A stretch of 64,000 nt of DNA. It comes from Prochlorococcus marinus XMU1404. Lineage in GTDB: Bacteria > Cyanobacteriota > Cyanobacteriia > PCC-6307 > Cyanobiaceae. Made by a program: the position numbers and the translations under genes. Below are positions 1-64,000 of this stretch, piece by piece. The stretch is from positions 372,001 through 436,000 of the forward strand of contig NZ_JAAORE010000001.1 in assembly GCF_017696175.1 (NCBI RefSeq), read 5' to 3'. The number at the start of each line of letters is the position of its first letter. Positions within the stretch are counted from its first letter, which is position 1. A model generated the notes under the pieces. That model saw only the letters and a program-made list of their open reading frames with translations. It searched no databases and was not told the DNA's origin.

Positions 1-126
1 ATGAAGTTTAAAATCCATTTTTTTTAATGATTGTGGGGTCGTTCCCCGTTACATATTCTTTTAGTTCTGATTAAAAAAAGTGATTCCATTTTTGGATTTT
101 TTATTTTTATTTGATCTTCAATTTTC

Positions 127-165
127 AAAAAAAATAAATAAAAGGAATCCAAAAATATGGATTCC
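127..165 (-). terminator. Rho-independent terminator after the TPR gene
   Basis: A 7-bp perfect inverted repeat (GGAATCC at 144-150, GGATTCC at 159-165) is followed on the minus strand by a long T-rich tract (complement of 127-143). It lies 40 bases past the stop of the minus-strand TPR gene, so it is a convincing intrinsic terminator for that transcript. A smaller TCCA/TGGA hairpin with a plus-strand T tract at about 84-101 might end a gene lying left of the window. Confidence 0.75.
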
Positions 166-204
166 TCTTAAAACTTCTAGGGTATTAAATTAATTTGAAT
201 TTTT

Positions 205-1137
205 TCAGTAGTTTTGTGATGATAAAAGACTATTTATGCTCTCTTTAACATTTCCAGCATTACTGCATTCATTAGCTTTTTTATTTGCATTCTTATATCC
301 AAGATCAGAAGCCTTTATCCAGTCCTGGCAAGCCTGATTATAATTTCCTTCGAGATTGTTATAGATTGCTCTTCCAAAGAATGCAAATCCATCATCCGAA
401 TTAATTTCAATGGCGTTTGAAAAATCATTTATTGCCCCATTATTGTCTCCGATCTGACCTTTTGAATATGCTCTTCCTATAAATGAATAATCATCTTCAG
501 GATCAATTTTTATCGCTTTTGAATAATCTGATATAGCTGCATAATAATCTCCTGCTTTTTCTTTTACATAGCCCCTAGCACTATATGCATATGCATCTTC
601 AGGATTAATCTCAATGGCAGAAGTTAAATCTTTAATTGCTCCTTTATGGTCACCAATGTCAGACTTTGCATAGCCTCTATTTATAAATGCTTTCTGATGC
701 TGATCATCAATTTCAATTGCTTTGTTGTAATCAGATATGGCACCGTAGAAATCTTTTAATTTATCTTTAGATAATCCACGATTATAAAAAGCTGAAGCTT
801 TTTCAGGGTTTATTTGAATAGCTCTTGTATAGTCCTGAATCGCACCTTCATGATCATTCAGATAACTTTTTGAAAGAGCTCTTTGAAAAAGTGCATAATA
901 ATCATTTGGATTATTTAAAAGAATTTTTGAATAATCAGTGATTGCTCCTCTATAGTCTTTTGAGGAATATTTTTTATCTCCACTTTCTATAAGAGATTCA
1001 TTATGGTTGTTGTGGCTGATATTTTTAGCGATAACAGTTTCAGTATTTTTGTTAAAAGTCTGATTCTGTTGAGCGAATAAATTACCGACTGGAATTAAAG
1101 ATAAACTTGCAGCGATAATAAGAAGTTGTTTTTTCAT
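205..1137 (-). CDS. Secreted tetratricopeptide-repeat (TPR) protein
   Basis: The 310-residue protein starts with a clear Sec signal peptide (hydrophobic core about residues 5-20, ending near FAQQ). It then consists of about six or seven consecutive 34-residue TPR units between residues 48 and 280, each carrying the A-x-x-D-Y/F-x-x-A-I pattern followed by an I-x-P-x-x turn. No enzymatic domain follows, so it is probably a periplasmic protein-binding scaffold. Its repeats closely resemble those in the N-terminal half of the TPR-CHAT protein at 6062-9178, suggesting shared ancestry. It is last in a minus-strand run, 32 bases after the unknown 154-residue gene, and a strong terminator follows it. 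TPR fold is sure; partner and role are unknown. Confidence 0.9.
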   Translation of the reverse strand: MKKQLLIIAASLSLIPVGNLFAQQNQTFNKNTETVIAKNISHNNHNESLIESGDKKYSSKDYRGAITDYSKILLNNPNDYYALFQRALSKSYLNDHEGAIQDYTRAIQINPEKASAFYNRGLSKDKLKDFYGAISDYNKAIEIDDQHQKAFINRGYAKSDIGDHKGAIKDLTSAIEINPEDAYAYSARGYVKEKAGDYYAAISDYSKAIKIDPEDDYSFIGRAYSKGQIGDNNGAINDFSNAIEINSDDGFAFFGRAIYNNLEGNYNQACQDWIKASDLGYKNANKKANECSNAGNVKESINSLLSSQNY

Positions 1138-1169
1138 GATTTTGTAAACTTTATTTGAACTGTTTTCTT

Positions 1170-1634
1170 TTAGTTCTCTTTTCTTTTCTTTGATTCCTTC
1201 AACATATTATTAATGAAGATTTGTCCTGCTTCAGCCATATCAAAATTTCCGAAGATATCTCTGATAATTGTTGCTGCTATAGCATTTATGTGAACAGCAT
1301 TCTTAAGATCAAGTACTTCATTAAATTCCTTAACATGGGCGTATCCCACATGGTCAACCGTGTACCAACAGGAACAACCTTTTACTGATTCAAGATCATC
1401 AGGATCGCCGTCAACATAACTGAAATTTGCAGTCTTATCATCATTAATGCTCATTAACATTGTTGGAACTTTATGCTCATCTTTAAATGGTGTGCATTCC
1501 CAATAAAGTAAAAATATATTATTAAAAGCCTTAGTCAGATGTTCTGGATTTACGCCCTGGTAAACATTAAATCTTTCGTCTGGTCTGTAAACAGCGCTAT
1601 TTGAAGTTTTGGTTTTGAAAAATAAGTTTTGCAT
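1170..1634 (-). CDS. Hypothetical protein, 154 aa, no recognised domain
   Basis: This is a soluble 154-residue protein with an ATG start, no signal peptide and no membrane segment. A C-S-C-W-Y stretch near residue 88 and a mostly helical, lysine-rich C-terminus ending KESKKRKEN are visible. I do not recognise the family. It sits 32 bases upstream of the TPR gene, and both genes share a TTTACAAA(A)TCATG start context, so they are probably co-transcribed. Normal amino-acid composition and context support a real gene. Confidence 0.75.
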   Translation of the reverse strand: MQNLFFKTKTSNSAVYRPDERFNVYQGVNPEHLTKAFNNIFLLYWECTPFKDEHKVPTMLMSINDDKTANFSYVDGDPDDLESVKGCSCWYTVDHVGYAHVKEFNEVLDLKNAVHINAIAATIIRDIFGNFDMAEAGQIFINNMLKESKKRKEN

Positions 1635-1699
1635 GATTTGTAAATTAATCTATTAATTCTTTGTTCTGAATTATCTAGACTGATTCCAAAAACTTCATA

Positions 1700-1727
1700 A
1701 AAAAACCACCATAAGTGGGCTTTTTTT
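1700..1727 (-). terminator. Bidirectional hairpin with A and T flanks
   Basis: CCAC at 706-709 of this kilobase pairs with GTGG at 715-718 across a 5-base loop. The stem is flanked by an A run on one side and a T run on the other, so it can act on either strand. On the minus strand it would stop read-through from the sigma-like/DUF1822-like operon before the 154-aa gene. The stem is short. Confidence 0.5.
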
Positions 1728-1772
1728 ATCTGAAAAAAATAAAATTAGATTGAAAAATTTTTATTATTTATA

Positions 1773-1886
1773 TTGGATTCAAATTGCGTTTTTGACTGTA
1801 TTTCACTAGTTGACCAAGTGGTCGAATTTCTAATTGAACGAACTAAGTATTTAGTTGTAAATGCAGAAGCAAAGGCAACTGTATAA
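1773..1886 (+). CDS. Candidate 37-residue small ORF
   Basis: A plus-strand reading frame with a TTG start and a TAA stop lies in the 338-base gap between two minus-strand genes. The frame opens after a TAG at 1746-1748. The inferred peptide contains SLVDQVVEFLIERTKYLVV, an amphipathic helix followed by a beta-like stretch, and then NAEAKATV. The local base composition is less AT-rich than the rest of the gap, which argues for coding. There is no Shine-Dalgarno sequence and I cannot name a family. The same bases form two dyads, so a structured RNA is the main alternative. Confidence 0.4.
   Translation: MDSNCVFDCISLVDQVVEFLIERTKYLVVNAEAKATV
1812..1856. repeat. Two adjacent short inverted repeats
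   Basis: GACCA-AG-TGGTC lies at 1812-1823 and AACTAA-GTAT-TTAGTT at 1841-1856, both perfect. They fall inside the candidate small ORF and could be operator dyads or consecutive RNA hairpins. Neither is followed by a T tract, so a terminator is unlikely. Confidence 0.45.
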
Positions 1887-1972
1887 TTCTAAATTTGGAT
1901 AAATTGGCATTAATAAAACCAATACTAAAGTTAAATTTCTTATTTTCTTATTAAATGGCTCCAAATTAAAAT

Positions 1973-3166
1973 TTACTCACATTTAATATTTTCAATAATT
2001 TCCTTTCGGGCTTTATCTATTACTTTAGAATCTGGCGCCTTTTCTGATAGAAGTAAAGAAAGAGAGGTATTCCTATTATCCTCTAAATTTTTATCTATAA
2101 ACTTAATCCAGGATCTTTTTGATTTGCCTAGTTTATTTTCTATATCACTGGTTTTTAAGAAAGTTTTCTTATCATCTATTTTTAGATTAATGATTACATT
2201 AGATCCCATTCCAGATGTTGATGGTCTCATTGATATCTGATAATTATTATCTTTACTAATTTCTTTAATAGGCCAATTTATTGGTCCTTCAATTTTATTT
2301 TTTGATGATGCTGTCTTACTCCAAACAATATTTCCATTTTCAGAAATTTTTATTTCATTAAGAGGTTTCAATGGATAAATTATAGGTTTATCAATATTGA
2401 TTAATGATTCAAGTTGATCATTTGCATTTGTTTTAGCAATAGGAGTAAGAAGGCATACTTTATTTTTTTGGCTTGTAAAGCTTCTTGTAAATGAAGTGAC
2501 TTCATAAGATACAGGAGATAATGTTGCTATCCCTCCAATCAACTTTGGCCTAAATATTTGAGGACCAAATAATGCAACTACAACAGTACCAGTAATAACG
2601 GAACTTGAAACTTTTAGTCTGTTTTTGATTGTATTAAAATTAATTAAAGATGATTCTTTTTCTATGAAAGTTCGCTCAATGGAATCAGAATTTAAAAGTC
2701 GCACAAATCTAAATAGCCTATCAATCCCACCTTTGAAATCATCTGTTAAAAGAGTTATTTCATTATTATTTATTTTTTTGTTCTTTATTAATTTCATAAA
2801 TTCGTCACTCTTTAAAACCCCTTTAAAATGAACAATATTTAATTCATCTTCAACTTGTACTGCTAAAAATAATTGTGGACCTTTTTTCTGAATTCTAGAG
2901 TTTTTTAATGGAATAGATATTTCCTCAGAAATCATTCCTGTTGATACTATCTGTATATCAAATTTATTAAGAATTATTGATCGCTCAGGATTATCTAAAT
3001 CTAATGATGGTCCAAGAGGTAAATCTAATTTTTTTTCTTTAAGAACTTTTTGTAGACCTTTTATGATTAGCTCTCTATTAGAAAGTTTAAATTCTTGGTC
3101 TAAATATATTGAGTCCTCGGGAATTGGAAAAGCTTGTGGAATATTATTCATATTTGATTGATTCAT
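1973..3166 (-). CDS. DUF1822-like membrane-anchored protein
   Basis: The protein has 397 residues. Its ATG overlaps the stop of the upstream sigma-like gene by four bases (ATGA), implying translational coupling. Residues about 100-165 carry a pattern I associate with cyanobacterial DUF1822 proteins: a 'LFLAVQVEDELNIVHFKGVL' strand pair, a short polar stretch, then a 'LFRFVRLL' helix. One hydrophobic segment near residues 190-205 may be a membrane anchor, followed by a probable extracytoplasmic beta-rich C-terminal half. Function is unknown for the family. In larger cyanobacteria DUF1822 genes frequently sit beside sigma-70-like and CHAT genes, which matches here. The assignment is by eye and remote; profile comparison would decide. 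Confidence 0.6.
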   Translation of the reverse strand: MNQSNMNNIPQAFPIPEDSIYLDQEFKLSNRELIIKGLQKVLKEKKLDLPLGPSLDLDNPERSIILNKFDIQIVSTGMISEEISIPLKNSRIQKKGPQLFLAVQVEDELNIVHFKGVLKSDEFMKLIKNKKINNNEITLLTDDFKGGIDRLFRFVRLLNSDSIERTFIEKESSLINFNTIKNRLKVSSSVITGTVVVALFGPQIFRPKLIGGIATLSPVSYEVTSFTRSFTSQKNKVCLLTPIAKTNANDQLESLINIDKPIIYPLKPLNEIKISENGNIVWSKTASSKNKIEGPINWPIKEISKDNNYQISMRPSTSGMGSNVIINLKIDDKKTFLKTSDIENKLGKSKRSWIKFIDKNLEDNRNTSLSLLLSEKAPDSKVIDKARKEIIENIKCE

Positions 3167-4473
3167 TTATTTATTTCCTCTTTAATAATTTTCCTTAGAA
3201 TAGATCCCTCTTCTCTTAGTTCCGTATTTAATAAATGATTCCTTAATCCATCTACAAATCTTTCTATTCCATCAGGATCATTTCTTAGTGATGCAAAATC
3301 ATTGATTCTTAGAAGTTCAAATGCAGCATCTTGGGCAATTTCTTCTGAAATTTTCTTTTCAGGAATCAACTTACTTACCCATGCCTGTTTATGGTCGCAT
3401 CTGCTTGCAATATCTCTTTGACTAAAACCATCTCCATATAATTTCCAAGCTTCTTTTCTTGATATATCTTTTTCCCATTTCTTTTTATCATTTTCAATAA
3501 GATTCTTAATTGTTTTTGAACAATAAATATTTAATATTTGATCTACTTTTTTTACAATTTCCTTACCTGAAAATTCATCATTATTCTCCTGAAAATTCTC
3601 TAATTGTGATTCTTCATTATTCTCAAAATTTCGCGCATTTTCAGTACCAGCAATATATTGTCTTAAGGCCTTATCTATAAGAAGTAAATTCTTAATGTTT
3701 TCTTGAGGAGGATCTAGTGAAAGCAGGAAATCTTCGTCTGGATACCATCCTGAGATTTTACCCGTCCGATTTCTGTAATTCTCTTTTTCTTTTTTGTATA
3801 TCTTTATATAAGATTCATATATCTTTTCAACCTCTTTTAATTTTAATTCACCCTCTCCGCACCTATTCCATGAATTAATAATTCTGGTTTTTGAACTATC
3901 TGCAATCAATGCCCAGGGACTAATTAAGAGAAGTCCACAACTTTTTAAATAAGATTTAAGTTCGTAATTTCCTTGTACTTTATTTTTTGTCCATGTAGAT
4001 AAATTGGATAATTTAGGATTGAATTCTGAGATTATTTCGGCACTGAATGGTTTTATGAATTTTCTTTCTTGCATATTCTTCACTGTATTCCAACAGAAAA
4101 CTTTTTTTAGAAACCTCCTTGGATTATTTGAGTCTGATGGCAAGCGAAGAAAATTTTCTCCATAGTCATCGAGCAAGATTATCAACATTTCATTTAAATT
4201 AATCTTTTCATATCCATTTGAAAACTGTTTATATATCAAATTAATTTTTTCATAAATTGGAAAACTAACCCTACATCTCAGTGCTAGAAGCGGATCTTTT
4301 GAATCCGGTTCTTTTTTAGTTATTTTTAAAAGTTCCTTATCAAAAGTATCAGAATATTTTTTTGATAAAAGTTCATGGTCTTTCTCAAAATTTGGATCAA
4401 AAAATAATTCCTTTCTCTTCACTTTCGAGGAAAAAGAATCAAGGAAATATATGTTGCAGTAATCCTTTGACAA
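3163..4473 (-). CDS. Cyanobacterial sigma-70-like DNA-binding protein (DUF1822-associated type)
   Basis: The 436-residue protein is probably a DNA-binding regulator. Residues near 355-375 (AWKLYGDGFSQRDIASRC) resemble a sigma region-4 helix-turn-helix. The middle, about residues 170-270, has an 'S-P-W-A-L-I' block followed by a basic helix and a 'Y-K-K-E-K' stretch. I match this to the 'SDWALLR' block of cyanobacterial sigma-70-family proteins encoded next to DUF1822. No convincing region 2 is seen, so promoter melting ability is uncertain. The start is TTG at 4473; an in-frame stop lies 12 bases upstream, so little extension is possible. The DnaB-like gene ends 31 bases upstream and the DUF1822-like gene overlaps downstream. 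A ParB-type or unrelated HTH protein is the alternative. Confidence 0.6.
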   Translation of the reverse strand: MSKDYCNIYFLDSFSSKVKRKELFFDPNFEKDHELLSKKYSDTFDKELLKITKKEPDSKDPLLALRCRVSFPIYEKINLIYKQFSNGYEKINLNEMLIILLDDYGENFLRLPSDSNNPRRFLKKVFCWNTVKNMQERKFIKPFSAEIISEFNPKLSNLSTWTKNKVQGNYELKSYLKSCGLLLISPWALIADSSKTRIINSWNRCGEGELKLKEVEKIYESYIKIYKKEKENYRNRTGKISGWYPDEDFLLSLDPPQENIKNLLLIDKALRQYIAGTENARNFENNEESQLENFQENNDEFSGKEIVKKVDQILNIYCSKTIKNLIENDKKKWEKDISRKEAWKLYGDGFSQRDIASRCDHKQAWVSKLIPEKKISEEIAQDAAFELLRINDFASLRNDPDGIERFVDGLRNHLLNTELREEGSILRKIIKEEINK

Positions 4474-4504
4474 AACGAGATTAAACTACTTGTAATATCT
4501 TAAG

Positions 4505-5398
4505 CTAAATTGCAAGATTTCTAAATCTTGTATATTGAGGTTCAAATAATAATTTGACTGTACCAACTGGCCCATTACTCTGTTTGGTAACAATGATTTC
4601 TGTTATACCTCTATCCTCAGTTTCTGGGTTATAGTATTCGTCCCTATAAATAAAAGCTATCAAATCAGCTTTATTTTCAATTACTTCTGAGTCTCTAATA
4701 TCACTGAGCATAGGCCTTTTGTTTAGTCTTTTTTCTAATTCTCTGTTTAATTGAGATGTAATTATTACCGGTACTTCAAGATTTATAGATAAAATTTTTA
4801 AATCGTTCAGGATTTTTGAAAGCTCATCTTCTCTAGAAATATTTTGACCTAAAGTCTTATCTTCTAATAGTTGAAGAAAATCAATAACTATTACACCAAG
4901 ATTTTTTTTATGATTATTTTTTACCTCCTCACAAAATTGGTAAATTTCTGAAACTTGTATCGTTGATTTATCAATTAGATATATTGGGCTCTTACTATAT
5001 GAATTTATTGCCTCTCCTAAAAATGGCCATTCATCCTGAGTTAATCTTCCTGTTCTAAGTCGACCAGATTCTATGCCAGTGTCCATTGAAAGTAATCTAT
5101 AAGAAAGCATTTTTTTGCTTGTCTCCAGGGAGAAAAAACATACTGGTAAATTATGAAATTGGCCTATATTTTTTGCGATATTTAGTACAAATGAGGTCTT
5201 ACCCATTGAAGGACGTCCTCCAATAATATAAAGATTTCCTGGAGATATTCCTTGAGTCATCGCATCTAAATCATAAAAATTCATCGCTTTGCCAGCTTCT
5301 GAATTGCCAAGTGATCTTGATTCAATTTCTTCAAATACTTTGTTTAATAAACCATCTATTTTTGATTCATCAGTATTGAGTGATTGTTTGTTTTTCAT
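4505..5398 (-). CDS. DnaB C-terminal-domain (RecA-fold) ATPase without the N-terminal domain
   Basis: The 297 residues cover only the replicative-helicase motor domain. Walker A (GGRPSMGKTS) is near residue 61-70, Walker B (VIVIDFLQLL) near 175-184, a sensor-like SQLNRELEKR near 216, and the DnaB motif 'LSDIRDSEVIENKAD' near 232-246. True DnaB is about 450-470 residues and has an N-terminal collar domain, absent here. This is therefore a paralogue rather than the chromosomal helicase. It might be a small helicase or an ATPase regulator in the island. It starts at ATG 5398 and lies 31 bases before the sigma-like gene, in one likely operon. Phage DnaB-like or RadA-like proteins are alternatives. 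Confidence 0.8.
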   Translation of the reverse strand: MKNKQSLNTDESKIDGLLNKVFEEIESRSLGNSEAGKAMNFYDLDAMTQGISPGNLYIIGGRPSMGKTSFVLNIAKNIGQFHNLPVCFFSLETSKKMLSYRLLSMDTGIESGRLRTGRLTQDEWPFLGEAINSYSKSPIYLIDKSTIQVSEIYQFCEEVKNNHKKNLGVIVIDFLQLLEDKTLGQNISREDELSKILNDLKILSINLEVPVIITSQLNRELEKRLNKRPMLSDIRDSEVIENKADLIAFIYRDEYYNPETEDRGITEIIVTKQSNGPVGTVKLLFEPQYTRFRNLAI

Positions 5399-5426
5399 CT
5401 TTAAAGTGCAAATTTTAAATTAATTT

Positions 5427-5612
5427 TTATCCAAGCCATTCTCTAAACGAATAAAGAGTTGCTGGTATCCAAAATAAAAATAAATGTGGAATAAAAAAGC
5501 AAGGAATTAATCCAATAATTAAACCAAAAGTAATTGAAAAAAAGTTATTTTTTTTGGAAGAGGTCTTTCTTTTTGAATATTCCTTTAAATACTCGTTAAA
5601 TTCTTTTTTCAT
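5427..5612 (-). CDS. Small membrane protein, 61 aa
   Basis: A basic N-terminus (MKKEFNEYLKEYSKRKTSSKK) leads into about 35 hydrophobic residues with prolines, likely a helical hairpin, ending FREWLG. I recognise no family. It sits 28 bases upstream of the DnaB-like gene on the same strand and shares the AAATCATG start context with three other genes of this block. It is probably real but short. Confidence 0.55.
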   Translation of the reverse strand: MKKEFNEYLKEYSKRKTSSKKNNFFSITFGLIIGLIPCFFIPHLFLFWIPATLYSFREWLG

Positions 5613-5639
5613 GATTTTTATATATGAATTTTATTTTTA

Positions 5640-5657
5640 GGCTCCATTATTGGAGCC
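5640..5657. terminator. GC-rich hairpin between two small genes
   Basis: GGCTCC and GGAGCC are perfectly complementary around a 6-base loop. The hairpin lies 10 bases past the stop of the minus-strand 106-aa gene. There is no T run after it on that strand, so it may be a weak terminator or an mRNA-stabilising 3' end. A second small dyad (GAGCA/TGCTC, 6006-6018) lies on the other side of the 106-aa gene. Confidence 0.4.
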
Positions 5658-5667
5658 TTTAAAATAT

Positions 5668-5988
5668 CTAATTAAGAGGTCGCTTGAAATTGTAATAGTG
5701 AAAAGTAACACCATTTGAAGAAACATCTTGATTAACTACATGACTTACTAATTCCCATCCTGCAGCACCAAGCTGATTAAGTATTTCGTGAAGAGTTGGA
5801 ACAATCACGTCATCACCAAAATTATTTCTCCAGGAGCGTATTCTTTCTCCATCAATGTCTAAGAGATTTATTTCTTGAGTTATTCCTCTACCTTTGTAGT
5901 CAAGACGAATATGTTTATATTCATAAGTAGTTAAACCTTGAATATTCTTTTGATCATTAGGGATCAAATCTAAAGTTGAGTTTGTCAT
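5668..5988 (-). CDS. DUF4177-like small protein
   Basis: The protein has 106 residues. It shows the DUF4177 layout: an N-terminal 'Y-E-Y-K-H-I-R' strand, a 'LNQLGAAGWELVSHV' motif near residues 70-84, and a final 'Y-N-F-K-R-P' strand. Such proteins are small alpha/beta domains of unknown function. The gene follows the TPR-CHAT gene by 73 bases on the same strand and starts in an AAATCATG context. The family call rests on the strongly conserved GxxGWELV pattern. Confidence 0.7.
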   Translation of the reverse strand: MTNSTLDLIPNDQKNIQGLTTYEYKHIRLDYKGRGITQEINLLDIDGERIRSWRNNFGDDVIVPTLHEILNQLGAAGWELVSHVVNQDVSSNGVTFHYYNFKRPLN

Positions 5989-6061
5989 GATTTAATTTGA
6001 TTGTTGAGCATTTTGCTCTTTACAAATTAATATAATTCTCAAATTTTTTAATGATTCCAAA

Positions 6062-9000
6062 TTACCAATTAATTGGTCTCCAATCTCCATTTAATTGAAA
6101 TGCAGCCCATACATTTGGATGTTGCCAAGCTTGAATAGGGTGCTCTCTAAATTCTTTTTGAGTATTTGATAATGCTTTTGATCTGCTCTCTCCTGATTTA
6201 AGTTTTAAATAAAAACTTTCCATAAATTCTGCTGTTGCCTTATCATCCACTTCCCAAAGCGAAAGTAGGCTTGATCGTGCACCTGCAACTGCAATTGCTC
6301 TTTTTAGTCCGTAAACTCCTTCCCCAGATTGCAGATCACCCTGACCTGATTCACAACCAGAAACGACTACTAATTCTGTGCCATTCCAATTTAATTTACT
6401 TACCTCTAGAGCAGTAAGATATCCATCGTCCTTTAAATTTTTATCAGGATAATTTGCTCCTGCTAAAACTATTCCACTTCTTAATAAAGGATTTTCGATT
6501 CTTTTATTGTTGGTTATGGAATTTGAAAATATATTTTCTGAAAATAAATTTTCATTTTTATTATCACCTATGTAAAAAGAATGGGTAGCAATATGAAGGA
6601 TTTTTGGAGACTCTTCCATTTGAATATTTAAAGCAGATGCTTCATCCTCTAGAAATAATTTGGCATTAGTAATTTTTGATATGATATCTGCTTCTTTTTT
6701 TGTTCCAGGTAAAGAACCCCATAATCGGTTTCTTTGATCAAATGATCTTTTTTGCTCATTAAAGTTTTTTGGTGATAAGTTTTTTCTGCTATTGCTTGAG
6801 TTTTTTCCAGATAAGTTGAAATTTGGATTCGCAAAAACTATTGATTGTTTATTAATTAAATTCTTTTCTTTATTTAAAGTTATTAGTTCTCTTCCAGTAG
6901 TTAATAATCTAAGTTGAAAAATATCTCCCAATAAATCTGTTTTATTAAAGCTTCCAACTGCAGCAAAAGGGACCTTATTTAATTCACTATCAGGGGAAAT
7001 AAATAAGGTTTTTTTATTTTTAATATATTTCTCTAGGGGCTTGATAATTTTTGAACCTAATTCATGCCAGATATCTTGTGCATCAATTAAAGACTGTTCA
7101 GAGGAAACTAAGCCAAGGGATATTAACTGATCGATTTCAGCTGCGCTTCCTAAATCTATACTTTCAACATTATTATTTGGGAATAAAATTAGAGCTTGAT
7201 ACTTTGCATCTCCCCAAGTATTTTCGTCCATACTCTGATCAGGATCGATAGAAACAAAAGGTCTATATTTCTGAAATTCAATCAGTACTGCATCGTCAGG
7301 TATTTTTTTTGATATATCGCTCAAACTAAATATTTTTGATTTTAATTGTGGAAGTGATTTATATAATTCCAACTCTAATTTTTCTTTCTGAATCTTCAAT
7401 TGATCAATAGATTTTTTATTACCCTGATTTGTTGAAGAAAGCTGATTTGTTAAATCTTTAATCTTTTCCATTAGGTCTTTTTCAGAACCTTTTAAGCTCG
7501 CTAATGTGATTTGCTTCTTTTCGATCTCCTCTAGTAATCCATGTCTATTTAATCTTGCAAATAATGCAAGATTCTTCCCTAGTGGATGAATATCCGTAGC
7601 TGTAAAAATTGCTTGATATGAAATTCCTAATGTCTTAATAAACTGTTCCCTTTTTGAGATTGGTAAAAATGGAATTTGATCTTGAATATATTTAAATTGG
7701 ATAGCTAAACTTCTTCTTAAATAATAGTCAGTTTTTTCATAATCTTTTTCTTTAAAATAAACCATCGCTACATTTAGTAGAGGTTGTATCAAATAGTGGC
7801 TTTCTTTCCCAAAGACTTCTTCATATAAATTTAATGCCTGATTATGATAGATTTTTGCTTTATTATTTTCTCCGTCCCACCAATAAGCGTAGCCAAGTAA
7901 TTCTGATAAAGATAAGTCAGGCTTGTCTTGTTTGCTGTTTTTAATTTGTAAATCATAAAGCCTTTTTAATATCCTTTGGGCCTTATTAAAATTCTTTTCT
8001 TTGAATGCTATGTTTGAACGAATTAATTGTCCTTCTAATGATCTGAATTTAAAAAGTTTTTTGGCATCCTCATAATTATTGTCTGAAAAAATATAAATGT
8101 CCGCTAGATATTTCTTACAATCGTTTGTTTTAAGAGAATTTTCTAATTTTATTTTTTCAGATTCCTTAAGACATTTTTTAAGGCTTTGTTTAGCTCTATC
8201 ATTATCCCCAATGGTTCCATAATATATAGCCTCTTTATAAAATAGATCTAAATAATCTTCATTTTTTTCTTTAACATTCTTCGATAAACTTTTTCCCTTA
8301 TTTATTAGAGGTAGTACTTCTTGATAAATACCATTTGATATATAAGTGTTTGTTAAATAATTAATTGCGAAAAGGATTTCTTCTGGCTCCCCAAAATCTA
8401 TAATTGCTTCATAATCTGCTATCGCACCTTCTAAATCTCCAAGTTGATATTTACCGAACGCTCTGTCTAAGTAGCTTTTTGTATAAGTTGGGTCAAGCTT
8501 TATTGCATTTGTATTATCTATTATTGATCCTTTTATATCATCTATCTGAAGTTTTAAATAGGCTCTCCAATTTAGGAAATAACTATTCGGATTGATATTA
8601 ATTGCTTCTGTAAAATCTTTAATTGCGGAATCAAAATCCTTTAATTGATTTTTAGATGCACCTCTACCAGAATACGCATCTTCATTATTGGGATTAAGTT
8701 CTATAACTTTGGAATAGTCTTCAATAGATCCTTCATAATCTTCCAATATATATCTTAAATATCCTCGGAAGAAATAAGCTTCTTCATATTCGGGATTTAT
8801 TTTTATTGCAGATGAATAATCTGAAATAGCTCTCTCGTAATTTTCATTTTTTTCATGAAGATAACCTCTCCAGAAAAAAGATTTTTCCCAGGGATTTGGA
8901 TTTAATTCAATTGCTTTTGAATAATCTGCAATCGCTCCTAAAAAGTCTCCAAGAAATTCTTTACTTATCGCCCTGTAGTGATAACCTCTCCAGTTATCTG

Positions 9001-9178
9001 GATTTGATTTTATATATTTATTAAAATCATCCAAAGCATCTGAATATTTTTTCTTAGAGATATTTTCTTTGCCGCTTTCAAAAAAAGATTCCTTGGTTTC
9101 CGCTTCAAGAGCTTTGAAACTAAAAATATTTGCAGGACTGGAAAAAAATAAAAATAATAATAAAAGATACTTAATCAT
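6062..9178 (-). CDS. Secreted TPR-CHAT (caspase-fold) protein
   Basis: This is a 1038-residue multidomain protein. A signal peptide occupies about residues 1-25. About seven classical TPR units follow between residues 30 and 270, then divergent TPR-like helical repeats to about 500, then a coiled segment. A C-terminal CHAT domain runs from about 620 to the end. The CHAT catalytic pair is intact: His near 866 in 'ILHIATHSF' and Cys near 942 in 'VVVSGCESGQG', with the downstream 'LLSLWEVDD' and 'W-x-H-P-x-x-W-A-A-F' motifs. CHAT domains are cysteine proteases of the caspase/separase fold, and TPR arrays usually recruit the substrate or activator. The gene starts five bases after the zinc-peptidase gene, so the two are surely co-expressed. 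The substrate is unknown. Confidence 0.93.
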   Translation of the reverse strand: MIKYLLLLFLFFSSPANIFSFKALEAETKESFFESGKENISKKKYSDALDDFNKYIKSNPDNWRGYHYRAISKEFLGDFLGAIADYSKAIELNPNPWEKSFFWRGYLHEKNENYERAISDYSSAIKINPEYEEAYFFRGYLRYILEDYEGSIEDYSKVIELNPNNEDAYSGRGASKNQLKDFDSAIKDFTEAININPNSYFLNWRAYLKLQIDDIKGSIIDNTNAIKLDPTYTKSYLDRAFGKYQLGDLEGAIADYEAIIDFGEPEEILFAINYLTNTYISNGIYQEVLPLINKGKSLSKNVKEKNEDYLDLFYKEAIYYGTIGDNDRAKQSLKKCLKESEKIKLENSLKTNDCKKYLADIYIFSDNNYEDAKKLFKFRSLEGQLIRSNIAFKEKNFNKAQRILKRLYDLQIKNSKQDKPDLSLSELLGYAYWWDGENNKAKIYHNQALNLYEEVFGKESHYLIQPLLNVAMVYFKEKDYEKTDYYLRRSLAIQFKYIQDQIPFLPISKREQFIKTLGISYQAIFTATDIHPLGKNLALFARLNRHGLLEEIEKKQITLASLKGSEKDLMEKIKDLTNQLSSTNQGNKKSIDQLKIQKEKLELELYKSLPQLKSKIFSLSDISKKIPDDAVLIEFQKYRPFVSIDPDQSMDENTWGDAKYQALILFPNNNVESIDLGSAAEIDQLISLGLVSSEQSLIDAQDIWHELGSKIIKPLEKYIKNKKTLFISPDSELNKVPFAAVGSFNKTDLLGDIFQLRLLTTGRELITLNKEKNLINKQSIVFANPNFNLSGKNSSNSRKNLSPKNFNEQKRSFDQRNRLWGSLPGTKKEADIISKITNAKLFLEDEASALNIQMEESPKILHIATHSFYIGDNKNENLFSENIFSNSITNNKRIENPLLRSGIVLAGANYPDKNLKDDGYLTALEVSKLNWNGTELVVVSGCESGQGDLQSGEGVYGLKRAIAVAGARSSLLSLWEVDDKATAEFMESFYLKLKSGESRSKALSNTQKEFREHPIQAWQHPNVWAAFQLNGDWRPINW

Positions 9179-9183
9179 TTATT

Positions 9184-9942
9184 TCAGAATTTGAATCTTG
9201 TATCAACTTTTGAGGTTTTTAGATTTATGCCCAGAAGACCTGAAGCATCTTTTTTGTATGGTGAGGATTCAAGATCGACTGATTTACCAGATCCCCTTGT
9301 TCTTGTGAATGCTTTATAAAGAGGATCATCTATATCTCCCTTAACTAATTTTTCTATGGAAGCGTAGGAACAATCAGCATCAACTCTCCCCATCCCTGAT
9401 AAAAGTGCATAGGTTCTTTGAGCTCCCGATCCATGAGTTTTATCTCCTATTGAATAAGCAACAGATGACATTTCCAGAATATTTTCTCGGGTGACTCCTA
9501 ATTCTTTATTTCCTTTCTGAATAAAATAACCTGCAAGACAATCAGCCTGAAGTTCATGATTGGGATCTTTTAATCTTATCTCCAGAGCATTTTGCAAGGC
9601 ATGGGCGAATTCATGAGCAACTACATATGCAACGCTGGAGTTTCCGAACGCCTTTATAAAAGTTTTAAGTTGAACGGGGTCAAGAACTATTGTGTGATCG
9701 GGTGGGCAATAATAAGATCCGGCGACGTCAAACCCCTCATTTGATCCTTTACATCCTCCTCCAAATAATCTCGTTCCACTTGGCACCGTAATTACCTGAG
9801 GAGGAAACCATTTCTTCAGATTCTCATCATCATTCCATGTCTTAATTAAATAAACTGTTGTTTTTTCAATTAAATCTGGAATGTTGGAAGCTTTTGCTTC
9901 ATAAGGAAAAATTAAAATAAATATTGCTAAAAGAACCTTCAT
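9184..9942 (-). CDS. Secreted neutral zinc metallopeptidase (YpfJ/Zn_peptidase family)
   Basis: The protein has about 252 residues and a hydrophobic signal sequence (residues 1-18). It carries the family hallmarks 'YYCPPDHTIVLD' near 80, the zinc-binding 'VVAHEFAHALQ' (HExxH) near 110 and the third-ligand region 'ELQADCLAGYF' near 131. The substrate of this family is unknown. ATG at 9942 is preferred to the TTG one codon upstream. It is the first gene of the minus-strand block and is followed five bases later by the TPR-CHAT gene, so two putative extracytoplasmic proteases are encoded together. Confidence 0.88.
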   Translation of the reverse strand: MKVLLAIFILIFPYEAKASNIPDLIEKTTVYLIKTWNDDENLKKWFPPQVITVPSGTRLFGGGCKGSNEGFDVAGSYYCPPDHTIVLDPVQLKTFIKAFGNSSVAYVVAHEFAHALQNALEIRLKDPNHELQADCLAGYFIQKGNKELGVTRENILEMSSVAYSIGDKTHGSGAQRTYALLSGMGRVDADCSYASIEKLVKGDIDDPLYKAFTRTRGSGKSVDLESSPYKKDASGLLGINLKTSKVDTRFKF

Positions 9943-10049
9943 CAAGGAGGAAAAGTATTGTTCTATATATTAGTTAATTTATTTATTGAGTTATAAGAAA
10001 TTAAGAAATCATAATAATATATAAGATCTATTATCTACCTTTAAAACAG

Positions 10050-10077
10050 AAAAAATGGACCCGAAAACGGACGTCCA
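10050..10077 (-). terminator. Intrinsic terminator of the tRNA transcript
   Basis: On the minus strand TGGAC (with a GT bulge) and CCG pair with CGG-GTCCA across a TTTT loop, and a T run follows. It lies about 60 bases past the tRNA-Thr 3' end and separates the tRNA pair from the zinc-peptidase operon. Confidence 0.7.
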
Positions 10078-10138
10078 ATTCTGAATAATTTCTTTGTGCG
10101 ATAGTGGTAATCTCTTTGATACCAAGCTATCCCGCGAG

Positions 10139-10210
<72 letters not shown>

Positions 10211-10220
10211 AATTTTAAAG

Positions 10221-10302
10221 TGGGCCGGGTTGGATTTGAACCAACGTAGGCAGAGCCAGCGGATTTACAGTCCGCCCCCTTTAACCACTCGGGCACCGAC
10301 CC
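10221..10302 (-). tRNA. tRNA-Tyr (anticodon GTA)
   Basis: This is an 82-nt class II tRNA on the minus strand. The acceptor stem GGGTCGG/CCGGCCC contains one T-G pair, the anticodon loop is CTGTAAA, the extra arm is long, and the T arm is TTGG-TTCAAAT-CCAA. It begins the tRNA-Tyr/tRNA-Thr transcription unit. Confidence 0.95.
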
Positions 10303-10401
10303 CCACTATTTGAACTTATCAGTTAATGGACACTTTGTGTGAAATTGTTTTGGTTTTTTTGCTTCTTTCTAGATAGCATTTGTAAAGAAATGACTTTATT
10401 G

Positions 10402-10845
10402 ATGATGAATATTTTATTGATAAATGGACCAAATTTAAATTTATTGGGGACTAGAGAACCTGAAATATATGGTAATAAAACATTGAGCGATATAGAAAAA
10501 GATCTAACAAAAGTTGCTAAAGAAAAGAGTATTAATCTTGAATGTTTTCAAAGTAATCACGAAGGAGAAATAGTAGATAAAATACAAGAGTCTGTAAAAA
10601 GTATCCAAGCTATTCTTATAAATGCTGGCGCTTTTACTCATACCTCGATTTCCATTAGAGATGCTTTAATTGGATCAAAAATTCCGTTTGTAGAGTTACA
10701 TATTTCAAATATTTTCAGTAGAGAAGATTTTCGTAAAGAATCTTTTCTTACAGATAAAGCTATAGGAATTATTAGTGGATTCGGAATAACAAGTTATTCC
10801 TTAGCTCTTGAAGGAATTATTGGATATTTAAGTAGTAAAGATTAA
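10402..10845 (+). CDS. aroQ: 3-dehydroquinate dehydratase, type II
   Basis: It dehydrates 3-dehydroquinate to 3-dehydroshikimate in aromatic amino-acid synthesis. It carries the family N-terminus '[20 protein letters not shown]', the '[11 protein letters not shown]' loop with substrate-binding Asn and His, and '[12 protein letters not shown]'. At about 147 residues it has the normal type II length. ATG at 10402 or 10405 is chosen because family members begin 5-8 residues before NGPN; a GTG at 10339 would add an unsupported hydrophobic tail. Its stop abuts the next start. Confidence 0.95.
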
Positions 10846-11454
10846 ATGCTAGTCGATTTTAAAAGGCCTTCTTCTCATATTAAATATTTATCCTCATTAA
10901 CCTCAGATGAGTGGATCAAACTCGCTTTATCTAATCCAATAGATATTCTTATTGACCATGCTCATTGTGAAAGAAAAGCAGCAGGAGTGGCTATTCAATT
11001 GATGTTTAGATATCCATCAGAACCAAATCTGGCAGAAGTTCTAAGTCCAATAGCGAGAGAGGAATTAGAGCATTTTGAAAAAATACTTTATTTTTTAAAG
11101 GATCTTGGACATTCGCTTGAGTCCTTAAAACCGCCTCCATATGGAGCTGAATTGTCCAAGAATATAAGAAAGGAAGAGCCCTATAGAATGCTTGATAGTT
11201 TTTTGATCGCAGGACTTATTGAAGCAAGAAGTCATGAAAGATTAGCCTTGCTTGCGCTGAATTCTGAAAAAGAATCTTTTAAAGCCCTTTATGAGTCTTT
11301 GCTTGAGAGTGAAGCAAGACACTTTGGGATTTATTGGAAACTTGCGCAAAAAAAATTCTCTAAAAATCAAACTTTCAAAAGGTTAGAGGAATTGTCTGAA
11401 ATTGAGTCAGAAATCCTTGCTGAGACTTTTATGATGCCAAGGGTCCACAGCTAG
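10846..11454 (+). CDS. miaE: MiaE-like tRNA 2-methylthio-N6-isopentenyladenosine hydroxylase
   Basis: The 202-residue ferritin-like protein has the four-helix diiron pattern: Glu in 'DHAHCERKAAG', the E/ExxH pair 'AREELEHFE', then 'EARSHERL' and 'ESEARHFGIY'. MiaE hydroxylates the isopentenyl group of ms2i6A37 in tRNAs reading UNN codons, using oxygen. It starts directly after the aroQ stop, so the two genes are coupled. Picocyanobacterial MiaE homologues are common, but tRNA specificity here is inferred. Confidence 0.88.
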   Translation: MLVDFKRPSSHIKYLSSLTSDEWIKLALSNPIDILIDHAHCERKAAGVAIQLMFRYPSEPNLAEVLSPIAREELEHFEKILYFLKDLGHSLESLKPPPYGAELSKNIRKEEPYRMLDSFLIAGLIEARSHERLALLALNSEKESFKALYESLLESEARHFGIYWKLAQKKFSKNQTFKRLEELSEIESEILAETFMMPRVHS

Positions 11455-11471
11455 AAATAATTAAATTAAGA

Positions 11472-12227
11472 ATGTTAATAAAACAATTTTTAACAGTATT
11501 TAAAGGTTATAAAAGAGATTCAGCATCATTGACCGTCGTTGGGGTTGGGCCTGGAGATCCATCACTTTTAACAATTGCTGCTGTAGATGCAATAAAAAAA
11601 GCTAAAGTTATAGTTTTTCCAATATCAGATGATAATAAAAAGAGTTTTGCTGCAGAAATAGTCAAGAAATATACCAAATTTAAAAAAAATGTACCTATCA
11701 TCTTTCCAATGGCCCGAGAGGGTTTTGATCCTGATGAAATATGGTCAAATGCTGTGGGGAAAATTGTGAAATTCATAAAAAATGGTGAATCAGTTGTTTT
11801 ACTTTGTCTTGGCGATACTTCGCTATTTGCAAGCTCTTCGAATATTTTGAGGATAATAAAAAAAACTTATCCCGAAATTATCACCAAAACTATACCCGGG
11901 ATTTCTTCTCTGTCAGCAACAGCAGCATTGAATGATTTTGATTTAGTCAAAAAAGGAGAGACCTTGATAATAAAAGAATGCCCTTCTTTAAATTCAGAAT
12001 TAACATCCCTTATCACGGAAAGTAGAGGAAGTAAAACTGTTTTGGCAATTATGAAAGTTGGGAAAAGATGGAATTTAGTAAGAGAAATCTTAAAAAAAGA
12101 GGACATTATTAATAAATCACTTATAGCTTTAAGTGTTGGTATGCCTAATCAAATTATTCAATATGCATCTCAATATAAAAAGGACTTCATGCCTTATTTC
12201 TCTTTAATTTTGATAAGGTTTGATTAA
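11472..12227 (+). CDS. cobI: Precorrin-2 C20-methyltransferase
   Basis: This 251-residue SAM-dependent tetrapyrrole methylase opens with the signature 'VVGVGPGDPSLLTIAA' near residue 22 and has a 'CLGDTSLFASS' SAM-binding loop near 117. It methylates C20 of precorrin-2 in corrinoid (pseudocobalamin) synthesis. A second corrinoid-related gene, CobT-like, lies at 59065. The stop overlaps the next ATG by one base (TAATG). Confidence 0.9.
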   Translation: MLIKQFLTVFKGYKRDSASLTVVGVGPGDPSLLTIAAVDAIKKAKVIVFPISDDNKKSFAAEIVKKYTKFKKNVPIIFPMAREGFDPDEIWSNAVGKIVKFIKNGESVVLLCLGDTSLFASSSNILRIIKKTYPEIITKTIPGISSLSATAALNDFDLVKKGETLIIKECPSLNSELTSLITESRGSKTVLAIMKVGKRWNLVREILKKEDIINKSLIALSVGMPNQIIQYASQYKKDFMPYFSLILIRFD

Positions 12228-12712
12228 TGAATAAAAAGGAAAATTTCGCAGGAAAACAATTTACATGGCCAATATCTAGGAAACTATTATTTCTCGTTCT
12301 TGAAGATAAAGTAAGTGATGTTTTTGTTTGTGAATTGGTCTGGGAAAGACTTTTTTACATTAGAGAAAAAAATACGAATGATTGGATTTCTAGTGAATTA
12401 ACTTCTGCTTATTGGTCAGGAAAATTCGTAAAAGCTCCTCAAATCATTTCAGAGCGAATAGCCTCAGTACATTTGACCCGATCAATTCCAAAGGATTATA
12501 AGCAGGGATTGAAAAATTTTCTTAATTTTAAAGGCTATAAAATTAACGAACTTTATCCAAGAAGGACTAGAAGAGCTACTGCAGTAAATTGGTTAATTTG
12601 TTGGTCTATTGAAAATAATTGTTTTTCAAATGAGAATAGCGTAATCCCAATTCCGAGTTCGACACCTGTTGATCCAGCTAAAGGACATTTTGGTGATCCA
12701 GAAATTAAATAA
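12227..12712 (+). CDS. Conserved cyanobacterial protein, DUF1823 family
   Basis: The 161-residue soluble protein belongs by its 'R-K-L-L-F-L-V-L-E-D' opening, 'W-E-R-L-F-Y-I-R' and 'YPRRTRRATAVNWL' segments to DUF1823, a family confined to cyanobacteria and plastid-bearing organisms. Its function is not known. The final residues (PSSTPVDPAKGHFGDPEIK) look disordered. It is coupled to cobI by a one-base overlap. Confidence 0.85.
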   Translation: MNKKENFAGKQFTWPISRKLLFLVLEDKVSDVFVCELVWERLFYIREKNTNDWISSELTSAYWSGKFVKAPQIISERIASVHLTRSIPKDYKQGLKNFLNFKGYKINELYPRRTRRATAVNWLICWSIENNCFSNENSVIPIPSSTPVDPAKGHFGDPEIK

Positions 12713-12785
12713 ATTTTTTTGAGTAAGGTAAATGATTCTAATAAAGGTATAGTTGTAATGGATATACTTTTTTTGGAGAGAAAAA

Positions 12786-14159
12786 TTGATTCTCCCTACA
12801 ATAGCAATCATAGGAAGACCTAACGTAGGGAAATCTACTTTGGTTAATCGTCTTTGCCAAAGTAATGATGCAATTGTTTTTGATAAACCTGGTGTCACAA
12901 GAGATAGAACTTATCAGAATGCGTCATGGGGAGGAAAGGAATTTCAAATAGTTGATACTGGGGGATTAGTTTTTGATGATGATAGTGAATTTCTTCCAGA
13001 GATAAGAACTCAAGTTTTCTTAGCTCTAGAAGAGGCTTCAATCGCCTTACTTGTGGTAGATGGAAATCAAGGTGTTACTGATGGTGATTTATCAATAGCA
13101 AAATGGCTAAGAAACTCAAGCTGTAAAACAATTGTTGCTGTTAATAAATGTGAATCGACTACTCTTGGAATCTCCTTGGCTTCAGAGTTCTGGAAATTAG
13201 GATTGGGCGAACCTTATCCCGTTTCAGCTATTCATGGTTCAGGTACTGGGGATCTTTTAGATCTCGTTATTGGCGAACTTCCTGAAAATAACATTCAGGA
13301 TGAAGAAGAAAAGATAATGATGTCAATTATTGGCAGGCCAAACGTTGGTAAATCTAGTTTGTTAAATTCAATCTCCGGAGAAAAAAGAGCAATAGTTAGT
13401 GATATTAGTGGAACGACAACTGATTCAATAGATACTCTTATTAAAAAAGGTGATTATCAATGGAAAATTGTTGATACTGCAGGGATTAGAAGAAAGAAAA
13501 ATGTCAAATATGGTACTGAATTCTTTGGTATTAATAGGGCTTTTAAATCTATTGATAGAAGTGATGTTTGTGTTTTAGTTATAGATGCTATAGATGGAGT
13601 AACTGATCAAGACCAGAAGTTGGCAGGGCGAATAGAGGAGCAAGGGAGAGCTTGCATAATTGTTGTTAATAAATGGGATCTTGTAGACAAAAATAGTTCA
13701 ACAATTTATCAAGTAGAGAAAGAACTAAGATCTAAACTGTATTTTTTACACTGGTCAAAAATGATTTTTATATCTGCTCTAACTGGCCAAAGAGTTGAAA
13801 ATATTTTTGAACATGCTCTTAATGCTGTTAATCAACATAGGAGAAGAGTTACAACGTCTGTTGTTAATGAAGTGCTTAAAGAATCAATTAGTTGGAAAAG
13901 TCCTCCAACGAAAAGAAGTGGCAAGCAAGGTAGGCTTTATTACGGTACTCAAGTAAAGAACAAACCTCCCACTTTTACTCTTTTTGTAAATGACCCTAAA
14001 TTATTCGGAATAACTTATCGAAGATATATTGAAAAACAAATTAGATTCAATTTAGGCTTTGAAGGTACACCTCTAATTTTACTTTGGAGAGGAAAACAGC
14101 AAAGAGCATTAAATAGAGAAGTCGAAAGGGAAAATATTGAGTTAATTCAAAAAGATTGA
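12786..14159 (+). CDS. der: Ribosome-associated GTPase Der (EngA)
   Basis: Two tandem G domains are visible: GRPNVGKST near residue 10 with 'DTGG', and GRPNVGKSS near 185 with '[18 protein letters not shown]'. NKCES/NKWDL boxes and a C-terminal KH-like domain complete the architecture over 457 residues, the usual length. Der is needed for 50S subunit maturation. The start is TTG, preceded by GGAGAG seven bases upstream, one of few clear Shine-Dalgarno sequences here. The stop overlaps the next gene's start (TGATG). Confidence 0.97.
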
Positions 14160-15073
14160 TGAATATACTTACCAAATTTTCTGTTGGACAATACGTTTAT
14201 GGCAATAGAAGTTGGCTAAGAATTATAGATAGTAGATTAAAAATAATTATAGTAATGATATTTCTAATTACTCCAATTTGGGCAGGTCCAATATATAGGT
14301 TGAGTCTAGTAGGTTGTTTACTTTTAATTACTTTTTTAAGTTTGTTGCCATCTAGAGTATGGTGGCGATCATTATTTTTGCTCACATTCTTATCATTATT
14401 AATTGGATTTATATCAATACTCGCTTCTTCTGATATTCAATCTCTTGAAAGCTACTTAAGAAATCCCGATGAGTTGCAAGAAGTAATAGAAAACTATAAA
14501 AAATGGAATATATTGGAAATTCCTTCACAGAAGATATGGTTTATAAATTTTGGTCCATATAACTTATCAAGAAAAGCCCTTGAATTAGGAATTAAAACCT
14601 CCACTTTGATATTTACTGTTATTCATAGTGTTAATTTGATGCTTTTGACTACATTACAAGAAGATATTGTGTGGGCATTAAGTTGGTTCATGTATCCATT
14701 AAGAAAGATTGGATTGCCAATTAGTAAGTGGCTTTTTCAATTATTAATTGCATTACGTTTTATTCCTCTAGTACAGGAAGAATTTCAAAATATAATTAAA
14801 TCAGTGTCAGTGAGATCAATAAATTTTAGAAATTTAGGGTTTAAGAAATCATTTAATGTCTTATTATTTTTAGTGGAAAGGTTATTTCAAAATATATTTC
14901 TGAGAATTGATCAAGGGGCAGAATCATTGCTCTCCAAGAAAGAAATTATTATAAAAACTGATAGATTCAGAACCTCCTATCCTTCGAGATCCTTCAATGT
15001 AATTTTAAATACATTATCGATATGTTTTATTTCGATAGCAATTTTTCTTAGAAAACTGTATGGTGCATTATAA
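14159..15073 (+). CDS. ECF transporter T-component-like membrane protein (EcfT/CbiQ family)
   Basis: The protein has about 304 residues with several hydrophobic helices: two near 25-85, one near 145-165 and one at the C-terminus. A cytosolic helical stretch near 200-245 corresponds to the coupling helices. EcfT proteins link a substrate-binding S component to ABC ATPases for vitamin or metal uptake. Where most EcfT proteins have Ala-Arg-Gly, this one reads V-R-S (SVRSINF). No ATPase or S component is adjacent, and the der-ecfT-pipX order is, from memory, common in cyanobacteria. The ATG overlapping the der stop is chosen. Confidence 0.85.
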   Translation: MNILTKFSVGQYVYGNRSWLRIIDSRLKIIIVMIFLITPIWAGPIYRLSLVGCLLLITFLSLLPSRVWWRSLFLLTFLSLLIGFISILASSDIQSLESYLRNPDELQEVIENYKKWNILEIPSQKIWFINFGPYNLSRKALELGIKTSTLIFTVIHSVNLMLLTTLQEDIVWALSWFMYPLRKIGLPISKWLFQLLIALRFIPLVQEEFQNIIKSVSVRSINFRNLGFKKSFNVLLFLVERLFQNIFLRIDQGAESLLSKKEIIIKTDRFRTSYPSRSFNVILNTLSICFISIAIFLRKLYGAL

Positions 15074-15091
15074 AGAACACCATATTTAAGT

Positions 15092-15358
15092 TTGAGTTCC
15101 GAGCGTTATTTAAACCATCCAACATTTGGCATGTTGTACCAAGTCTCTCCTGGAAATGATGGAAGAGATATTTATGCGACTTTGTATGCCCAAAAAATGT
15201 TTTTTTTAGTAGAAATTAAACAAAGAGAAGTTTTTTTTGAAGTTATACCTTATTTAGATGCTCGTAATCAAGCTGAATTAAATCTTCAAAAAGCAAGGAG
15301 GAAAGGATCTGAAGAGCTGCAAAAATGGGAGAATTTATTTACGCAAACTTTTTTATAA
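15092..15358 (+). CDS. pipX: PipX, PII- and NtcA-interacting coactivator
   Basis: The 88-residue protein matches PipX in full. 'YLNHPTFGMLYQV' opens the tudor-like domain, 'ATLYAQKMFFLVE' follows, and a C-terminal helical pair ends in QTFL. PipX binds PII when energy is high and 2-oxoglutarate low, and otherwise co-activates NtcA, linking carbon/nitrogen balance to transcription. It has a TTG start and lies three bases before pipY, its usual partner. Confidence 0.93.
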   Translation: MSSERYLNHPTFGMLYQVSPGNDGRDIYATLYAQKMFFLVEIKQREVFFEVIPYLDARNQAELNLQKARRKGSEELQKWENLFTQTFL

Positions 15359-15361
15359 AAG

Positions 15362-15997
15362 GTGGATCTTTCAAATTATTTTAAAATTAAGAATGAAATC
15401 CCTTCAAATGTAAATATACTTGCTGTAAGCAAAGGATTTAAAAGTCAAGAAATCAAGACTATTCAAAATATGGGTCAGAATGATTTTGGTGAGAGTAAGT
15501 TCCAAGAGGCATTTGAAAAGCAATTGATCTTAAAAGACTTTAAACAAATTAAATGGCACTTTATCGGGAGAATACAGAGTAATAAAATAAGAAAGATAGT
15601 TCAAAATTTTAAATATATTCATTCAGTTGATTCATTTGAGAAGTTGCAAAAGATTTCTATGATTTCATTTGAGGAGAAGAAAAATCCATCAATAATGTTG
15701 CAGGTCAAGTTAAGTGATGATCCTACTAAAGGTGGTTTTAATCCTGAACTTTTAGTGACTCAATGGAGAGAAATTAAACAATTGAAAAATATTACATTAA
15801 AAGGATTGATGACTATTAATCCTAAAGAACTAAGCTCTAAGGAAAATTTAAACTTGTTTAAAAAATGCCGCGCTCTCTCTGATTCGCTTCAACTTCCAGA
15901 TTGTTCAATGGGAATGTCAGGGGATTGGGAAGAAGCTATTGAAGCTGGATCAACATGGTTAAGATTAGGTTCGATAATATTTGGCGATAGGGGATAA
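15362..15997 (+). CDS. pipY: PipY, pyridoxal-phosphate homeostasis protein (YggS/PROSC family)
   Basis: This single-domain TIM-barrel PLP protein has 211 residues. The PLP lysine lies in 'ILAVSKGF', followed by 'FGESKFQEA', 'WHFIGRIQSNK', 'MQVKLSDDPTKGGF' and 'GLMTI'. 'MGMSGDWEEAIEAGSTWLRLG' supplies the phosphate site. The family buffers PLP supply and affects amino-acid pools. It starts with GTG three bases after pipX; the pair is a known cyanobacterial operon. Confidence 0.93.
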   Translation: MDLSNYFKIKNEIPSNVNILAVSKGFKSQEIKTIQNMGQNDFGESKFQEAFEKQLILKDFKQIKWHFIGRIQSNKIRKIVQNFKYIHSVDSFEKLQKISMISFEEKKNPSIMLQVKLSDDPTKGGFNPELLVTQWREIKQLKNITLKGLMTINPKELSSKENLNLFKKCRALSDSLQLPDCSMGMSGDWEEAIEAGSTWLRLGSIIFGDRG

Positions 15998-16030
15998 TTT
16001 AGTTATTTTTTATAAAAATCTTATCTATTA

Positions 16031-16050
16031 ACTTGCAGTTAAGTGCAAGT
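16031..16050. repeat. Perfect inverted repeat upstream of sepF
   Basis: ACTTGCA (16031-16037) and TGCAAGT (16044-16050) are separated by six bases. The repeat lies 33 bases past the pipY stop and about 100 bases before sepF. With no T tract after it, a regulator-binding dyad in the sepF promoter is as likely as a 3'-end hairpin for pipX-pipY. Confidence 0.45.
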
Positions 16051-16147
16051 AACGTTATTTAAGTATAGGTAGTTTATTCATTTAAGAAATGAATCTATTG
16101 CTTGAGGTTTTTATACCTTAGTAATCAATTTCAAGAGGATTTAAAAG

Positions 16148-16723
16148 GTGTCACTTATTTCTAGATTAAAGGCTGTTGTTGCAGGTGATGAGTATCTCGA
16201 TGATGATTTTGATGACTTTGATTATGCATCAGAAGATGATTTAAATGATATTAATGATTTAAAGCAAAGTCAGAAAAACTCTAAAGCTCTTGCCAATACA
16301 AATCCATTTGAATTTATGAACAACAATAGATCATCAAAAGTTGTTGGAATGCCTGGAATCTCAAATTCATCTTCAGAAGTAAGTTTAATGGAACCAAGAA
16401 GTTTCGATGAGATGCCTCAAGCTATTCAAGCATTAAGAGAGAGAAAAACTGTAATTCTTAATCTAACTATGATGGATCCTGATCAAGCCCAAAGAGCGGT
16501 AGACTTTATTGCTGGAGGGACATACGCAATCGATGGACATCAAGAGAGAGTTGGTGAAAGTATATTTCTTTTTGCTCCAAGTTGCGTAAACGTAACTAGT
16601 TCTTTCACTGAAGAAGCTTCTCCCTCAAATATGACTACAAAAAGCGCACCACAATATAGTTTTCAAAAAAACACAGCTCCAGAACCAGCATGGGGAGATT
16701 CTAAATTAAGTGCTTTTTCATGA
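16148..16723 (+). CDS. sepF: Cell division protein SepF
   Basis: SepF anchors and aligns FtsZ filaments at the membrane. The 191-residue protein has an N-terminal amphipathic membrane-binding helix ([13 protein letters not shown]), an acidic linker and the SepF core at about 80-165 with '[22 protein letters not shown]' halves and '[19 protein letters not shown]'. It starts with GTG and is followed eight bases later by proC, as in many Gram-positive and cyanobacterial genomes. Confidence 0.95.
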
Positions 16724-16730
16724 TTAATCT

Positions 16731-17543
16731 GTGACTGATAAAATTGCGATTATTGGTTTCGGAAATATTGCAAATGCTATAATAACTCCATTATTAGATA
16801 AAAAATTAATTCAGCCAGAGAATGTTTATTGTGTTGTAAACACAGAAAAAAGTTTAGAAAATATAAAAGAAACATACAAACATAATATAAACGTCTATAA
16901 ATCTAGTTCTAAAGATGCAAAGATAATTTGGGATTGTCAGGTTAAACTTCTCTCTATAAAACCTCAACATCTTAAAGATATAAGTGAGGCTAAAAATATA
17001 CAAACTAAGGATAATTTATTAGTCTCAATTCTTGCTGGAGTTTCAATAGATAGACTTAATCAAAAATTTCCCAACCATAAATGTGTGAGAGTAGTTACAA
17101 ATATTCCAATCACTGTTGGAAAGGGCTTAACAGGAATTGCTTGGGGTGAGAGAATTACTGAAGATCAGAAACAATTTACAAAAAAATTATTTGAAAATAC
17201 TAGTAAAATTTACGAATTTACTGAAGATTACCTAGACATATTTTTAGCTTTAACTTCTTCAGCACCTGCCATTATTGCTTTGATAATAGAATCTTTAAGT
17301 GATGGCGGTTTGAGTGGTGGATTACCAAAAATACTTTCAGAAGAACTCGTTATGGAGATGATATTAGGTACTGTAAGTCTAATCAAAGAAAAAAAAATAA
17401 CTACTTCTGAGCTTAAGAATTTAGTGACCTCTCCAGGCGGAACAACTATTTCTGCATTAAGGGTTTTAGAAAAAAAAAGTATAAGGTCTGCTTTAATTGA
17501 ATCAATAGTTTCGGCTAGTAATAGAAGTAAGGAGTTTCGCTAG
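16731..17543 (+). CDS. proC: Pyrroline-5-carboxylate reductase
   Basis: It reduces pyrroline-5-carboxylate to proline with NAD(P)H. The 270-residue protein opens with the Rossmann loop 'IAIIGFGNIANAII' and ends with the ProC signature 'LVTSPGGTTISALRVLE'. It has a GTG start. Its 3' end overlaps the convergent glycosyltransferase by four bases. Confidence 0.95.
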   Translation: MTDKIAIIGFGNIANAIITPLLDKKLIQPENVYCVVNTEKSLENIKETYKHNINVYKSSSKDAKIIWDCQVKLLSIKPQHLKDISEAKNIQTKDNLLVSILAGVSIDRLNQKFPNHKCVRVVTNIPITVGKGLTGIAWGERITEDQKQFTKKLFENTSKIYEFTEDYLDIFLALTSSAPAIIALIIESLSDGGLSGGLPKILSEELVMEMILGTVSLIKEKKITTSELKNLVTSPGGTTISALRVLEKKSIRSALIESIVSASNRSKEFR

Positions 17544-18706
17544 TTCTTGAAATTGTCTTTTAAGTTCATATAAACTTTCTCAAGAGAATTTATATTTTTA
17601 GTAATTGTATACCTCTCGAGTACTCTTTCTCTAGCTTTTTGGCCAAGATCCTTGGTAAATGAGGGGTGTTCGACAAGAATTGGGATTATAGTTTTTAGTT
17701 GTGCAGCCACATTATCAGTTGAAATTATTATTCCTGCCCCGTTATCTAAAACTTCACCATCAGCCCCAGCATCTGTTGCTACACATGCAGTTCCGGTAGA
17801 CATTGCCTCTAAAAGTGATAATGATAAACCTTCTACTAAGCTTGGTAAGAAAAATACTTCTGCTATTTGCATTATTGCTACTCTAGCTTCTAAATCTAAT
17901 TCGGCACCCCACCAAATTAATTTCTCTTTACTAAGGTTAGAAAAACTATTTTCAAGTGTTGGCTTCATTGGTCCATCTCCAACTATAACTAATTTGCAAT
18001 TATTGTTTTTTATTTGGCGCCAAGAACGTAAAAGTGCTTCGATATTTTTCTCATTTGCAATTCTTCCCATATATAAAAAGATTCTTTTATTTCCTAGTTT
18101 ATTTTTTATCTGATCATATTTTGTATTTTTTTTGTAAAAAGGTTTCCAAATATTTTCATTAACTCCGTTTGGAATAATTATTTGTTTTTCATTAGGTACT
18201 CCTAATTTCTTAAGAACATTTTTTTGAGGTTCAGAAAAAACGATTATTTTATCAAACTTTGCTAGTGACGGAGCATAAAGTTGATACGTTAATTGTTGAG
18301 TACTTGCCGTTAAATTTCTATTTTTAGCATCAAATGGTGGGTGAAATGTTCCTATAAGTGGAACATTAATTTCATTACAAAGCTCTGGTAGTCTAAAGTC
18401 TAAAGGGGATAAAGTTAGACTGGCATGGACGATATCGGGTTTTAATCTTTCTAGTGATAGCCTTAGCTCTTTTTCTGCTCTTGGGGAGGGTATTGTATAA
18501 ACCTGTGACTTAATTAAGTATGGGAGACTTACTTCAGGATCATTTGCCAGAAATAATGGTTTTGATGAATTTGAACTAGAGGGATTGTCGAAATGAATAA
18601 AACTAATTTTATGCCCTCTAGCCTTCAATTCCTCAGTAGTTGAATTACCATAAGTTACATTTCCACAAAAAGGAGATTTTTTACCCAACCAAGCAATATG
18701 AACCAC
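17540..18706 (-). CDS. GT4-family glycosyltransferase (group 1)
   Basis: This is a 388-residue GT-B fold enzyme. The N-terminal half has 'IAWLGKKSPFCGNVTYG' and 'GTFHPPFDAKNRNLT'. The donor-binding C-terminal half has 'IPNGVNENIWKP', 'YMGRIANEKNIEALL' and the E-x7-E motif 'EGLSLSLLEAMSTGTACVAT'. GT4 enzymes transfer sugars from nucleotide donors. The acceptor is not evident; the family could serve glycolipid synthesis (digalactosyldiacylglycerol is one candidate in cyanobacteria) or polysaccharide synthesis. It is last in the hpf-deoC-recO run, 85 bases after recO. Confidence 0.88.
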   Translation of the reverse strand: MVHIAWLGKKSPFCGNVTYGNSTTEELKARGHKISFIHFDNPSSSNSSKPLFLANDPEVSLPYLIKSQVYTIPSPRAEKELRLSLERLKPDIVHASLTLSPLDFRLPELCNEINVPLIGTFHPPFDAKNRNLTASTQQLTYQLYAPSLAKFDKIIVFSEPQKNVLKKLGVPNEKQIIIPNGVNENIWKPFYKKNTKYDQIKNKLGNKRIFLYMGRIANEKNIEALLRSWRQIKNNNCKLVIVGDGPMKPTLENSFSNLSKEKLIWWGAELDLEARVAIMQIAEVFFLPSLVEGLSLSLLEAMSTGTACVATDAGADGEVLDNGAGIIISTDNVAAQLKTIIPILVEHPSFTKDLGQKARERVLERYTITKNINSLEKVYMNLKDNFKN

Positions 18707-18791
18707 ATTAATTGAATTAACTACTTATTAAGTTAACAGTAAGAGCCCCAAAGAACATAATTTTGAAATTTGTTAATGGTCCATCAATATG

Positions 18792-19577
18792 CTAAGAATA
18801 TAATTCTTTCAACATTTTTAGTGAAGATATATCTTTCTCTAGTTGAGTAGAGATCCAAGTTTCAATAATAAATAATATTTTAAGCCAAACTTTTTTTGGA
18901 CCCAATAACTCTCCATTTGATTTTATTGGTAATTCGGGGAAGAGCAGTCTCTGTATTAAAGCAACTTCAGATGCATTAATTTTTAGATTACTTTGGGGAT
19001 CTTCGATGGTTGAAAATCCTTCACTTGGCAAATAATAACAATTCCATTTCCAATTTCCTAAAGGGGGAATAATAGGCGCTCCCGTTTTACAACAATGATG
19101 AATTGGTAAATTAATCCCCCCGATTGCTAAAAGATGGATTAAAGATTGCATACTAATTGAAAGGATTTTAAAATCTTCTTCTTTAGAAACTTCATATAAA
19201 TAAATTCTATCTAAATGAGCAAGAACACAAGTTAAATAGTTTTGCTGTTGGTCATTATTCCCTATTAATAAGAATGTTAATTCAGTTATTGCTTGTGCGG
19301 CTGCAAGACATTCAATATTTTTTCCTAAACCAGAATAACTTTTTAATATTTTAATTTGACGTACAGATTTAAGATTTCTTTTGCCAAAAATCTGCAAACT
19401 TAAATATGTTAAGGGAGTGGCTGCCGCAAGACTACTTTTTGGACGTCTAGCCCCAGGCACTGCTAATCTAACAATCCCTTGCTCATCTGTAAGGATAGTA
19501 ATTATTCTATCATTCTCACCTAATGGAGTAGCTTTAATACATAAACCTTCTAATCTAAACTCACCAGAACCAGACAT
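18792..19577 (-). CDS. recO: DNA repair protein RecO
   Basis: RecO anneals single strands and loads RecA with RecR. The 261-residue protein has the RecO N-terminal OB fold ('GLCIKATPLGENDRIITILTD', 'RLAVPGARRPKSSLAAATPL') and an all-helical C-terminal domain. A short 'HHCCKTGAPI' segment is a remnant of the zinc-finger region; only the first cysteine pair survives. It starts directly after the deoC-like stop. Confidence 0.93.
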   Translation of the reverse strand: MSGSGEFRLEGLCIKATPLGENDRIITILTDEQGIVRLAVPGARRPKSSLAAATPLTYLSLQIFGKRNLKSVRQIKILKSYSGLGKNIECLAAAQAITELTFLLIGNNDQQQNYLTCVLAHLDRIYLYEVSKEEDFKILSISMQSLIHLLAIGGINLPIHHCCKTGAPIIPPLGNWKWNCYYLPSEGFSTIEDPQSNLKINASEVALIQRLLFPELPIKSNGELLGPKKVWLKILFIIETWISTQLEKDISSLKMLKELYS

Positions 19578-20237
19578 TCAAATACCTTTTATTTCTTGAA
19601 AAATCTCACAAAAATTGGAAGTACCTACGCAATTAATTCCTGCATCGAACAAATCAATAACTTGGACAAGTTTTTTTATACCACCTACAATTTTAATCTG
19701 ATTTTGGTTCCCTATCAATTTTAATATGTCTGCCACATCATTCGATGAAATAGGAGACCCAAAACCGTCTCCGAATTGAAAATTCTTTATTCCTAGTTCT
19801 AAAGATATTTCTATCGCATTGTACAAAATTTCTTCTTGTAATTTTAATTTATTTATAATTATTGTAACTGGTAAACCTGATAGCTTAACTTGCTCAATTT
19901 CAGCAGCAAAAGTTTCTAAATTCCTTTTGGATAAACTGATGAAGTTTGGGATATATTCAATTCCATTTGCACCTTTATCTTTTGCAAAATAAACAAATTC
20001 TTCAATAAATGAAACCGGTAAATCTGCTAAAGGATAAGAAATGAGTGCGTTTATATTTGCGTCGTAATTACCCAAATAGTGCTTGAAATAAGCAAGATAA
20101 TTAAGTGAAGTAGAAATATTCTTGAGATTATATTTTTTTATTAAGTCGCAATTTGTGCAGAAATCATCCCAGGTTAGGTATGGGTTAATAATAATTGCAT
20201 GAATTTTTTCGTTTAATTCATATTCAATATTTGGCAT
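19578..20237 (-). CDS. deoC: Deoxyribose-phosphate aldolase family protein
   Basis: The 219-residue TIM-barrel protein resembles DeoC, which cleaves 2-deoxyribose-5-phosphate to acetaldehyde and glyceraldehyde-3-phosphate. Visible are 'ISYPLADLPVSF', the 'KNFQFGDGFGSP' strand and 'IKIVGGIKKL', the site of a phosphate-binding glycine pair. The canonical Schiff-base lysine block (K-T-S-T-G-F) is replaced by 'FQFGDGFG', so aldolase activity is doubtful. It lies between hpf and recO with no spacing to recO. Confidence 0.8.
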   Translation of the reverse strand: MPNIEYELNEKIHAIIINPYLTWDDFCTNCDLIKKYNLKNISTSLNYLAYFKHYLGNYDANINALISYPLADLPVSFIEEFVYFAKDKGANGIEYIPNFISLSKRNLETFAAEIEQVKLSGLPVTIIINKLKLQEEILYNAIEISLELGIKNFQFGDGFGSPISSNDVADILKLIGNQNQIKIVGGIKKLVQVIDLFDAGINCVGTSNFCEIFQEIKGI

Positions 20238-20244
20238 TGAAAAG

Positions 20245-20829
20245 TTATTTAGATTGAATCAGTCCATAACCTCCATGATTCCTCTTATAAATAACTTGAA
20301 GTTCATTATTTTTCTTATTTCGGAAAACATAAAAATCATGATCAATTAGTTCTAATTGTTTTCTTGCTTCTTCTGATGAAATTGGATTCATTTCAAAGTA
20401 TTTATTTTTTATCGATGGCTCAGGCAGACTTGCTTTTATTCCTTCTTTAAGGAAATTTTCATCTAAAAATCTTGATTCCATATTTTCAATTCGGAAAGAC
20501 TCTTTATTTTTAAATTGATTATTATGGATTGTTTTATTGTTTCTTTCTTTGTATTTACGTAATTTTCTACAAAGTTTATTTGAAACTAAATCAATGCTTG
20601 AGTACAGATTTTCAGTTTTTTCTTCAGCTCTAATTACAATACCATTCGCAAAAATTGTAACTTCTGCAGTTTGGAACGAGACTCTTGGATTCTTTTCTAT
20701 TGAAAGGTGTATATCTGCTTCTTTAACGATATCCTTATAGTGATGTGTTGCTTTTTCTATCTTTGCCTCAGTATATTCTTTTAATGCTCCAGTGAGCTCA
20801 AGATTTTTCCCATGGATTAAAATTTTCAT
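20245..20829 (-). CDS. hpf: Long-form ribosome hibernation promoting factor (LrtA)
   Basis: The 194-residue protein has an N-terminal S30AE domain (about 1-100, 'ILIHGKNLELTGALKEYTEA', 'DLVSNKLCRKLRKYKER') that fills the decoding channel. A linker leads to a C-terminal dimerisation domain ending 'NELQVIYKRNHGGYGLIQ'. This two-domain form makes 100S ribosome dimers. In cyanobacteria it is LrtA, a light-repressed transcript. It leads the deoC-recO-glycosyltransferase run. Confidence 0.93.
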   Translation of the reverse strand: MKILIHGKNLELTGALKEYTEAKIEKATHHYKDIVKEADIHLSIEKNPRVSFQTAEVTIFANGIVIRAEEKTENLYSSIDLVSNKLCRKLRKYKERNNKTIHNNQFKNKESFRIENMESRFLDENFLKEGIKASLPEPSIKNKYFEMNPISSEEARKQLELIDHDFYVFRNKKNNELQVIYKRNHGGYGLIQSK

Positions 20830-20873
20830 AACAAATCTAAAAATATTTACTTACTTTCTAAATCTACTTAAAT

Positions 20874-21524
20874 ATGCTTAATAGAACAGCAATAATTAAA
20901 CAACCTGATAAGATTTCTTCTTTTAATGATGTTTATAAATTACAAAAAGAATATCAGGAGGCATTGATTTTAGATAACTCTAACCCTGATTTTATTTGGA
21001 TAGGGGAGCATCAACTCTGTTATACGTTGGGTAGAGGATCTAATTATGATAATTTATTATTTTCTCTGAATGATGATAAATATGATGTTTTTAAGATTGA
21101 TAGAGGTGGTGAGGTTACTTGCCATATGCCAGGACAATTAGTAACGTATTTGGTTGTAGATTTGAAAAATTTTAATAAAGATTTAAATTGGTATTTAAGA
21201 AAAATTGAAGAAATTATTATAAAAATTCTTGGAGTTTTTAATATAAATTGTCACTCTAGAAAAGGATTTACTGGTGTTTGGATAGGAAATAAGAAAATTG
21301 CTTCAATTGGCATTGGTTGTAAAAGATGGATTACAATAAATGGATTTTCAATCAATATTGACTGCGAATTAGAAAACTTTAATAAAATTGTTCCTTGTGG
21401 AATAGAAAATTGTCTTATGGCAAATATGATTGATTACAACAAAAATTTAAATATTCATGAAGTCAAGAGAATTGTTAAAAAAATCATTAAGGAAGAATTT
21501 AATTTTGATTTTGTATCAAAATAG
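20874..21524 (+). CDS. lipB: Octanoyl-[ACP]:protein octanoyltransferase
   Basis: LipB moves octanoate from acyl carrier protein to lipoyl domains, such as that of PdhC at 24195. The 216-residue protein has '[13 protein letters not shown]', '[15 protein letters not shown]', the catalytic Lys in '[13 protein letters not shown]' and catalytic Cys in 'IVPCGIEN'. It is divergent from hpf across 44 bases and close to the acyl-ACP synthetase gene, consistent with fatty-acyl metabolism. Confidence 0.95.
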
Positions 21525-21551
21525 AAATTAAAATTTCAAAATCAATTTAGT

Positions 21552-23495
21552 ATGGGTGATTTAGCGTATTGGCCTTCAGCCAAACCTCTCTCTAAAAAAG
21601 ATAAATTTGCTAAAAATAGAGATTTTATTAAGAACCTTAATCATATAGATCAAATTTGGGAAAAATTAAAATTTAAATGTGGTGATACCTTAGCTGTTTG
21701 CGATTTAAGAGGAAAATACAAAGAAAAAATTTCTTATTCTGAGCTGGCTGATTTAATAACAAAAGTCTCTTTTTCTTTTAAAAATTATGGTTTAGCAAAG
21801 GGGGATGTAGTTACTGTAATATCTGAAAATTCTCCAAGATGGCTAGTAGTAGATCAAGGCTTAATGCGTTTAGGAGCTATAAATGCAGTGAGAGGTATTA
21901 ATTCTCCTTCAGTAGAATTAGATTATATTATTGAACACTCTAATTCAGTAGGTCTAATAGTTCAATCTAAGGAGATTTGGCTAAAGTTAAAAAACAAAGA
22001 AGAATTAAAAAAAAGACTGAAATTTGTAATTAATTTAGAAGATGAACAATTTGAAAGTTTAATAAGTTGGAATCAATTTATAAGTGCATCAGAAAAAGAA
22101 AATTCACAAAGTAATAATCTTGAAAAATTTAATCCAAAAATTGATGATGTCGCTACTATTCTTTACACTTCTGGGACGACAGGAAAACCTAAAGGTGTCC
22201 CGTTGACTCATGCAAATTTTTTACATCAAATAATCAATTTAGCCTATATCGCTGATCCAGAACCTGGGACCGCTGTATTAAGCGTATTGCCTATATGGCA
22301 TTCTTATGAGAGGAGTGCTGAATACTTCTTTTTTTCATGTGGTTGTTCTCAATACTATACAATTCCTAAATTCCTTAAAGATGATATTACACAAATAAAA
22401 CCTGTTGTCATGGCTACTGTACCAAGACTATGGGAGGCAATACATGATGGTTTTTTTCAGGCGTTGAAAAAAATGCCTTCCAAAAAGCAAAAACTTATTA
22501 AGTTGTTGATAAGTAATAGTTCAGTTTTTAAAAGAAGTCTAAGAAAGATAAGAAATTTAGATATCAATCAAATAACCTTTAAATCAAAAATCCCCTTAAT
22601 GGTTTCTGTTATTAGCCGATATCCTTTACATAAATTGTCTACTATTTTTTTATGGCCGAATATTCTTAGACAACTATGCGGAGAAAAACTGAAATTTCCC
22701 ATTAACGGCGGAGGTGCATTGCCAGAACATGTGGATCTTTTTTTTGAATCTTTAGGTGTAGATGTTTTGGTGGGATATGGACTCACAGAAACTAGTCCAG
22801 TATTAACTTGTAGGAGAAGAGAATTAAATGTTAGAGGATCATCCGGTCAGCCTTTAGCATTTACTGAAATCAAAATAGTGAATGATGAGAAAAAAAAGAT
22901 TCTGAATTTCAGAGAAGTCGGAAAAATTCTTGTTAAGGGGCCACAAGTAATGAAAGGTTATCTTAATAATGAATTAGCTACAAAAGATGTTTTATCCAAG
23001 GATGGTTGGTTTGATACTGGTGATTTAGGTTTTCTAATACCAAATGGTTCCCTTTTTATAACAGGAAGAGCCAAGGATACAATAGTGCTATCAAGTGGTG
23101 AAAATATAGAACCGAATCCGCTGGAGACCGAAATCCTTAGTTCTGAATTTATTAATCAAATTCAACTAGTAGGACAAGATAAGAAATGTTTAACAGCCCT
23201 TGTAGTGCCTAATGTCGAATTGGTTAAAAACAAGTTTTTGGAAGGAGACCTTTCAAAATTAAACCTAAATAAGAATATTGGAACATTTTTTAAATCACAA
23301 ATTAATAATTTGCTTAAAAGTCGATTAGGAGCAAGATCAGAAGAACAAATATTAGATTGTTATTTTGTTGATGCCTTTACTTTAGAAAATGGCTTGTTGA
23401 CGCAAACTCTTAAACAAAAAAGAAAAGAAATAGAAAAAAAGTATTTATTACAAATAGAAAATATGTATGAACAGAAATTTAGTAAGAAAAATTGA
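21552..23495 (+). CDS. aas: Long-chain acyl-ACP/acyl-CoA synthetase (AMP-binding)
   Basis: The 647-residue ANL-family ligase activates free fatty acids through acyl-AMP. The P-loop motif is 'TILYTSGTTGKPKGVP' near residue 205, the AMP motif 'GYGLTETSPVLT' near 415, and the C-terminal hinge and Lys domain include 'WFDTGDLGF' and 'ITGRAKDTIVLSSGE'. In cyanobacteria the single enzyme of this kind is normally an acyl-ACP synthetase that recycles membrane fatty acids. It follows lipB by 27 bases. Confidence 0.92.
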   Translation: MGDLAYWPSAKPLSKKDKFAKNRDFIKNLNHIDQIWEKLKFKCGDTLAVCDLRGKYKEKISYSELADLITKVSFSFKNYGLAKGDVVTVISENSPRWLVVDQGLMRLGAINAVRGINSPSVELDYIIEHSNSVGLIVQSKEIWLKLKNKEELKKRLKFVINLEDEQFESLISWNQFISASEKENSQSNNLEKFNPKIDDVATILYTSGTTGKPKGVPLTHANFLHQIINLAYIADPEPGTAVLSVLPIWHSYERSAEYFFFSCGCSQYYTIPKFLKDDITQIKPVVMATVPRLWEAIHDGFFQALKKMPSKKQKLIKLLISNSSVFKRSLRKIRNLDINQITFKSKIPLMVSVISRYPLHKLSTIFLWPNILRQLCGEKLKFPINGGGALPEHVDLFFESLGVDVLVGYGLTETSPVLTCRRRELNVRGSSGQPLAFTEIKIVNDEKKKILNFREVGKILVKGPQVMKGYLNNELATKDVLSKDGWFDTGDLGFLIPNGSLFITGRAKDTIVLSSGENIEPNPLETEILSSEFINQIQLVGQDKKCLTALVVPNVELVKNKFLEGDLSKLNLNKNIGTFFKSQINNLLKSRLGARSEEQILDCYFVDAFTLENGLLTQTLKQKRKEIEKKYLLQIENMYEQKFSKKN

Positions 23496-23533
23496 TTTGT
23501 TCTTTCTATATTGAAAAGGTAATTTAACTTTTT

Positions 23534-23977
23534 ATGGAAACAAAAAACTCAATATCTATAAAGCGCTCAATAGCTATTAAAGCTATAGTTACTCCAACTT
23601 GGAAGGAAGATGCTGAAAAAGAATTAAGTAAAGCAATTTCAAACATTGACCAGCAATTATCTCAACTTGAGCAAGAGGGGCAGCAAATAGTAAATAACAT
23701 TAGATCTCAATCGGTTAACCCTCTAGATCCAAGAGTTCAAGAACAGGTTAGTCAGGTGCAACAACAAGTCGCAGCAAAACGAAATGAAATTGAAGAACAA
23801 AAAAGAAATCTACTTCAACAACAGAGTCAAGTTCGCGAATTAAAAATGGACGAAATTGTTGATCAAGGGCAAGTGGATAGTTTCTGTGATGTCACTGTGG
23901 GCGACAATCTTATTGAAAAAATGCAAGTCTCGATTACCGTTAAAGATGGAGTTATTCAATCTATAGATAATAATTAA
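23534..23977 (+). CDS. YlqD-family protein
   Basis: The 147-residue protein is typical of the YlqD family. A short basic N-terminal strand region is followed by a Gln/Glu-rich coiled coil (about 25-105), then a small beta domain, 'FCDVTVGDNLIEKMQ', ending 'VTVKDGVIQSIDNN'-like. Function is unknown. It lies downstream of the acyl-ACP synthetase and is read alone. The family call is firm; no activity can be stated. Confidence 0.85.
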   Translation: METKNSISIKRSIAIKAIVTPTWKEDAEKELSKAISNIDQQLSQLEQEGQQIVNNIRSQSVNPLDPRVQEQVSQVQQQVAAKRNEIEEQKRNLLQQQSQVRELKMDEIVDQGQVDSFCDVTVGDNLIEKMQVSITVKDGVIQSIDNN

Positions 23978-24099
23978 AGGAAAGATTTAGTATTTTTTAT
24001 AAAAATAAGTAAATTTTAATTGCAAAAGTTTTAAATTCTTATCGATCTAAATTATTACTTTCTTAAGTTTTAAGAGTTCCCACTGTGAGCATGATTTCG

Positions 24100-24105
24100 T
24101 ATAAT
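24100..24105 (+). promoter_or_regulatory. Probable -10 box of pdhC
   Basis: TATAAT lies in the 217-base gap before pdhC, about 90 bases upstream of its ATG, so a leader of about 80 bases is predicted. No strong -35 is evident, as is usual in Prochlorococcus. Confidence 0.4.
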
Positions 24106-24194
24106 TAGATCAAGAGTTAAAAGGGTTCTTAATCATAAAAACTTTTGAAAGTTTGGTAAAAATCCCTTAAAACTTATGCAATAACAATTTTCTT

Positions 24195-25562
24195 ATGTCT
24201 CACGAAATATTCATGCCTGCCTTGAGTTCTACTATGACGGAGGGCAAGATTGTGGAATGGTTGAAAAATCCGGGAGATAAGGTTGAAAGAGGCGAATCTG
24301 TCCTGGTTGTTGAATCTGACAAGGCAGATATGGATGTTGAATCTTTTCAAGATGGATATCTTGCAGCAGTTTTAATGCCTGCCGGCAGCACTGCACCTGT
24401 TGGAGAAACTATTGGACTCATTGTAGAAAATGAGGATGAGATAGCTTCTGTTCAAGAACAAAATAAAGGGAATCAACCCGAAGTCTCTAGTTCTGACCAA
24501 CTTGAATTGGTAAGCAATAAAACCAAAGAAAAACCAGTAGTCCAGACTGAAAATATTAATAAAGAAGCTGAAGAAGTCGTCTTAAAGAGTGAAAAGCCTT
24601 TACCATCTTTTAATACTGATCAAATTAATGCCGCTACAAGTAATGTTTCTTCGAGGATAATTGCATCTCCAAGAGCTAAAAAACTAGCCTCTCAAATGGG
24701 TGTTGATTTAGCAAAGGTTCATGGATCTGGCCCTCACGGAAGGATTCAAGCCGATGATATTTTAAAAGCTAATGGCCAACCTGTCTCTATACCATGGATA
24801 GGCGAAGGTGATTCTCCTGCAAGTATTCCTGGTGCAAATTTGGGAGTTGAAAGTAAACTAGAAACTTCAGGACATAGTTTTGGTAATCCTGGAGAAACAG
24901 TTCAATTTAATACTCTTCAAAAAGCGGTAAATAAAAATATGGAATCTAGTTTAGATGTTCCATGTTTTAGGGTGGGTTACTCTATTAATACAGATAAATT
25001 AGATAATTTCTACAAAAAGGTAAAAGAGAACGGAGTGACTATGACTGCTTTACTTGTAAAGGCAGTTGCGAAGACATTAAAGAAACACCCTCAAGTTAAC
25101 TCAAGCTTTTCAGAAAATGGAATTTCTTATCCAGAAAATATAAATATTGCTGTTGCTGTTGCGATGGAAGATGGGGGACTAATAACTCCAGTATTAAAAG
25201 AACCATGCAATACTGATTTATTTGAATTATCTAGGGAATGGAAAGATCTCGTAAAAAGATCGAGATCAAAACAATTAGAACCAGATGAATACTCAACGGG
25301 AACATTTACCTTATCTAACCTTGGTATGTTTGGTGTTGATAGATTTGACGCAATACTACCCCCAGGAACCGGTGCGATCTTAGCGATAGCGTCATCGAAA
25401 CCAACTGTTGCAGCTAATAGTGATGGTTCAATATCTGTTAAAAAAATAATGCAGGTAAATCTTACAGCTGATCACAGAGTTATCTATGGAGCTGATGGTG
25501 CTTCATTCTTGAAAGACTTGGCCTACCTGATTGAAAATGAGCCAGAGACACTTGTATCTTAA
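24195..25562 (+). CDS. pdhC: Pyruvate dehydrogenase E2, dihydrolipoamide acetyltransferase
   Basis: The 455-residue E2 transfers acetyl from lipoamide to CoA. It has one N-terminal lipoyl domain (lipoyl Lys in 'VESDKADMDVES', near residue 43), an E3-binding domain at about 153-190 ('IIASPRAKKLASQMGVDL', 'GSGPHGRI') and the catalytic domain to the end. The catalytic His lies in 'ADHRVIYGADGASFL', the plastid/cyanobacterial variant of DHRxxDG. queA follows six bases later. Confidence 0.96.
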   Translation: MSHEIFMPALSSTMTEGKIVEWLKNPGDKVERGESVLVVESDKADMDVESFQDGYLAAVLMPAGSTAPVGETIGLIVENEDEIASVQEQNKGNQPEVSSSDQLELVSNKTKEKPVVQTENINKEAEEVVLKSEKPLPSFNTDQINAATSNVSSRIIASPRAKKLASQMGVDLAKVHGSGPHGRIQADDILKANGQPVSIPWIGEGDSPASIPGANLGVESKLETSGHSFGNPGETVQFNTLQKAVNKNMESSLDVPCFRVGYSINTDKLDNFYKKVKENGVTMTALLVKAVAKTLKKHPQVNSSFSENGISYPENINIAVAVAMEDGGLITPVLKEPCNTDLFELSREWKDLVKRSRSKQLEPDEYSTGTFTLSNLGMFGVDRFDAILPPGTGAILAIASSKPTVAANSDGSISVKKIMQVNLTADHRVIYGADGASFLKDLAYLIENEPETLVS

Positions 25563-25568
25563 ATTTAA

Positions 25569-26705
25569 TTGATTTCTCAAATTAATAATGAAGGAAGAGA
25601 TTATAAGCTTGAAGCTTATGATTACTTTCTAGATCCTTCATTAATTGCTAGTAAACCTTCTGCAATAAGGCATGAATCAAGATTGATGATAGTTAGAAAT
25701 AGTGTTTTAGAAGAGAATTGCTTAACTAATAAATTTACCAAGAATCTTTTAGATGAATTTAGAAAAGGCGATCTTGTGGTTGTAAATAATACTAAAGTAA
25801 TGAAGGCAAGGTTAAAGGTTGAATTAGAAAATAGGACTTTAGTCGAATTACTAGTCTTAGAAAGATCCCATGAATGTGTTTGGTTATGTTTGGCAAAGCC
25901 AGCGAAAAAGTTAAAAATAAATAGAAAAATAATTTTAAAATTTCCTTCTGCACAAGATATTAATTTGATGGTTGATGGGGTTGATGAAGAAACTGGAGGG
26001 AGATTTATTAAATTTCCTGAAAATATAATTGATCTCAATTCAATGAATGACCTTCTTGATAAATACGGGGAAATACCTCTACCGCCTTATATAAAAAATT
26101 CCGAAGAAGAATCTTTTCATGAGAATAGTTATCAAACTGAGTATGCAACTAATCCAGGGGCCGTTGCCGCGCCAACTGCTGGTTTACACTTAAGCAAAAG
26201 TCTTCTTTCCAATTTAAAAAAAAAAGGAGTAATAATTTTACCGATAACTTTGCACGTGGGCTATGGAACATTCAAACCAATTGATCAAGAAGATCTAAGT
26301 GACTTAAAACTTCATAAAGAATGGGTAAGTGTTAATAAGGAAGTAGTGGAGGAAATTAAAAGAATAAAAAAAACAGATAGAAGAATTATTGCTATTGGGA
26401 CAACTAGCGTAAGAGCTCTTGAAAGTTGTTATTCTCACGAAATTAATGACTTTATTCCCATAGCGAAATACGTGGATTTAGTAATTAAGCCTGGTTATGA
26501 ATTTAAGGTAGTTGATGGGTTATTAACTAATTTTCATCTTCCTAAAAGTTCATTATTACTATTAGTAAGTGCAATGATTGGTAGAGAAAGATTATTAAAT
26601 TTGTATAAAAAAGCCATAAAAGAAAAATTTAGATTTTTCTCTTATGGCGATGCTATGTATATTTCACCAGATTCATTACTGGAGAAAAATAGATTTAGGC
26701 TTTGA
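25569..26705 (+). CDS. queA: S-adenosylmethionine:tRNA ribosyltransferase-isomerase
   Basis: QueA builds epoxyqueuosine at the tRNA wobble position from preQ1 and the ribosyl group of SAM. The 378-residue protein has '[15 protein letters not shown]', 'HVGYGTFKP', '[13 protein letters not shown]' and '[17 protein letters not shown]'. It begins with TTG, giving an N-terminus slightly longer than usual. The 3' end overlaps the convergent cysK gene by 11 bases. Confidence 0.95.
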
Positions 26706-27681
26706 CTGGTTCTTGAATGATTCCGCTTGGAACTTCAGTAAACATAATTGATGATAAATACCTCTCTGCTAAATCAGGTAGAACAACTACGATAGTTTTA
26801 CCCGCATATTCATCTTGTTCAGCTAATCTAACAGCAGCAGCAGCAGCAGCTCCGCAAGATATTCCAACTAGTAGACCTTCCTCTTTAGCTAATCTAAGAG
26901 CCATCTCGATTGACTCGTCATTTGTTACCTGTTCGACTTTATCAACAATTGATAAGTCAAGGTTCTTAGGAATAAATCCTGCTCCAATACCTTGAATTTT
27001 ATGTGGCCCAGATTTAACCTCTTCCCCATTCATTGTCTGAGTAATAACAGGACTATGAGAGGGTTCTACAGCTACAGAAGTAATATTTTTACCCTTTTCT
27101 TGCTTAATGTATCTTGAAACTCCTGTAATTGTGCCACCAGTTCCAACCCCTGCCACTAAAACATCAATTTCACCATCGCAATCATCCCAGATTTCTGGTC
27201 CAGTAGTTTTGAAGTGAATTTCAGGGTTTGCTGGATTATCAAATTGACCTGGCATGAAATATCGAGAAGGATTACTTTCTGCAATTTCTTTAGCCTTAGC
27301 TATTGCTCCAGGCATACCTTTAGATGCCTCTGTTAATACAATTTCAGCACCCAATACTGCCATTACCCTTCTTCTTTCAATTGACATGGATTCTGGCATT
27401 GTAAGGATTAGTTTATAACCTCTTGCTGAAGCAGTAAAAGCTAGAGCAATTCCTGTATTTCCAGAAGTTGGCTCAACAATAGTTTTGTCTTTTGTAAGCT
27501 TCCCACTTTTCTCTGCATCCCAGATCATGTTTGCGCCAATCCTACATTTGACACTATAAGCAGGGTTTCTACCTTCAATTTTTGCAAGTACTGTAGCTTT
27601 CGCGTTTTTAGTAACTGATTTTAATTTTACTAATGGAGTGTTTCCAATAGCAAAACTGTTGTCCTCATAAATTTTTGCCAT
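26695..27681 (-). CDS. cysK: Cysteine synthase A (O-acetylserine sulfhydrylase)
   Basis: The 328-residue PLP enzyme makes cysteine from O-acetylserine and sulfide. The PLP Lys is in '[18 protein letters not shown]' near residue 45, the substrate loop is '[13 protein letters not shown]', and the phosphate cup is '[15 protein letters not shown]'. This is an E. coli CysK-like layout. It lies on the same strand 84 bases downstream of two cystathionine-synthase-like genes. Confidence 0.96.
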
Positions 27682-27765
27682 TTATATATTGAGAAAATAT
27701 ATATTAATACTAACTATTATTCAGAAAAAGAGTATATAAGTTTCTATACGGTAAATACTAGGAAT

Positions 27766-29235
27766 TTAGAAATTATTTAGTGCTTCAGAAAAGCTTTTCC
27801 ATAATTGATCTTGGTCTTCTAATCCAACTGATACTCTAATAAGGTGCGAAGGTATACCAAAACTTTCAGCCCAATCCAACTCGTCATAATGAGCTAGTAA
27901 AACATAAGGACAAACTAGAGTAAATTTTGTACCTAAACTAGGTCCTTTAGATACTTGTAGAGAATCATAAAATTTCTTAGCTTTGTTCAATCCTCCATTT
28001 AATTCAAACGATAATAAGCAGCCATATCCTCCATCAGAAGTGAGCAAAGAATTAAAATTTGGACAATTTTCAGGATGGAAAATATTTTTAATCTCGCTAT
28101 GGGTCTCTAATCTTTTTTTTAATTCTAAACATGATTTATTTTGTTCAAAAACTCTTTGATTTACATCTCTACTAACTTTCTCTAGATAAACTGTATCTCC
28201 ATCGGAAAGTGTTGGAAGATTAATCTCGTTTAATGCATTTCTAAATTGATCAATCCATTTGCTTTTTGGATTTAGTATTAATGATCCGGCAAGAATATCA
28301 CCACTACCTGAAAAAATTTTTGTAAGTGAAGTAAAAACTATATCTGCATGTTCTAGGGAATTTATATTTAAATTTGAACCAATTGTATCGTCAACAATTA
28401 AGGGAATATTTAACTTTTTTGCTATTTTTGAAATTTTTTTAATGTTTACACATTTGAGCATTGGATTACTCGGTAGTTCAATAATTAATGCTGATGGATT
28501 TATTCTTTTGATTTCTAATTCAATATCCTCGCAATTTTCTTCTGTAATTAACTTGGCTCCATGAAAGATATTCATTGGTAATTTAAGTACATCTACATAT
28601 GGAAAACCAATTTGGAGTGTTGGTTTAGCTGGAAATAATTTATATATGATTTCCAATGATGTATGCAATGCAGACATTCCAGATGAAGTTAAGTGAATAT
28701 CATTAGAGTTAATTTTTGTAGATTTAGAAATTCTATTTTTTATTCTTTGAGAACATTCATTTACGTAAGATTTTGGAGGACAATCTTCAAGACCTAGTTC
28801 TATAGCAGCAGCCCTTGAAGATATGCCAAGACCAGTATGTTGCCAAAAAGATTTTGCATAAATACTTCCTTCTTTTTCAGTTATTAAGAGAGCTAAATTA
28901 TCTCTTTTTTCTATTAATGAGAATTGTTCAGAAGTATTTCTATCAATGTATTTTTTGGCTTTAAAAGCTATGCTTTCATTAGGATATGGCCAGATACTTT
29001 TATTGTTGTAGTAATTTTCCTTTTTTACTTTTTCGCATAATCTTTTCACTATGGGGTTTAGCCCGAATCTTGGGTAAATGGACTTCAATAAATTCATACA
29101 TTCTTGATTTTTTTCCTCGTAATTTATTACATCATTCCAAGTTGGTAATGCTACAGAAACAGCATGAATACTATCAGGAATAGAATATCCCAACTCTAAA
29201 TTTTTCCATATAGGGTTTTTAAGTAAATCTCTCAA
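27766..29235 (-). CDS. Cys/Met-metabolism PLP enzyme with N-terminal extension (MetB-like)
   Basis: The 489-residue fold type I PLP enzyme belongs to the cystathionine gamma-synthase/lyase family. The PLP Lys is in 'FTSLTKIFSGSGDILAG', the cofactor Asp in 'LIVDDTIGSN', and 'SSGMSALHTSLE' supplies phosphate contacts. It has about 100 extra N-terminal residues relative to the usual 380-400, with no domain I recognise. It lies four bases after the second MetB-like gene. One of the pair probably makes cystathionine and the other cleaves it or uses another acceptor. The exact reaction is not settled by sequence. Confidence 0.82.
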   Translation of the reverse strand: MRDLLKNPIWKNLELGYSIPDSIHAVSVALPTWNDVINYEEKNQECMNLLKSIYPRFGLNPIVKRLCEKVKKENYYNNKSIWPYPNESIAFKAKKYIDRNTSEQFSLIEKRDNLALLITEKEGSIYAKSFWQHTGLGISSRAAAIELGLEDCPPKSYVNECSQRIKNRISKSTKINSNDIHLTSSGMSALHTSLEIIYKLFPAKPTLQIGFPYVDVLKLPMNIFHGAKLITEENCEDIELEIKRINPSALIIELPSNPMLKCVNIKKISKIAKKLNIPLIVDDTIGSNLNINSLEHADIVFTSLTKIFSGSGDILAGSLILNPKSKWIDQFRNALNEINLPTLSDGDTVYLEKVSRDVNQRVFEQNKSCLELKKRLETHSEIKNIFHPENCPNFNSLLTSDGGYGCLLSFELNGGLNKAKKFYDSLQVSKGPSLGTKFTLVCPYVLLAHYDELDWAESFGIPSHLIRVSVGLEDQDQLWKSFSEALNNF

Positions 29236-29238
29236 TTT

Positions 29239-30402
29239 TCAGAATTTATTTAAAGCAAATAATATGTCTGAGATTAAATCGTTTGTTTCTTCACATCCAA
29301 TCGATAATCTGACAAGAGCATCATCTATCCCTAAAAGATTTTTTGTTTCATCATCAACAGAAGCATGAGTCATTGTTGCGGGGTGACAAATTAAACTTTC
29401 AACTCCTCCAAGGCTTTCTGCTAGAGAGAAATATTTGAGAGATTTGCAAAATTTAAAAGTATCCTCTTTTTTAAGATTTAATTTTATGGTGATCATCGAA
29501 CCTCCAGATCTCATTTGCGATTTTGCTAAATTAAATTGCGGATGTTTTTCATTAAAAGGATAAATTACTTTACTAATTATTTTATGATTCTCTAATTCTT
29601 CAGAAATTAATTTTGCACTTTGCGTTTGTTGTTCGATTCTTAAAGGAAGAGTTTTTACTCCTCTCGTAATGAGCCAACTATCAAAAGGAGATGGTTGAAG
29701 CCCTAGAGCTTTTTGAGAGAAAAGCATCTTACTATTCCATACCTCATTATTTGTCAGTACTGCTCCACCAAGCGCATCACTATGTCCATTAATGAATTTT
29801 GTTGTACTTACGAGTGATAGTGTCGCCCCAAGGTCCAATGGTTTTTGAATAAGTGCCGTAGAAAAGGTGTTGTCCACAACTACTGGGATTTGTAGTTTAT
29901 TCGCTTCATCACAAATCGCCTTAATATCAAGTACCTTCAAAAGTGGATTAGTTGGACTTTCTAGCCATATCAAGGTTGGCTCGAAGTATGAAATCTTTTC
30001 GATATTATTTTCGTTTGTAAAATCTGTGTATAAAACTTCTAGTCCAAATTTCTTGAAAACTTTTTCGAACATCCTCACTGTACAACCATAGAGATTTGAC
30101 TCGCAGAGTATCCTGTCACCTGATTTTAGTGTTGATGAAATTGCAGTTACCGCGCTAATTCCAGATCCAAAAACTGTACAGTATTTAGAATCTTCTATTG
30201 ATTTAAGGACGCTTTCTAGAATTCTAAAGTTTGGATTGCCTGATCTTGTGTAGTCGAAATTATCTTTATTTCCATGTTTGAAAGTAGATGTAGAAAAAAT
30301 AGGAGGCATAACGCATCCAGTTTCTTCTGCAAATGTTTCCCCATGGTGAATAGATAAGGTCTTAAAACCTGGCTTTTTTATATTATTTTCCTTATTTCCC
30401 AT
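29239..30402 (-). CDS. metB: Cystathionine gamma-synthase/lyase-type enzyme
   Basis: The protein has 387 residues, the normal length. 'GSGISAVTAISSTLKSGD' binds PLP phosphate, the cofactor Asp is in 'VVVDNTFSTALIQKP', and the Schiff-base Lys is in 'STTKFINGHSDALGG'. 'ESLGGVESLICHPATMTHAS' near the C-terminus is the family signature. MetB joins cysteine and an activated homoserine; MetC and CTH are hard to separate from MetB by eye. It leads a metB-metB-like-cysK run. Confidence 0.85.
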   Translation of the reverse strand: MGNKENNIKKPGFKTLSIHHGETFAEETGCVMPPIFSTSTFKHGNKDNFDYTRSGNPNFRILESVLKSIEDSKYCTVFGSGISAVTAISSTLKSGDRILCESNLYGCTVRMFEKVFKKFGLEVLYTDFTNENNIEKISYFEPTLIWLESPTNPLLKVLDIKAICDEANKLQIPVVVDNTFSTALIQKPLDLGATLSLVSTTKFINGHSDALGGAVLTNNEVWNSKMLFSQKALGLQPSPFDSWLITRGVKTLPLRIEQQTQSAKLISEELENHKIISKVIYPFNEKHPQFNLAKSQMRSGGSMITIKLNLKKEDTFKFCKSLKYFSLAESLGGVESLICHPATMTHASVDDETKNLLGIDDALVRLSIGCEETNDLISDILFALNKF

Positions 30403-30423
30403 TATTTTAAAAATAAGAATTAA

Positions 30424-30455
30424 ATTAAAACTCTCTTTTAAAAATTGAGAGATTT
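30424..30455 (-). terminator. Hairpin downstream of rpsD
   Basis: On the minus strand CTCTC pairs with GAGAG around an AT-rich 11-base loop and is followed by TTTTAATTT. It lies 27 bases past the rpsD stop and upstream of metB. The stem has only five pairs. Confidence 0.45.
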
Positions 30456-30477
30456 AATAATCCAAAGAAAAGCAGTA

Positions 30478-31086
30478 TTAAACTTTTCTTGAATAATATT
30501 CAACAACTAGTAGTTCGTTTATTTCAAGAGCCACCCACTCTCTATCGCATTTCCCATTGATTTTTCCCGATAATTTAGGTTTGTCTAAATCAAGATGAGG
30601 TGGGACATTTGCTAAACCAGGGAATTCTATATTACCTTCTACAAGTTTTTTGCTTGCTTTTTTTTCTTTAATTCCGATTACATCGCCTGATTTGCATTGA
30701 TAACCGGCAATATCAAGAACCTTTCCATTAACGGTTACATGGCCATGATTTACTAACTGTCTTGAGCCTGGAATGGTACCTCCAAAACCTAATCTAAAAC
30801 AAATATTATCAAGTCTGTTTTCTAAAAGTCTTAGTAGGTTAGTTCCTGTAGATCCTTCTTGAGCTCTAGCTTTTTTTACATAACGTACTAGTTGTTTTTC
30901 AGAAACTCCGTAATTAAACCTAAGTTTCTGCTTTTCTTCTAGACGAATTGCATATTCTGATCGCTTGCGACGGGCTTGGCCGTGCTGACCTGGAGGATTA
31001 GACTTCTTTGAAGCTTTCCTGGTGAGACCTGGTAGTTCTCCCAAGCGACGCGTAACCCTTAATCTGGGGCCGCGGTATCTTGACAT
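30478..31086 (-). CDS. rpsD: 30S ribosomal protein S4
   Basis: The 202-residue S4 opens with '[20 protein letters not shown]', has '[20 protein letters not shown]' in place of the zinc site, and an S4 RNA-binding domain at about 92-155 ('[15 protein letters not shown]', '[14 protein letters not shown]'). S4 nucleates 30S assembly. It stands alone on its strand, divergent from yidD. Confidence 0.98.
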
Positions 31087-31182
31087 AATTTTTAATTAAA
31101 TAGAAATTTGCAATAAATTGGATAATTGATTAAATTCAATTAAACTAAATTATTACTAGAATTATTATTTTACATCATTAAA

Positions 31183-31419
31183 GTGTTCAAAACTATTAAT
31201 AAATCAATTACTTCTATACTTCTTTTTATGATTTCATTTTATCAAAAGTGTTTTTCTCCTTTTTTCGGACCAAGATGCAGATTTATTCCAAGTTGCAGCT
31301 CTTATGGATATGAGGCAATTACTAGACATGGTCCTTGGAAGGGAGGGTGGTTAACTTTAAGAAGATTAAGCAGATGTCATCCTTTAACCCCCTGCGGATG
31401 TGACCCTGTGCCTGACTAA
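31183..31419 (+). CDS. yidD: Membrane protein insertion efficiency factor YidD
   Basis: The 78-residue YidD has an N-terminal amphipathic helix and the three-cysteine core 'FGPRCRFIPSCSSYGYEAI' followed by 'GGWLTLRRLSRCHPLTPCG'. It assists YidC-dependent membrane insertion. It starts with GTG and is read from a 96-base gap divergent from rpsD. The glutaredoxin-like gene follows four bases later. Confidence 0.93.
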   Translation: MFKTINKSITSILLFMISFYQKCFSPFFGPRCRFIPSCSSYGYEAITRHGPWKGGWLTLRRLSRCHPLTPCGCDPVPD

Positions 31420-31423
31420 ATGA

Positions 31424-31726
31424 ATGAAAATATTTATTTTTGTTAGGCAGGGATGTTGCCTTTGTGATTCATTAAAAAACAAACTGGCAAAAATAAATCT
31501 TAATGAGTTATTCCCTAATCTAGAGGAGCTTAAAGAAATTGATATTGATAGGGTCGATTTATATAAAGATAAATATAAAAAATATGATTATGAAGTACCC
31601 GTTATTGCTCTTGAAGGAATTAGGTCCGAGGAGTTTATAGAATTGCCTCGTATTTCTCCAAGATTAAAAGATGATCAATTAAAGAATTGGTTTCAAAAAA
31701 ATATTAGTACCATTCTGGAGAAATAA
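31424..31726 (+). CDS. Glutaredoxin-like protein
   Basis: The 100-residue thioredoxin-fold protein has the redox motif C-C-L-C at the N-terminal end of helix 1 ('VRQGCCLCDSLKNKL') and a cis-proline 'YEVPVIAL'. This matches the small glutaredoxin-like DUF836 family. Its partner is unknown. It lies between yidD and murE. Confidence 0.82.
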   Translation: MKIFIFVRQGCCLCDSLKNKLAKINLNELFPNLEELKEIDIDRVDLYKDKYKKYDYEVPVIALEGIRSEEFIELPRISPRLKDDQLKNWFQKNISTILEK

Positions 31727-31735
31727 TTTTTTTAT

Positions 31736-33271
31736 ATGAGATCTATAAAATTACATAAACTTTTAGATTTGGTAGGAATTATCCCTTCATTAGATTTAAT
31801 CGATCATGAAATTAATAATATTTCTTTTAACTCTAAAGAAGTACAAAAGGGAACTTTATTTTTAGGTATGCCAGGTTTAAATGTTGATGGAGGGAAATAT
31901 TGTATTGAGGCAATTGAAAATGGCGCGGAGGCTGCCATTATTGGGCCTGTTGCAAAAGAGAAAATTGGATGTTTTGATCAAGAAAAGATTTTGGTTATAG
32001 AGAAAAATTTAGATTATATTTTTGGTCAAATAGTCGCTGAGTTTTGGAATAGGCCTTCAAGAAAAATAAAACTTATTGGTGTTACGGGTACAAATGGAAA
32101 AACGACAATTACTTTTTTACTGGAATATCTTTTAAAAAAATTAGGAAAAAAGACTGCATTATTTGGGACCTTGTTCAATAGATGGCCTGGCTTCTCTGAG
32201 GTAGCTTCTCATACAACTGATTTCGCGGATAAACTTCAAAAGAAATTAAATGCTGCTGTTGAGGCAGAATCTGAATTCGCGATATTAGAAGTAAGTTCTC
32301 ATTCTATTGCTCAAAACAGGATATCAGGCTGCGAATTTGAAGCCGCTATTTTTACTAATTTAACTCAAGATCATCTTGATTATCACTTAGATATGGAATC
32401 ATATTTTCAAACAAAAAGAAAATTATTTTTCCCACCTTATTTAAAAGAAAAAGATGGAATTTGTGTATTAAATCATGATGACCCTTGGATATCTAAATTA
32501 TCATCTGATCTTGAAAAAGTATCTTCATTAGTCTCGACAAAGATTACTGACAGTGAATTTGAAAATGATGATTTTTTTTTCGTAACAGAGAAAAAATTTA
32601 CTTCTAGTGGTTCCACCTGTATTTTTCATACACCTAGAGAAAAAATTAAACTTTTTGTTCCACTTGTCGGTGAATTTAATTTAATGAATGCGATTCAAGC
32701 AATAACAATTTTGTATAAACTTAATTTTTCTTTAAAAGATCTATCAAAGTTAATACATTCTTTCCCAGGTGCTCCTGGGAGAATGGAGAAAATACAAATT
32801 GATAATGATGTTGTTTTAAGATCACTTCCAACAGTAATTGTTGATTATGCCCACACTCCTGATGGATTAAAAAAAGTTTTGCAATCAGTTAAAAAACTTT
32901 GTGAAGGAAAACTCATAACTGTTTTTGGCTGTGGCGGAGATCGAGACCGTAGTAAAAGGCCTTTAATGGGATCAATAGCTGAAGAGTTTTCTGATCAACT
33001 TTTTATAACTTCAGATAATCCAAGATCAGAAGAACCTCAAAAGATAGTAAATGATATTTTGATGGGTATAAAAAGAAGAGAAAAAATAACAATTGAGATT
33101 GATAGATTTAAAGCAATAAATGAATCTATTAAATTTGCCAATAAAGAAGATATTGTTTTAATTGCAGGAAAAGGGCATGAAGACTACCAAATTCTCAATG
33201 ATAAAGTTATTAATTTTGATGATAGAAAAATAGCTTATAAATTATTAAAAGAAAAAAGTAAATCTCAATAA
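31736..33271 (+). CDS. murE: UDP-N-acetylmuramoyl-L-alanyl-D-glutamate--2,6-diaminopimelate ligase
   Basis: This 511-residue Mur ligase adds meso-diaminopimelate to the peptidoglycan stem. The ATP loop is 'GVTGTNGKTTITFLLEY' near 115, a central 'SSHSIAQNRISG' block follows, and the DAP-specific motif 'DNPRSEEP' lies near 430. 'VDYAHTPDGLKKVL' marks the C-terminal domain. It starts nine bases after the glutaredoxin-like gene. Confidence 0.97.
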   Translation: MRSIKLHKLLDLVGIIPSLDLIDHEINNISFNSKEVQKGTLFLGMPGLNVDGGKYCIEAIENGAEAAIIGPVAKEKIGCFDQEKILVIEKNLDYIFGQIVAEFWNRPSRKIKLIGVTGTNGKTTITFLLEYLLKKLGKKTALFGTLFNRWPGFSEVASHTTDFADKLQKKLNAAVEAESEFAILEVSSHSIAQNRISGCEFEAAIFTNLTQDHLDYHLDMESYFQTKRKLFFPPYLKEKDGICVLNHDDPWISKLSSDLEKVSSLVSTKITDSEFENDDFFFVTEKKFTSSGSTCIFHTPREKIKLFVPLVGEFNLMNAIQAITILYKLNFSLKDLSKLIHSFPGAPGRMEKIQIDNDVVLRSLPTVIVDYAHTPDGLKKVLQSVKKLCEGKLITVFGCGGDRDRSKRPLMGSIAEEFSDQLFITSDNPRSEEPQKIVNDILMGIKRREKITIEIDRFKAINESIKFANKEDIVLIAGKGHEDYQILNDKVINFDDRKIAYKLLKEKSKSQ

Positions 33272-33351
33272 AATTTCCTAATCAAATTTAAAGATCTTTA
33301 CGCAAATCACAAGAAAAGTTTCTTAAAATCAATGGAGTTATTTTTAATGAA

Positions 33352-34056
33352 ATGAAAGGCTTAGCCTTAGTTGTAGGCGCAGGTGGAATTGGAACACAAA
33401 TAGCTAAAGATCTGAATGAAAGTGAAAAAGGCTTAGATGTCGTTTTGTGTGGAAGAAAGAGTGAATTTAATTCTTTTTGGGAATTAGATATAGAGGATTC
33501 TCAATCCCTTTTGCAGTTGAAAAATAAAATATCAAATCATCCTTCAAAATTAAGGCTAGTTGTTAATGCTACAGGTAGACTTCATAGTGATTCGCTTCAA
33601 CCAGAAAAAAGATTACAACATCTTGATAAAAAAAATATGATGGAAAGTTTTTCAATAAATGCCTTTTCTCCTATTTTATTAGCTAAAGCGATTGAAGAAT
33701 TTATACCAAAAGATTTTGATTTTAATTTTGCAAGTATAAGTGCAAGAGTGGGCAGCATTGGAGATAATCAAACTGGAGGTTGGTATTCATATAGAGCTGC
33801 AAAATCTGCGCAAAATCAGTTTTTTAAATCTTTAAGTATTGAATGGGCTAGACGTTTCCCAAAGGCTACTATCACATTGCTTCATCCAGGGACAGTAGAT
33901 ACTGATCTATCTAGACCTTTTCATAAATTTGTTCCAGAACATAAATTATTTAGTAAAGAAAAATCTTCCCAATTCTTGATCAATATTATTAAAAATCAAA
34001 CTCCAGCATCTAGTGGAAAATTTGTTGCATGGGACAGCTCAGAAATTCCCTGGTAA
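33352..34056 (+). CDS. Short-chain dehydrogenase/reductase
   Basis: The 234-residue SDR has the nucleotide-binding 'VVGAGGIGTQIAKDL', an Asn-bearing 'VVNATGRL' and the catalytic 'YSYRAAKSAQNQF' (YxxxK). It resembles the CsgA/C-factor-like SDRs often placed near cryptochromes in other bacteria. The substrate is unknown. It lies 80 bases after murE and is probably expressed alone. Confidence 0.87.
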   Translation: MKGLALVVGAGGIGTQIAKDLNESEKGLDVVLCGRKSEFNSFWELDIEDSQSLLQLKNKISNHPSKLRLVVNATGRLHSDSLQPEKRLQHLDKKNMMESFSINAFSPILLAKAIEEFIPKDFDFNFASISARVGSIGDNQTGGWYSYRAAKSAQNQFFKSLSIEWARRFPKATITLLHPGTVDTDLSRPFHKFVPEHKLFSKEKSSQFLINIIKNQTPASSGKFVAWDSSEIPW

Positions 34057-34171
34057 ATCAAATTTTATCTTCATAATAAATAAAGCTTATTGATACAGAT
34101 TATTGAGTTAAGAAGTTATTAAGAAAAAAATAAATTTATTTCTTAAAGATAACCTTTCTTAAATTATTTAG

Positions 34172-34366
34172 TTATTTAATTTCTAACTTCTCGGCCTTCC
34201 TCAATATTTGATTCTTTAAAAAAAAAAGCGCATCTAATTTTTCTTCTTTTTCTTCAATATTTTTAAATTTCATTTCTGCAATTTCAATAATTGCTTTATT
34301 AACATTTTTAAGCTGTTTCTTAATAATTCTTTTTGGGGTTTTAATTGATTCCATTTGAATCGCCAT
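34172..34366 (-). CDS. Small lysine-rich helical protein, 64 aa
   Basis: The 64-residue sequence is highly charged and almost wholly helical (coiled-coil-like from about 10 to 60), with no signal peptide. I recognise no family. It stands alone between an SDR and an aminotransferase gene with over 70 bases on each side. Low complexity and AT-rich codons leave some doubt. Confidence 0.5.
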   Translation of the reverse strand: MAIQMESIKTPKRIIKKQLKNVNKAIIEIAEMKFKNIEEKEEKLDALFFLKNQILRKAEKLEIK

Positions 34367-34441
34367 TTTCTTTGTATTCTCTTTATATTCTCTTTATTTT
34401 CTTGAAATGCAAGTACCTTTCATCAAAAAATTTCTAATTAT

Positions 34442-35617
34442 TTAATTTATAATTTTTTTAATTTCCTTAGAAAGTAAATCAATCTCAGCTTCTGTAGTCA
34501 TTTGATGTACGCATGCTCTAAACCATTTTGGATCTTCTAAAACTCTTATCCAAATTTTCTTTTCTCCAAGTTTCTTCACAAATTCATCCTTATCTTCAAT
34601 ATTTTCGAGATTAAAACTAACAATCCCATTTAAATATTTTTTTTCTAAAACTAATTCAACTCCCTTTAATTGATTTAATTCATCCCAAAGTTTTTCACTT
34701 AATTTTTTAATATGTTTGTTTTTTTCTTTTTCATTGCAGTCTTTATTCAAAAGATCTAAAGAATTACGCAGCCCTGCAAGTAAAGGAATACAAGAGGTAG
34801 CTACTTCAAACTTCCTTGCATCATCATGAAAAAGATTATCTGAAGGCTCATAGATGCCTTGTTCTTCTTTTAATGATTTCCAACCAATTATTGTTGGATC
34901 TGTTTCATGAATAAATCTATCTGAGACATAAATAGCTCCAAGTCCTTCTGGACCACATGCCCATTTATGAGAAGTTATTGAGTATAAATCAGAATAAAAA
35001 ACTTCTTCTTCAATTTTTATGTGCCCAAAGGTTTGAGCACCATCAACAAGTAGATAAGAATTCTCTCGATTATTTTTTAATTCGATGGAAATTTGTTTTA
35101 ATGGAACTTTATATCCAAAGTTCCATAAGATATGAGAAATAATTAGGATCTTAGTCTTACTATTTAGATTTTTTAAAATCTCTAAAATTACATTTTCGTC
35201 GTTTAGATTTTTAATTTTTTGGATTGGCAAAACTTTGAATATTAATTTATTTCTTCTGCAAAATTCTCGACTTGCAGCTACTACGCCAGGATGTTCACAG
35301 TCACTTATTAACAACTCTTCTCCCTCTTCTACTTTTATTCCCCAAAAAGGCAAAATCATTCCAGAAGAGATATTCTCGGTTAGAGCTATATTCTTTGAAT
35401 TCACACCTAATTTTTGCGCAATGATTCTTTTTGTGGTCAATATTTCTTTATAAATAAAAGGCCACATATCATTGGTAAATGGTCCTAAATCTTGGATAAT
35501 TTCCCAAGTTTTAACAATTGCTTCTAAAGAAGATTTTGGTAATGGTCCTTGTCCACCATAGTTGAAATAATACTTATTTTTTAATGCTGGTATTTGATCT
35601 CTTAGATTATTTCTCAT
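34442..35617 (-). CDS. Class V aminotransferase family protein
   Basis: The 391-residue PLP enzyme resembles isopenicillin-N-epimerase/cysteine-desulfurase-like members of class V. 'YLLVDGAQTFGHIKI' holds the cofactor Asp and Gln, and the Schiff-base Lys is in 'SITSHKWACGPEGLGAIYV' near residue 215. The N-terminus 'YYFNYGGQGPLPKSS' is typical of the group. No desulfurase catalytic Cys loop is obvious, so the reaction is open. It lies 38 bases after the ArsM-like gene on the same strand. Confidence 0.87.
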   Translation of the reverse strand: MRNNLRDQIPALKNKYYFNYGGQGPLPKSSLEAIVKTWEIIQDLGPFTNDMWPFIYKEILTTKRIIAQKLGVNSKNIALTENISSGMILPFWGIKVEEGEELLISDCEHPGVVAASREFCRRNKLIFKVLPIQKIKNLNDENVILEILKNLNSKTKILIISHILWNFGYKVPLKQISIELKNNRENSYLLVDGAQTFGHIKIEEEVFYSDLYSITSHKWACGPEGLGAIYVSDRFIHETDPTIIGWKSLKEEQGIYEPSDNLFHDDARKFEVATSCIPLLAGLRNSLDLLNKDCNEKEKNKHIKKLSEKLWDELNQLKGVELVLEKKYLNGIVSFNLENIEDKDEFVKKLGEKKIWIRVLEDPKWFRACVHQMTTEAEIDLLSKEIKKIIN

Positions 35618-35655
35618 GGAAAATTTAAATTATATTTTTTAACTCTTGAATTTTT

Positions 35656-36450
35656 TTAAATATTGCCTACTAAAGTTACTGTTCTAAATTCAATATCCTC
35701 AATTACTTTCCAAGGTTCAGCACTCCTTTCTGCAAATTCTAAATTTTTAAAACCAATTTCTTTAAAATCACTTATAAACTCTGGCTCATACCATGCTCCA
35801 CTAATACATCCTGTCCATAGATCATGATCATTTTGCAATCTTAAAGGAACTTTTTTGTTAGAGACAATATCGCTAATTGCAATTCTTCCATTATCTTTTA
35901 AAACTCTTTTTATATTTCTTAGAAGGTTATTTCTAGATTCTGGACTTACCAAGTTTAAAACGCAATTACTTAAAATAATATCAACTGATTTGTCGGCGAT
36001 TAATGGATTTAAATCTTTATCTAATTCATCAAGTTTTTCAATTGATCCTTCAAGAAATTCTGTATTGTTGAAACCTATATTTTTTGAAACTTCTTTAGAG
36101 GCTGATCTAGATAAAGAAAGCATGTCAGGATTCTGATCAACACCAATAACTTTCCCTTCTTTCTCAACAATTTGGGCACAAATAAAAGCATTTTTGCCGC
36201 TACCACTTCCAAGATCTAAGACAATATCATTTTTTTGAACATATTTTGTTGGATCACCACATCCATAGTCTCTTTCTATAACCTCTTGAGGAATTGCTTC
36301 AAGTAAAACTGGATTAAACCCAACTGGTGTACAAAGACAACTTTCTTTTTCTAGTGCGGCTGACCCATATCTTTCTTGAATCGCATCTTTATGATCGAAT
36401 TGATTAGATGCTTTATTCGATGTGTTTGTATTACAGCAACTTTCAGACAT
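35656..36450 (-). CDS. ArsM-like SAM-dependent methyltransferase
   Basis: The protein has 264 residues from the ATG giving MSESCCN; a TTG upstream would start inside a terminator hairpin and is rejected. 'VLDLGSGSGKNAFI' is the SAM loop. Cysteines sit where arsenite methyltransferases have them: an N-terminal CC pair, 'YGCGDPT' before the SAM domain, 'SNCVLNLV' and 'GCISGAWYEPEF' after it. It probably methylates arsenite. Functional identity needs assay, since ArsM and UbiE-like enzymes look alike. Confidence 0.82.
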   Translation of the reverse strand: MSESCCNTNTSNKASNQFDHKDAIQERYGSAALEKESCLCTPVGFNPVLLEAIPQEVIERDYGCGDPTKYVQKNDIVLDLGSGSGKNAFICAQIVEKEGKVIGVDQNPDMLSLSRSASKEVSKNIGFNNTEFLEGSIEKLDELDKDLNPLIADKSVDIILSNCVLNLVSPESRNNLLRNIKRVLKDNGRIAISDIVSNKKVPLRLQNDHDLWTGCISGAWYEPEFISDFKEIGFKNLEFAERSAEPWKVIEDIEFRTVTLVGNI

Positions 36451-36481
36451 ATTTTTTAAAGATCTCTTGATAAATATAGCC

Positions 36482-36512
36482 AAAAAAAAAGCCCCTGAAA
36501 AAGGGGTTTTTT
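36482..36512. terminator. Bidirectional intrinsic terminator
   Basis: GCCCC and GGGG flank a seven-base loop, with nine A on the left and six T on the right, so the structure ends transcripts on either strand. It serves the minus-strand DUF4278 gene ending at 36525. Confidence 0.8.
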
Positions 36513-36524
36513 AAAAAAATTAAA

Positions 36525-36698
36525 TTATTTAGTGTAATTAACACCTCTGTAATTTAATTCTGCTTTTTCATTACTTGAAGAAGCGTCATCCATTCTGTTG
36601 GTGTATACGTTTCTTCTGTAGGTAAGTTCAACAAGTTGCTTTTTAGCAGCTTCTTTGTTTTGAACGTAGTTTTTACCTCTGTAAGTTAAAGTAGTCAT
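36525..36698 (-). CDS. DUF4278 small protein with TYRG motifs
   Basis: The 57-residue protein has the cyanobacterial/cyanophage DUF4278 signature twice: 'LTYRGKNYVQ' at the start and 'LNYRGVNYTK' at the end, joined by a basic helix. The family function is unknown. ATG at 36698 is chosen because the family begins MTTLTYRG; an upstream start would translate the structured leader. A -10 box and two hairpins precede it and a strong terminator follows, making it a self-contained small transcript. Confidence 0.83.
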   Translation of the reverse strand: MTTLTYRGKNYVQNKEAAKKQLVELTYRRNVYTNRMDDASSSNEKAELNYRGVNYTK

Positions 36699-36803
36699 GT
36701 TTCGATGTGACAACACGGCCATCCCCCGTTCCATGGTATGACTCGAACTGCGCCCTCAAGTGAGGGTGAACGAAAAAGTAGCAATAGCTACCAAATTATT
36801 ATA
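36699..36803 (-). promoter_or_regulatory. Promoter and structured 5' leader of the DUF4278 gene
   Basis: On the minus strand TATAAT (complement of 36798-36803) would start RNA near 36790. The roughly 90-base leader is much richer in GC than its surroundings. It contains GTAGC-TATT-GCTAC followed by TTTTT, then CCCTCA-CT-TGAGGG, then AACGGGGGATGG. The first hairpin with its T run looks like an attenuator. No peptide is required to explain it. Confidence 0.5.
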
Positions 36804-36953
36804 AGCGTATTTTCCTAAGGATGTCTAGCTTTTACAAATAGAAACGAAGATTTAATATTTTTTTAATTATTATCTTAGGTAAATTTTTTTATAAATAGTC
36901 TCTAAAAAGGATTATGTTTATATTTGGTTTAATCTTCATGTAACTATTTATTT

Positions 36954-37211
36954 ATGACAGGTTTTTTATATTTCTTGGGAAATACTTTAAGGTGGCCAGT
37001 TCTAAAGCCAAAAGAATTCTTTTCACTACATGCATATTTTTCAATTATTTATTTGATAACTTTTACTTTGAGTAAATATGATGTAAACCAATCAAATTTA
37101 GTTTTTACTCTAGGAATTCTTGCGCCTCTTTTAATCGCTATTGGGCAAGGACTTCCAATTGATTGCCTTGATATGGAATCATCTTTGTTGAAGGAATTAA
37201 AAACTAAGTAA
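36954..37211 (+). CDS. Small membrane protein, 85 aa
   Basis: The 85-residue protein has two hydrophobic helices (about 27-42 and 52-66), an N-terminal 'F-L-G-N-T-L-R-W-P' stretch and a charged tail. No family is recognised. It has its own ATG after a 150-base AT-rich gap and converges with nfu 22 bases away. Codon use is ordinary, so it is probably real. Confidence 0.6.
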   Translation: MTGFLYFLGNTLRWPVLKPKEFFSLHAYFSIIYLITFTLSKYDVNQSNLVFTLGILAPLLIAIGQGLPIDCLDMESSLLKELKTK

Positions 37212-37233
37212 TATATTTTTCAGTTAAAAATTT

Positions 37234-37479
37234 TTATAAAACCTGTACAACTTCGCTAATTTCAGGAATCATTTCTTTTAACTTTCTTTCAATACCCATT
37301 TTGAGAGTCATAGTACTACTTGGGCAACTACCACATGCCCCTTGAAGTCTGACTTTGACAATTGGACCATCTATTTCTGCAATCTCTACATTACCTCCAT
37401 CAGATATTAAAAAAGGTCTTAGCTCGTCAAGGACTTTTTCTACATTTTCGTTTGTCAGCGAGAGTGTTTCAGTACTCAT
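37234..37479 (-). CDS. nfu: NifU-like iron-sulfur scaffold protein
   Basis: This 81-residue single Nfu domain carries and delivers Fe-S clusters. The cluster-binding CxxC is in '[19 protein letters not shown]' and '[14 protein letters not shown]' is the N-terminal signature. In cyanobacteria this protein feeds photosystem I and other [4Fe-4S] targets. It is divergent from mqo. Confidence 0.95.
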
Positions 37480-37549
37480 AATTTTGTATTAACTTTATAA
37501 TAAGCCTAGAAAGAAATTTGATTAATTGCAAAAAAGATAATTTTCTGTT

Positions 37550-39046
37550 GTGACTTCATTTAAAAATCCCACCAATGACAATAGCTACTTTGATGCAGTG
37601 TTAGTAGGAGCAGGGATAATGAGCAGTACTTTAGCCCTCCTAATTTCAGAAGTTTTACCAGATACAAAGTTACTTATTATAGAAAAATTAAATGCTCCGG
37701 GAAGTGAAAGTACTGGCGCTTTTAATAATGCAGGTACAGGACATGCTGCTAATTGCGAATTAAACTATACCCCTTTAGATGAAAAAGGAAATATAAAAAT
37801 AGATAAAGCGCTCTCAATAAATCGTTCTTTTGAAAGATCTATGTCTTTATGGGCCTCATTGTATGAAGCAGGGAAAATTGATATTAAAAAGTTTTTGAAA
37901 TTTATTCCTCACATTAGCTTTGTGTCTGGTCAGGATAATATTTCTTTTTTAAAAAAAAGATTTCAGAAAATGACCGAAAATCCTGAATTTATTGATATGG
38001 AATTTTCTACATCTTTTGATGAAATTTCATCATGGGCTCCTCTGATAACAAAAGATAGGAATCCATTTACTAAAATTGCTGCTACCAAAATAGGTAGAGG
38101 AACAGATATTAATTTTGAGGCCCTCACAAAAGAGTATTTGTCATTAGTTTCCATAAATAAAAATATTGAAATCAGATATAAAACAGAATTAGTAGATTTA
38201 AAGAAAATTGATAAAAAAAAATGGGAACTAGAAATTAGTTCAGAGGGTAGAAAAACTTCAATTAGAACTGGCTATGTTTTTCTTGGTGCTGGTGGAAAAA
38301 CAATTAATTATTTGCAAAAATCGAAAATTCCAGAAGCAAAGAGTTATGGTGGATTTCCTGTTAGTGGGAAATGGCTTATTTGCGAGAAAAAAGATCTAAC
38401 AGAAAAACATAACTCAAAAGTTTATGGTAAAGCTGATATTGGATCGCCACCAATGTCTGTGCCTCATTTAGACACCAGATGGATTGATAATAAAAAACTT
38501 CTTTTATATGGACCTTTTGCTGGATTTACAACAAAATTTCTAAAGCAAAGTTCATACTTTGACTTATTTAGTTCAATTAAAAAGAATAATATTTTTTCTA
38601 TGTTAGACGTTGGTTTCAAGAACAACGATTTAATTAATTACCTAATATCACAATCATTAAAGAACCATAACTCAAGAGTTGAGAATTTAAAGAACATGAT
38701 GCCATCAGCTAATCCTTCTGATTGGTATTTAAAGAATGCTGGTCAAAGAGTCCAAATAATTAAAAAAACTGAAGGTGGTGGTTCTTTGAAATTTGGAACA
38801 GAGATAGTAAATTCATCTGATGGATCATTATCTGCTTTGCTAGGAGCTTCTCCAGGAGCAAGTACTGCGGTTTCAATTATGGTTGAGGTTCTACAAAAAT
38901 CTGTTTTATTTTTAAACGATAAGCATAATCTTCAGAAAAAAATAAATGACTTAATTTATCCAGAAATATCATTCTCTGAAAATTACAGTACCACCATAAA
39001 AGACATCAAAAAAAGAAATAATTCCATTTTTGGTTTCCATCCATAA
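37550..39046 (+). CDS. mqo: Malate:quinone oxidoreductase
   Basis: The 498-residue FAD enzyme oxidises malate to oxaloacetate and passes electrons to quinone at the membrane surface. '[17 protein letters not shown]' is the FAD loop, '[20 protein letters not shown]' is an Mqo hallmark, and '[17 protein letters not shown]' closes the FAD site. It starts with GTG. Mqo replaces NAD-malate dehydrogenase in many picocyanobacteria. Confidence 0.96.
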
Positions 39047-39101
39047 TTCTAATTAGCTAGTATTAATCAAGATGTAATAAGAGGAGAATTTTTCTTTCTA
39101 T

Positions 39102-40910
39102 ATGACTGATATATCGGTTTCAAAAATTAGAAATTTCTGCATAATCGCTCATATTGATCATGGTAAATCTACTCTTGCAGATAGGTTGCTCCAAGATACT
39201 GGTACTGTGCAGCAAAGGGATATGCAAGAACAATATTTAGACAGTATGGATCTTGAAAGAGAGAGAGGAATTACTATCAAGTTACAGGCCGCTAGGATGA
39301 AATATAAAGCTGACGATTCTGAAGAATATGTTTTGAACTTAATAGATACTCCAGGGCATGTTGATTTCTCTTATGAGGTTAGTAGATCTCTTCAAGCTTG
39401 TGAAGGTGCTTTACTAGTTGTTGATGCGAGTCAAGGAGTAGAAGCTCAAACCTTAGCTAATGTTTATCTTGCCTTAGAAAATAATCTTGAAATAATTCCT
39501 GTCTTAAATAAAGTTGATTTACCAGGTGCTGATGCAGAAAAAATAAAGCAAGAAATAGAGGAAATTATTGGACTTGATACATCTAATGCAATAAATTGTT
39601 CAGCAAAAACTGGAGTTGGTATTAAAGATATTTTGGAAGCAATCGTAAGAAGAGTACCTCCTCCTCAAGACGAAATTAAACTACCTACAAAGGCACTCAT
39701 TTTTGATTCTTATTATGATCCGTACAGAGGAGTCATTGTTTATTTCAGGGTGATATCTGGGTCTCTTAATAAGAGAGAAAAGATATTATTAATGGCGAGT
39801 AATAAAAATTATGAACTTGATGAGATAGGAATAATGGCACCTGATCAGCAGCAAGTTGATGAATTACATGCAGGAGAAGTTGGTTATTTAGCTGCTTCTA
39901 TAAAATCAGTTGCTGATGCGAGAGTGGGAGATACAATTACTCTTTTAAATTCACCTGCCAATGACCCTTTGCCTGGTTATAAGACAGCAAATCCCATGGT
40001 TTTTTGTGGCTTATTCCCGACTGATGCTGATCAATTCCCAGATTTAAGAGTATCACTAGAAAAATTACAATTATCTGATGCTGCATTAAAATATGAGCCC
40101 GAAACCAGTAGCGCAATGGGCTTCGGATTTAGGTGCGGATTCCTAGGACTTCTTCATATGGAGATTGTTCAAGAAAGATTAGAAAGAGAATATGACTTGG
40201 ATCTAATCGTAACGGCACCATCAGTTATCTATAAGGTTAATTTAAATCAGCAGGAATATATCTTTATTGATAATCCTTCTACAATTCCTGATCCACAACT
40301 TAGAGAATCAATAGAAGAGCCTTACGTGAAAATGGAAATTTATGCTCCCAATGAATTTAATGGAACACTAATGGGTTTATGTCAGGAAAGAAGGGGAGTA
40401 TTTATAGATATGAAATACATAACAACAGATCGAGTTACTTTGATTTATGAAATTCCATTAGCAGAAGTAGTTACAGATTTCTTTGATCAAATGAAAAGTA
40501 GAACCCAAGGTTATGCATCAATGGAATATCATTTGATTGGCTACAGAAAGAATGACCTTGTTAGATTAGATGTTCTAATAAATTCAGAAAGAGCAGATCC
40601 ATTAACTTCTATTGTTCATAAAGATAAGGCTTATGGAATTGGCAGAAGTTTAGTTGAGAAATTAAAAGAACTAATTCCAAAACAACAATTTAAAATACCT
40701 ATTCAAGCATCAATCGGTAGCAGGATTATTGCAAGTGAAAGTATCAGTGCATTGCGAAAAGATGTTTTATCTAAATGTTACGGAGGAGATATTTCTAGGA
40801 AAAAGAAACTTTTAAAGAAACAAGCCAAAGGTAAAAAGAGGATGAAGGCAATGGGAAAAGTTGAAGTTCCTCAAGAAGCTTTTATGGCAGTCCTAAAATT
40901 AAACCAGTAA
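39102..40910 (+). CDS. lepA: Elongation factor 4 (LepA)
   Basis: The 602-residue translational GTPase back-translocates or rescues ribosomes. G1 is '[16 protein letters not shown]', G2 'RERGITIK', G3 'DTPGHVDF' and G4 'NKVDLPGA'. The LepA-specific C-terminal domain ends '[17 protein letters not shown]'. It has full family length. Confidence 0.98.
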
Positions 40911-40990
40911 TTTTTTTTAATTTAAAATTTATAGCTATTTATTTTTAAAAGAATTAGGTATATTTCAGTCATATCTGTAAAAAAAAGATT

Positions 40991-41836
40991 TTGGATATTT
41001 ACTCATTTAATCGTGTCGGCGCAAATATCAGAAAAGCTGGATTTCTAATTGTACTTTTTTATCTTCTTGTTGTTTTAATAATGAAATTTTTAGAGGCCAA
41101 TAATTTTTTTGGTTATTCATTTTCAATGTTAAGCAATGATATCTTTGCCCCTCCTTCGCTTAGTCATTTCTGTGGCACAGATAGATTAGGAAGAGATGTT
41201 TGCTTAAGAACTTTGCAAGGATCATCCTTAGCGATAGAAGTTGTATTCTTAGCTATTCTTTTCTCATTAAGTTTGGGTTTACCATTGGGTTTATTAAGTG
41301 GATATTTTGGTGGTTTTTTTGATAAATGCTTATCACTTATAATGGATACTATTTTTTCAATACCTGTAATTTTGCTCTCAGTTGTTGTGGCTTTTGTATT
41401 GGGTAAGGGTATCTTTAACGCGTCTTTGGCGTTGTGTATTGTTTACTCTCCTCAATATTTTAGATTAATCAGAAATCAGACAATATTGGTTAAATCCGAA
41501 ACTTATGTGGAAGCAGCTCAAGTTTCAGGAGCTGATGTTAAAACAATTATTTTTAAATATATTCTTCCAAATGTAATAACACCTTTGCCTATTCTGCTTA
41601 CCCTAAATGCGGCAGATGCTGTTTTGGTATTAGGAAGTTTAGGATTTTTAGGTCTTGGTGTTCCTGCAGATGTCCCAGAGTGGGGAAGTGATTTAAATCT
41701 TGCTCTTGCCGCCTTACCTACTGGCATATGGTGGACAGCGTTGTTCCCAGGGTTGGCAATGTTTTTTTTAGTTTTAGGTCTTTCTTTTATAGGAGAGGAT
41801 CTTGAAGAAATTTTTGATAATCAAAATTCTAAATAA
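40991..41836 (+). CDS. ABC transporter permease, DppC/OppC type
   Basis: The 281-residue permease has six hydrophobic helices. The EAA-like coupling loop 'YVEAAQVSGADVKTIIFKYILP' halves lie near residue 175, and 'GTDRLGRDVCLRTLQGSS' in the N-terminal region is a hallmark of the oligopeptide/nickel permease group. It starts with TTG. No partner permease, ATPase or binding protein of this type is in the window, so the substrate is unknown. Confidence 0.9.
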   Translation: MDIYSFNRVGANIRKAGFLIVLFYLLVVLIMKFLEANNFFGYSFSMLSNDIFAPPSLSHFCGTDRLGRDVCLRTLQGSSLAIEVVFLAILFSLSLGLPLGLLSGYFGGFFDKCLSLIMDTIFSIPVILLSVVVAFVLGKGIFNASLALCIVYSPQYFRLIRNQTILVKSETYVEAAQVSGADVKTIIFKYILPNVITPLPILLTLNAADAVLVLGSLGFLGLGVPADVPEWGSDLNLALAALPTGIWWTALFPGLAMFFLVLGLSFIGEDLEEIFDNQNSK

Positions 41837-41838
41837 AT

Positions 41839-42510
41839 TTAGTTATCTGGAATAGGATCAAGTTCTCCTTGTTCATTCAACTTTGGATATTCTTTGGCTG
41901 ATTTTTTATACACCGCAGCTAATTCTGGGTAACACCATTCAAAAAGTGCTTTTTGATATTCATCTATATTTAAACCTTCTCCATTAGTGGGCAATATACC
42001 TTTATCTTTTCTTTGGCGAATAGCTTCAAATAATAATATGGAAGCAGCAACTGAAACATTCAGGGATTGAACCATACCTCTCATAGGTATGAAAATTGAT
42101 TGATCAACCATTGATATAAGTTCATTACTTAGTCCCCATTTTTCTGCTCCTAAAACAAAACATGTATTTTGAGAATAATCAAAATTTCTATAATCTACAG
42201 ATTCACTATTAAGAGTCGTTCCATATAATTTAAAACCCTTATTCTTTAAATCAGATATTGCCGTGATAGTGTTTTCATGATTATTTAGTTTTACCCATTT
42301 TTGACTTCCTTGAGCAGTACTATTAAAAGTCTTAACGGCATTCGTTTTGCTAATAAAATTTGCTTCGAAAACTCCTGCTGCATCACATGTCCTTAATATC
42401 GCGGATAGATTATGTGGTTTATTGACATCCTCAACTAAAACAGTCAAGTTTTTCATTCTGCAATCTAAAACACTTTTGATTCGTTCGAATCTTCTTGGCA
42501 AAATTGACAT
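41839..42510 (-). CDS. trmH: tRNA (guanosine-2'-O-)-methyltransferase TrmH
   Basis: The 223-residue SPOUT enzyme methylates G18 in the tRNA D loop. Motif 1 is 'LVEDVNKPHNLSAILRTCDA' with the catalytic Arg, motif 2 'CFVLGAEKWGLSNEL', and motif 3 'IPMRGMVQSLNVSVAASILL' forms the SAM knot. TrmH is preferred over other SpoU proteins because of its length and 'RRFERI' start. It ends two bases from the convergent permease. Confidence 0.9.
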   Translation of the reverse strand: MSILPRRFERIKSVLDCRMKNLTVLVEDVNKPHNLSAILRTCDAAGVFEANFISKTNAVKTFNSTAQGSQKWVKLNNHENTITAISDLKNKGFKLYGTTLNSESVDYRNFDYSQNTCFVLGAEKWGLSNELISMVDQSIFIPMRGMVQSLNVSVAASILLFEAIRQRKDKGILPTNGEGLNIDEYQKALFEWCYPELAAVYKKSAKEYPKLNEQGELDPIPDN

Positions 42511-42576
42511 TTATAATTTTTTCACACTTTTAAATTATATTCAAAAAATATTGATTACCTATTAAATCTCTTGGTT

Positions 42577-42582
42577 TATAAT
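42577..42582 (+). promoter_or_regulatory. Probable -10 box of the 67-aa gene
   Basis: TATAAT lies 25 bases before the ATG at 42607, with a TTGATT 20 bases upstream as a weak -35. The spacing predicts a very short leader. Confidence 0.4.
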
Positions 42583-42606
42583 ATTCTAGTAGTTTGAATT
42601 ACCTTA

Positions 42607-42810
42607 ATGGCATACATAGAATGGGACTATACAGTAATAACCAGTATGGTAGAAAAACAAGGGTGGGATTTGCCTGATCGTGAATCGGAAGAATGGAATA
42701 AATTTAACGATGAATTGGGAGAAAAAATGAGAGGTGTTGGACTTGTCTTTGAAAAATATTGTAAATTTACTCCTGACGTTGGAGAAGGAATGCATCTTTT
42801 AGATGACTGA
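42607..42810 (+). CDS. Conserved small protein, 67 aa
   Basis: The 67-residue soluble protein begins 'MAYIEWDYTVITSMVEKQGW' and has an acidic composition with two likely helices. It has its own -10 box before it and a strong hairpin after it, and a composition unlike the random AT-rich frames around it. I do not recognise a named family. A minus-strand shadow frame is less protein-like. Confidence 0.68.
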   Translation: MAYIEWDYTVITSMVEKQGWDLPDRESEEWNKFNDELGEKMRGVGLVFEKYCKFTPDVGEGMHLLDD

Positions 42811-42827
42811 TTATAAATAGTTTAAAA

Positions 42828-42853
42828 CCATTGATGTATCCCTTAATCAATGG
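42828..42853 (+). terminator. Hairpin after the 67-aa gene
   Basis: CCATTGAT and ATCAATGG are perfectly complementary (8 bp) around a 10-base loop, 18 bases past the stop. The following sequence is AT-rich without a continuous T run, so termination efficiency is uncertain. Confidence 0.55.
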
Positions 42854-42988
42854 CTTATTAATTTATAAGATAATATAATTTCACTAAATTAGAACTGGCA
42901 ATTATTAAGGCTTTATAAAGCTTGTACTAAAAAACAATTTTTTTATCCCACAAAAAAGTTATTTAATTTCTATATTTGAATAAAAAAT

Positions 42989-43381
42989 ATGAAAAATAAA
43001 TTAACCTTTTTATTCGATGGTGCTTGTCCACTTTGTTTGCGAGAAACAAATTTTCTAAAAAAGAGAGATATCTCAAATCAAATTGCATTTATTGATATTA
43101 ATCGTAAGGATTATGATCAAAGACTTTTTAATGACATCTCATATTCAGAAGCCATGTCAAACCTGCATGGGATTATGGAAAATGGTGAAATTATTAGGGG
43201 ACTAGATGTACTTGCATATTCTTATGAATTAGTTGGTTTAGGTTGGGTTTATTATCCCTTGAAGATTAAATTCTTATCCCCCATATTAAGAATGGTATAC
43301 AGATATTGGGCAAAATATAGACTTCAAATTACAGGTAGATCCGATATTGAAAAACTTTGTACCTCCCAATGTGAACAATAA
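42989..43381 (+). CDS. DCC-family thiol-disulfide oxidoreductase-like protein (DUF393)
   Basis: The 130-residue protein has the family's signature D-x-x-C-x-x-C in 'LFDGACPLCLRE', a mid-region 'MHGI'-like 'NLHGIMENGEIIRGLDVLAYSYE' pair, and a C-terminal helix. DUF393 proteins are thioredoxin-like and probably redox-active. It starts a tight plus-strand operon with TIGR03643, DUF2256 and the photolyase-like gene. Confidence 0.87.
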   Translation: MKNKLTFLFDGACPLCLRETNFLKKRDISNQIAFIDINRKDYDQRLFNDISYSEAMSNLHGIMENGEIIRGLDVLAYSYELVGLGWVYYPLKIKFLSPILRMVYRYWAKYRLQITGRSDIEKLCTSQCEQ

Positions 43382-43383
43382 TT

Positions 43384-43620
43384 ATGGAAAATGTTGAAAT
43401 AGACAGAATTATAGAAATGTGTTGGGAAGATAGAACACCCTTTGAAGCTATCGAGTATCAATTTGGTTTAAAAGAGGAGGATGCGATAAAAATTATGCGT
43501 CAAAATCTTAAGCCTAAATCATTCAAAGTCTGGAGAAAGAGAGTTTCGGGAAGAAATACAAAACATATGGCGCTTAAAGATTCAACTAGATTTAAATCTA
43601 ATCACAAAAGAAAATTATAA
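43384..43620 (+). CDS. TIGR03643/DUF2805-family protein
   Basis: The 78-residue basic protein matches the small TIGR03643 family: 'IIEMCWEDRTPFEAIEYQFG' as a helix-turn-helix-like start, then 'MRQNLKPKSFKVWRKRVSGR' and a lysine-rich tail. Its function is unknown, but the fold suggests nucleic-acid binding. It starts two bases after the DUF393 gene and is regularly found beside photolyase-like genes. Confidence 0.87.
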   Translation: MENVEIDRIIEMCWEDRTPFEAIEYQFGLKEEDAIKIMRQNLKPKSFKVWRKRVSGRNTKHMALKDSTRFKSNHKRKL

Positions 43621-43623
43621 ATT

Positions 43624-43755
43624 TTGAAAAATCTTTCTACTAAAATTTGTCCTGTTTGCAATAGGCCTTTTGAGTGGCGTAAAAAATGGAAAAAATGTTG
43701 GAATGATGTTATCTACTGTTCAAAAAGATGTAGTAATAGGAAGTCGCAAAGATGA
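43624..43755 (+). CDS. DUF2256 small zinc-ribbon-like protein, 43 aa
   Basis: A TTG-started frame encodes 43 residues containing '[20 protein letters not shown]' and '[12 protein letters not shown]'. This gives two CxxC-type pairs plus one Cys, the full DUF2256 pattern. Function is unknown; zinc binding is likely. Its stop overlaps the photolyase ATG by four bases (ATGA), showing translational coupling. The short length makes it easily missed. Confidence 0.85.
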
Positions 43756-45242
43756 AACAAGTATCAATTATTTTCCCGAATCAACTTTTTAGAGAAAGCC
43801 CAATCTTAAAAATAAATTGCGAGATTTTGATTTTGGAAGACTCATTATTTTTTGGAAATGATAAATTTCATAAATTAATTAACCATAAAAACAAGTTAGT
43901 TTTTCATAGAGCATCTATGCTCGCTTATAAAAAATATTTAGAAATATCTGGCTTTAAAGTTTTATACATCGAAAACAAGAATAATATTTCTACAGTTGAC
44001 TATTTATCGGAATTTATTAAAGATAAATATCAGCAAATAAATCTAATTGAACCTCATGATTTTTTAATAACGAAGAGGATTAATAATTTTGTTGAAAGTA
44101 ATAATTTAGCTTTAAATATTTTGCCTTCTCCTATGTTTATTAGCAGTGAAGATTTAAAAGAGTTATTTGCATCAAATTCAAAAAAACCGCTTATGGGGAG
44201 ATTTTATGAGAATCAAAGAAAAAGCCAAAAGATATTAGTTAATCCTGATCATACTCCTGAAGGTGGTAAATGGAGTTTCGATGAAATGAACAGAAAAAAA
44301 TTACCAAAAAAAATAAACATACCTGATATACCTAAATTACAAAAAAATAAATTTGTAGTTAATGCAGAAAGTTCATTAGCCAATTTTGATATTGATTTTA
44401 TTGGAGAAAGTAATAACTTTTTATATCCAACTAATTTTGATGAGGCAGATGAATGGTTAAATGATTTTTTTAAACATAGATTTTTCTTATTTGGAGATTA
44501 TGAGGATGCTATTTCTAGAGAAAATTCTTTTTTATGGCATAGTTTACTTTCTCCTCTTTTAAATAGCGGCTTATTAACCCCAGATGTAGTAGTAAATAAA
44601 GCATTACTTTTTGCAAAAAATAATAATGTTCCTATTAACTCTTTAGAGGGTTTTATTCGTCAAATTATTGGATGGAGAGAATTTATTTGTCTCGTCTATA
44701 AAAAGTATGGAACAAAGATGAGAAACAGTAATTTTTGGAATTTTGAAGATAAGCCAATTCCAGAATCTTTTTATCAAGGAAATACAGGAATTGAACCTGT
44801 AGATGTTGTTATAAAAAATATTATTAAATATGGTTATTGTCACCATATTGAGAGGTTAATGATTATTGGTAACTTTATGCTTCTATGTAGAATTCACCCC
44901 AATCAAGTTTATAAATGGTTTATGGAAATGTTTATTGATTCCTATGATTGGGTTATGGTCCCGAATGTGTACGGAATGAGTCAGTTTAGTGATGGAGGTA
45001 TTTTTTCAACAAAACCGTATATATCAAGCTCTAATTATGTAAAAAAAATGTCTAATTTTAAAAGTGGTCCATGGTGTGAAATATGGGATGGTTTATTTTG
45101 GAAATTTATTAAAGATAATGAAAGCTTTTTTAGGAAGCAATATCGTCTGGCAATGTTAACGAGAAATCTCGATAAAATGTCAGAGGAAAAATTAAATAAT
45201 CACTTCAAAACGGCCGATAAATTTTTAAGCGATATTCAATAA
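43752..45242 (+). CDS. Photolyase/cryptochrome-related flavoprotein (FeS-BCP-type clade)
   Basis: The 496-residue protein belongs to the deoxyribodipyrimidine photolyase-related group that includes bacterial (6-4) photolyases such as PhrB. The N-terminal domain ('FPNQLF', '[15 protein letters not shown]') and FAD-binding helical domain ('[12 protein letters not shown]', '[15 protein letters not shown]', '[14 protein letters not shown]') are intact. In PhrB four Cys bind [4Fe-4S]. Here the 'MSNF' stretch continues K-S-G-P-W-C instead of YCxxC, about ten residues are missing, and the upstream Cys position reads Glu/Pro. The cluster is therefore probably absent. (6-4) repair or light sensing is inferred. 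Confidence 0.87.
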
Positions 45243-45346
45243 ATTAAGAGTTTTAACCTATATTTGGTTTTGAAAAATTAAAAGAATATAATATTATTAC
45301 GAAATATTACAAGCCGATGTTAAATTAAAAAATAATTAATCATTAA

Positions 45347-45526
45347 ATGGAACTGGGAATACTTTTTTTGAAAATTAATATTACCGGTATTATCACTCTT
45401 TCTGAATTAGATTGGATAACTACCCATCAATCTAATTTTACAAGGCTGGAGGAATCTATAGCCATAAAGTTAGGAAGATTACTTGATGCAGGATCCATAA
45501 ACATAGGTTGTCGTTTAAATTCCTAA
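45347..45526 (+). CDS. Small hypothetical protein, 59 aa
   Basis: A 59-residue frame contains 'GIITLSELDWITTHQSNFTR' followed by 'LEESIAIKLGRLLDAGSINI' and ends GCRLNS. The two amphipathic helices separated by a turn look like a real small domain. An internal TTG eight codons in is an alternative start. It lies in the 497-base stretch between the photolyase-like gene and rsmB. No family name is known to me. Confidence 0.65.
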   Translation: MELGILFLKINITGIITLSELDWITTHQSNFTRLEESIAIKLGRLLDAGSINIGCRLNS

Positions 45527-45545
45527 TTAAGTTTTTATTTTATTA

Positions 45546-45689
45546 ATGAAGTATCAAAAAGAGAAAAAATTATTTTTTCGAGAAAGAATTCATTCTTTAA
45601 ATATTTTTCTATTTTTAGGATTTAATCTGACACTAATCTCTATCTTAGGTTTTATTTGGTTCAGTTCTTCAATTGATAAAGTAGTTTAA
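45546..45689 (+). CDS. Small single-pass membrane protein, 47 aa
   Basis: The 47-residue frame has a basic N-terminus (MKYQKEKKLFFRERIHS) and one transmembrane helix (about residues 20-40), ending SSSIDKVV. It lies 19 bases after the 59-aa gene. Charge distribution suggests the N-terminus is cytoplasmic. No family is recognised. Confidence 0.5.
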   Translation: MKYQKEKKLFFRERIHSLNIFLFLGFNLTLISILGFIWFSSSIDKVV

Positions 45690-45739
45690 ATTTATAAAAT
45701 TTTTGTATATTAAAGTTATCTCTAAAAATAAATTATATT

Positions 45740-47056
45740 TTGAGCATAGGATATTTACAAAGAAAAGCAGCTTGGGAAATTTTATTAAAAGTTAGTTATG
45801 GTGATTTTTCTGAACATGCCCTTGAAAAGGTTTTGAGAAATTATCGATTTAATCCTCTTGATATAGCTTTTATTACTGAATTATCTTTTGGATGTATAAG
45901 GTATAGAAAATTTCTTGATCTTTGGACGGATCATACTTCAAAAATTACTCATAAAAAACAGCCTCCAAAATTAAGATGGCTTTTACATATAGGTTTATAT
46001 CAACTTTTGAAAATGGATAAAGTTCCATTTCCTGCCGCTATCTCTACCACTGTAGAAGTAGCTAAAAAAACAGATTTAAATGGTTTATCAGGAACTGTAA
46101 ATGCGATATTGAGAAATGCGTCAAGAAAATTAGAACAAGAAACTTTTCCGGAAATACCCTCTGATAGAAAAGAAAGAATTTCATACCTTGAATCATTACC
46201 ATTATGGCTTGTGAATGATCTTTATAAATGGGTAGGTAATAGCGTGGGAGAAAATATCGTTAAGGCATTTAATAAAAAACCTTCAATTGATTTGAGAATT
46301 AACCAACTGAAAACTAATTCAGAAGAATTTTTGGAAATACTGCATGAAAATAAATTTGATGCCGAAATTATAGAAAATTTAAATAACGCTATTACTTTAA
46401 AATCTAATCCGAGATCTATTCAAAACTTACCAGGCTATATTGATGGACTTTGGACAATTCAAGATAGATCTTCTCAGTGGGTAGCACCTCTTTTAAATCC
46501 AAAAGAAGGTGAAAAGATTTTAGATGCATGTGCAGCGCCAGGTAGTAAGTCTACCCACCTAGCAGAATTATCAAATGATAGTGCTGAGATATTGGCTGTA
46601 GATAGATCAGAAAAAAGATTGAAAATACTTCAATCAAATTTAAAGAGGTTAAATCTTAAATCTGTAAAAACCCTAAAGGCTGATGCATCGAGTTTGATTG
46701 AATTGAATCCTAATTTTGTGTCTTATTTTGATAAGATCCTTTTAGATGCTCCTTGTTCTGGTATTGGAACTCTGTCAAGAAATCCAGATTCTAGATGGTC
46801 TTTAAGTAAAGAAAAAATAAAATCATTAACTTTATTGCAGGAAAAACTTTTAGAGAGTATTTTTCCTCTTTTGAAAAAAGATGGAACTTTAGTTTATTCA
46901 ACTTGTACTATCTGTCCTGATGAAAATAATTTATTAATTGAACGATTTATTGAAAAAAATAAAGCTTTAGAATTGGTTAGCCAAAAGCAAATTTTACCTA
47001 GTTTAGACTATTCTGGTGATGGATTTTATTCTGCAATCATTTCTTACAAATCTTAA
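45740..47056 (+). CDS. rsmB: 16S rRNA (cytosine-967-C5)-methyltransferase
   Basis: The 438-residue protein has an N-terminal NusB-like RNA-binding domain (about 1-140) and a SAM domain. 'DACAAPGSKSTHLAE' is the SAM loop, and the two Cys are in 'LDAPCSGIGTLSRNPD' and 'STCTICPDENN'. It methylates C967 of 16S rRNA. It starts with TTG. It ends nine bases from the convergent penicillin-binding protein gene. Confidence 0.94.
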   Translation: MSIGYLQRKAAWEILLKVSYGDFSEHALEKVLRNYRFNPLDIAFITELSFGCIRYRKFLDLWTDHTSKITHKKQPPKLRWLLHIGLYQLLKMDKVPFPAAISTTVEVAKKTDLNGLSGTVNAILRNASRKLEQETFPEIPSDRKERISYLESLPLWLVNDLYKWVGNSVGENIVKAFNKKPSIDLRINQLKTNSEEFLEILHENKFDAEIIENLNNAITLKSNPRSIQNLPGYIDGLWTIQDRSSQWVAPLLNPKEGEKILDACAAPGSKSTHLAELSNDSAEILAVDRSEKRLKILQSNLKRLNLKSVKTLKADASSLIELNPNFVSYFDKILLDAPCSGIGTLSRNPDSRWSLSKEKIKSLTLLQEKLLESIFPLLKKDGTLVYSTCTICPDENNLLIERFIEKNKALELVSQKQILPSLDYSGDGFYSAIISYKS

Positions 47057-47065
47057 AAATAAAAT

Positions 47066-48835
47066 TTATTTTTTAATTGGGATTTTATAAATTTCAGCTA
47101 TAAATATCTTCCATAAATAAGCCGCATTTCCACTAGATAATTCTGATTCTTTGTTATCGTCGTAACCTATCCAGATACCTGTTGTAAGGTTATCAAGTGA
47201 ACCAATAAACCAAAGATCTTTATTCCCATCGGATGTTCCTGTTTTTCCATAAATTTTCTTCCCTTTTATAGAGGCTGCTTTTGAAGTTCCTTCTTTTACA
47301 GATTTTTCAAGAAGTTTATTTATTTTTTTGTTTACTTTTAAATCTAATATTTTCTTGGAAATAAATTTGTTTTTCCAAATAGATTTATTATTAAGTGATT
47401 CTATATTTTCTATTATGCTAGGGCTTTGAATCTTCCCACCATTATTTATTGCAGAATATGCATTTGTAATATTTAAAAGATTATCTCCGTAGGAACCAAT
47501 AGCTAATGATGGGAATTGCTTTAACTCTTGTTTATAACCCAGACCAAATGAATTCGCTAAATTAATAATATTTTTAGAGCCGATTTTTTTTGTTATTGAT
47601 ATTGGTACTATATTGGATGAACTTTTAAATGATTCAATCAAAGATACTGAACCTTTATATTTTTCTGAAAAATTTTTTGGGCAATAATCATCCCAGCATC
47701 TTGGTAAGTCTTCAAATTTATCAGTTAATTTTATCCCTTCTATTAATGCTGCAGCATAAGGAATAATTTTAAAAGTAGAACCTAAAGGTCTCACAGATGA
47801 AATCACTCTGTTATATTCATTAATTAATGGATCTCTGCTCGTTACCATTGTCCTGATTAGTCCTGTGTTTGATTCGATTGATAACAGAGCAAACTCAAGT
47901 TCTTTAGGTCCAACATATCTTGAAATTTTTTGGCCTTTTTCTTGCCAATCCTTATTGATAGAAGATTTAATCCTTAAAAACTTATAATCATTTTTATTTT
48001 CAATTCTTTTATCGGTTTCTTCAAGAATAAAATTTATTAGTAATTTATCATCTAAAAATTTATTAGCTGTTTGATGATTTAAGTTTATTTTCTCTTTAAT
48101 AGCTTTATTTTTATTCGCAAGAGAAATATATCCATCAATATACATTGATTCAAGAACTTTATTTCTATTTTTGATAGCTATTTCTATATTTTGATAAGGT
48201 GAATAAATTGATGGAGCTGGAGCTAATCCTGCAATTAATGCGGACTCTGATAATGTCAATTCTTCTAAAAGTTTTCCAAAATAAACTTGAGAAGCCTCGT
48301 TAACCCCGTATGCTCCTGATCCCAAATAAATATTATTTAAATATAATTTTAAAATTTGATTTTTGTCATATCTGAATTCAAGTATTAGTGATATGAATAT
48401 TTCTTTGATTTTTCTTTGAAAACTTAAATCATTATTTAGAAAAATTAATCTGGCAACTTGTTGAGTAATCGTACTTCCTCCCTCTTTAACATAACCACTT
48501 CTAATATTTTGAAAAAGGGCACGTGAAATACTTTTTAAATCTATTCCATTATGTTGATAAAATCTTTTATCCTCTGAAGATATAAAAGAATGTTTAAGAA
48601 AAGATGGAATTTTATGATTACTGTTATCTATTTCAAATTTACGGCTTAATTTGCTTAATACCTTATTGTCAGCGGATGATATTACGTAAGAATATTTGGT
48701 TGTGCGAGATCTTTTATTTTTTGATATGTCAAATTTTAATGTAGTAAATATTAGACTATAAATATAAAAAGATATTCCAGAAAAAATCAATATTGGAATT
48801 ATTAAAACAAAAGATTTGGATTTAATCTTTTGCAC
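47066..48835 (-). CDS. Class A penicillin-binding protein (transglycosylase/transpeptidase)
   Basis: This bifunctional peptidoglycan synthase has about 589 residues. An N-terminal membrane anchor is followed by the GT51 domain: 'SSEDKRFYQHNGIDL' with the catalytic Glu, 'GGSTITQQVARL' and 'RKIKEIFISLILE'. The transpeptidase domain has 'RPLGSTFKIIPY' (SxxK), 'SSNIVPI' (SxN) and 'YGKTGTSDGNKDLW' (KTG). GTG at 48835, one base after the chlG stop, is preferred over the TTG at 48844 that would overlap chlG; both are possible. Confidence 0.95.
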   Translation of the reverse strand: MQKIKSKSFVLIIPILIFSGISFYIYSLIFTTLKFDISKNKRSRTTKYSYVISSADNKVLSKLSRKFEIDNSNHKIPSFLKHSFISSEDKRFYQHNGIDLKSISRALFQNIRSGYVKEGGSTITQQVARLIFLNNDLSFQRKIKEIFISLILEFRYDKNQILKLYLNNIYLGSGAYGVNEASQVYFGKLLEELTLSESALIAGLAPAPSIYSPYQNIEIAIKNRNKVLESMYIDGYISLANKNKAIKEKINLNHQTANKFLDDKLLINFILEETDKRIENKNDYKFLRIKSSINKDWQEKGQKISRYVGPKELEFALLSIESNTGLIRTMVTSRDPLINEYNRVISSVRPLGSTFKIIPYAAALIEGIKLTDKFEDLPRCWDDYCPKNFSEKYKGSVSLIESFKSSSNIVPISITKKIGSKNIINLANSFGLGYKQELKQFPSLAIGSYGDNLLNITNAYSAINNGGKIQSPSIIENIESLNNKSIWKNKFISKKILDLKVNKKINKLLEKSVKEGTSKAASIKGKKIYGKTGTSDGNKDLWFIGSLDNLTTGIWIGYDDNKESELSSGNAAYLWKIFIAEIYKIPIKK

Positions 48836-48836
48836 C

Positions 48837-49784
48837 TTAAGCAACTAAAAAACTATGTCCTATAGCTAAAGCTGTAACTAACATTCCAGTTATCAGAAAC
48901 GGTTGGGCACTTGCTTGATATTTAACATCAAACTTTAGAGGATCTCTTAGCAACCACATATCTTGAAATGTGATTTGTGGAATTACCAATAAAACCAAAA
49001 TTACAGAGGCTAAATGTTGACCAATAATGACTAATACTACAACCATTGCTAATTGAAAAATGTCAATCAGTCCAGCACTTATTCTACTTGCATTTTTAAT
49101 TCCAAATACTACCGGTAAAGAGTTCAAGCCAAGCTTTGAGTCTCCTTCAACGCTTTTGAAATCATTAATAACAGCAATACCAAGTCCAGATAGGCTATAG
49201 GCTAGTGTTAGTAATGCCGTCACAATAGTTAATTTCCCAAACAAGGCTTGTCCTGCCCACCAAGGTAAAGCTATATATGATGCGCCTAATGCATAATTTC
49301 CAAGCCAACCATTTTGCTTTAATTTAAGAGGTGGAGCGGAATATATATAACTAACAAAAGAACCTCCTAATGCTAAAAGTAAGACGGAGGGAAAGTTATG
49401 TTTAGCATATAAATCTAAAAGAAAAGCAACTATTAGGCCTGCAATAAGTAATACCCAGATTTGAATTTTTACATCTTTAATTGAAATTTTTCCAGAAGGA
49501 ATTGGTCTGTTTGGTTCGTTAATTGCGTCAATTTCTTTATCAAAAAAATCATTTATGGTTTGTGTATAACCTGCCAGAAGTGGACCACTCATTAACATGC
49601 ATGCTAATGAAGCTAAAACATTACTAAATGTCCATTCAAAATTTCCACTTGCGGCCGCTCCACAAATAACACCCCATATCAAAGGGATCCACGTAATTGG
49701 CTTCATTAACTGTATACGAAGTTTCCATATACTTGATGTTTCAGAAGCACCCTTAATTCCTAATAGTTGTTTTGGATCATTCAC
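48837..49784 (-). CDS. chlG: Chlorophyll synthase
   Basis: ChlG attaches the phytyl/geranylgeranyl tail to chlorophyllide in the thylakoid or plasma membrane. The 315-residue UbiA-family prenyltransferase has the Asp-rich prenyl-diphosphate motif 'NDFFDKEIDAINEPNRP', a second 'NDFKSVEGDSKLG' site and about eight transmembrane helices. Start ATG lies eight bases after petP. In Prochlorococcus the products are divinyl chlorophylls. Confidence 0.97.
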   Translation of the reverse strand: MNDPKQLLGIKGASETSSIWKLRIQLMKPITWIPLIWGVICGAAASGNFEWTFSNVLASLACMLMSGPLLAGYTQTINDFFDKEIDAINEPNRPIPSGKISIKDVKIQIWVLLIAGLIVAFLLDLYAKHNFPSVLLLALGGSFVSYIYSAPPLKLKQNGWLGNYALGASYIALPWWAGQALFGKLTIVTALLTLAYSLSGLGIAVINDFKSVEGDSKLGLNSLPVVFGIKNASRISAGLIDIFQLAMVVVLVIIGQHLASVILVLLVIPQITFQDMWLLRDPLKFDVKYQASAQPFLITGMLVTALAIGHSFLVA

Positions 49785-49792
49785 TGTACTCT

Positions 49793-50017
49793 TTAACCTT
49801 TCTCAATTTCTTCTGGGAAAAACCAGTTTTGCTCACCATTCTGAAATTTTGCCGTGATTCCAATACTCCTGCCGTCTGTCATTTTATAGCCTGTTATTAC
49901 GGCTTTAGGATTAGATGATATTTGATCAATTAATTTACCTGGTAGTCTATCTTTTACTTTGTTAATGTTAATTTTAATTTTACTACCGATTTTGGGTAAT
50001 AATTTTGTTTCAGCCAT
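49793..50017 (-). CDS. petP: Cytochrome b6f-associated protein PetP (DUF2862)
   Basis: The 74-residue SH3-like protein has 'IGSKIKININKVKDRLPGKL', 'AVITGYKMTDGRSIGITAKF' and 'NWFFPEEIE'. This is the DUF2862/PetP family described as a peripheral cytochrome b6f subunit affecting electron flow. It is first in a petP-chlG-pbp run, divergent from hisF. Confidence 0.85.
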   Translation of the reverse strand: MAETKLLPKIGSKIKININKVKDRLPGKLIDQISSNPKAVITGYKMTDGRSIGITAKFQNGEQNWFFPEEIEKG

Positions 50018-50076
50018 AAGAGGTAAAATAGAAGCTATTATGCAAGATTAACAGCATTTGGACAATTTTTACTAAA

Positions 50077-50847
50077 ATGGTAGCTCTTCGTTTAATTCCT
50101 TGTTTAGATGTAGCCAATGGAAGAGTGGTTAAAGGTGTAAATTTTGTTAACTTGAGAGACTCTGGTGATCCTGTTGAATTGGCTTGTAGGTATTCTGATG
50201 AAGGTGCAGATGAATTAGTATTTTTAGATATTAGAGCTAGTGTGGAAAATAGGAATACATTAATTGACCTTGTTTCTAGGACAGCAGAATCAGTAAAAAT
50301 CCCTTTTACGGTGGGTGGAGGTATAGATTCTGTTTCTTCTATTAATGATCTTTTAAGAGCAGGGGCGGACAAAGTTAGTTTGAATTCCTCAGCCGTTAAA
50401 AATCCTGATTTAATTTCTAAAAGTTCTAGAGAATTTGGTACACAATGCATCGTGATTGCAATTGATGCAAGAAGGAAAGTTAATAAGGTTGACGAATGGG
50501 AGGTATATGTAAAAGGAGGGCGAGAAAATACTGGTATAGATGTATTAAGTTGGGCAAAGAAAGTTGAGGAATTAGGTGCGGGGGAAATATTGCTAACTTC
50601 AATGGATGGCGATGGAACGCAGAATGGTTATGATTTAGATCTGACTGAATCTGTCACCAAAATTGTTAACATCCCAGTAATCGCTTCTGGAGGAGCAGGC
50701 TCTTTAGAAGATATATATGATGTTTTCAAAGAAGGCAGGGCATCAGCAGCACTTTTAGCATCATTACTTCATGATAGGAAACTTACTTTACAAGAAATAA
50801 AAACTTTCCTCCTTGAAAAAAAACTTCCAATTAGACCATATGAATAA
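50077..50847 (+). CDS. hisF: Imidazole glycerol phosphate synthase subunit HisF
   Basis: The 256-residue TIM barrel makes imidazole glycerol phosphate and AICAR from PRFAR with ammonia from HisH. The catalytic Asp is in '[13 protein letters not shown]' and the second in '[14 protein letters not shown]'; '[13 protein letters not shown]' is the phosphate site. The gene stands apart from other his genes, as is common in cyanobacteria. menG follows 36 bases later. Confidence 0.97.
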
Positions 50848-50883
50848 AGTTTAAATTTATCCCAGAAAGAAAGTACTTTAAAA

Positions 50884-51585
50884 ATGAAATTCACAAAAAC
50901 TATCGAAGTCAAAAATATATTTAATAGAATTTCTTATAAATATGACTTTTTAAATAATCTACTAAGTTTTGGACTCCACAAATTATGGAAAAGGAAATTA
51001 GTTGATTTATTAGAACCCTTAAATGGTGAAGATTGGGCTGATTTATGCTGTGGAACTGGAGATTTGGCATTCTTAATTTCTGAGAGAGTAAGTCCAAGGG
51101 GCTCAATTACTGGGATTGACAGTGCCAAGCAAATTTTAAATATTGCAAAGAAAAAATCAAAGATTAAAAAAAATAAATTCATTAAATGGGTAATTAAAGA
51201 TGTTTTAGAAATTAATGATTATTCGAAAAATTTTGATGGGATTTGTATGTCATATGGATTAAGAAACTTGAATAATGTTGAAGAAGGAATGAAAAAAGTT
51301 TTTTATCTTTTGAAGGATAAAGGAAGGGCAGGATTCTTGGATTTTAATCATTCAACAAAAAATTCTATATCTAATATTTTTCAGACAATATATTTGAGGC
51401 TTGTAGTTGTGACCATTTCGCGTCTTTTTAGTTTAAGTCCAGAGTACGCATATATTGAAAAAAGCATTAGTAATTTTCCAAAGAAAAATGAGCTCATAAA
51501 AATTGCTAAGGATATTGGATTTAAAAAAGCTGAATATAGAACTGTTTTTTTTGGTCAGATGGGAATATTAATTTTAGCTAAATAA
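50884..51585 (+). CDS. menG: Demethylphylloquinone methyltransferase (MenG/UbiE family)
   Basis: The 233-residue SAM enzyme has 'NRISYKYDFLNNLLSFGLHKLW', 'WADLCCGTGDLAFL' as the SAM loop and 'GLRNLNNVEEGMKKVFYLL'. In cyanobacteria the family performs the last methylation of phylloquinone, used by photosystem I. Convergent with the DciA-like gene six bases away. Confidence 0.92.
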   Translation: MKFTKTIEVKNIFNRISYKYDFLNNLLSFGLHKLWKRKLVDLLEPLNGEDWADLCCGTGDLAFLISERVSPRGSITGIDSAKQILNIAKKKSKIKKNKFIKWVIKDVLEINDYSKNFDGICMSYGLRNLNNVEEGMKKVFYLLKDKGRAGFLDFNHSTKNSISNIFQTIYLRLVVVTISRLFSLSPEYAYIEKSISNFPKKNELIKIAKDIGFKKAEYRTVFFGQMGILILAK

Positions 51586-51590
51586 AGAAT

Positions 51591-52076
51591 TTAGTTGTTA
51601 ACTTTTCTCCAACAAAAAGAACACTTTCCCCAACGTTTGATTTCACCCTGGGGAGTTGGGGAATTACAGACAGTACAAATGCACATATTATTTTGATAGA
51701 TTCTGCTTGGATGCTTAGCCCAAACTGTCTTTGCATTAGTTGCTTGAAAATTTTTATTTTTAAGTTCATAATTTTGTATTATTTTTATTTCATTTAAAGT
51801 TATTCCAATGTTCTCGATTCTTTCTATTAATTTATGCTTGTTGTAGATTAGAGCTTGACGCCACTGAGGATGATTTACTGCAATAGTAAGTATTTTTTTT
51901 TCAATATTTAATGGTTTGCATTCTTGAAATAGTCCTATACCGATTAAGTCCTTCCAGTTTTCGTTGATTTTAGAAAGTTTATTTAAGTCCCCCCATGATT
52001 TTTTGAAATTTTCAAGACAATTTTTTAATGGGTGTGGATTCCTTCTATTCAATATTGGCAAATACTTTTTGTCCAA
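51591..52076 (-). CDS. dciA: DciA-family helicase loader (DUF721) with C-terminal zinc ribbon
   Basis: The 161-residue protein has an N-terminal DUF721/DciA domain (about 15-95: 'WKDLIGIGLFQECKPLNIEKK', 'LTIAVNHPQWRQAL' and 'IERI'). A separate C-terminal domain has C-T-V-C and C-S-F-C pairs (about 133-155), a likely zinc ribbon. DciA loads DnaB in most bacteria lacking DnaC. The start is TTG. The zinc ribbon is a cyanobacterial addition, and its role is unknown. Confidence 0.8.
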   Translation of the reverse strand: MDKKYLPILNRRNPHPLKNCLENFKKSWGDLNKLSKINENWKDLIGIGLFQECKPLNIEKKILTIAVNHPQWRQALIYNKHKLIERIENIGITLNEIKIIQNYELKNKNFQATNAKTVWAKHPSRIYQNNMCICTVCNSPTPQGEIKRWGKCSFCWRKVNN

Positions 52077-52151
52077 TTTGTAAAATTTACTTATTAAGAC
52101 TAAAGTTAATCTAATCTTTTAAAAGATGCTCGTTGTTTTAATAAAGAATTT

Positions 52152-52901
52152 GTGAAAGTTATTGGATCTGCAGCTAAGACAGTTTTTTATTTAAAAAAAA
52201 TTCAGGGTCAACATCCAAATTGGAGTCTTCATTACAAAATAAAATGCAAAAGTACAGAAAATGAGCTAACCAACTTGCTTAGATATGCTGAAATAAAGAG
52301 AAACCAGCCAGTAGCGATAATTGCAAGAGAACAGTTCTCAGGTTTTGGCCAAAATTCAAAAACTTGGGTTTCTCCAAAAGGAGGGATTTGGTTAAGTGCA
52401 GCTTACCCAATATTTTCAAAAGAATTTAAAAGCCAAATTTTTAATTTGTCTTTAGGAATTAAGATATGTGAAATGCTTAAACAAGAAAATATAAATGTTT
52501 GTTTGAAATGGCCAAATGATATTTTTATTGGATCAAAAAAGTTGATTGGATTTTTACCGAAGGTGATAACAAGAGGTAATGAAATTACCTACGTAAGAGT
52601 AGGACTTGGCATGAATGTTTTAAATTACACTCCATCAGAAGGAACTTCATTATCAAAAGTACTACAAACTAAGAATATAAATCAATATTATTGGACAGCA
52701 AAAGTTCTTAAAGCTTTTCATGATTCAGTTGAATGTAATAGTAATAAAGATTATGTGATCAATTCGGCAAATAAGTTCCTCACTAAAAGATTTTTACCTA
52801 GTGGTTTTTGTTCTAATACATGGAAAATTAGAGATATTGACTCTAATGGTAATTTAAGGATTGAAAATCAAACTCAACTGAAGGTAATTACAAGATTCTG
52901 A
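52152..52901 (+). CDS. birA: Biotin--[acetyl-CoA-carboxylase] ligase
   Basis: The 249-residue protein carries only the catalytic domain, without the HTH repressor domain of E. coli BirA. 'IAREQFSGFGQNSKTWVSPKGG' is the biotinyl-AMP loop and 'LKWPNDIFIGSKKLIGFL' the substrate strand. It biotinylates the acetyl-CoA carboxylase carrier protein. It starts with GTG and ends two bases from the convergent ABC gene. Confidence 0.92.
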   Translation: MKVIGSAAKTVFYLKKIQGQHPNWSLHYKIKCKSTENELTNLLRYAEIKRNQPVAIIAREQFSGFGQNSKTWVSPKGGIWLSAAYPIFSKEFKSQIFNLSLGIKICEMLKQENINVCLKWPNDIFIGSKKLIGFLPKVITRGNEITYVRVGLGMNVLNYTPSEGTSLSKVLQTKNINQYYWTAKVLKAFHDSVECNSNKDYVINSANKFLTKRFLPSGFCSNTWKIRDIDSNGNLRIENQTQLKVITRF

Positions 52902-52903
52902 AT

Positions 52904-53590
52904 TTAATTAACTTTTAATTCAACTATTCTTCCATCCTTGAATTTGGCAACTTTTTTTGCGCGATTTGCAACTTCATTTTCATGCGTAACTAAAACAATA
53001 GTTATTCCGGATTCATGCAGTTTGTCAAAAAGATCTAGTACATCTTCAGTTGTTTTTGAATCTAGTGCGCCAGTAGGTTCGTCTGCCAATAATATTGCAG
53101 GGTTATTGATAATAGCCCTAGCAATAGCTACTCGTTGTTGTTGACCTCCTGATAATTGGTTAGGGCGATTATTCATTCTTTCAGAAAGGCCAACTTTCTC
53201 TAAAGCACTTTTACCTTGCTCTAATCTTTGCTCAGGCTCAATACCAGCATAAATCATCGGTAAAATTACGTTTTCAAGTGCTGTTGCATCTGAAAGAAGA
53301 TGAAATTGTTGAAAAACAAAGCCTAATTTTTGGTTTCTTACCTCCGCTAGCTCATCATCAGATAATTTCTCAACAGGGATACCATTTAATTTATAAACAC
53401 CTTCAGATGGTCTATCTAGACATCCAATAATATTCATTGCTGTACTTTTACCTGAGCCACTTGCTCCCATTACAGCTAAATAGTCACCTTTAAAAATTTC
53501 TAAATTAATGCTGTCTAAGGCTTTAACAGTTAGATCATCTTTCCCGTATGTTTTAGATATTCTTTCTAAACTTGCGATTTTCTTAGACAT
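52904..53590 (-). CDS. LolD/DevA/MacB-type ABC transporter ATPase
   Basis: The 228-residue ATPase has Walker A 'GASGSGKSTAMNIIG', Q-loop 'FVFQQFHLL', signature 'LSGGQQQRVAIARAI', Walker B 'ILLADEPTGALD' and H-loop 'VLVTHE'. In cyanobacteria the nearest relatives are DevA-type exporter ATPases. The permease partner is not adjacent. It lies 16 bases after ndhB, possibly in the same transcript. Confidence 0.93.
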   Translation of the reverse strand: MSKKIASLERISKTYGKDDLTVKALDSINLEIFKGDYLAVMGASGSGKSTAMNIIGCLDRPSEGVYKLNGIPVEKLSDDELAEVRNQKLGFVFQQFHLLSDATALENVILPMIYAGIEPEQRLEQGKSALEKVGLSERMNNRPNQLSGGQQQRVAIARAIINNPAILLADEPTGALDSKTTEDVLDLFDKLHESGITIVLVTHENEVANRAKKVAKFKDGRIVELKVN

Positions 53591-53606
53591 TTCTTGAACT
53601 ATTCTT

Positions 53607-55127
53607 CTAAGTAATATTGTTTGTTATGGCCAGAATATCTTGTAAAAAAGGAGTTTCTGAAACTGCTGTGTTAGCTAATTTAAAAAGAGGATTAGAAAGG
53701 ATTCCTCCAAGAGCTGTTACCGCCACGCAAGTATAAAGCGCAATTCTCAATGGAGGTAAACCTACAATTCCCCAATTAATTTCAGGATATGATTTGACTA
53801 TTTCTGAAGCTTCCTGTGGTTCTTTAACTACCATCATTTTTATCACTGAAATGTAGTAATAAATAGAAATTACTGAAGTTACAAGTCCAACTATTACTAA
53901 TAGGTATTGATGATTCGCCCAACCAGCAAAGAATAAATATATCTTTCCAAAAAATCCCAACATTGGAGGTAAACCTCCAAGAGAAAGAAGACATAGGCTT
54001 AATCCTAGGGTAATGAGAGGATCTTTTTGGTAAAGTCCTGAGTAATCAAGAATTCTGTCAGAACCGGTTCTTAGAGAGAAAAGTATTACACAAGAAAAAG
54101 CACCTAAATTCATAAACAAATATGCAGCTAAATATAAAACAGCCGCCGATAAACCATCTTGAGTCCCAGATACTATTCCAATCATTACAAATCCAGCTTG
54201 TCCAATAGAACTGTAAGCTAACATCCTTTTCATTGAGGTTTGAGCAAGGGCTACAACATTTCCAAGAGCCATGCTCAATATGGCTAATATAGTAAATAAA
54301 AGTTTCCATTCATCATCGAAAGAAGAGAAGGTAGTGCTCAATATTCTTATCGCAAATGCAAACCCAGCTGTTTTTGACCCAACAGACAAAAAAGCCACTA
54401 CAGGTGTAGGTGATCCCTCATACACATCTGGAGTCCATTGATGAAAAGGAACTGCAGCGATTTTAAAAGCAACGGTTGATAAGACAAATACGAGAGATAG
54501 AGAGGTAATGAATGAGGGTTTGTTTATAATCTCGGAACCAATTATTGCTAAGTTTGTAGAACCACTTAAACCATAAAGGAAAGAGGCGCCATACAAGTAG
54601 ACAGCAGCAGCCGCCGAACCAACAAGTAAATATTTTAAAGCAGCCTCTGAACTCCGTGGGTCTCTCTTGAGGTAACCAGATAGCAAATAGCTCGCAACCG
54701 ATAAAGTCTCAAGAGATATAAATAAACTAATAAGGTCAGTAGATCCACACAAAAGCATTGCACCAAGAGTTGCGGAAAGAACTATCGCTGCGAATTCGCC
54801 AATAGGACTTCCACTTTGTTCTGTATAGCGCCAACTTATAAGTAAAGAGATTAAAGTTGATAAAGATATTATTGCTCTAAATGCGATTGCTAAATTATCT
54901 GAATTAAAGGATCCAAGAAAGGCACTTTCCACTGGATTACTCCATTGCAAGGCCAAACTAACAAGAGAGCTGCCAATTGATAAATAGCAGATTATTGGTG
55001 CCCATTTTGATGCAGTTTTTTCTCCAGCTAAATCTACAAGAAGTGTCCCAACAATACCTAGTAAAATAAAAGCCTCTGGAATTATGGCTTGGGCGTTTAA
55101 ATTAATTGTAAAGATTTCGTTGGGCAC
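53607..55127 (-). CDS. ndhB: NAD(P)H-quinone oxidoreductase (NDH-1) subunit 2
   Basis: NdhB is a membrane proton-pumping subunit of the cyanobacterial NDH-1 complex used for respiration and cyclic electron flow. The 506-residue protein has about 14 transmembrane helices and conserved '[21 protein letters not shown]', '[19 protein letters not shown]' and '[11 protein letters not shown]' segments. The start is GTG. Confidence 0.97.
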
Positions 55128-55302
55128 TTTATTAAATTGGATTAAATTAGATGTTTGATTGTAAGAGTCTAAGAGTTAATCTTAACTTGATTATAATTTG
55201 TAGGTATGATTTTTGAAATTTTAAGTAGAAATTACTTGAATAACCTTCAATTAATCATAATATGCCCTTACTAAACAAATAAACCAATTTTTGAAATAAA
55301 CC

Positions 55303-57909
55303 TTGGATCACACACTTGTTATTGTTGAAAGTCCCACCAAAGCAAAAACTATAAGAAAGTTTTTGCCTTCTAATTATGAAGTTCTTGCTTCAATGGGGCA
55401 CGTAAGAGATCTTCCAAAAGGAGCTGCCGAAATCCCTGCTGCAGTTAAAAAAGAAAAATGGTCAAGGATAGGAGTTAATACAGGAGAAGATTTTGAACCA
55501 CTTTACATAGTCCCAAAAGATAAGAAAAAGGTTGTTAAAGAACTGAAAGATGCATTGAAAAATGCGACCCAACTATTATTGGCAACTGATGAAGATAGAG
55601 AGGGAGAGAGTATTAGCTGGCATCTTCTACAAATACTTAAGCCTAAAATACCAACTAAGAGAATGGTTTTTCATGAAATTACAAAAAAGGCAATTAATAA
55701 GGCTTTAGATCGAACAAGAGAAATTGATATGGAACTTGTTCAGGCTCAAGAAACCAGGAGAATCTTGGACAGGCTTTTTGGATATGAATTATCACCTTTA
55801 CTTTGGAAGAAAGTAGCTCCCCGATTATCTGCTGGCCGTGTTCAATCAGTTTCTGTAAGACTTCTTGTTAGAAGAGAGAGAGAAAGAAGATCCTTTAAAA
55901 AAGCTAACTACTGGGGTATGAAAGCTTCCCTATTAAAAGATAATGTTACTTTCGAAACTAAATTATTTAGCTTAAACGGTCAAAGAATTTCTAATGGTTC
56001 TGATTTCGATGAACAGACTGGCAAATTAAAAAAAGGAAATAAATCTTTAATAATTGGAGAAGAAAAAGTAAATGAATTATTGAAGACTTTTTCCTCTGAA
56101 GATTGGGTTGTCTCAAATATTGAAAAAAAACCATCCACGCGAAAGCCAGTTCCTCCATTTACAACTAGTACATTGCAACAAGAAGCAAACAGAAAGCTTC
56201 GTTTGTCTGCAAGAGAAACTATGAGATGTGCACAAGGCCTATATGAGAGAGGTTTTATAACATATATGAGGACTGATTCAGTTCATCTTTCCGAACAAGC
56301 AACAAGAGCTGCTAGAGAATGCGTCAGTTCTATGTATGGAAAAGAATATTTATCTAACTCACCAAGAAAATTTAATTCAACTGCTAGGAATGCTCAAGAA
56401 GCCCATGAAGCTATTAGGCCGGCAGGTGAGGTATTTAAAACACCAAAAGAAACCAAACTAACTGGTAGAGACTTATCTCTTTACGATTTAATTTGGAAAA
56501 GAACTGTAGCGAGTCAAATGGCTGAAGCTAGGCTAACAATGATTAATGCTGAAATTAGTGTGGGGAATGGGTTATTTAAATCGAGCGGCAAAAGTATTGA
56601 TTTCGCAGGATTCTTCAGAGCTTATGTTGAAGGAAGTGATGACCCAAGTTCATCCCTCGAACAACAAGAAATTATTCTCCCAAAATTAACAATTGGAACA
56701 TGTCTTGAAGTTACTAAAAAAGAATCTACTTTTCATGAAACCAAACCACCTGCAAGATATACAGAGGCTGCATTAGTTAAAGTTCTTGAAAAAGAAGGGA
56801 TTGGAAGACCTTCTACCTACGCAAGCATTATTGGGACAATTGTTGATAGAGGTTATGCAAATATATCTTCCAATACTTTGGCTCCAACGTTCACAGCTTT
56901 TGCTGTAACCGCTCTATTAGAAGAACATTTTCCTGATCTAGTTGATACTACTTTTACTGCAAAAATGGAATCTTCATTGGATGAAATATCTTCAGGTAAT
57001 CTTGAGTGGCTACCATATCTCGAGACTTTTTATAAAGGTAAAAATGGTTTGGAGGTGAAAGTTCAGAAAACAGAGGGTGATATTGATGGTAAAGCTTATA
57101 GACAAGTTGATTTCGAAGACCTTCCTTGCGTAGTCAGAATAGGCTCTAACGGACCTTGGCTAGAGGGTATAAAAATTGATGAATCTGGTAATGAAATACA
57201 AGCGAAAGGTAATCTTCCAATGGATATTACTCCTGGGGATTTAGATATAAAGCAAGTTGATCAGATTTTAAGTGGTCCATCAGATCTTGGAACGGATCCA
57301 AAAACTGGGGAAAAAGTTTTTTTAAGATTTGGCCCTTACGGACCTTACGTACAATTGGGAAATAATGATCAAGCTAAAGCTAAACCAAGAAGAGCTTCAT
57401 TACCCAAAGAGTTGAAAACTGATGATTTAACTTTAGATGAGGCTCTTATACTTTTAAGTCTGCCTAGATTATTAGGAGCTCATCCTGAAGGAGGTGTTGT
57501 TGAGGCTGACAGAGGAAGATTTGGCCCTTATATTAAATGGATTAAAAATGAAAATGAATCTGAAAACAGATCATTAAAAAAAGAAGATGATGTTTTTACC
57601 GTTGAACTCAAACGAGCATTAGAAATCCTTGCGATGCCGAAAATGGGTAGAGGAGGTCAAGAGGTACTTAAAGACTTTGGAAAACCAAAAGAATTCAAAG
57701 AAAAAATTCAAATATTAAATGGAAGATATGGGGTCTATTTAAAATGTGGCAAAACTAACGTTTCGCTTGCTAAAGATACTGATTTAGAAAAATTTTCAGT
57801 AGATGATGCAGTAGTTCTTCTGGAAGAAAAACTAAAAGATCAAAAAGTATCTACTTCGAAAAAAACTAAAGTAAGTAATAAAAAAAATATAAGGAAAAGG
57901 AAAAGTTAG
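55303..57909 (+). CDS. topA: DNA topoisomerase I
   Basis: The 868-residue type IA topoisomerase relaxes negative supercoils. TOPRIM motifs are 'LVIVESPTKAKTI' near residue 5 and 'LATDEDREGESISWH' near 105, with the active-site Tyr in 'GFITYMRTDSVHLS' near 326. The C-terminal part has three or more 'RFGPYGPYVQLG'-type repeats instead of Zn fingers, followed by a lysine-rich tail. It starts with TTG. Confidence 0.97.
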   Translation: MDHTLVIVESPTKAKTIRKFLPSNYEVLASMGHVRDLPKGAAEIPAAVKKEKWSRIGVNTGEDFEPLYIVPKDKKKVVKELKDALKNATQLLLATDEDREGESISWHLLQILKPKIPTKRMVFHEITKKAINKALDRTREIDMELVQAQETRRILDRLFGYELSPLLWKKVAPRLSAGRVQSVSVRLLVRRERERRSFKKANYWGMKASLLKDNVTFETKLFSLNGQRISNGSDFDEQTGKLKKGNKSLIIGEEKVNELLKTFSSEDWVVSNIEKKPSTRKPVPPFTTSTLQQEANRKLRLSARETMRCAQGLYERGFITYMRTDSVHLSEQATRAARECVSSMYGKEYLSNSPRKFNSTARNAQEAHEAIRPAGEVFKTPKETKLTGRDLSLYDLIWKRTVASQMAEARLTMINAEISVGNGLFKSSGKSIDFAGFFRAYVEGSDDPSSSLEQQEIILPKLTIGTCLEVTKKESTFHETKPPARYTEAALVKVLEKEGIGRPSTYASIIGTIVDRGYANISSNTLAPTFTAFAVTALLEEHFPDLVDTTFTAKMESSLDEISSGNLEWLPYLETFYKGKNGLEVKVQKTEGDIDGKAYRQVDFEDLPCVVRIGSNGPWLEGIKIDESGNEIQAKGNLPMDITPGDLDIKQVDQILSGPSDLGTDPKTGEKVFLRFGPYGPYVQLGNNDQAKAKPRRASLPKELKTDDLTLDEALILLSLPRLLGAHPEGGVVEADRGRFGPYIKWIKNENESENRSLKKEDDVFTVELKRALEILAMPKMGRGGQEVLKDFGKPKEFKEKIQILNGRYGVYLKCGKTNVSLAKDTDLEKFSVDDAVVLLEEKLKDQKVSTSKKTKVSNKKNIRKRKS

Positions 57910-57916
57910 AAAAAAT

Positions 57917-58366
57917 ATGATTTTTAAAAAAAAAGAATTTTTTTTATTAATTTTTTTAATCTTATTGCAATCATGTTCTGGAGGGAGAATTGGAAATTTT
58001 CTTGAGAGTAGTTTTAATGATTTAGAAAAAATAAGCCAAGATAAAGATTTACAAAAGAATTTAGAAAATAAAAAAATTGTAGAAAAAGAAAATAATGAAA
58101 TTAATAATAAAGAGATAAAAAAAGTAGAAAAGCCAAAAAATGTTCTAGAAAATGAAAAGAATATTAATTTAGAGAAAATACCAAAACAAAAAAAAGACAA
58201 AATAAAGAATTCTTCAAAAAAAAGAAAAATTGAGCTTCAATCTTACAAAATTATATTGATCTTAAAAAATGTAGATCCAAAAGATCCTACTGAAAAGTTA
58301 AGTTCCATATTAAGTAATTCTGAGGTAAATTTTGAAATAGAAAAGATTGAACGTATCGGAGATTAA
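57917..58366 (+). CDS. Putative lipoprotein, Lys/Glu/Asn-rich
   Basis: The 149-residue protein has a signal sequence with lipobox 'LLQSC' near residue 20, a long charged low-complexity middle (about 45-115, K/E/N) and a short C-terminal globular segment 'SYKIILILKNVDPKDP'. It starts seven bases after topA. The charged linker suggests an envelope tether. No family is recognised. Confidence 0.72.
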   Translation: MIFKKKEFFLLIFLILLQSCSGGRIGNFLESSFNDLEKISQDKDLQKNLENKKIVEKENNEINNKEIKKVEKPKNVLENEKNINLEKIPKQKKDKIKNSSKKRKIELQSYKIILILKNVDPKDPTEKLSSILSNSEVNFEIEKIERIGD

Positions 58367-58412
58367 AAAAAATAAAATTATGAAAAAAATTAATTAAATT
58401 ATCCAACAAAAA

Positions 58413-59054
58413 ATGAAAATAGAAACAAAAACTGAAGCTTTAAATATTGTTGAGACCTCATATTTAGCATCTCTTTCGTCTTTATTATGGATTGCCCTTT
58501 ATTATTTACCAGTGGGGGGAGCTTTATTAAGGTTAATTTTACCACTTCCAATAATCCTTTTGCACTTGAGAAGAGGAACTAAAACCGCATTTGAAGGACT
58601 CTTAATACAATTTCTACTGCTATTCATAATTATGGGTCCTTTTAGAGGAACCTTATTTTTATTCCCTTATGGAATTTTGGCTTTTTGGTTGGGCTGGTGT
58701 TGGTTAAAAGAAAAAAGTTGGAAACTAAGTTTAACAATGGGAGTTATTATTGGAACATTCGGTTTCTTTATTAGAGTAGTAGCATTATCGACGTTGGTTG
58801 GAGATAACCTATGGTTGTTAATCACAAGAGCAAGTTATGGTCTAATAGAAAAGTTCATTGGATTATTTAATTTATCCTTTTCTCCCTCTATTTTAAGTAT
58901 CCAATTAGTTGCAATTTTATTAATAATTTTTCAAGAAATAGTTTATGTTTTAACAGTACATGTAGTTGCATATTCTCTTTTCCCAAGATTTAAATTAACT
59001 ATCCCAGATCCTCCAAGATTATTAAATAACTTAGTGGATTTAAATAATTCATAA
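58413..59054 (+). CDS. DUF2232 membrane protein
   Basis: The 213-residue protein has six or so hydrophobic helices and the YybS/DUF2232 layout ('NIVETSYLASLSSLLWIALY', 'LHLRRGTKTAFEGLLIQFLL'). Function is unknown; some relatives resemble substrate-binding components of ECF transporters. It precedes the CobT-like gene by ten bases, a location that would fit cobalamin-related transport, but this is inference. Confidence 0.82.
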   Translation: MKIETKTEALNIVETSYLASLSSLLWIALYYLPVGGALLRLILPLPIILLHLRRGTKTAFEGLLIQFLLLFIIMGPFRGTLFLFPYGILAFWLGWCWLKEKSWKLSLTMGVIIGTFGFFIRVVALSTLVGDNLWLLITRASYGLIEKFIGLFNLSFSPSILSIQLVAILLIIFQEIVYVLTVHVVAYSLFPRFKLTIPDPPRLLNNLVDLNNS

Positions 59055-59064
59055 AAAGATAAGA

Positions 59065-60222
59065 ATGTATAGCAAAGAACTAGGGATAAATTTTTTTGGT
59101 ATTGAATCCAATAAAAAAAGACAATTTAATAGAATAGAGATATTGAAAAAGAATATAAATAATTTCAAAATTTTTCTTGTAATTGCAGGTACTAATACAT
59201 CTCAAATTCCTGGCATTTCAGCTGCAGGTATTAATCCAAAATCTAGGCGAATAACTGCTCTTGCAGATGCCGAGTTTTTGCTTAGGGGTGCTTCAAAAGA
59301 TCACAAATATAAATTACCTCTCCTCAATGCAGGAGTGACTCCGGCTCTAATAAGTCATGTTTGTTCAAAGCTTATAAATGTTCATCCCGTTATTGTTCCT
59401 TTGGGAATAGGAGTAAAGCCCAACTTTAATCATTTGGTTGTAGAGGATAAAGATTTAGGGCCATCAAATTGTCTTACTTCCGGAAAATCTATGCCCAAAG
59501 AGAGAGTTTTAAATCTCTATGAGAGAGGTCTTGCGATAGGAAATTCATCAAAACAACCCATCTTAATTTCTGAATCAGTACCGGGGGGTACTACAACTGC
59601 TCAGGCGGTAATGGAAGCTTTTGGTTTGCAAGTGTCTAATTTAGTGGGAAGTAGTTTATATAGAGCTCCAAGAGAATTGAGAAGAAAAGTAGTTCAAAAA
59701 GGAATTATGAATGCAAATCTCAAGACTGATTTTGACTCTTTTGATGTTGTAGCATCAGTAGGAGATCCATTTCAAGCTTTCTCAATGGGGTTATTAATTG
59801 GTGCTAGGTCAGCAAACCAGCCTGTAATATTATCTGGTGGGAGTCAAATGTTGGCTGTCATTATGCTTGTATTAGAATTCTTAGGTGCAAAAAATAAAGA
59901 TGACTTTATTGAAGATGTTTTTATTGCAACAACGGGCTGGCTAGTAAAAGATAATTCTCTAATCGATTTATTAAACCTAATTAATGAGAAATATGATGTC
60001 AACTTATTAGGTTTAGCAAGCCCTTTAAATTTTAAATCTTCCATATATAAAGAATTGAAGGATTATGAAATAGGTCATGTAAAAGAAGGGGTAGGTGCGG
60101 GTGGAATATCAATTCTTGCTTTTTTAAATGGGTTTAAAAATCACGAAATAGTTTCATTGTGTCAACAAAATCTGGAAAAAATGAAGCGTCTAGGTCAAAT
60201 TTCTTTAGAGAAGGATTGCTGA
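59065..60222 (+). CDS. CobT-like nicotinate-nucleotide phosphoribosyltransferase family protein (TIGR00303)
   Basis: The 385-residue protein belongs to the CobT-related TIGR00303 family found in cyanobacteria and archaea. It shows 'VIAGTNTSQIPGISAAGINP', 'NAGVTPALISHVCSKL' and 'ESVPGGTTTAQAVMEAFGLQ'. CobT activates the lower ligand of cobamides. In Prochlorococcus, which makes pseudocobalamin, the substrate would be adenine, but the family specificity is not proven. The stop abuts the next ATG. Confidence 0.87.
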   Translation: MYSKELGINFFGIESNKKRQFNRIEILKKNINNFKIFLVIAGTNTSQIPGISAAGINPKSRRITALADAEFLLRGASKDHKYKLPLLNAGVTPALISHVCSKLINVHPVIVPLGIGVKPNFNHLVVEDKDLGPSNCLTSGKSMPKERVLNLYERGLAIGNSSKQPILISESVPGGTTTAQAVMEAFGLQVSNLVGSSLYRAPRELRRKVVQKGIMNANLKTDFDSFDVVASVGDPFQAFSMGLLIGARSANQPVILSGGSQMLAVIMLVLEFLGAKNKDDFIEDVFIATTGWLVKDNSLIDLLNLINEKYDVNLLGLASPLNFKSSIYKELKDYEIGHVKEGVGAGGISILAFLNGFKNHEIVSLCQQNLEKMKRLGQISLEKDC

Positions 60223-61221
60223 ATGTTTTCAAAATTTGCAACAAGACGAGAATTTTTAAATTGTGGTAAGCTTTCCCTTTTATTTTTATTAAACTCATGC
60301 AGTAATCTTCCTGGTGAAGTAAAAATTGCATTACAAAATTCTTTTTATCCACAATCCTTTAAAGATACGATTCCAAATGATTGGAAAAAGGAAAAAATTA
60401 ATTTTGAAGGTATCCAACTAAAAAAAAATAGAAATATAATTCTCAGCTCTGACTTTACTTTAATAAACGATGGATGGATAACTAGTATAGATTTTGAGAT
60501 ATTTGAAAAAATAAATGAATATCCATTGATCGAAAATTTGGATAAGAGATCTATAGATTTTTTAGAAAGTTTTAATGAAAATCAAAGAACAAAATTATTT
60601 CCTATTGGCGTAGTACCTTACACAATTATTATTAAAAATAATAAAGAACTAATAAATTCAGCAAGAACTTCTTGGGATTTTCTTCTATCTAAAAAATTAA
60701 CAGGGAAAATTATTTTTCCACAAAGTCCCAGAATAATATTGTCAATTGCTAAAAAAATTAATTCATCTAACTCTTTAAAAAAACTCAAAAGTCAAGCAAT
60801 GTTGTTTGATGATAAAAATATGCTCAATTGGTTGATTAATTCTGATGCTTGCGTAGCCATAGTTCCTTATAGTCTCTGCTCAAAATATTTAAAAATAGAT
60901 CCAAGGCTTTCTTTAGTTTTCCCAAGCCAAGGAGTACCTTTAATGTGGCATTTTCTCCTTAGTCGATCAAATCTAAATAATGCAATATTAATTAAATGGA
61001 TTAAATCTCTTGAGAATAAATCAATAGTAGATGAATTGGTAAGTCAAGGTTGGTATCTACCATTTAATAATGATTATTTACAAAGCAAATATGAATCTGA
61101 GATCTTTCCAATATCAGGCCCTTCTAAGAAATGTTGGGATAATAGTTGGTCTTTCCCTGTTTTAACAAATGAACAAAAAATTAATCTTAAAAATTCATGG
61201 AATCAATTTTTAATCCCATAA
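60223..61221 (+). CDS. Solute-binding-protein-like lipoprotein with Tat-type signal
   Basis: The 332-residue protein opens 'ATRREFLNCGKLSLLFLLN', a twin-arginine-like signal, followed by a lipobox Cys (LLNSCS, near 26). The rest has the layout of class II periplasmic binding proteins such as PotD: 'LFPIGVVPYTIIIKN' and 'SWDFLLSKKLTGKIIFPQSP'. The substrate is unknown. It starts right after the CobT-like stop. The 3' end overlaps the convergent aldo/keto reductase by 12 bases. Confidence 0.7.
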   Translation: MFSKFATRREFLNCGKLSLLFLLNSCSNLPGEVKIALQNSFYPQSFKDTIPNDWKKEKINFEGIQLKKNRNIILSSDFTLINDGWITSIDFEIFEKINEYPLIENLDKRSIDFLESFNENQRTKLFPIGVVPYTIIIKNNKELINSARTSWDFLLSKKLTGKIIFPQSPRIILSIAKKINSSNSLKKLKSQAMLFDDKNMLNWLINSDACVAIVPYSLCSKYLKIDPRLSLVFPSQGVPLMWHFLLSRSNLNNAILIKWIKSLENKSIVDELVSQGWYLPFNNDYLQSKYESEIFPISGPSKKCWDNSWSFPVLTNEQKINLKNSWNQFLIP

Positions 61222-62352
61222 TCTTTTTGTAGGAGTTTCAATTAATAAGTTGTGTGTTTGCTTTAATAAATTTGGAATATCTAATTGATTAGGACATTTA
61301 GGAACACATTCATTACATTCTTGACAAAATGAGGAATTTTTTTCTTCCCACCAGTGACCAGCTCTTCCAATTAAATTGTATCTTTCTTTTGAAAATTCTA
61401 ATTGGCCATAACCAATAGATATATTCCTTAAGCGAAGTATTTCTGGAATAGGTATTTCAATTGGGCATGGAAGACAACATTTGCATTGTTCACATTTGGT
61501 TGAGTTTAATCTTTCATTAGCAACTTCCTCAATTTTATTTAGGCTGCTTTTTTCAAGTTTAGTAAGCTTCTCGAAGGAGTTTCTAAGTTTATAAGCAAAT
61601 TCAAAATCTTTTTTCTTTGTCGCCCCTAGGGACAAAGTTGTAATACCTTTTGCCAACAGAAATCGATACGCTAACTCTAATGGATGAAAAGGCTTAGATG
61701 CCTCTAACAAAATATCACTTGGAGAATATAATCTCCCGCCTTTATCAGCAGGCGATATTGCTAATACTCCCATACCTTTTTTTATAGCTTCCTCTGCCAA
61801 GGTAATTTTAGATTGATCTAAATAATGTAAATGTAGACTACAAAAACTAAAAATTTCACAGTTAATTGCATCTTTAATTAGTGAATAACTTCCGTGTGAA
61901 CTAAAACCAACTTGATCAACTAGTTCCTTCTCTAGTATCCAAGATATGAATTTATTACCTTCTCCAGTTAGAACCCAGTCTAGATGTTTTTTTAAGTTCA
62001 ATCCATGAATTGCAAGATTATTAATTTTCTCACGATTAAGATTTTTAAGTGAATTTTTAAAATTATTTTTTAGAAAGTTAAAATCACCCTTTGGTAAAAC
62101 TTTAGTAGTAATCACCCAGTTTTTTTCGGGGATGTTGTCTTCTAATGCTAGTTTTTTTAATGAATTTCCAATAAGTAATTCTGCATCACCATAAGAAGGT
62201 GCTGTTTCTATGTGGTTAATTCCTACATAATATGCATTTTTTATTATGCTATACATTTTTTCGAGACTTTCAGTTGCTCGCATTGTCCCTAAAGTGAATA
62301 AGCTCACTTTCGCCCCTCGTCCAAATGATCTTTTTTGTGAATGAATAATCAT
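61210..62352 (-). CDS. Aldo/keto reductase with C-terminal ferredoxin-like Fe-S domain
   Basis: The 380-residue protein has an AKR barrel ('HIETAPSYGDAELLIGNSLK', 'WVITTKVLP', 'VGFSSHG'). A C-terminal domain with 'CEQCKCCLPCPIEIP' and 'CQECNECVPKCPNQLDIP' fits two [4Fe-4S] clusters. Such fusions probably take electrons from ferredoxin-type carriers rather than only NADPH. The substrate is unknown. Confidence 0.9.
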   Translation of the reverse strand: MIIHSQKRSFGRGAKVSLFTLGTMRATESLEKMYSIIKNAYYVGINHIETAPSYGDAELLIGNSLKKLALEDNIPEKNWVITTKVLPKGDFNFLKNNFKNSLKNLNREKINNLAIHGLNLKKHLDWVLTGEGNKFISWILEKELVDQVGFSSHGSYSLIKDAINCEIFSFCSLHLHYLDQSKITLAEEAIKKGMGVLAISPADKGGRLYSPSDILLEASKPFHPLELAYRFLLAKGITTLSLGATKKKDFEFAYKLRNSFEKLTKLEKSSLNKIEEVANERLNSTKCEQCKCCLPCPIEIPIPEILRLRNISIGYGQLEFSKERYNLIGRAGHWWEEKNSSFCQECNECVPKCPNQLDIPNLLKQTHNLLIETPTKRLWD

Positions 62353-62464
62353 CTAAATATGATCAATTTCTTTTTATTTACTCTTTAATTTATTTATAGT
62401 TGAAAATCATTTAAAGTAAATTAAAGTAAATACAAAATTTTGCAAAAATATTTTTCTTAAAACT

Positions 62465-63118
62465 ATGTTCACAGGAATAATTCAATCAATTGGGAAACTA
62501 AAACAAGAAAAAAATATTTTAGAAATTGAAATTCTAGATAATTTATTTGATATTACAATCGGTGACAGCATAGCTGTTGATGGAATTTGTTTGACAGTTA
62601 AAGAGATCTTTCAAAACAAATTTACTGTTGATGTTAGTGAGGAAACATTAAAAAAAACAACTTTAGGAGTAAAGTCGAACCTTAATCAGATTGTTAATTT
62701 GGAGCCTGCTCTTAGAGTGTCTGACCGTCTAGGAGGGCATATAGTCAGTGGACATGTTGATGGCCTTGGAACAGTTGAGAATATAGAAAAATTAGAGAAA
62801 TCCTGGCTTTTATCTATAAAGTGGAAAAATAATAATTTTTCGAAATATGTAGTTAATAAAGGCAGTATTTGTGTGAATGGAATAAGTCTTACAATTGCGA
62901 AATATGAGCAAGAAGGAGAAATATTTACTATCGCGATAATTCCTCATACTTGGCATAACACAAATCTGAATAAATTAAATGTCGGTGACAGCGTCAACCT
63001 TGAGGCAGATGCACTAATTAAATATGTAGAGAAATTACTTTTATTTAATAAAAATAGTAATCAAGATTTATCTTCAAATAATATTTCTTCGGAATGGCTT
63101 AAAGAAAACGGTTGGTAA
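62465..63118 (+). CDS. ribE: Riboflavin synthase, alpha subunit
   Basis: The 217-residue enzyme dismutates two 6,7-dimethyl-8-ribityllumazines to riboflavin. Two homologous barrels are seen: 'MFTGIIQSIGKL' with 'SIAVDGICLTV' at the first half and 'LGGHIVSGHVDGLGT' with 'SICVNGISLTI' at the second. Start ATG lies 113 bases past the divergent reductase gene. Confidence 0.96.
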   Translation: MFTGIIQSIGKLKQEKNILEIEILDNLFDITIGDSIAVDGICLTVKEIFQNKFTVDVSEETLKKTTLGVKSNLNQIVNLEPALRVSDRLGGHIVSGHVDGLGTVENIEKLEKSWLLSIKWKNNNFSKYVVNKGSICVNGISLTIAKYEQEGEIFTIAIIPHTWHNTNLNKLNVGDSVNLEADALIKYVEKLLLFNKNSNQDLSSNNISSEWLKENGW

Positions 63119-63128
63119 AATTTATTTT

Positions 63129-63482
63129 TTAATTTAATGGAATCAGATAAATTGTTTTTGACTCTTTTTTAAGATCGATTTTAAATTCCTGACCAGGTTC
63201 TAAACCTAATTTTTTGGTGTAAGCATGTCCAATTAATAGGTTCCCATTGCCATGAACTTTTGTTTTGAATTCTGTCTGTCTGCCTCTTGAAGCTCTATTA
63301 CCATTTTTCCCTTGACGACCATTTCCTATTTTGTAACCCTTAGCTTCGGTAAGCGCCCTATAAAAACTTTTTCTTAAGATTCTTCCGCTAGGACCGACGT
63401 ACCCACACCCTTTTGCTATCTCATCTTCAGATTTTTTACTTAATAATTTTGCTTTTTCAAGAAGTTCTTTTCCTTCAAGCAT
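63129..63482 (-). CDS. cyAbrB-family transcriptional regulator
   Basis: The 117-residue protein is a cyanobacterial AbrB-like (CalA/CalB) factor. A positively charged N-terminal domain ('GCGYVGPSGRILRKSFYRAL') is followed by the swapped-hairpin AbrB domain ('GNLLIGHAYTKKLGLEPGQEF'), here at the C-terminus as in cyAbrB. These proteins tune carbon, nitrogen and hydrogenase genes. It is convergent with ribE. Confidence 0.9.
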   Translation of the reverse strand: MLEGKELLEKAKLLSKKSEDEIAKGCGYVGPSGRILRKSFYRALTEAKGYKIGNGRQGKNGNRASRGRQTEFKTKVHGNGNLLIGHAYTKKLGLEPGQEFKIDLKKESKTIYLIPLN

Positions 63483-63578
63483 TATCTGACAAATTTCTAA
63501 TTATATATTCTTACTAAAAAGGAGAAATGTGGCAATATAAATTAATAAAAAATATATTTAATTTTTAAAATTTAATTT

Positions 63579-64000
63579 TTATAAAAGATACAAGATAATA
63601 AATAAAATAACCCATATTCCATCTACAAAATGCCAGTACAATTCAACAGCTTCTAATGGAAACATATTTTGACTAGTTAATCTTCCACCATTGATTCTCG
63701 ATTGCCAAGCAATAATTAAAATCATTAAAGTGCCTAAAGTGACATGTAATCCATGAAAACCAGTAAGAGCATAAAAAGTACTTGCAAATAAATTATCTGT
63801 TAATCCAAAAGGTAAATGAAAATATTCAAATAATTGACATATTAAAAATATAATTCCAAGAAAAGCAGTAATAAGTAACCATTTTTGGGAATCAGAGTTT
63901 TCATCTTTTAAAAGTGCTTTGCCTGCTTTATGGAAAGTTGCACTACTAACAAGTAACAAAATTGTATTGAGTGTAGGTATTGGTAGTTCTAATTCATAAA
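63579..64000 (-). CDS. ctaE: Cytochrome c oxidase subunit III (N-terminus beyond window)
   Basis: The 3' part encodes about 139 residues and stays open through the right edge; upstream in-frame residues read YELELPIPTLNTILLL. 'GFHGLHVTLGTLMILI' and the C-terminal 'AVELYWHFVDGIWVILF' are the subunit III hallmarks. It belongs to aa3-type terminal oxidase. The gene is cut by the window, not truncated; about 60 residues are missing. Confidence 0.93.
   Translation of the reverse strand, partial: YELELPIPTLNTILLLVSSATFHKAGKALLKDENSDSQKWLLITAFLGIIFLICQLFEYFHLPFGLTDNLFASTFYALTGFHGLHVTLGTLMILIIAWQSRINGGRLTSQNMFPLEAVELYWHFVDGIWVILFIILYLL

Follow-up and report, generated by a model that had tools for sequence, protein, structure and literature searches.

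A divergent sigma-70-type factor, a DUF1822-like protein and a CHAT protease form a conserved unit, a compact version of a cyanobacterial module, and this unit is marked by a promoter-like motif, GGAATCA-N12/13-RGAAC-D-A. We describe it from a window of 64,000 nucleotides of Prochlorococcus marinus XMU1404. CHAT-type caspase relatives beside sigma factors are known in print; the literature cited here does not name target genes of those in cyanobacteria. A motif of fixed form, enriched with the sigma gene and clustered around it, offers a candidate regulon, testable by a single reporter. The fused DUF1822-like protein of Prochlorococcus suggests how an extracytoplasmic protease could reach an intracellular sigma factor. 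The same fusion may link a caspase-like protease to the regulation of defence genes in an organism that ranks among the most abundant of all photosynthesisers.

Layout and recurrence of the unit

The sigma-like (436 aa) and DUF1822-like (397 aa) reading frames overlap by 4 bp (ATGA), and the TPR-CHAT frame (1038 aa) lies on the same strand, its end 1.6 kb ahead of the sigma-like start in transcription order, an arrangement that the sequence-only reading had described correctly. Two genes stand between TPR-CHAT and sigma, one DUF4177-like and one for an ATPase with only the DnaB C-terminal domain. The features are as follows, with frame starts taken as the longest possible ones:

10138..10302, minus strand: tRNA-Thr and tRNA-Tyr, edge of the variable island
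9184..9945, minus strand: zinc peptidase (PF04228, E 5e-13), probably exported; N-terminal hydrophobic segment; 5 bp ahead of the TPR-CHAT gene
6062..9178, minus strand: TPR-CHAT caspase-like protease, probably exported; PF12770 E 1e-58, aa 705-1032; N-terminal hydrophobic segment
6033..6058, minus strand: variant motif, GAAT replacing GAAC, before the DUF4177, DnaB_C, sigma and DUF1822-like genes; genome-wide match
5668..5988, minus strand: DUF4177-like small protein; PF13783 22.3 bits, under the 25-bit cut-off
4505..5398, minus strand: DnaB C-terminal-domain-only ATPase, 297 aa; PF03796 E 6e-84
3163..4473, minus strand: divergent sigma-70-type factor; profile link to the canonical sigma-like family, best structural rows sigma factors
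3217..3242, minus strand: motif within the sigma gene 3' end, 52 nt ahead of the DUF1822-like start
1973..3166, minus strand: DUF1822-like fusion, proposed anti-sigma; N domain aa ~20-170, predicted membrane span, Ig-like C domain aa ~208-395
2555..2611, minus strand: predicted membrane span, aa 186-204, at the fusion joint (hydropathy)
1661..1687, minus strand: motif, 28 nt ahead of the 154-aa gene
1170..1634, minus strand: 154-aa protein 3' of a motif; no Pfam match
1171..1197, minus strand: motif, 35 nt ahead of the TPR gene
205..1137, minus strand: TPR protein 3' of a motif, probably exported; PF00515 E 4e-35; N-terminal hydrophobic segment
62..87, minus strand: motif, 45 nt ahead of a 141-aa gene that crosses the left window edge

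A DUF1822 or DUF1822-like gene directly follows the sigma gene in 20/20 family loci and in 14/14 named Prochlorococcus loci, two of the latter coming from the same genomes as two of the former. CHAT is present in all 20 sigma-positive genomes of the draw as against 61 of the 231 others (p 2.5e-11), and lies within 10 kb of the sigma gene in 17 of the 20, where 0.3 would be expected, counting strong CHAT matches only and excluding CHAT-CHASE2 matches; in the other three (G250, G018 and G105) none of the counted matches is on the sigma contig. The neighbourhood is more frequent than by chance. The idea of a compact recurring module stood as far as gene order goes, with the qualification that compactness here means two genes fused and a third gone: in the family draw a CHAT-CHASE2 gene follows DUF1822 in 12/12 split loci and in 0/8 fused ones, the relatives keeping the two halves of the fusion as separate genes with the CHAT-CHASE2 gene between them. 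By contrast, the picture of a streamlined Prochlorococcus genome holding on to all three genes did not survive, since the unit was found in only 2/16 Prochlorococcus genomes of the draw and its island, next to two tRNA genes, is hypervariable and contains defence genes; five relatives carry the 10339-12227 genes yet lack the island. The unit is a movable gene set, and is not fixed in Prochlorococcus.

Such a site invites the explanation that the genes are linked solely by a common hot-spot, with no joint function. We consider this very improbable and already disfavoured: the hypervariable setting and the 14/16 genomes of the genus without the unit would fit it, but the order is the same in every family and named locus, the sigma/DUF1822 pair also occurs in distant cyanobacteria, and the motif is tied to the sigma gene.

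A divergent sigma factor and a DUF1822-like fusion

Direct scans of Pfam, NCBIfam, PADLOC and PHROGs assigned no family to the 436-aa protein. Its family nevertheless aligns with the ~390-aa protein that directly precedes canonical DUF1822 (hhalign 98.4%, E 8e-15), and all three of these canonical proteins that were scanned (L073, L078, L082) match Sigma70_r4 (PF04545) over the cut-off. The canonical profile (A5) also finds solved sigma factors, namely 1l0o_C (9e-8) in region 4 and 8b3z_A (6e-4) in region 2 (region at 84-144), with 10 of the 22 PDB sequences matched being other helix-turn-helix regulators; the profile of the window's own family found no sigma factor among PDB sequences, and one unrelated chain at 0.32. 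A region 4 helix-turn-helix is accordingly predicted for the window protein by way of the profile-profile link to the canonical family.

The AF2 model of the protein (pLDDT 82.5) points the same way. Rows 1-26 of its VIA structural list are sigma factors, two of which we presume to be so from their entry names; the best Z of 7.8 is one that helical models with no true relative can reach, and the absence of other folds from VIA lists carries no meaning. The superposition of aa 13-180 on sigma-S (105 residues, 3.3 Å) has a Z of 7.6, a value that falls in the background range for helical models. Foldseek returned nothing at E 0.001, its rows being discarded with E above 1, and a search of viral contigs using the sigma-like alignment yielded 43 pattern matches, none of them a relative. 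Both the identity of the 436-aa protein as a sigma factor and its fold are supported.

The 397-aa protein likewise matched no family in Pfam, NCBIfam, PADLOC or PHROGs, nor any known anti-sigma Pfam domain, and PF08852 found nothing in the window's genome. In profile-profile comparison, the N-half of its family aligned with canonical DUF1822 over 239 columns (92.9%, E 4e-7), compared with at most 0.2% for four unrelated control profiles; the split form taken by itself reached 80.5% and the fused form alone 6.2% (hhalign). The names sigma and DUF1822 given in the sequence-only reading thus drew a blank in direct Pfam and NCBIfam scans, an outcome that on that reading's own criterion would have refuted them, and were borne out indirectly by profile comparison, to different degrees: homology to canonical DUF1822 is moderate, and we call the protein DUF1822-like rather than a member of the family.

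A hydrophobic segment starting at aa 183-191 is present in 21/21 full-length fusion rows (19 distinct genomes). As a predicted span it is marginal, its apparent insertion energy ranging from +0.5 to +3.6 kcal/mol (own script), and the AF2 model has no confident helix there. DUF1822 of the split relatives has no clear span, so a partner would be needed in those genomes. The N domain may have a PD-(D/E)XK-like fold, structure comparison listing D212, I-Ssp6803I, Hjc and PvuII (Z 5.8-7.2 over 102-121 residues; best Foldseek E 0.01). The catalytic D and (D/E)xK of the PD-(D/E)XK fold are not conserved: among 31 sequences E122 is the only acidic residue kept in at least 85%, and no lysine or aspartate is. 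No chain of the PDB sequence set, Csx30 included, matched the DUF1822-like profile (A4) at E 1.

Two further ideas about this protein were set aside. A TR...C pattern seen by eye had suggested DUF928 (PF06051) for the C domain; hhalign gave 0.1-0.2% against 30 DUF928 proteins, and PF06051 had no match in the window's genome at E 10. Arg228, just after the span, is invariant in 26/26 aligned rows, but we do not claim it as the place where the protease cuts, since five stand-alone relatives have it as well and its role may be structural.

A probably exported TPR-CHAT protease

The CHAT label is secure (PF12770, 199 bits against a cut-off of 24), and at E 0.001 the 1.67-Mb genome has no other CHAT match. 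The putative catalytic pair is His866 (within HIATHS) and Cys942, His866 being taken as the catalytic one of the two histidines by analogy with the clan. Both motifs are intact in 41/46 aligned rows, the other five being cut by contig ends or lacking the CHAT domain, and most rows have the N-terminal hydrophobic segment.

A promoter-like motif linked to the sigma gene

The motif occurs 89 times in the 20 discovery loci, against a shuffled mean of 0.9, and 35 times in 12 loci not used for its discovery (0.6), near copies (L096/L097, L098/L099, L024/L095 and L023/L093/L094) having been kept, so that the sites are non-independent. It is absent from five sigma-negative flanks (0.3) and appears twice in 20 canonical loci (1.0). 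Because L025 and L027 come from genomes already represented by L100 and L102, they were excluded from the counts of motifs and from the tree, which also left out the split loci L034, L039, L040 and L042, whose sigma frame is cut or hidden in a longer one. The spacers are 14 or 15 in 124/129, and columns outside the search pattern are conserved too, with A after GGAATC in 114/124 and A at GAAC+2 in 120/124. Most sites (96/124) lie at most 250 nt before a same-strand start, at a median of 33 nt, the other 28 having no start within 250 nt.

Genome-wide, there are 84 sites in the 20 sigma-positive genomes and 47 in the 231 sigma-negative ones (p 1.4e-19), with a pattern composed when loci of some of these sigma-positive genomes had already been inspected; G250 is sigma-positive and has no site. 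In the window's own genome, 8/10 relaxed matches fall within 11 kb, among them the sites that precede the sigma operon, a ShosTA-like defence pair and the DUF1822-like gene. The two outside the island, one just before a 129-aa ORF and one inside a 405-aa ORF, we take as chance. The variant at 6033..6058 has a PWM score of 14.2, below the other sites. Within the sigma gene 3' end, a site occupies the same place in 14/32 loci, and all 11 loci whose sigma protein reads R-N-H there use [AC]GG-AAT codons. The link is one to the sigma gene; the reader of the motif could also be another DNA-binding protein of the island.

A proposed transmembrane switch, and what else the unit could be

Our preferred reading, held tentatively and at a little under even chances, is that the unit is a transmembrane switch of sigma factor, anti-sigma and exported caspase-like protease that controls a local island regulon. 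The 436-aa sigma factor would read its own promoter, GGAATCA and RGAAC-D-A separated by 12-13 nt. The cytoplasmic N domain of the DUF1822-like protein would bind the sigma factor, with the single span as anchor and the Ig-like domain outside, whilst the exported TPR-CHAT protein would sense something through its TPR array and cut the exposed part of the DUF1822-like protein, whose further breakdown would release the sigma factor. Once freed, this could activate its own operon, raise DUF1822-like protein from the promoter inside the sigma gene as negative feedback, and switch on local island genes that differ between genomes: here the TPR and small proteins, perhaps also the ShosTA-like pair. 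The data show the conservation of the unit, the fusion, and the motif with its link to the sigma gene. We infer the reading of the motif by this sigma factor, the restraint and the cleavage alike, the anti-sigma logic from the gene overlap, the hydrophobic segment at the joint, the N-terminal segment of most TPR-CHAT rows, and the motif before DUF1822 with its biased codons; cutting of a sigma inhibitor by a TPR-CHAT protease has a precedent (PMC10028731). It is topologically consistent, and plausible, that the sigma factor receives the state of an exported protease by way of a DUF1822-like protein spanning the membrane.

Perhaps, instead, the sigma factor and motif make a real local regulon in which the DUF1822-like protein acts as a positive adaptor or as an envelope-sensing co-regulator, and TPR-CHAT is an effector or surface protease that merely shares the island. 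We regard this as rather unlikely. None of the motif sites was assigned to the start of a confirmed CHAT gene, the closest lying 275 nt ahead of one (L026); CHAT genes switch strand and side among loci, TPR-CHAT being on the opposite strand in 5/14 named loci (L101, L103-L106); secreted CHAT genes are named among the contents of a picocyanobacterial island in the part of PMC7522525 drawn on here; and more than a quarter of sigma-negative genomes have CHAT as well. Set against this are the presence of CHAT in every sigma-positive genome, mostly close to the sigma gene, and its overlap of 4 bp with the DUF1822-like gene in L025/L100 or its start 8 bp after it in L027/L102.

A further possibility, compatible with the switch and itself on the doubtful side, is that the unit serves an anti-virus defence island as one of its layers: the protease would sense infection at the envelope and the sigma factor activate effectors such as ShosTA, much like a type III-E CRISPR output arm without RNA guidance. 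A PDC-M33/methyltransferase cluster adjoins the unit, as do genes like ShosA (E 2e-68) and ShosT (E 3e-17), and the ShosT upstream region carries a variant of the motif and resembles the region before the DUF4177 gene over ~110 columns, leader included. Elsewhere, the L029 island holds type I restriction genes, and pairs of AAA ATPase and VWA-metallopeptidase (DUF2201) genes lie 3' of motifs in L030 and L101. Yet such islands gather defence genes whatever their regulation; in PADLOC the DnaB-type (mad8, 1e-5) and TPR proteins had only weak matches, and the sigma, DUF1822-like, TPR-CHAT and Zn-peptidase proteins none; and of 10 flank genes scanned from seven other loci, the two of L029 were the only clear defence genes. 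The boldest version, which we consider unlikely, has the islands of Prochlorococcus and Synechococcus harbour a self-contained immune switch that runs from the envelope to transcription. As a protein-sensing counterpart of Craspase, it would use an exported caspase-like protease to cut a membrane anti-sigma in which DUF1822 is fused to an exported Ig-like domain, and the freed sigma factor would fire a private, exchangeable defence regulon (ShosTA-like here, AAA/VWA elsewhere) from one island-borne promoter code.

Comparison with known systems

In the RseA/sigma-E system, genes for a sigma factor and its partner are adjacent, the partner has an N-in single span, and regulated proteolysis involves an exported protease, DegS, under a self-controlled promoter. 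The switch proposed here would share the adjacent genes, the N-in single span, the exported protease and the self-controlled promoter. The differences are that the DUF1822-like protein matches no Pfam domain and has a possible PD-(D/E)XK-like fold in its proposed cytoplasmic domain, without conserved catalytic residues, and that the protease is a CHAT enzyme rather than DegS.

The sequence-only reading held that no joint function was established for the three families; for the larger neighbourhood one has been proposed in print, since Kaur et al. (2021), in the portion cited here, describe a cyanobacterial neighbourhood of ECF sigma, DUF1822 and EACC2-caspase(-CHASE2) and propose joint protease/sigma signalling (PMC8195603). 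The sigma factor with DUF1822 is common to both, and the split relatives keep a CHAT-CHASE2 gene after DUF1822, which we take to be their EACC2-caspase-CHASE2 protein. The window form, a variant of that neighbourhood, differs from it as described in having no CHAT-CHASE2 gene next to the DUF1822-like gene, a DUF1822 N domain that continues, after a predicted span, into a fused Ig-like domain, and, as its nearby protease, a TPR-CHAT protein with an N-terminal signal-like segment. The shared motif and the candidate local regulon are additions to it.

Craspase, the type III-E CRISPR output arm, offers a second parallel: according to the sections of PMC10028731 used here, which also mention membrane anti-sigma factors of the RseA/sigma-E type, Csx29 (TPR-CHAT) cuts Csx30, the inhibitor of CASP-sigma. 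Common features are a TPR-CHAT protease, a two-domain sigma inhibitor (here proposed) and sigma targets in the own locus. Csx29, however, is activated by an RNA-guided complex, whereas the window protease looks exported and no guide complex is among the named genes; nor did the DUF1822-like profile show a sequence link to Csx30 in the PDB sequence set. Finally, the ECF54 group has CHAT, subtilase and carboxypeptidase genes in its context, and the sigma factors are predicted to be under the control of neighbouring CHAT proteases; in the account cited, this control is proposed to involve no anti-sigma, unlike ours (PMC8999054).

Neighbouring genes

The DUF4177-like and DnaB C-terminal-domain genes between sigma and CHAT had been missed by the sequence-only reading. 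The DnaB-type ATPase is 64% identical to the genome's full-length DnaB over aa 17-296, and such a gene lies near the unit in 10/32 non-duplicate loci (L023, which is the window, L026, L029, L030, L093, L094 and L096-L099). It was considered as a core part and rejected; it is optional, because short paralogues also occur in sigma-negative genomes of the draw (G026, and G129 and G184, the latter two incomplete). Relatives of the Zn-peptidase lie near the unit in L025, L028, L040, L093, L094, L096-L100 and L105, and the 154-aa gene is kept together with its motif in L093 and L094.

Conservation of the unit and its genomic setting

The sequence-only reading had proposed that the sigma-like, DUF1822-like and TPR-CHAT families recur together in cyanobacteria as a unit, and this is borne out by the comparison across genomes. 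Our protein search for the sigma-like gene covered 251 genomes of the family, 16 of them from Prochlorococcus, and found it in 20, including 2 of the 16 Prochlorococcus in that draw. In each of the 20, a same-strand DUF1822 or DUF1822-like gene lies directly 3' of the sigma-like gene, and this holds for all 14 loci of the named collection, two of which come from genomes already among the 20. CHAT occurs in 20/20 sigma-positive genomes vs 61/231 of the others (p 2.5e-11), and a strong CHAT match lies within 10 kb of the sigma gene in 17 of the 20, where 0.3 would be expected. Likewise, a gene matched by the TPR-CHAT profile lies within 10 kb in 14/14 named loci, in varying arrangements: it overlaps the DUF1822-like gene in L025 and L100, starts 8 bp after it in L027 and L102, and is on the opposite strand in L101 and L103-L106.

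Genes of the unit in the window, in transcription order, with the tRNA border
9184-9945, minus: zinc peptidase, first
6062-9178, minus: TPR-CHAT protein, second
5668-5988, minus: DUF4177-like, third, heading the DnaB_C / sigma / DUF1822-like run
4505-5398, minus: DnaB C-domain-only ATPase, fourth
3163-4473, minus: sigma-like protein of 436 aa, fifth
1973-3166, minus: DUF1822-like protein, sixth, overlapping the sigma-like gene by ATGA
1170-1634, minus: 154-aa protein, seventh
205-1137, minus: TPR protein, eighth
10138-10302: tRNA-Thr/tRNA-Tyr, one border of the unit

Among named loci, the nearest belong to Prochlorococcus, with 91-92% identity in the sigma protein (best tblastn segment). Beyond the unit's other border lies a stretch of ~26 kb whose ORFs, with the sole exception of one of 152 aa, find no counterpart in five relatives across the ~18-20 kb next to the same flank; the unit therefore sits in a hypervariable island of this 1.67-Mb genome. 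Close relatives carry a second TPR-CHAT gene directly after the DUF1822-like gene, as seen when window 1635-1972 is compared with L093:10146-14126 and L094:12507-16331. The window retains roughly the initial 80 bp of this gene, joined to the next stretch, so the gene has been deleted here.

The DnaB C-domain-only paralogue (~300 aa; window 4505-5398, and L026, L029, L030, L093, L094 and L096-L099) is distinct from the same genome's full-length DnaB, and similar short forms also occur in genomes without the sigma gene; it may have a role in island replication or in sensing.

Identity of the sigma-like protein

Direct family scans of the proteins of the unit region named CHAT, TPR, DnaB_C and a peptidase, with DUF4177 below cut-off, and gave no name to the sigma-like or DUF1822-like protein. 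Of the family assignments made from sequence alone, CHAT thus stood, while sigma region 4 and DUF1822 gained no direct profile support. Support for a sigma factor came instead from a canonical set of 20 DUF1822 genes with their surroundings. Directly upstream of 12 of these lies a 386-452-aa protein matched by the sigma-like profile at 2e-7 to 1e-14, and a profile of those 12 adds relatives at L087, L088, L090 and L091, bringing the total to 16/20 canonical loci. The two families match each other in profile-profile comparison (98.4%, E 8e-15). Sigma70_r4 was over cut-off in all three of the 12 canonical proteins that were scanned (L073, L078, L082) and in the more distant L091 protein; the L088 protein, also scanned, gave no such match. 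The profile of the 12 picks up sigma factors of solved structure, over region 4 and, with weak scores, over region 2; 10 of the 22 sequences that it matches are other helix-turn-helix regulators. With the window family's own profile, no solved sigma factor was matched.

Modelled by AF2 from 15 sequences (pLDDT 82.5), the window protein gave no significant Foldseek match. Its best 26 rows in the VIA structure comparison are sigma factors, two of them taken as such by entry name, with Z up to 7.8. Since Z of this size can arise by chance in helical models, the sigma identity rests on sequence first, and on fold second.

A fused DUF1822-like protein

The PF08852 profile for DUF1822 matches in 129 of the 194 genomes searched across the phylum, and finds no match in the window's own genome. 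Larger picocyanobacterial genomes have a stand-alone ~350-aa gene that aligns with profile columns 4-171 of the DUF1822-like protein (100%) and another, of ~236 aa, that aligns with columns 208-402 (99.9%); by this comparison, the protein is a fusion of two genes that are separate elsewhere. The N half matches canonical DUF1822 at 92.9% when its profile combines both forms, at 80.5% when the profile is of the split form, and at 6.2% when it is of the fused form alone. In the split loci, a CHAT-CHASE2 gene lies directly 3' of the first-half gene in 12/12, and the second-half gene follows in 10, in L042 only as a fragment where the contig stops; the contig of L031 ends before its place, and L041 shows none. 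The CHAT-CHASE2 profile matched in 0/8 fused loci of the family draw. A single fusion event is compatible with the sigma tree but not firm, because the branch with the fused rows on one side has a support of 69/78 (split form 99/96, canonical 100/100).

At the fusion joint, a hydrophobic segment starts at aa 183-191 in all 21 full-length fusion rows (19 distinct genomes), and the stand-alone second-half gene has a signal-like start at the matching place (5/5 rows). The segment is marginal by insertion energy (+0.5 to +3.6 kcal/mol, own script). The AF2 model (pLDDT 79.5) has two domains flanking residues 172-206, which are modelled at low confidence and form no confident helix: the C domain is Ig-like, and the N domain may resemble PD-(D/E)XK nucleases (Z 5.8-7.2), though catalytic residues are not conserved in it.

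A promoter-like motif upstream of unit genes

A motif was first spotted by eye in 58 upstream regions of unit genes. A search of 32 loci (553,944 bp) for GGAATC-N-GAAC, allowing spacers of 10-19, counted 129 sites. The spacer is 14 or 15 in 124 of these, and motif columns outside the search pattern are also conserved. Sites with these two spacers number 89 in the 20 discovery loci vs a dinucleotide-shuffled mean of 0.9, 35 in 12 split loci absent from the discovery set (0.6), 2 in the 20 canonical loci (1.0), and 0 in five sigma-negative flanks (0.27). Genome-wide, the pattern GGAATCAN{12,13}RGAACDA has 84 sites in the 20 sigma-positive genomes vs 47 in the 231 sigma-negative ones, with at least two sites in 17/20 vs 3/231, and none in the sigma-positive G250; as the discovery loci come partly from the same genomes, the weight falls on the split loci and on the sigma-negative contrast. 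In the window's own genome (1.67 Mb), a pattern relaxed to GAAY has 10 matches, 8 of them within 367058-378058, and the reversed control pattern has none.

A same-strand ORF starts within 250 nt after the motif at 96 of the 124 sites (median 33 nt; 28/124 are without such a start). Targets are DUF1822 or DUF1822-like genes (12 sites), DnaB_C (7), TPR (7), the 154-aa gene (3), genes matched by the TPR-CHAT profile (3; 633, 271 and 246 aa) that show no CHAT, and others (64). One own-genome site falls within the sigma gene, 52 nt upstream of the DUF1822-like start, with an equivalent in 14/32 loci. There, [AC]GG-AAT codons are used by all 11 loci encoding R-N-H, a bias (log10 P -9 by codon usage, taking no account of relatedness) that suggests selection at the DNA level. 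Five K-N-H loci are one base off the motif, and the remaining loci are without it.

The sites before the DUF4177 gene and before a ShosT-like gene left of the window both read GAAT instead of GAAC. The upstream regions of these two genes (window 5900-6075, minus; L157:15040-15220, in the own-genome stretch left of the window) are similar over ~110 columns, leader included. Both leaders carry a small inverted repeat (GAGCA...TGCTC), and the genes have common first residues, M-x-N-S-T-L-D-L-I-P-N-D. The true ShosT start is probably downstream of the longest-ORF start. At L161 (G126:C19:117000-124500), an additional CHAT gene, ~48 kb away from that genome's sigma gene, has 2 motif sites within 1.2 kb.

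Precedents for a proposed protease-controlled switch

The proposed switch is modelled on Craspase, where a TPR-CHAT protease cleaves a sigma inhibitor (PMC10028731), and on RseA-type control. What sets it apart is topology: the protease appears to be exported, and the putative inhibitor to span the membrane. A hydrophobic segment begins within the first 40 residues in 39 of 46 TPR-CHAT rows of at least 700 aa, the window protein included, which agrees with a published mention of secreted CHAT proteins among the contents of a picocyanobacterial island (PMC7522525).

As for gene neighbourhoods, Kaur et al. 2021 (PMC8195603) describe ECF sigma and DUF1822 genes adjoining those for EACC2-caspases, a part of which carry CHASE2, and suggest that the caspase is activated along with a sigma-mediated response; a review mentions CHAT genes in the vicinity of ECF54 sigma factors (PMC8999054). 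'CHAT' is absent from the main text of a cyanobacterial sigma factor survey (PMC11119718). Among the open-licence papers covered by our searches, none dealt with the DUF1822-like fusion, the motif or its regulon, and we take the unit to be a variant of the published neighbourhood.

Neighbouring defence and mobile genes

Left of the window, the same island carries ShosT-like (E 3e-17) and ShosA-like (2e-68) genes, and a PDC-M33 candidate defence cluster with a C5 methyltransferase. Elsewhere, type I restriction genes lie beside the unit in L029, an AAA ATPase with VWA-metallopeptidase genes lies near it in L101 and L030 (L104 shares the AAA part), and L026:2594-6889 has a phage-capsid-like gene and an AAA_25 gene, a phage-satellite-like pairing. 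Counted from window position 1, the defence cluster in L157 extends from about -15300 to about -2850; it takes in DUF6339 proteins and the ShosTA-like pair. At L157:1-3543 (minus), a protein of more than 1100 aa shows, by eye from its translation, a sigma region 4-like stretch (RERVRQIE) and another like the RNA polymerase alpha C-terminal domain.
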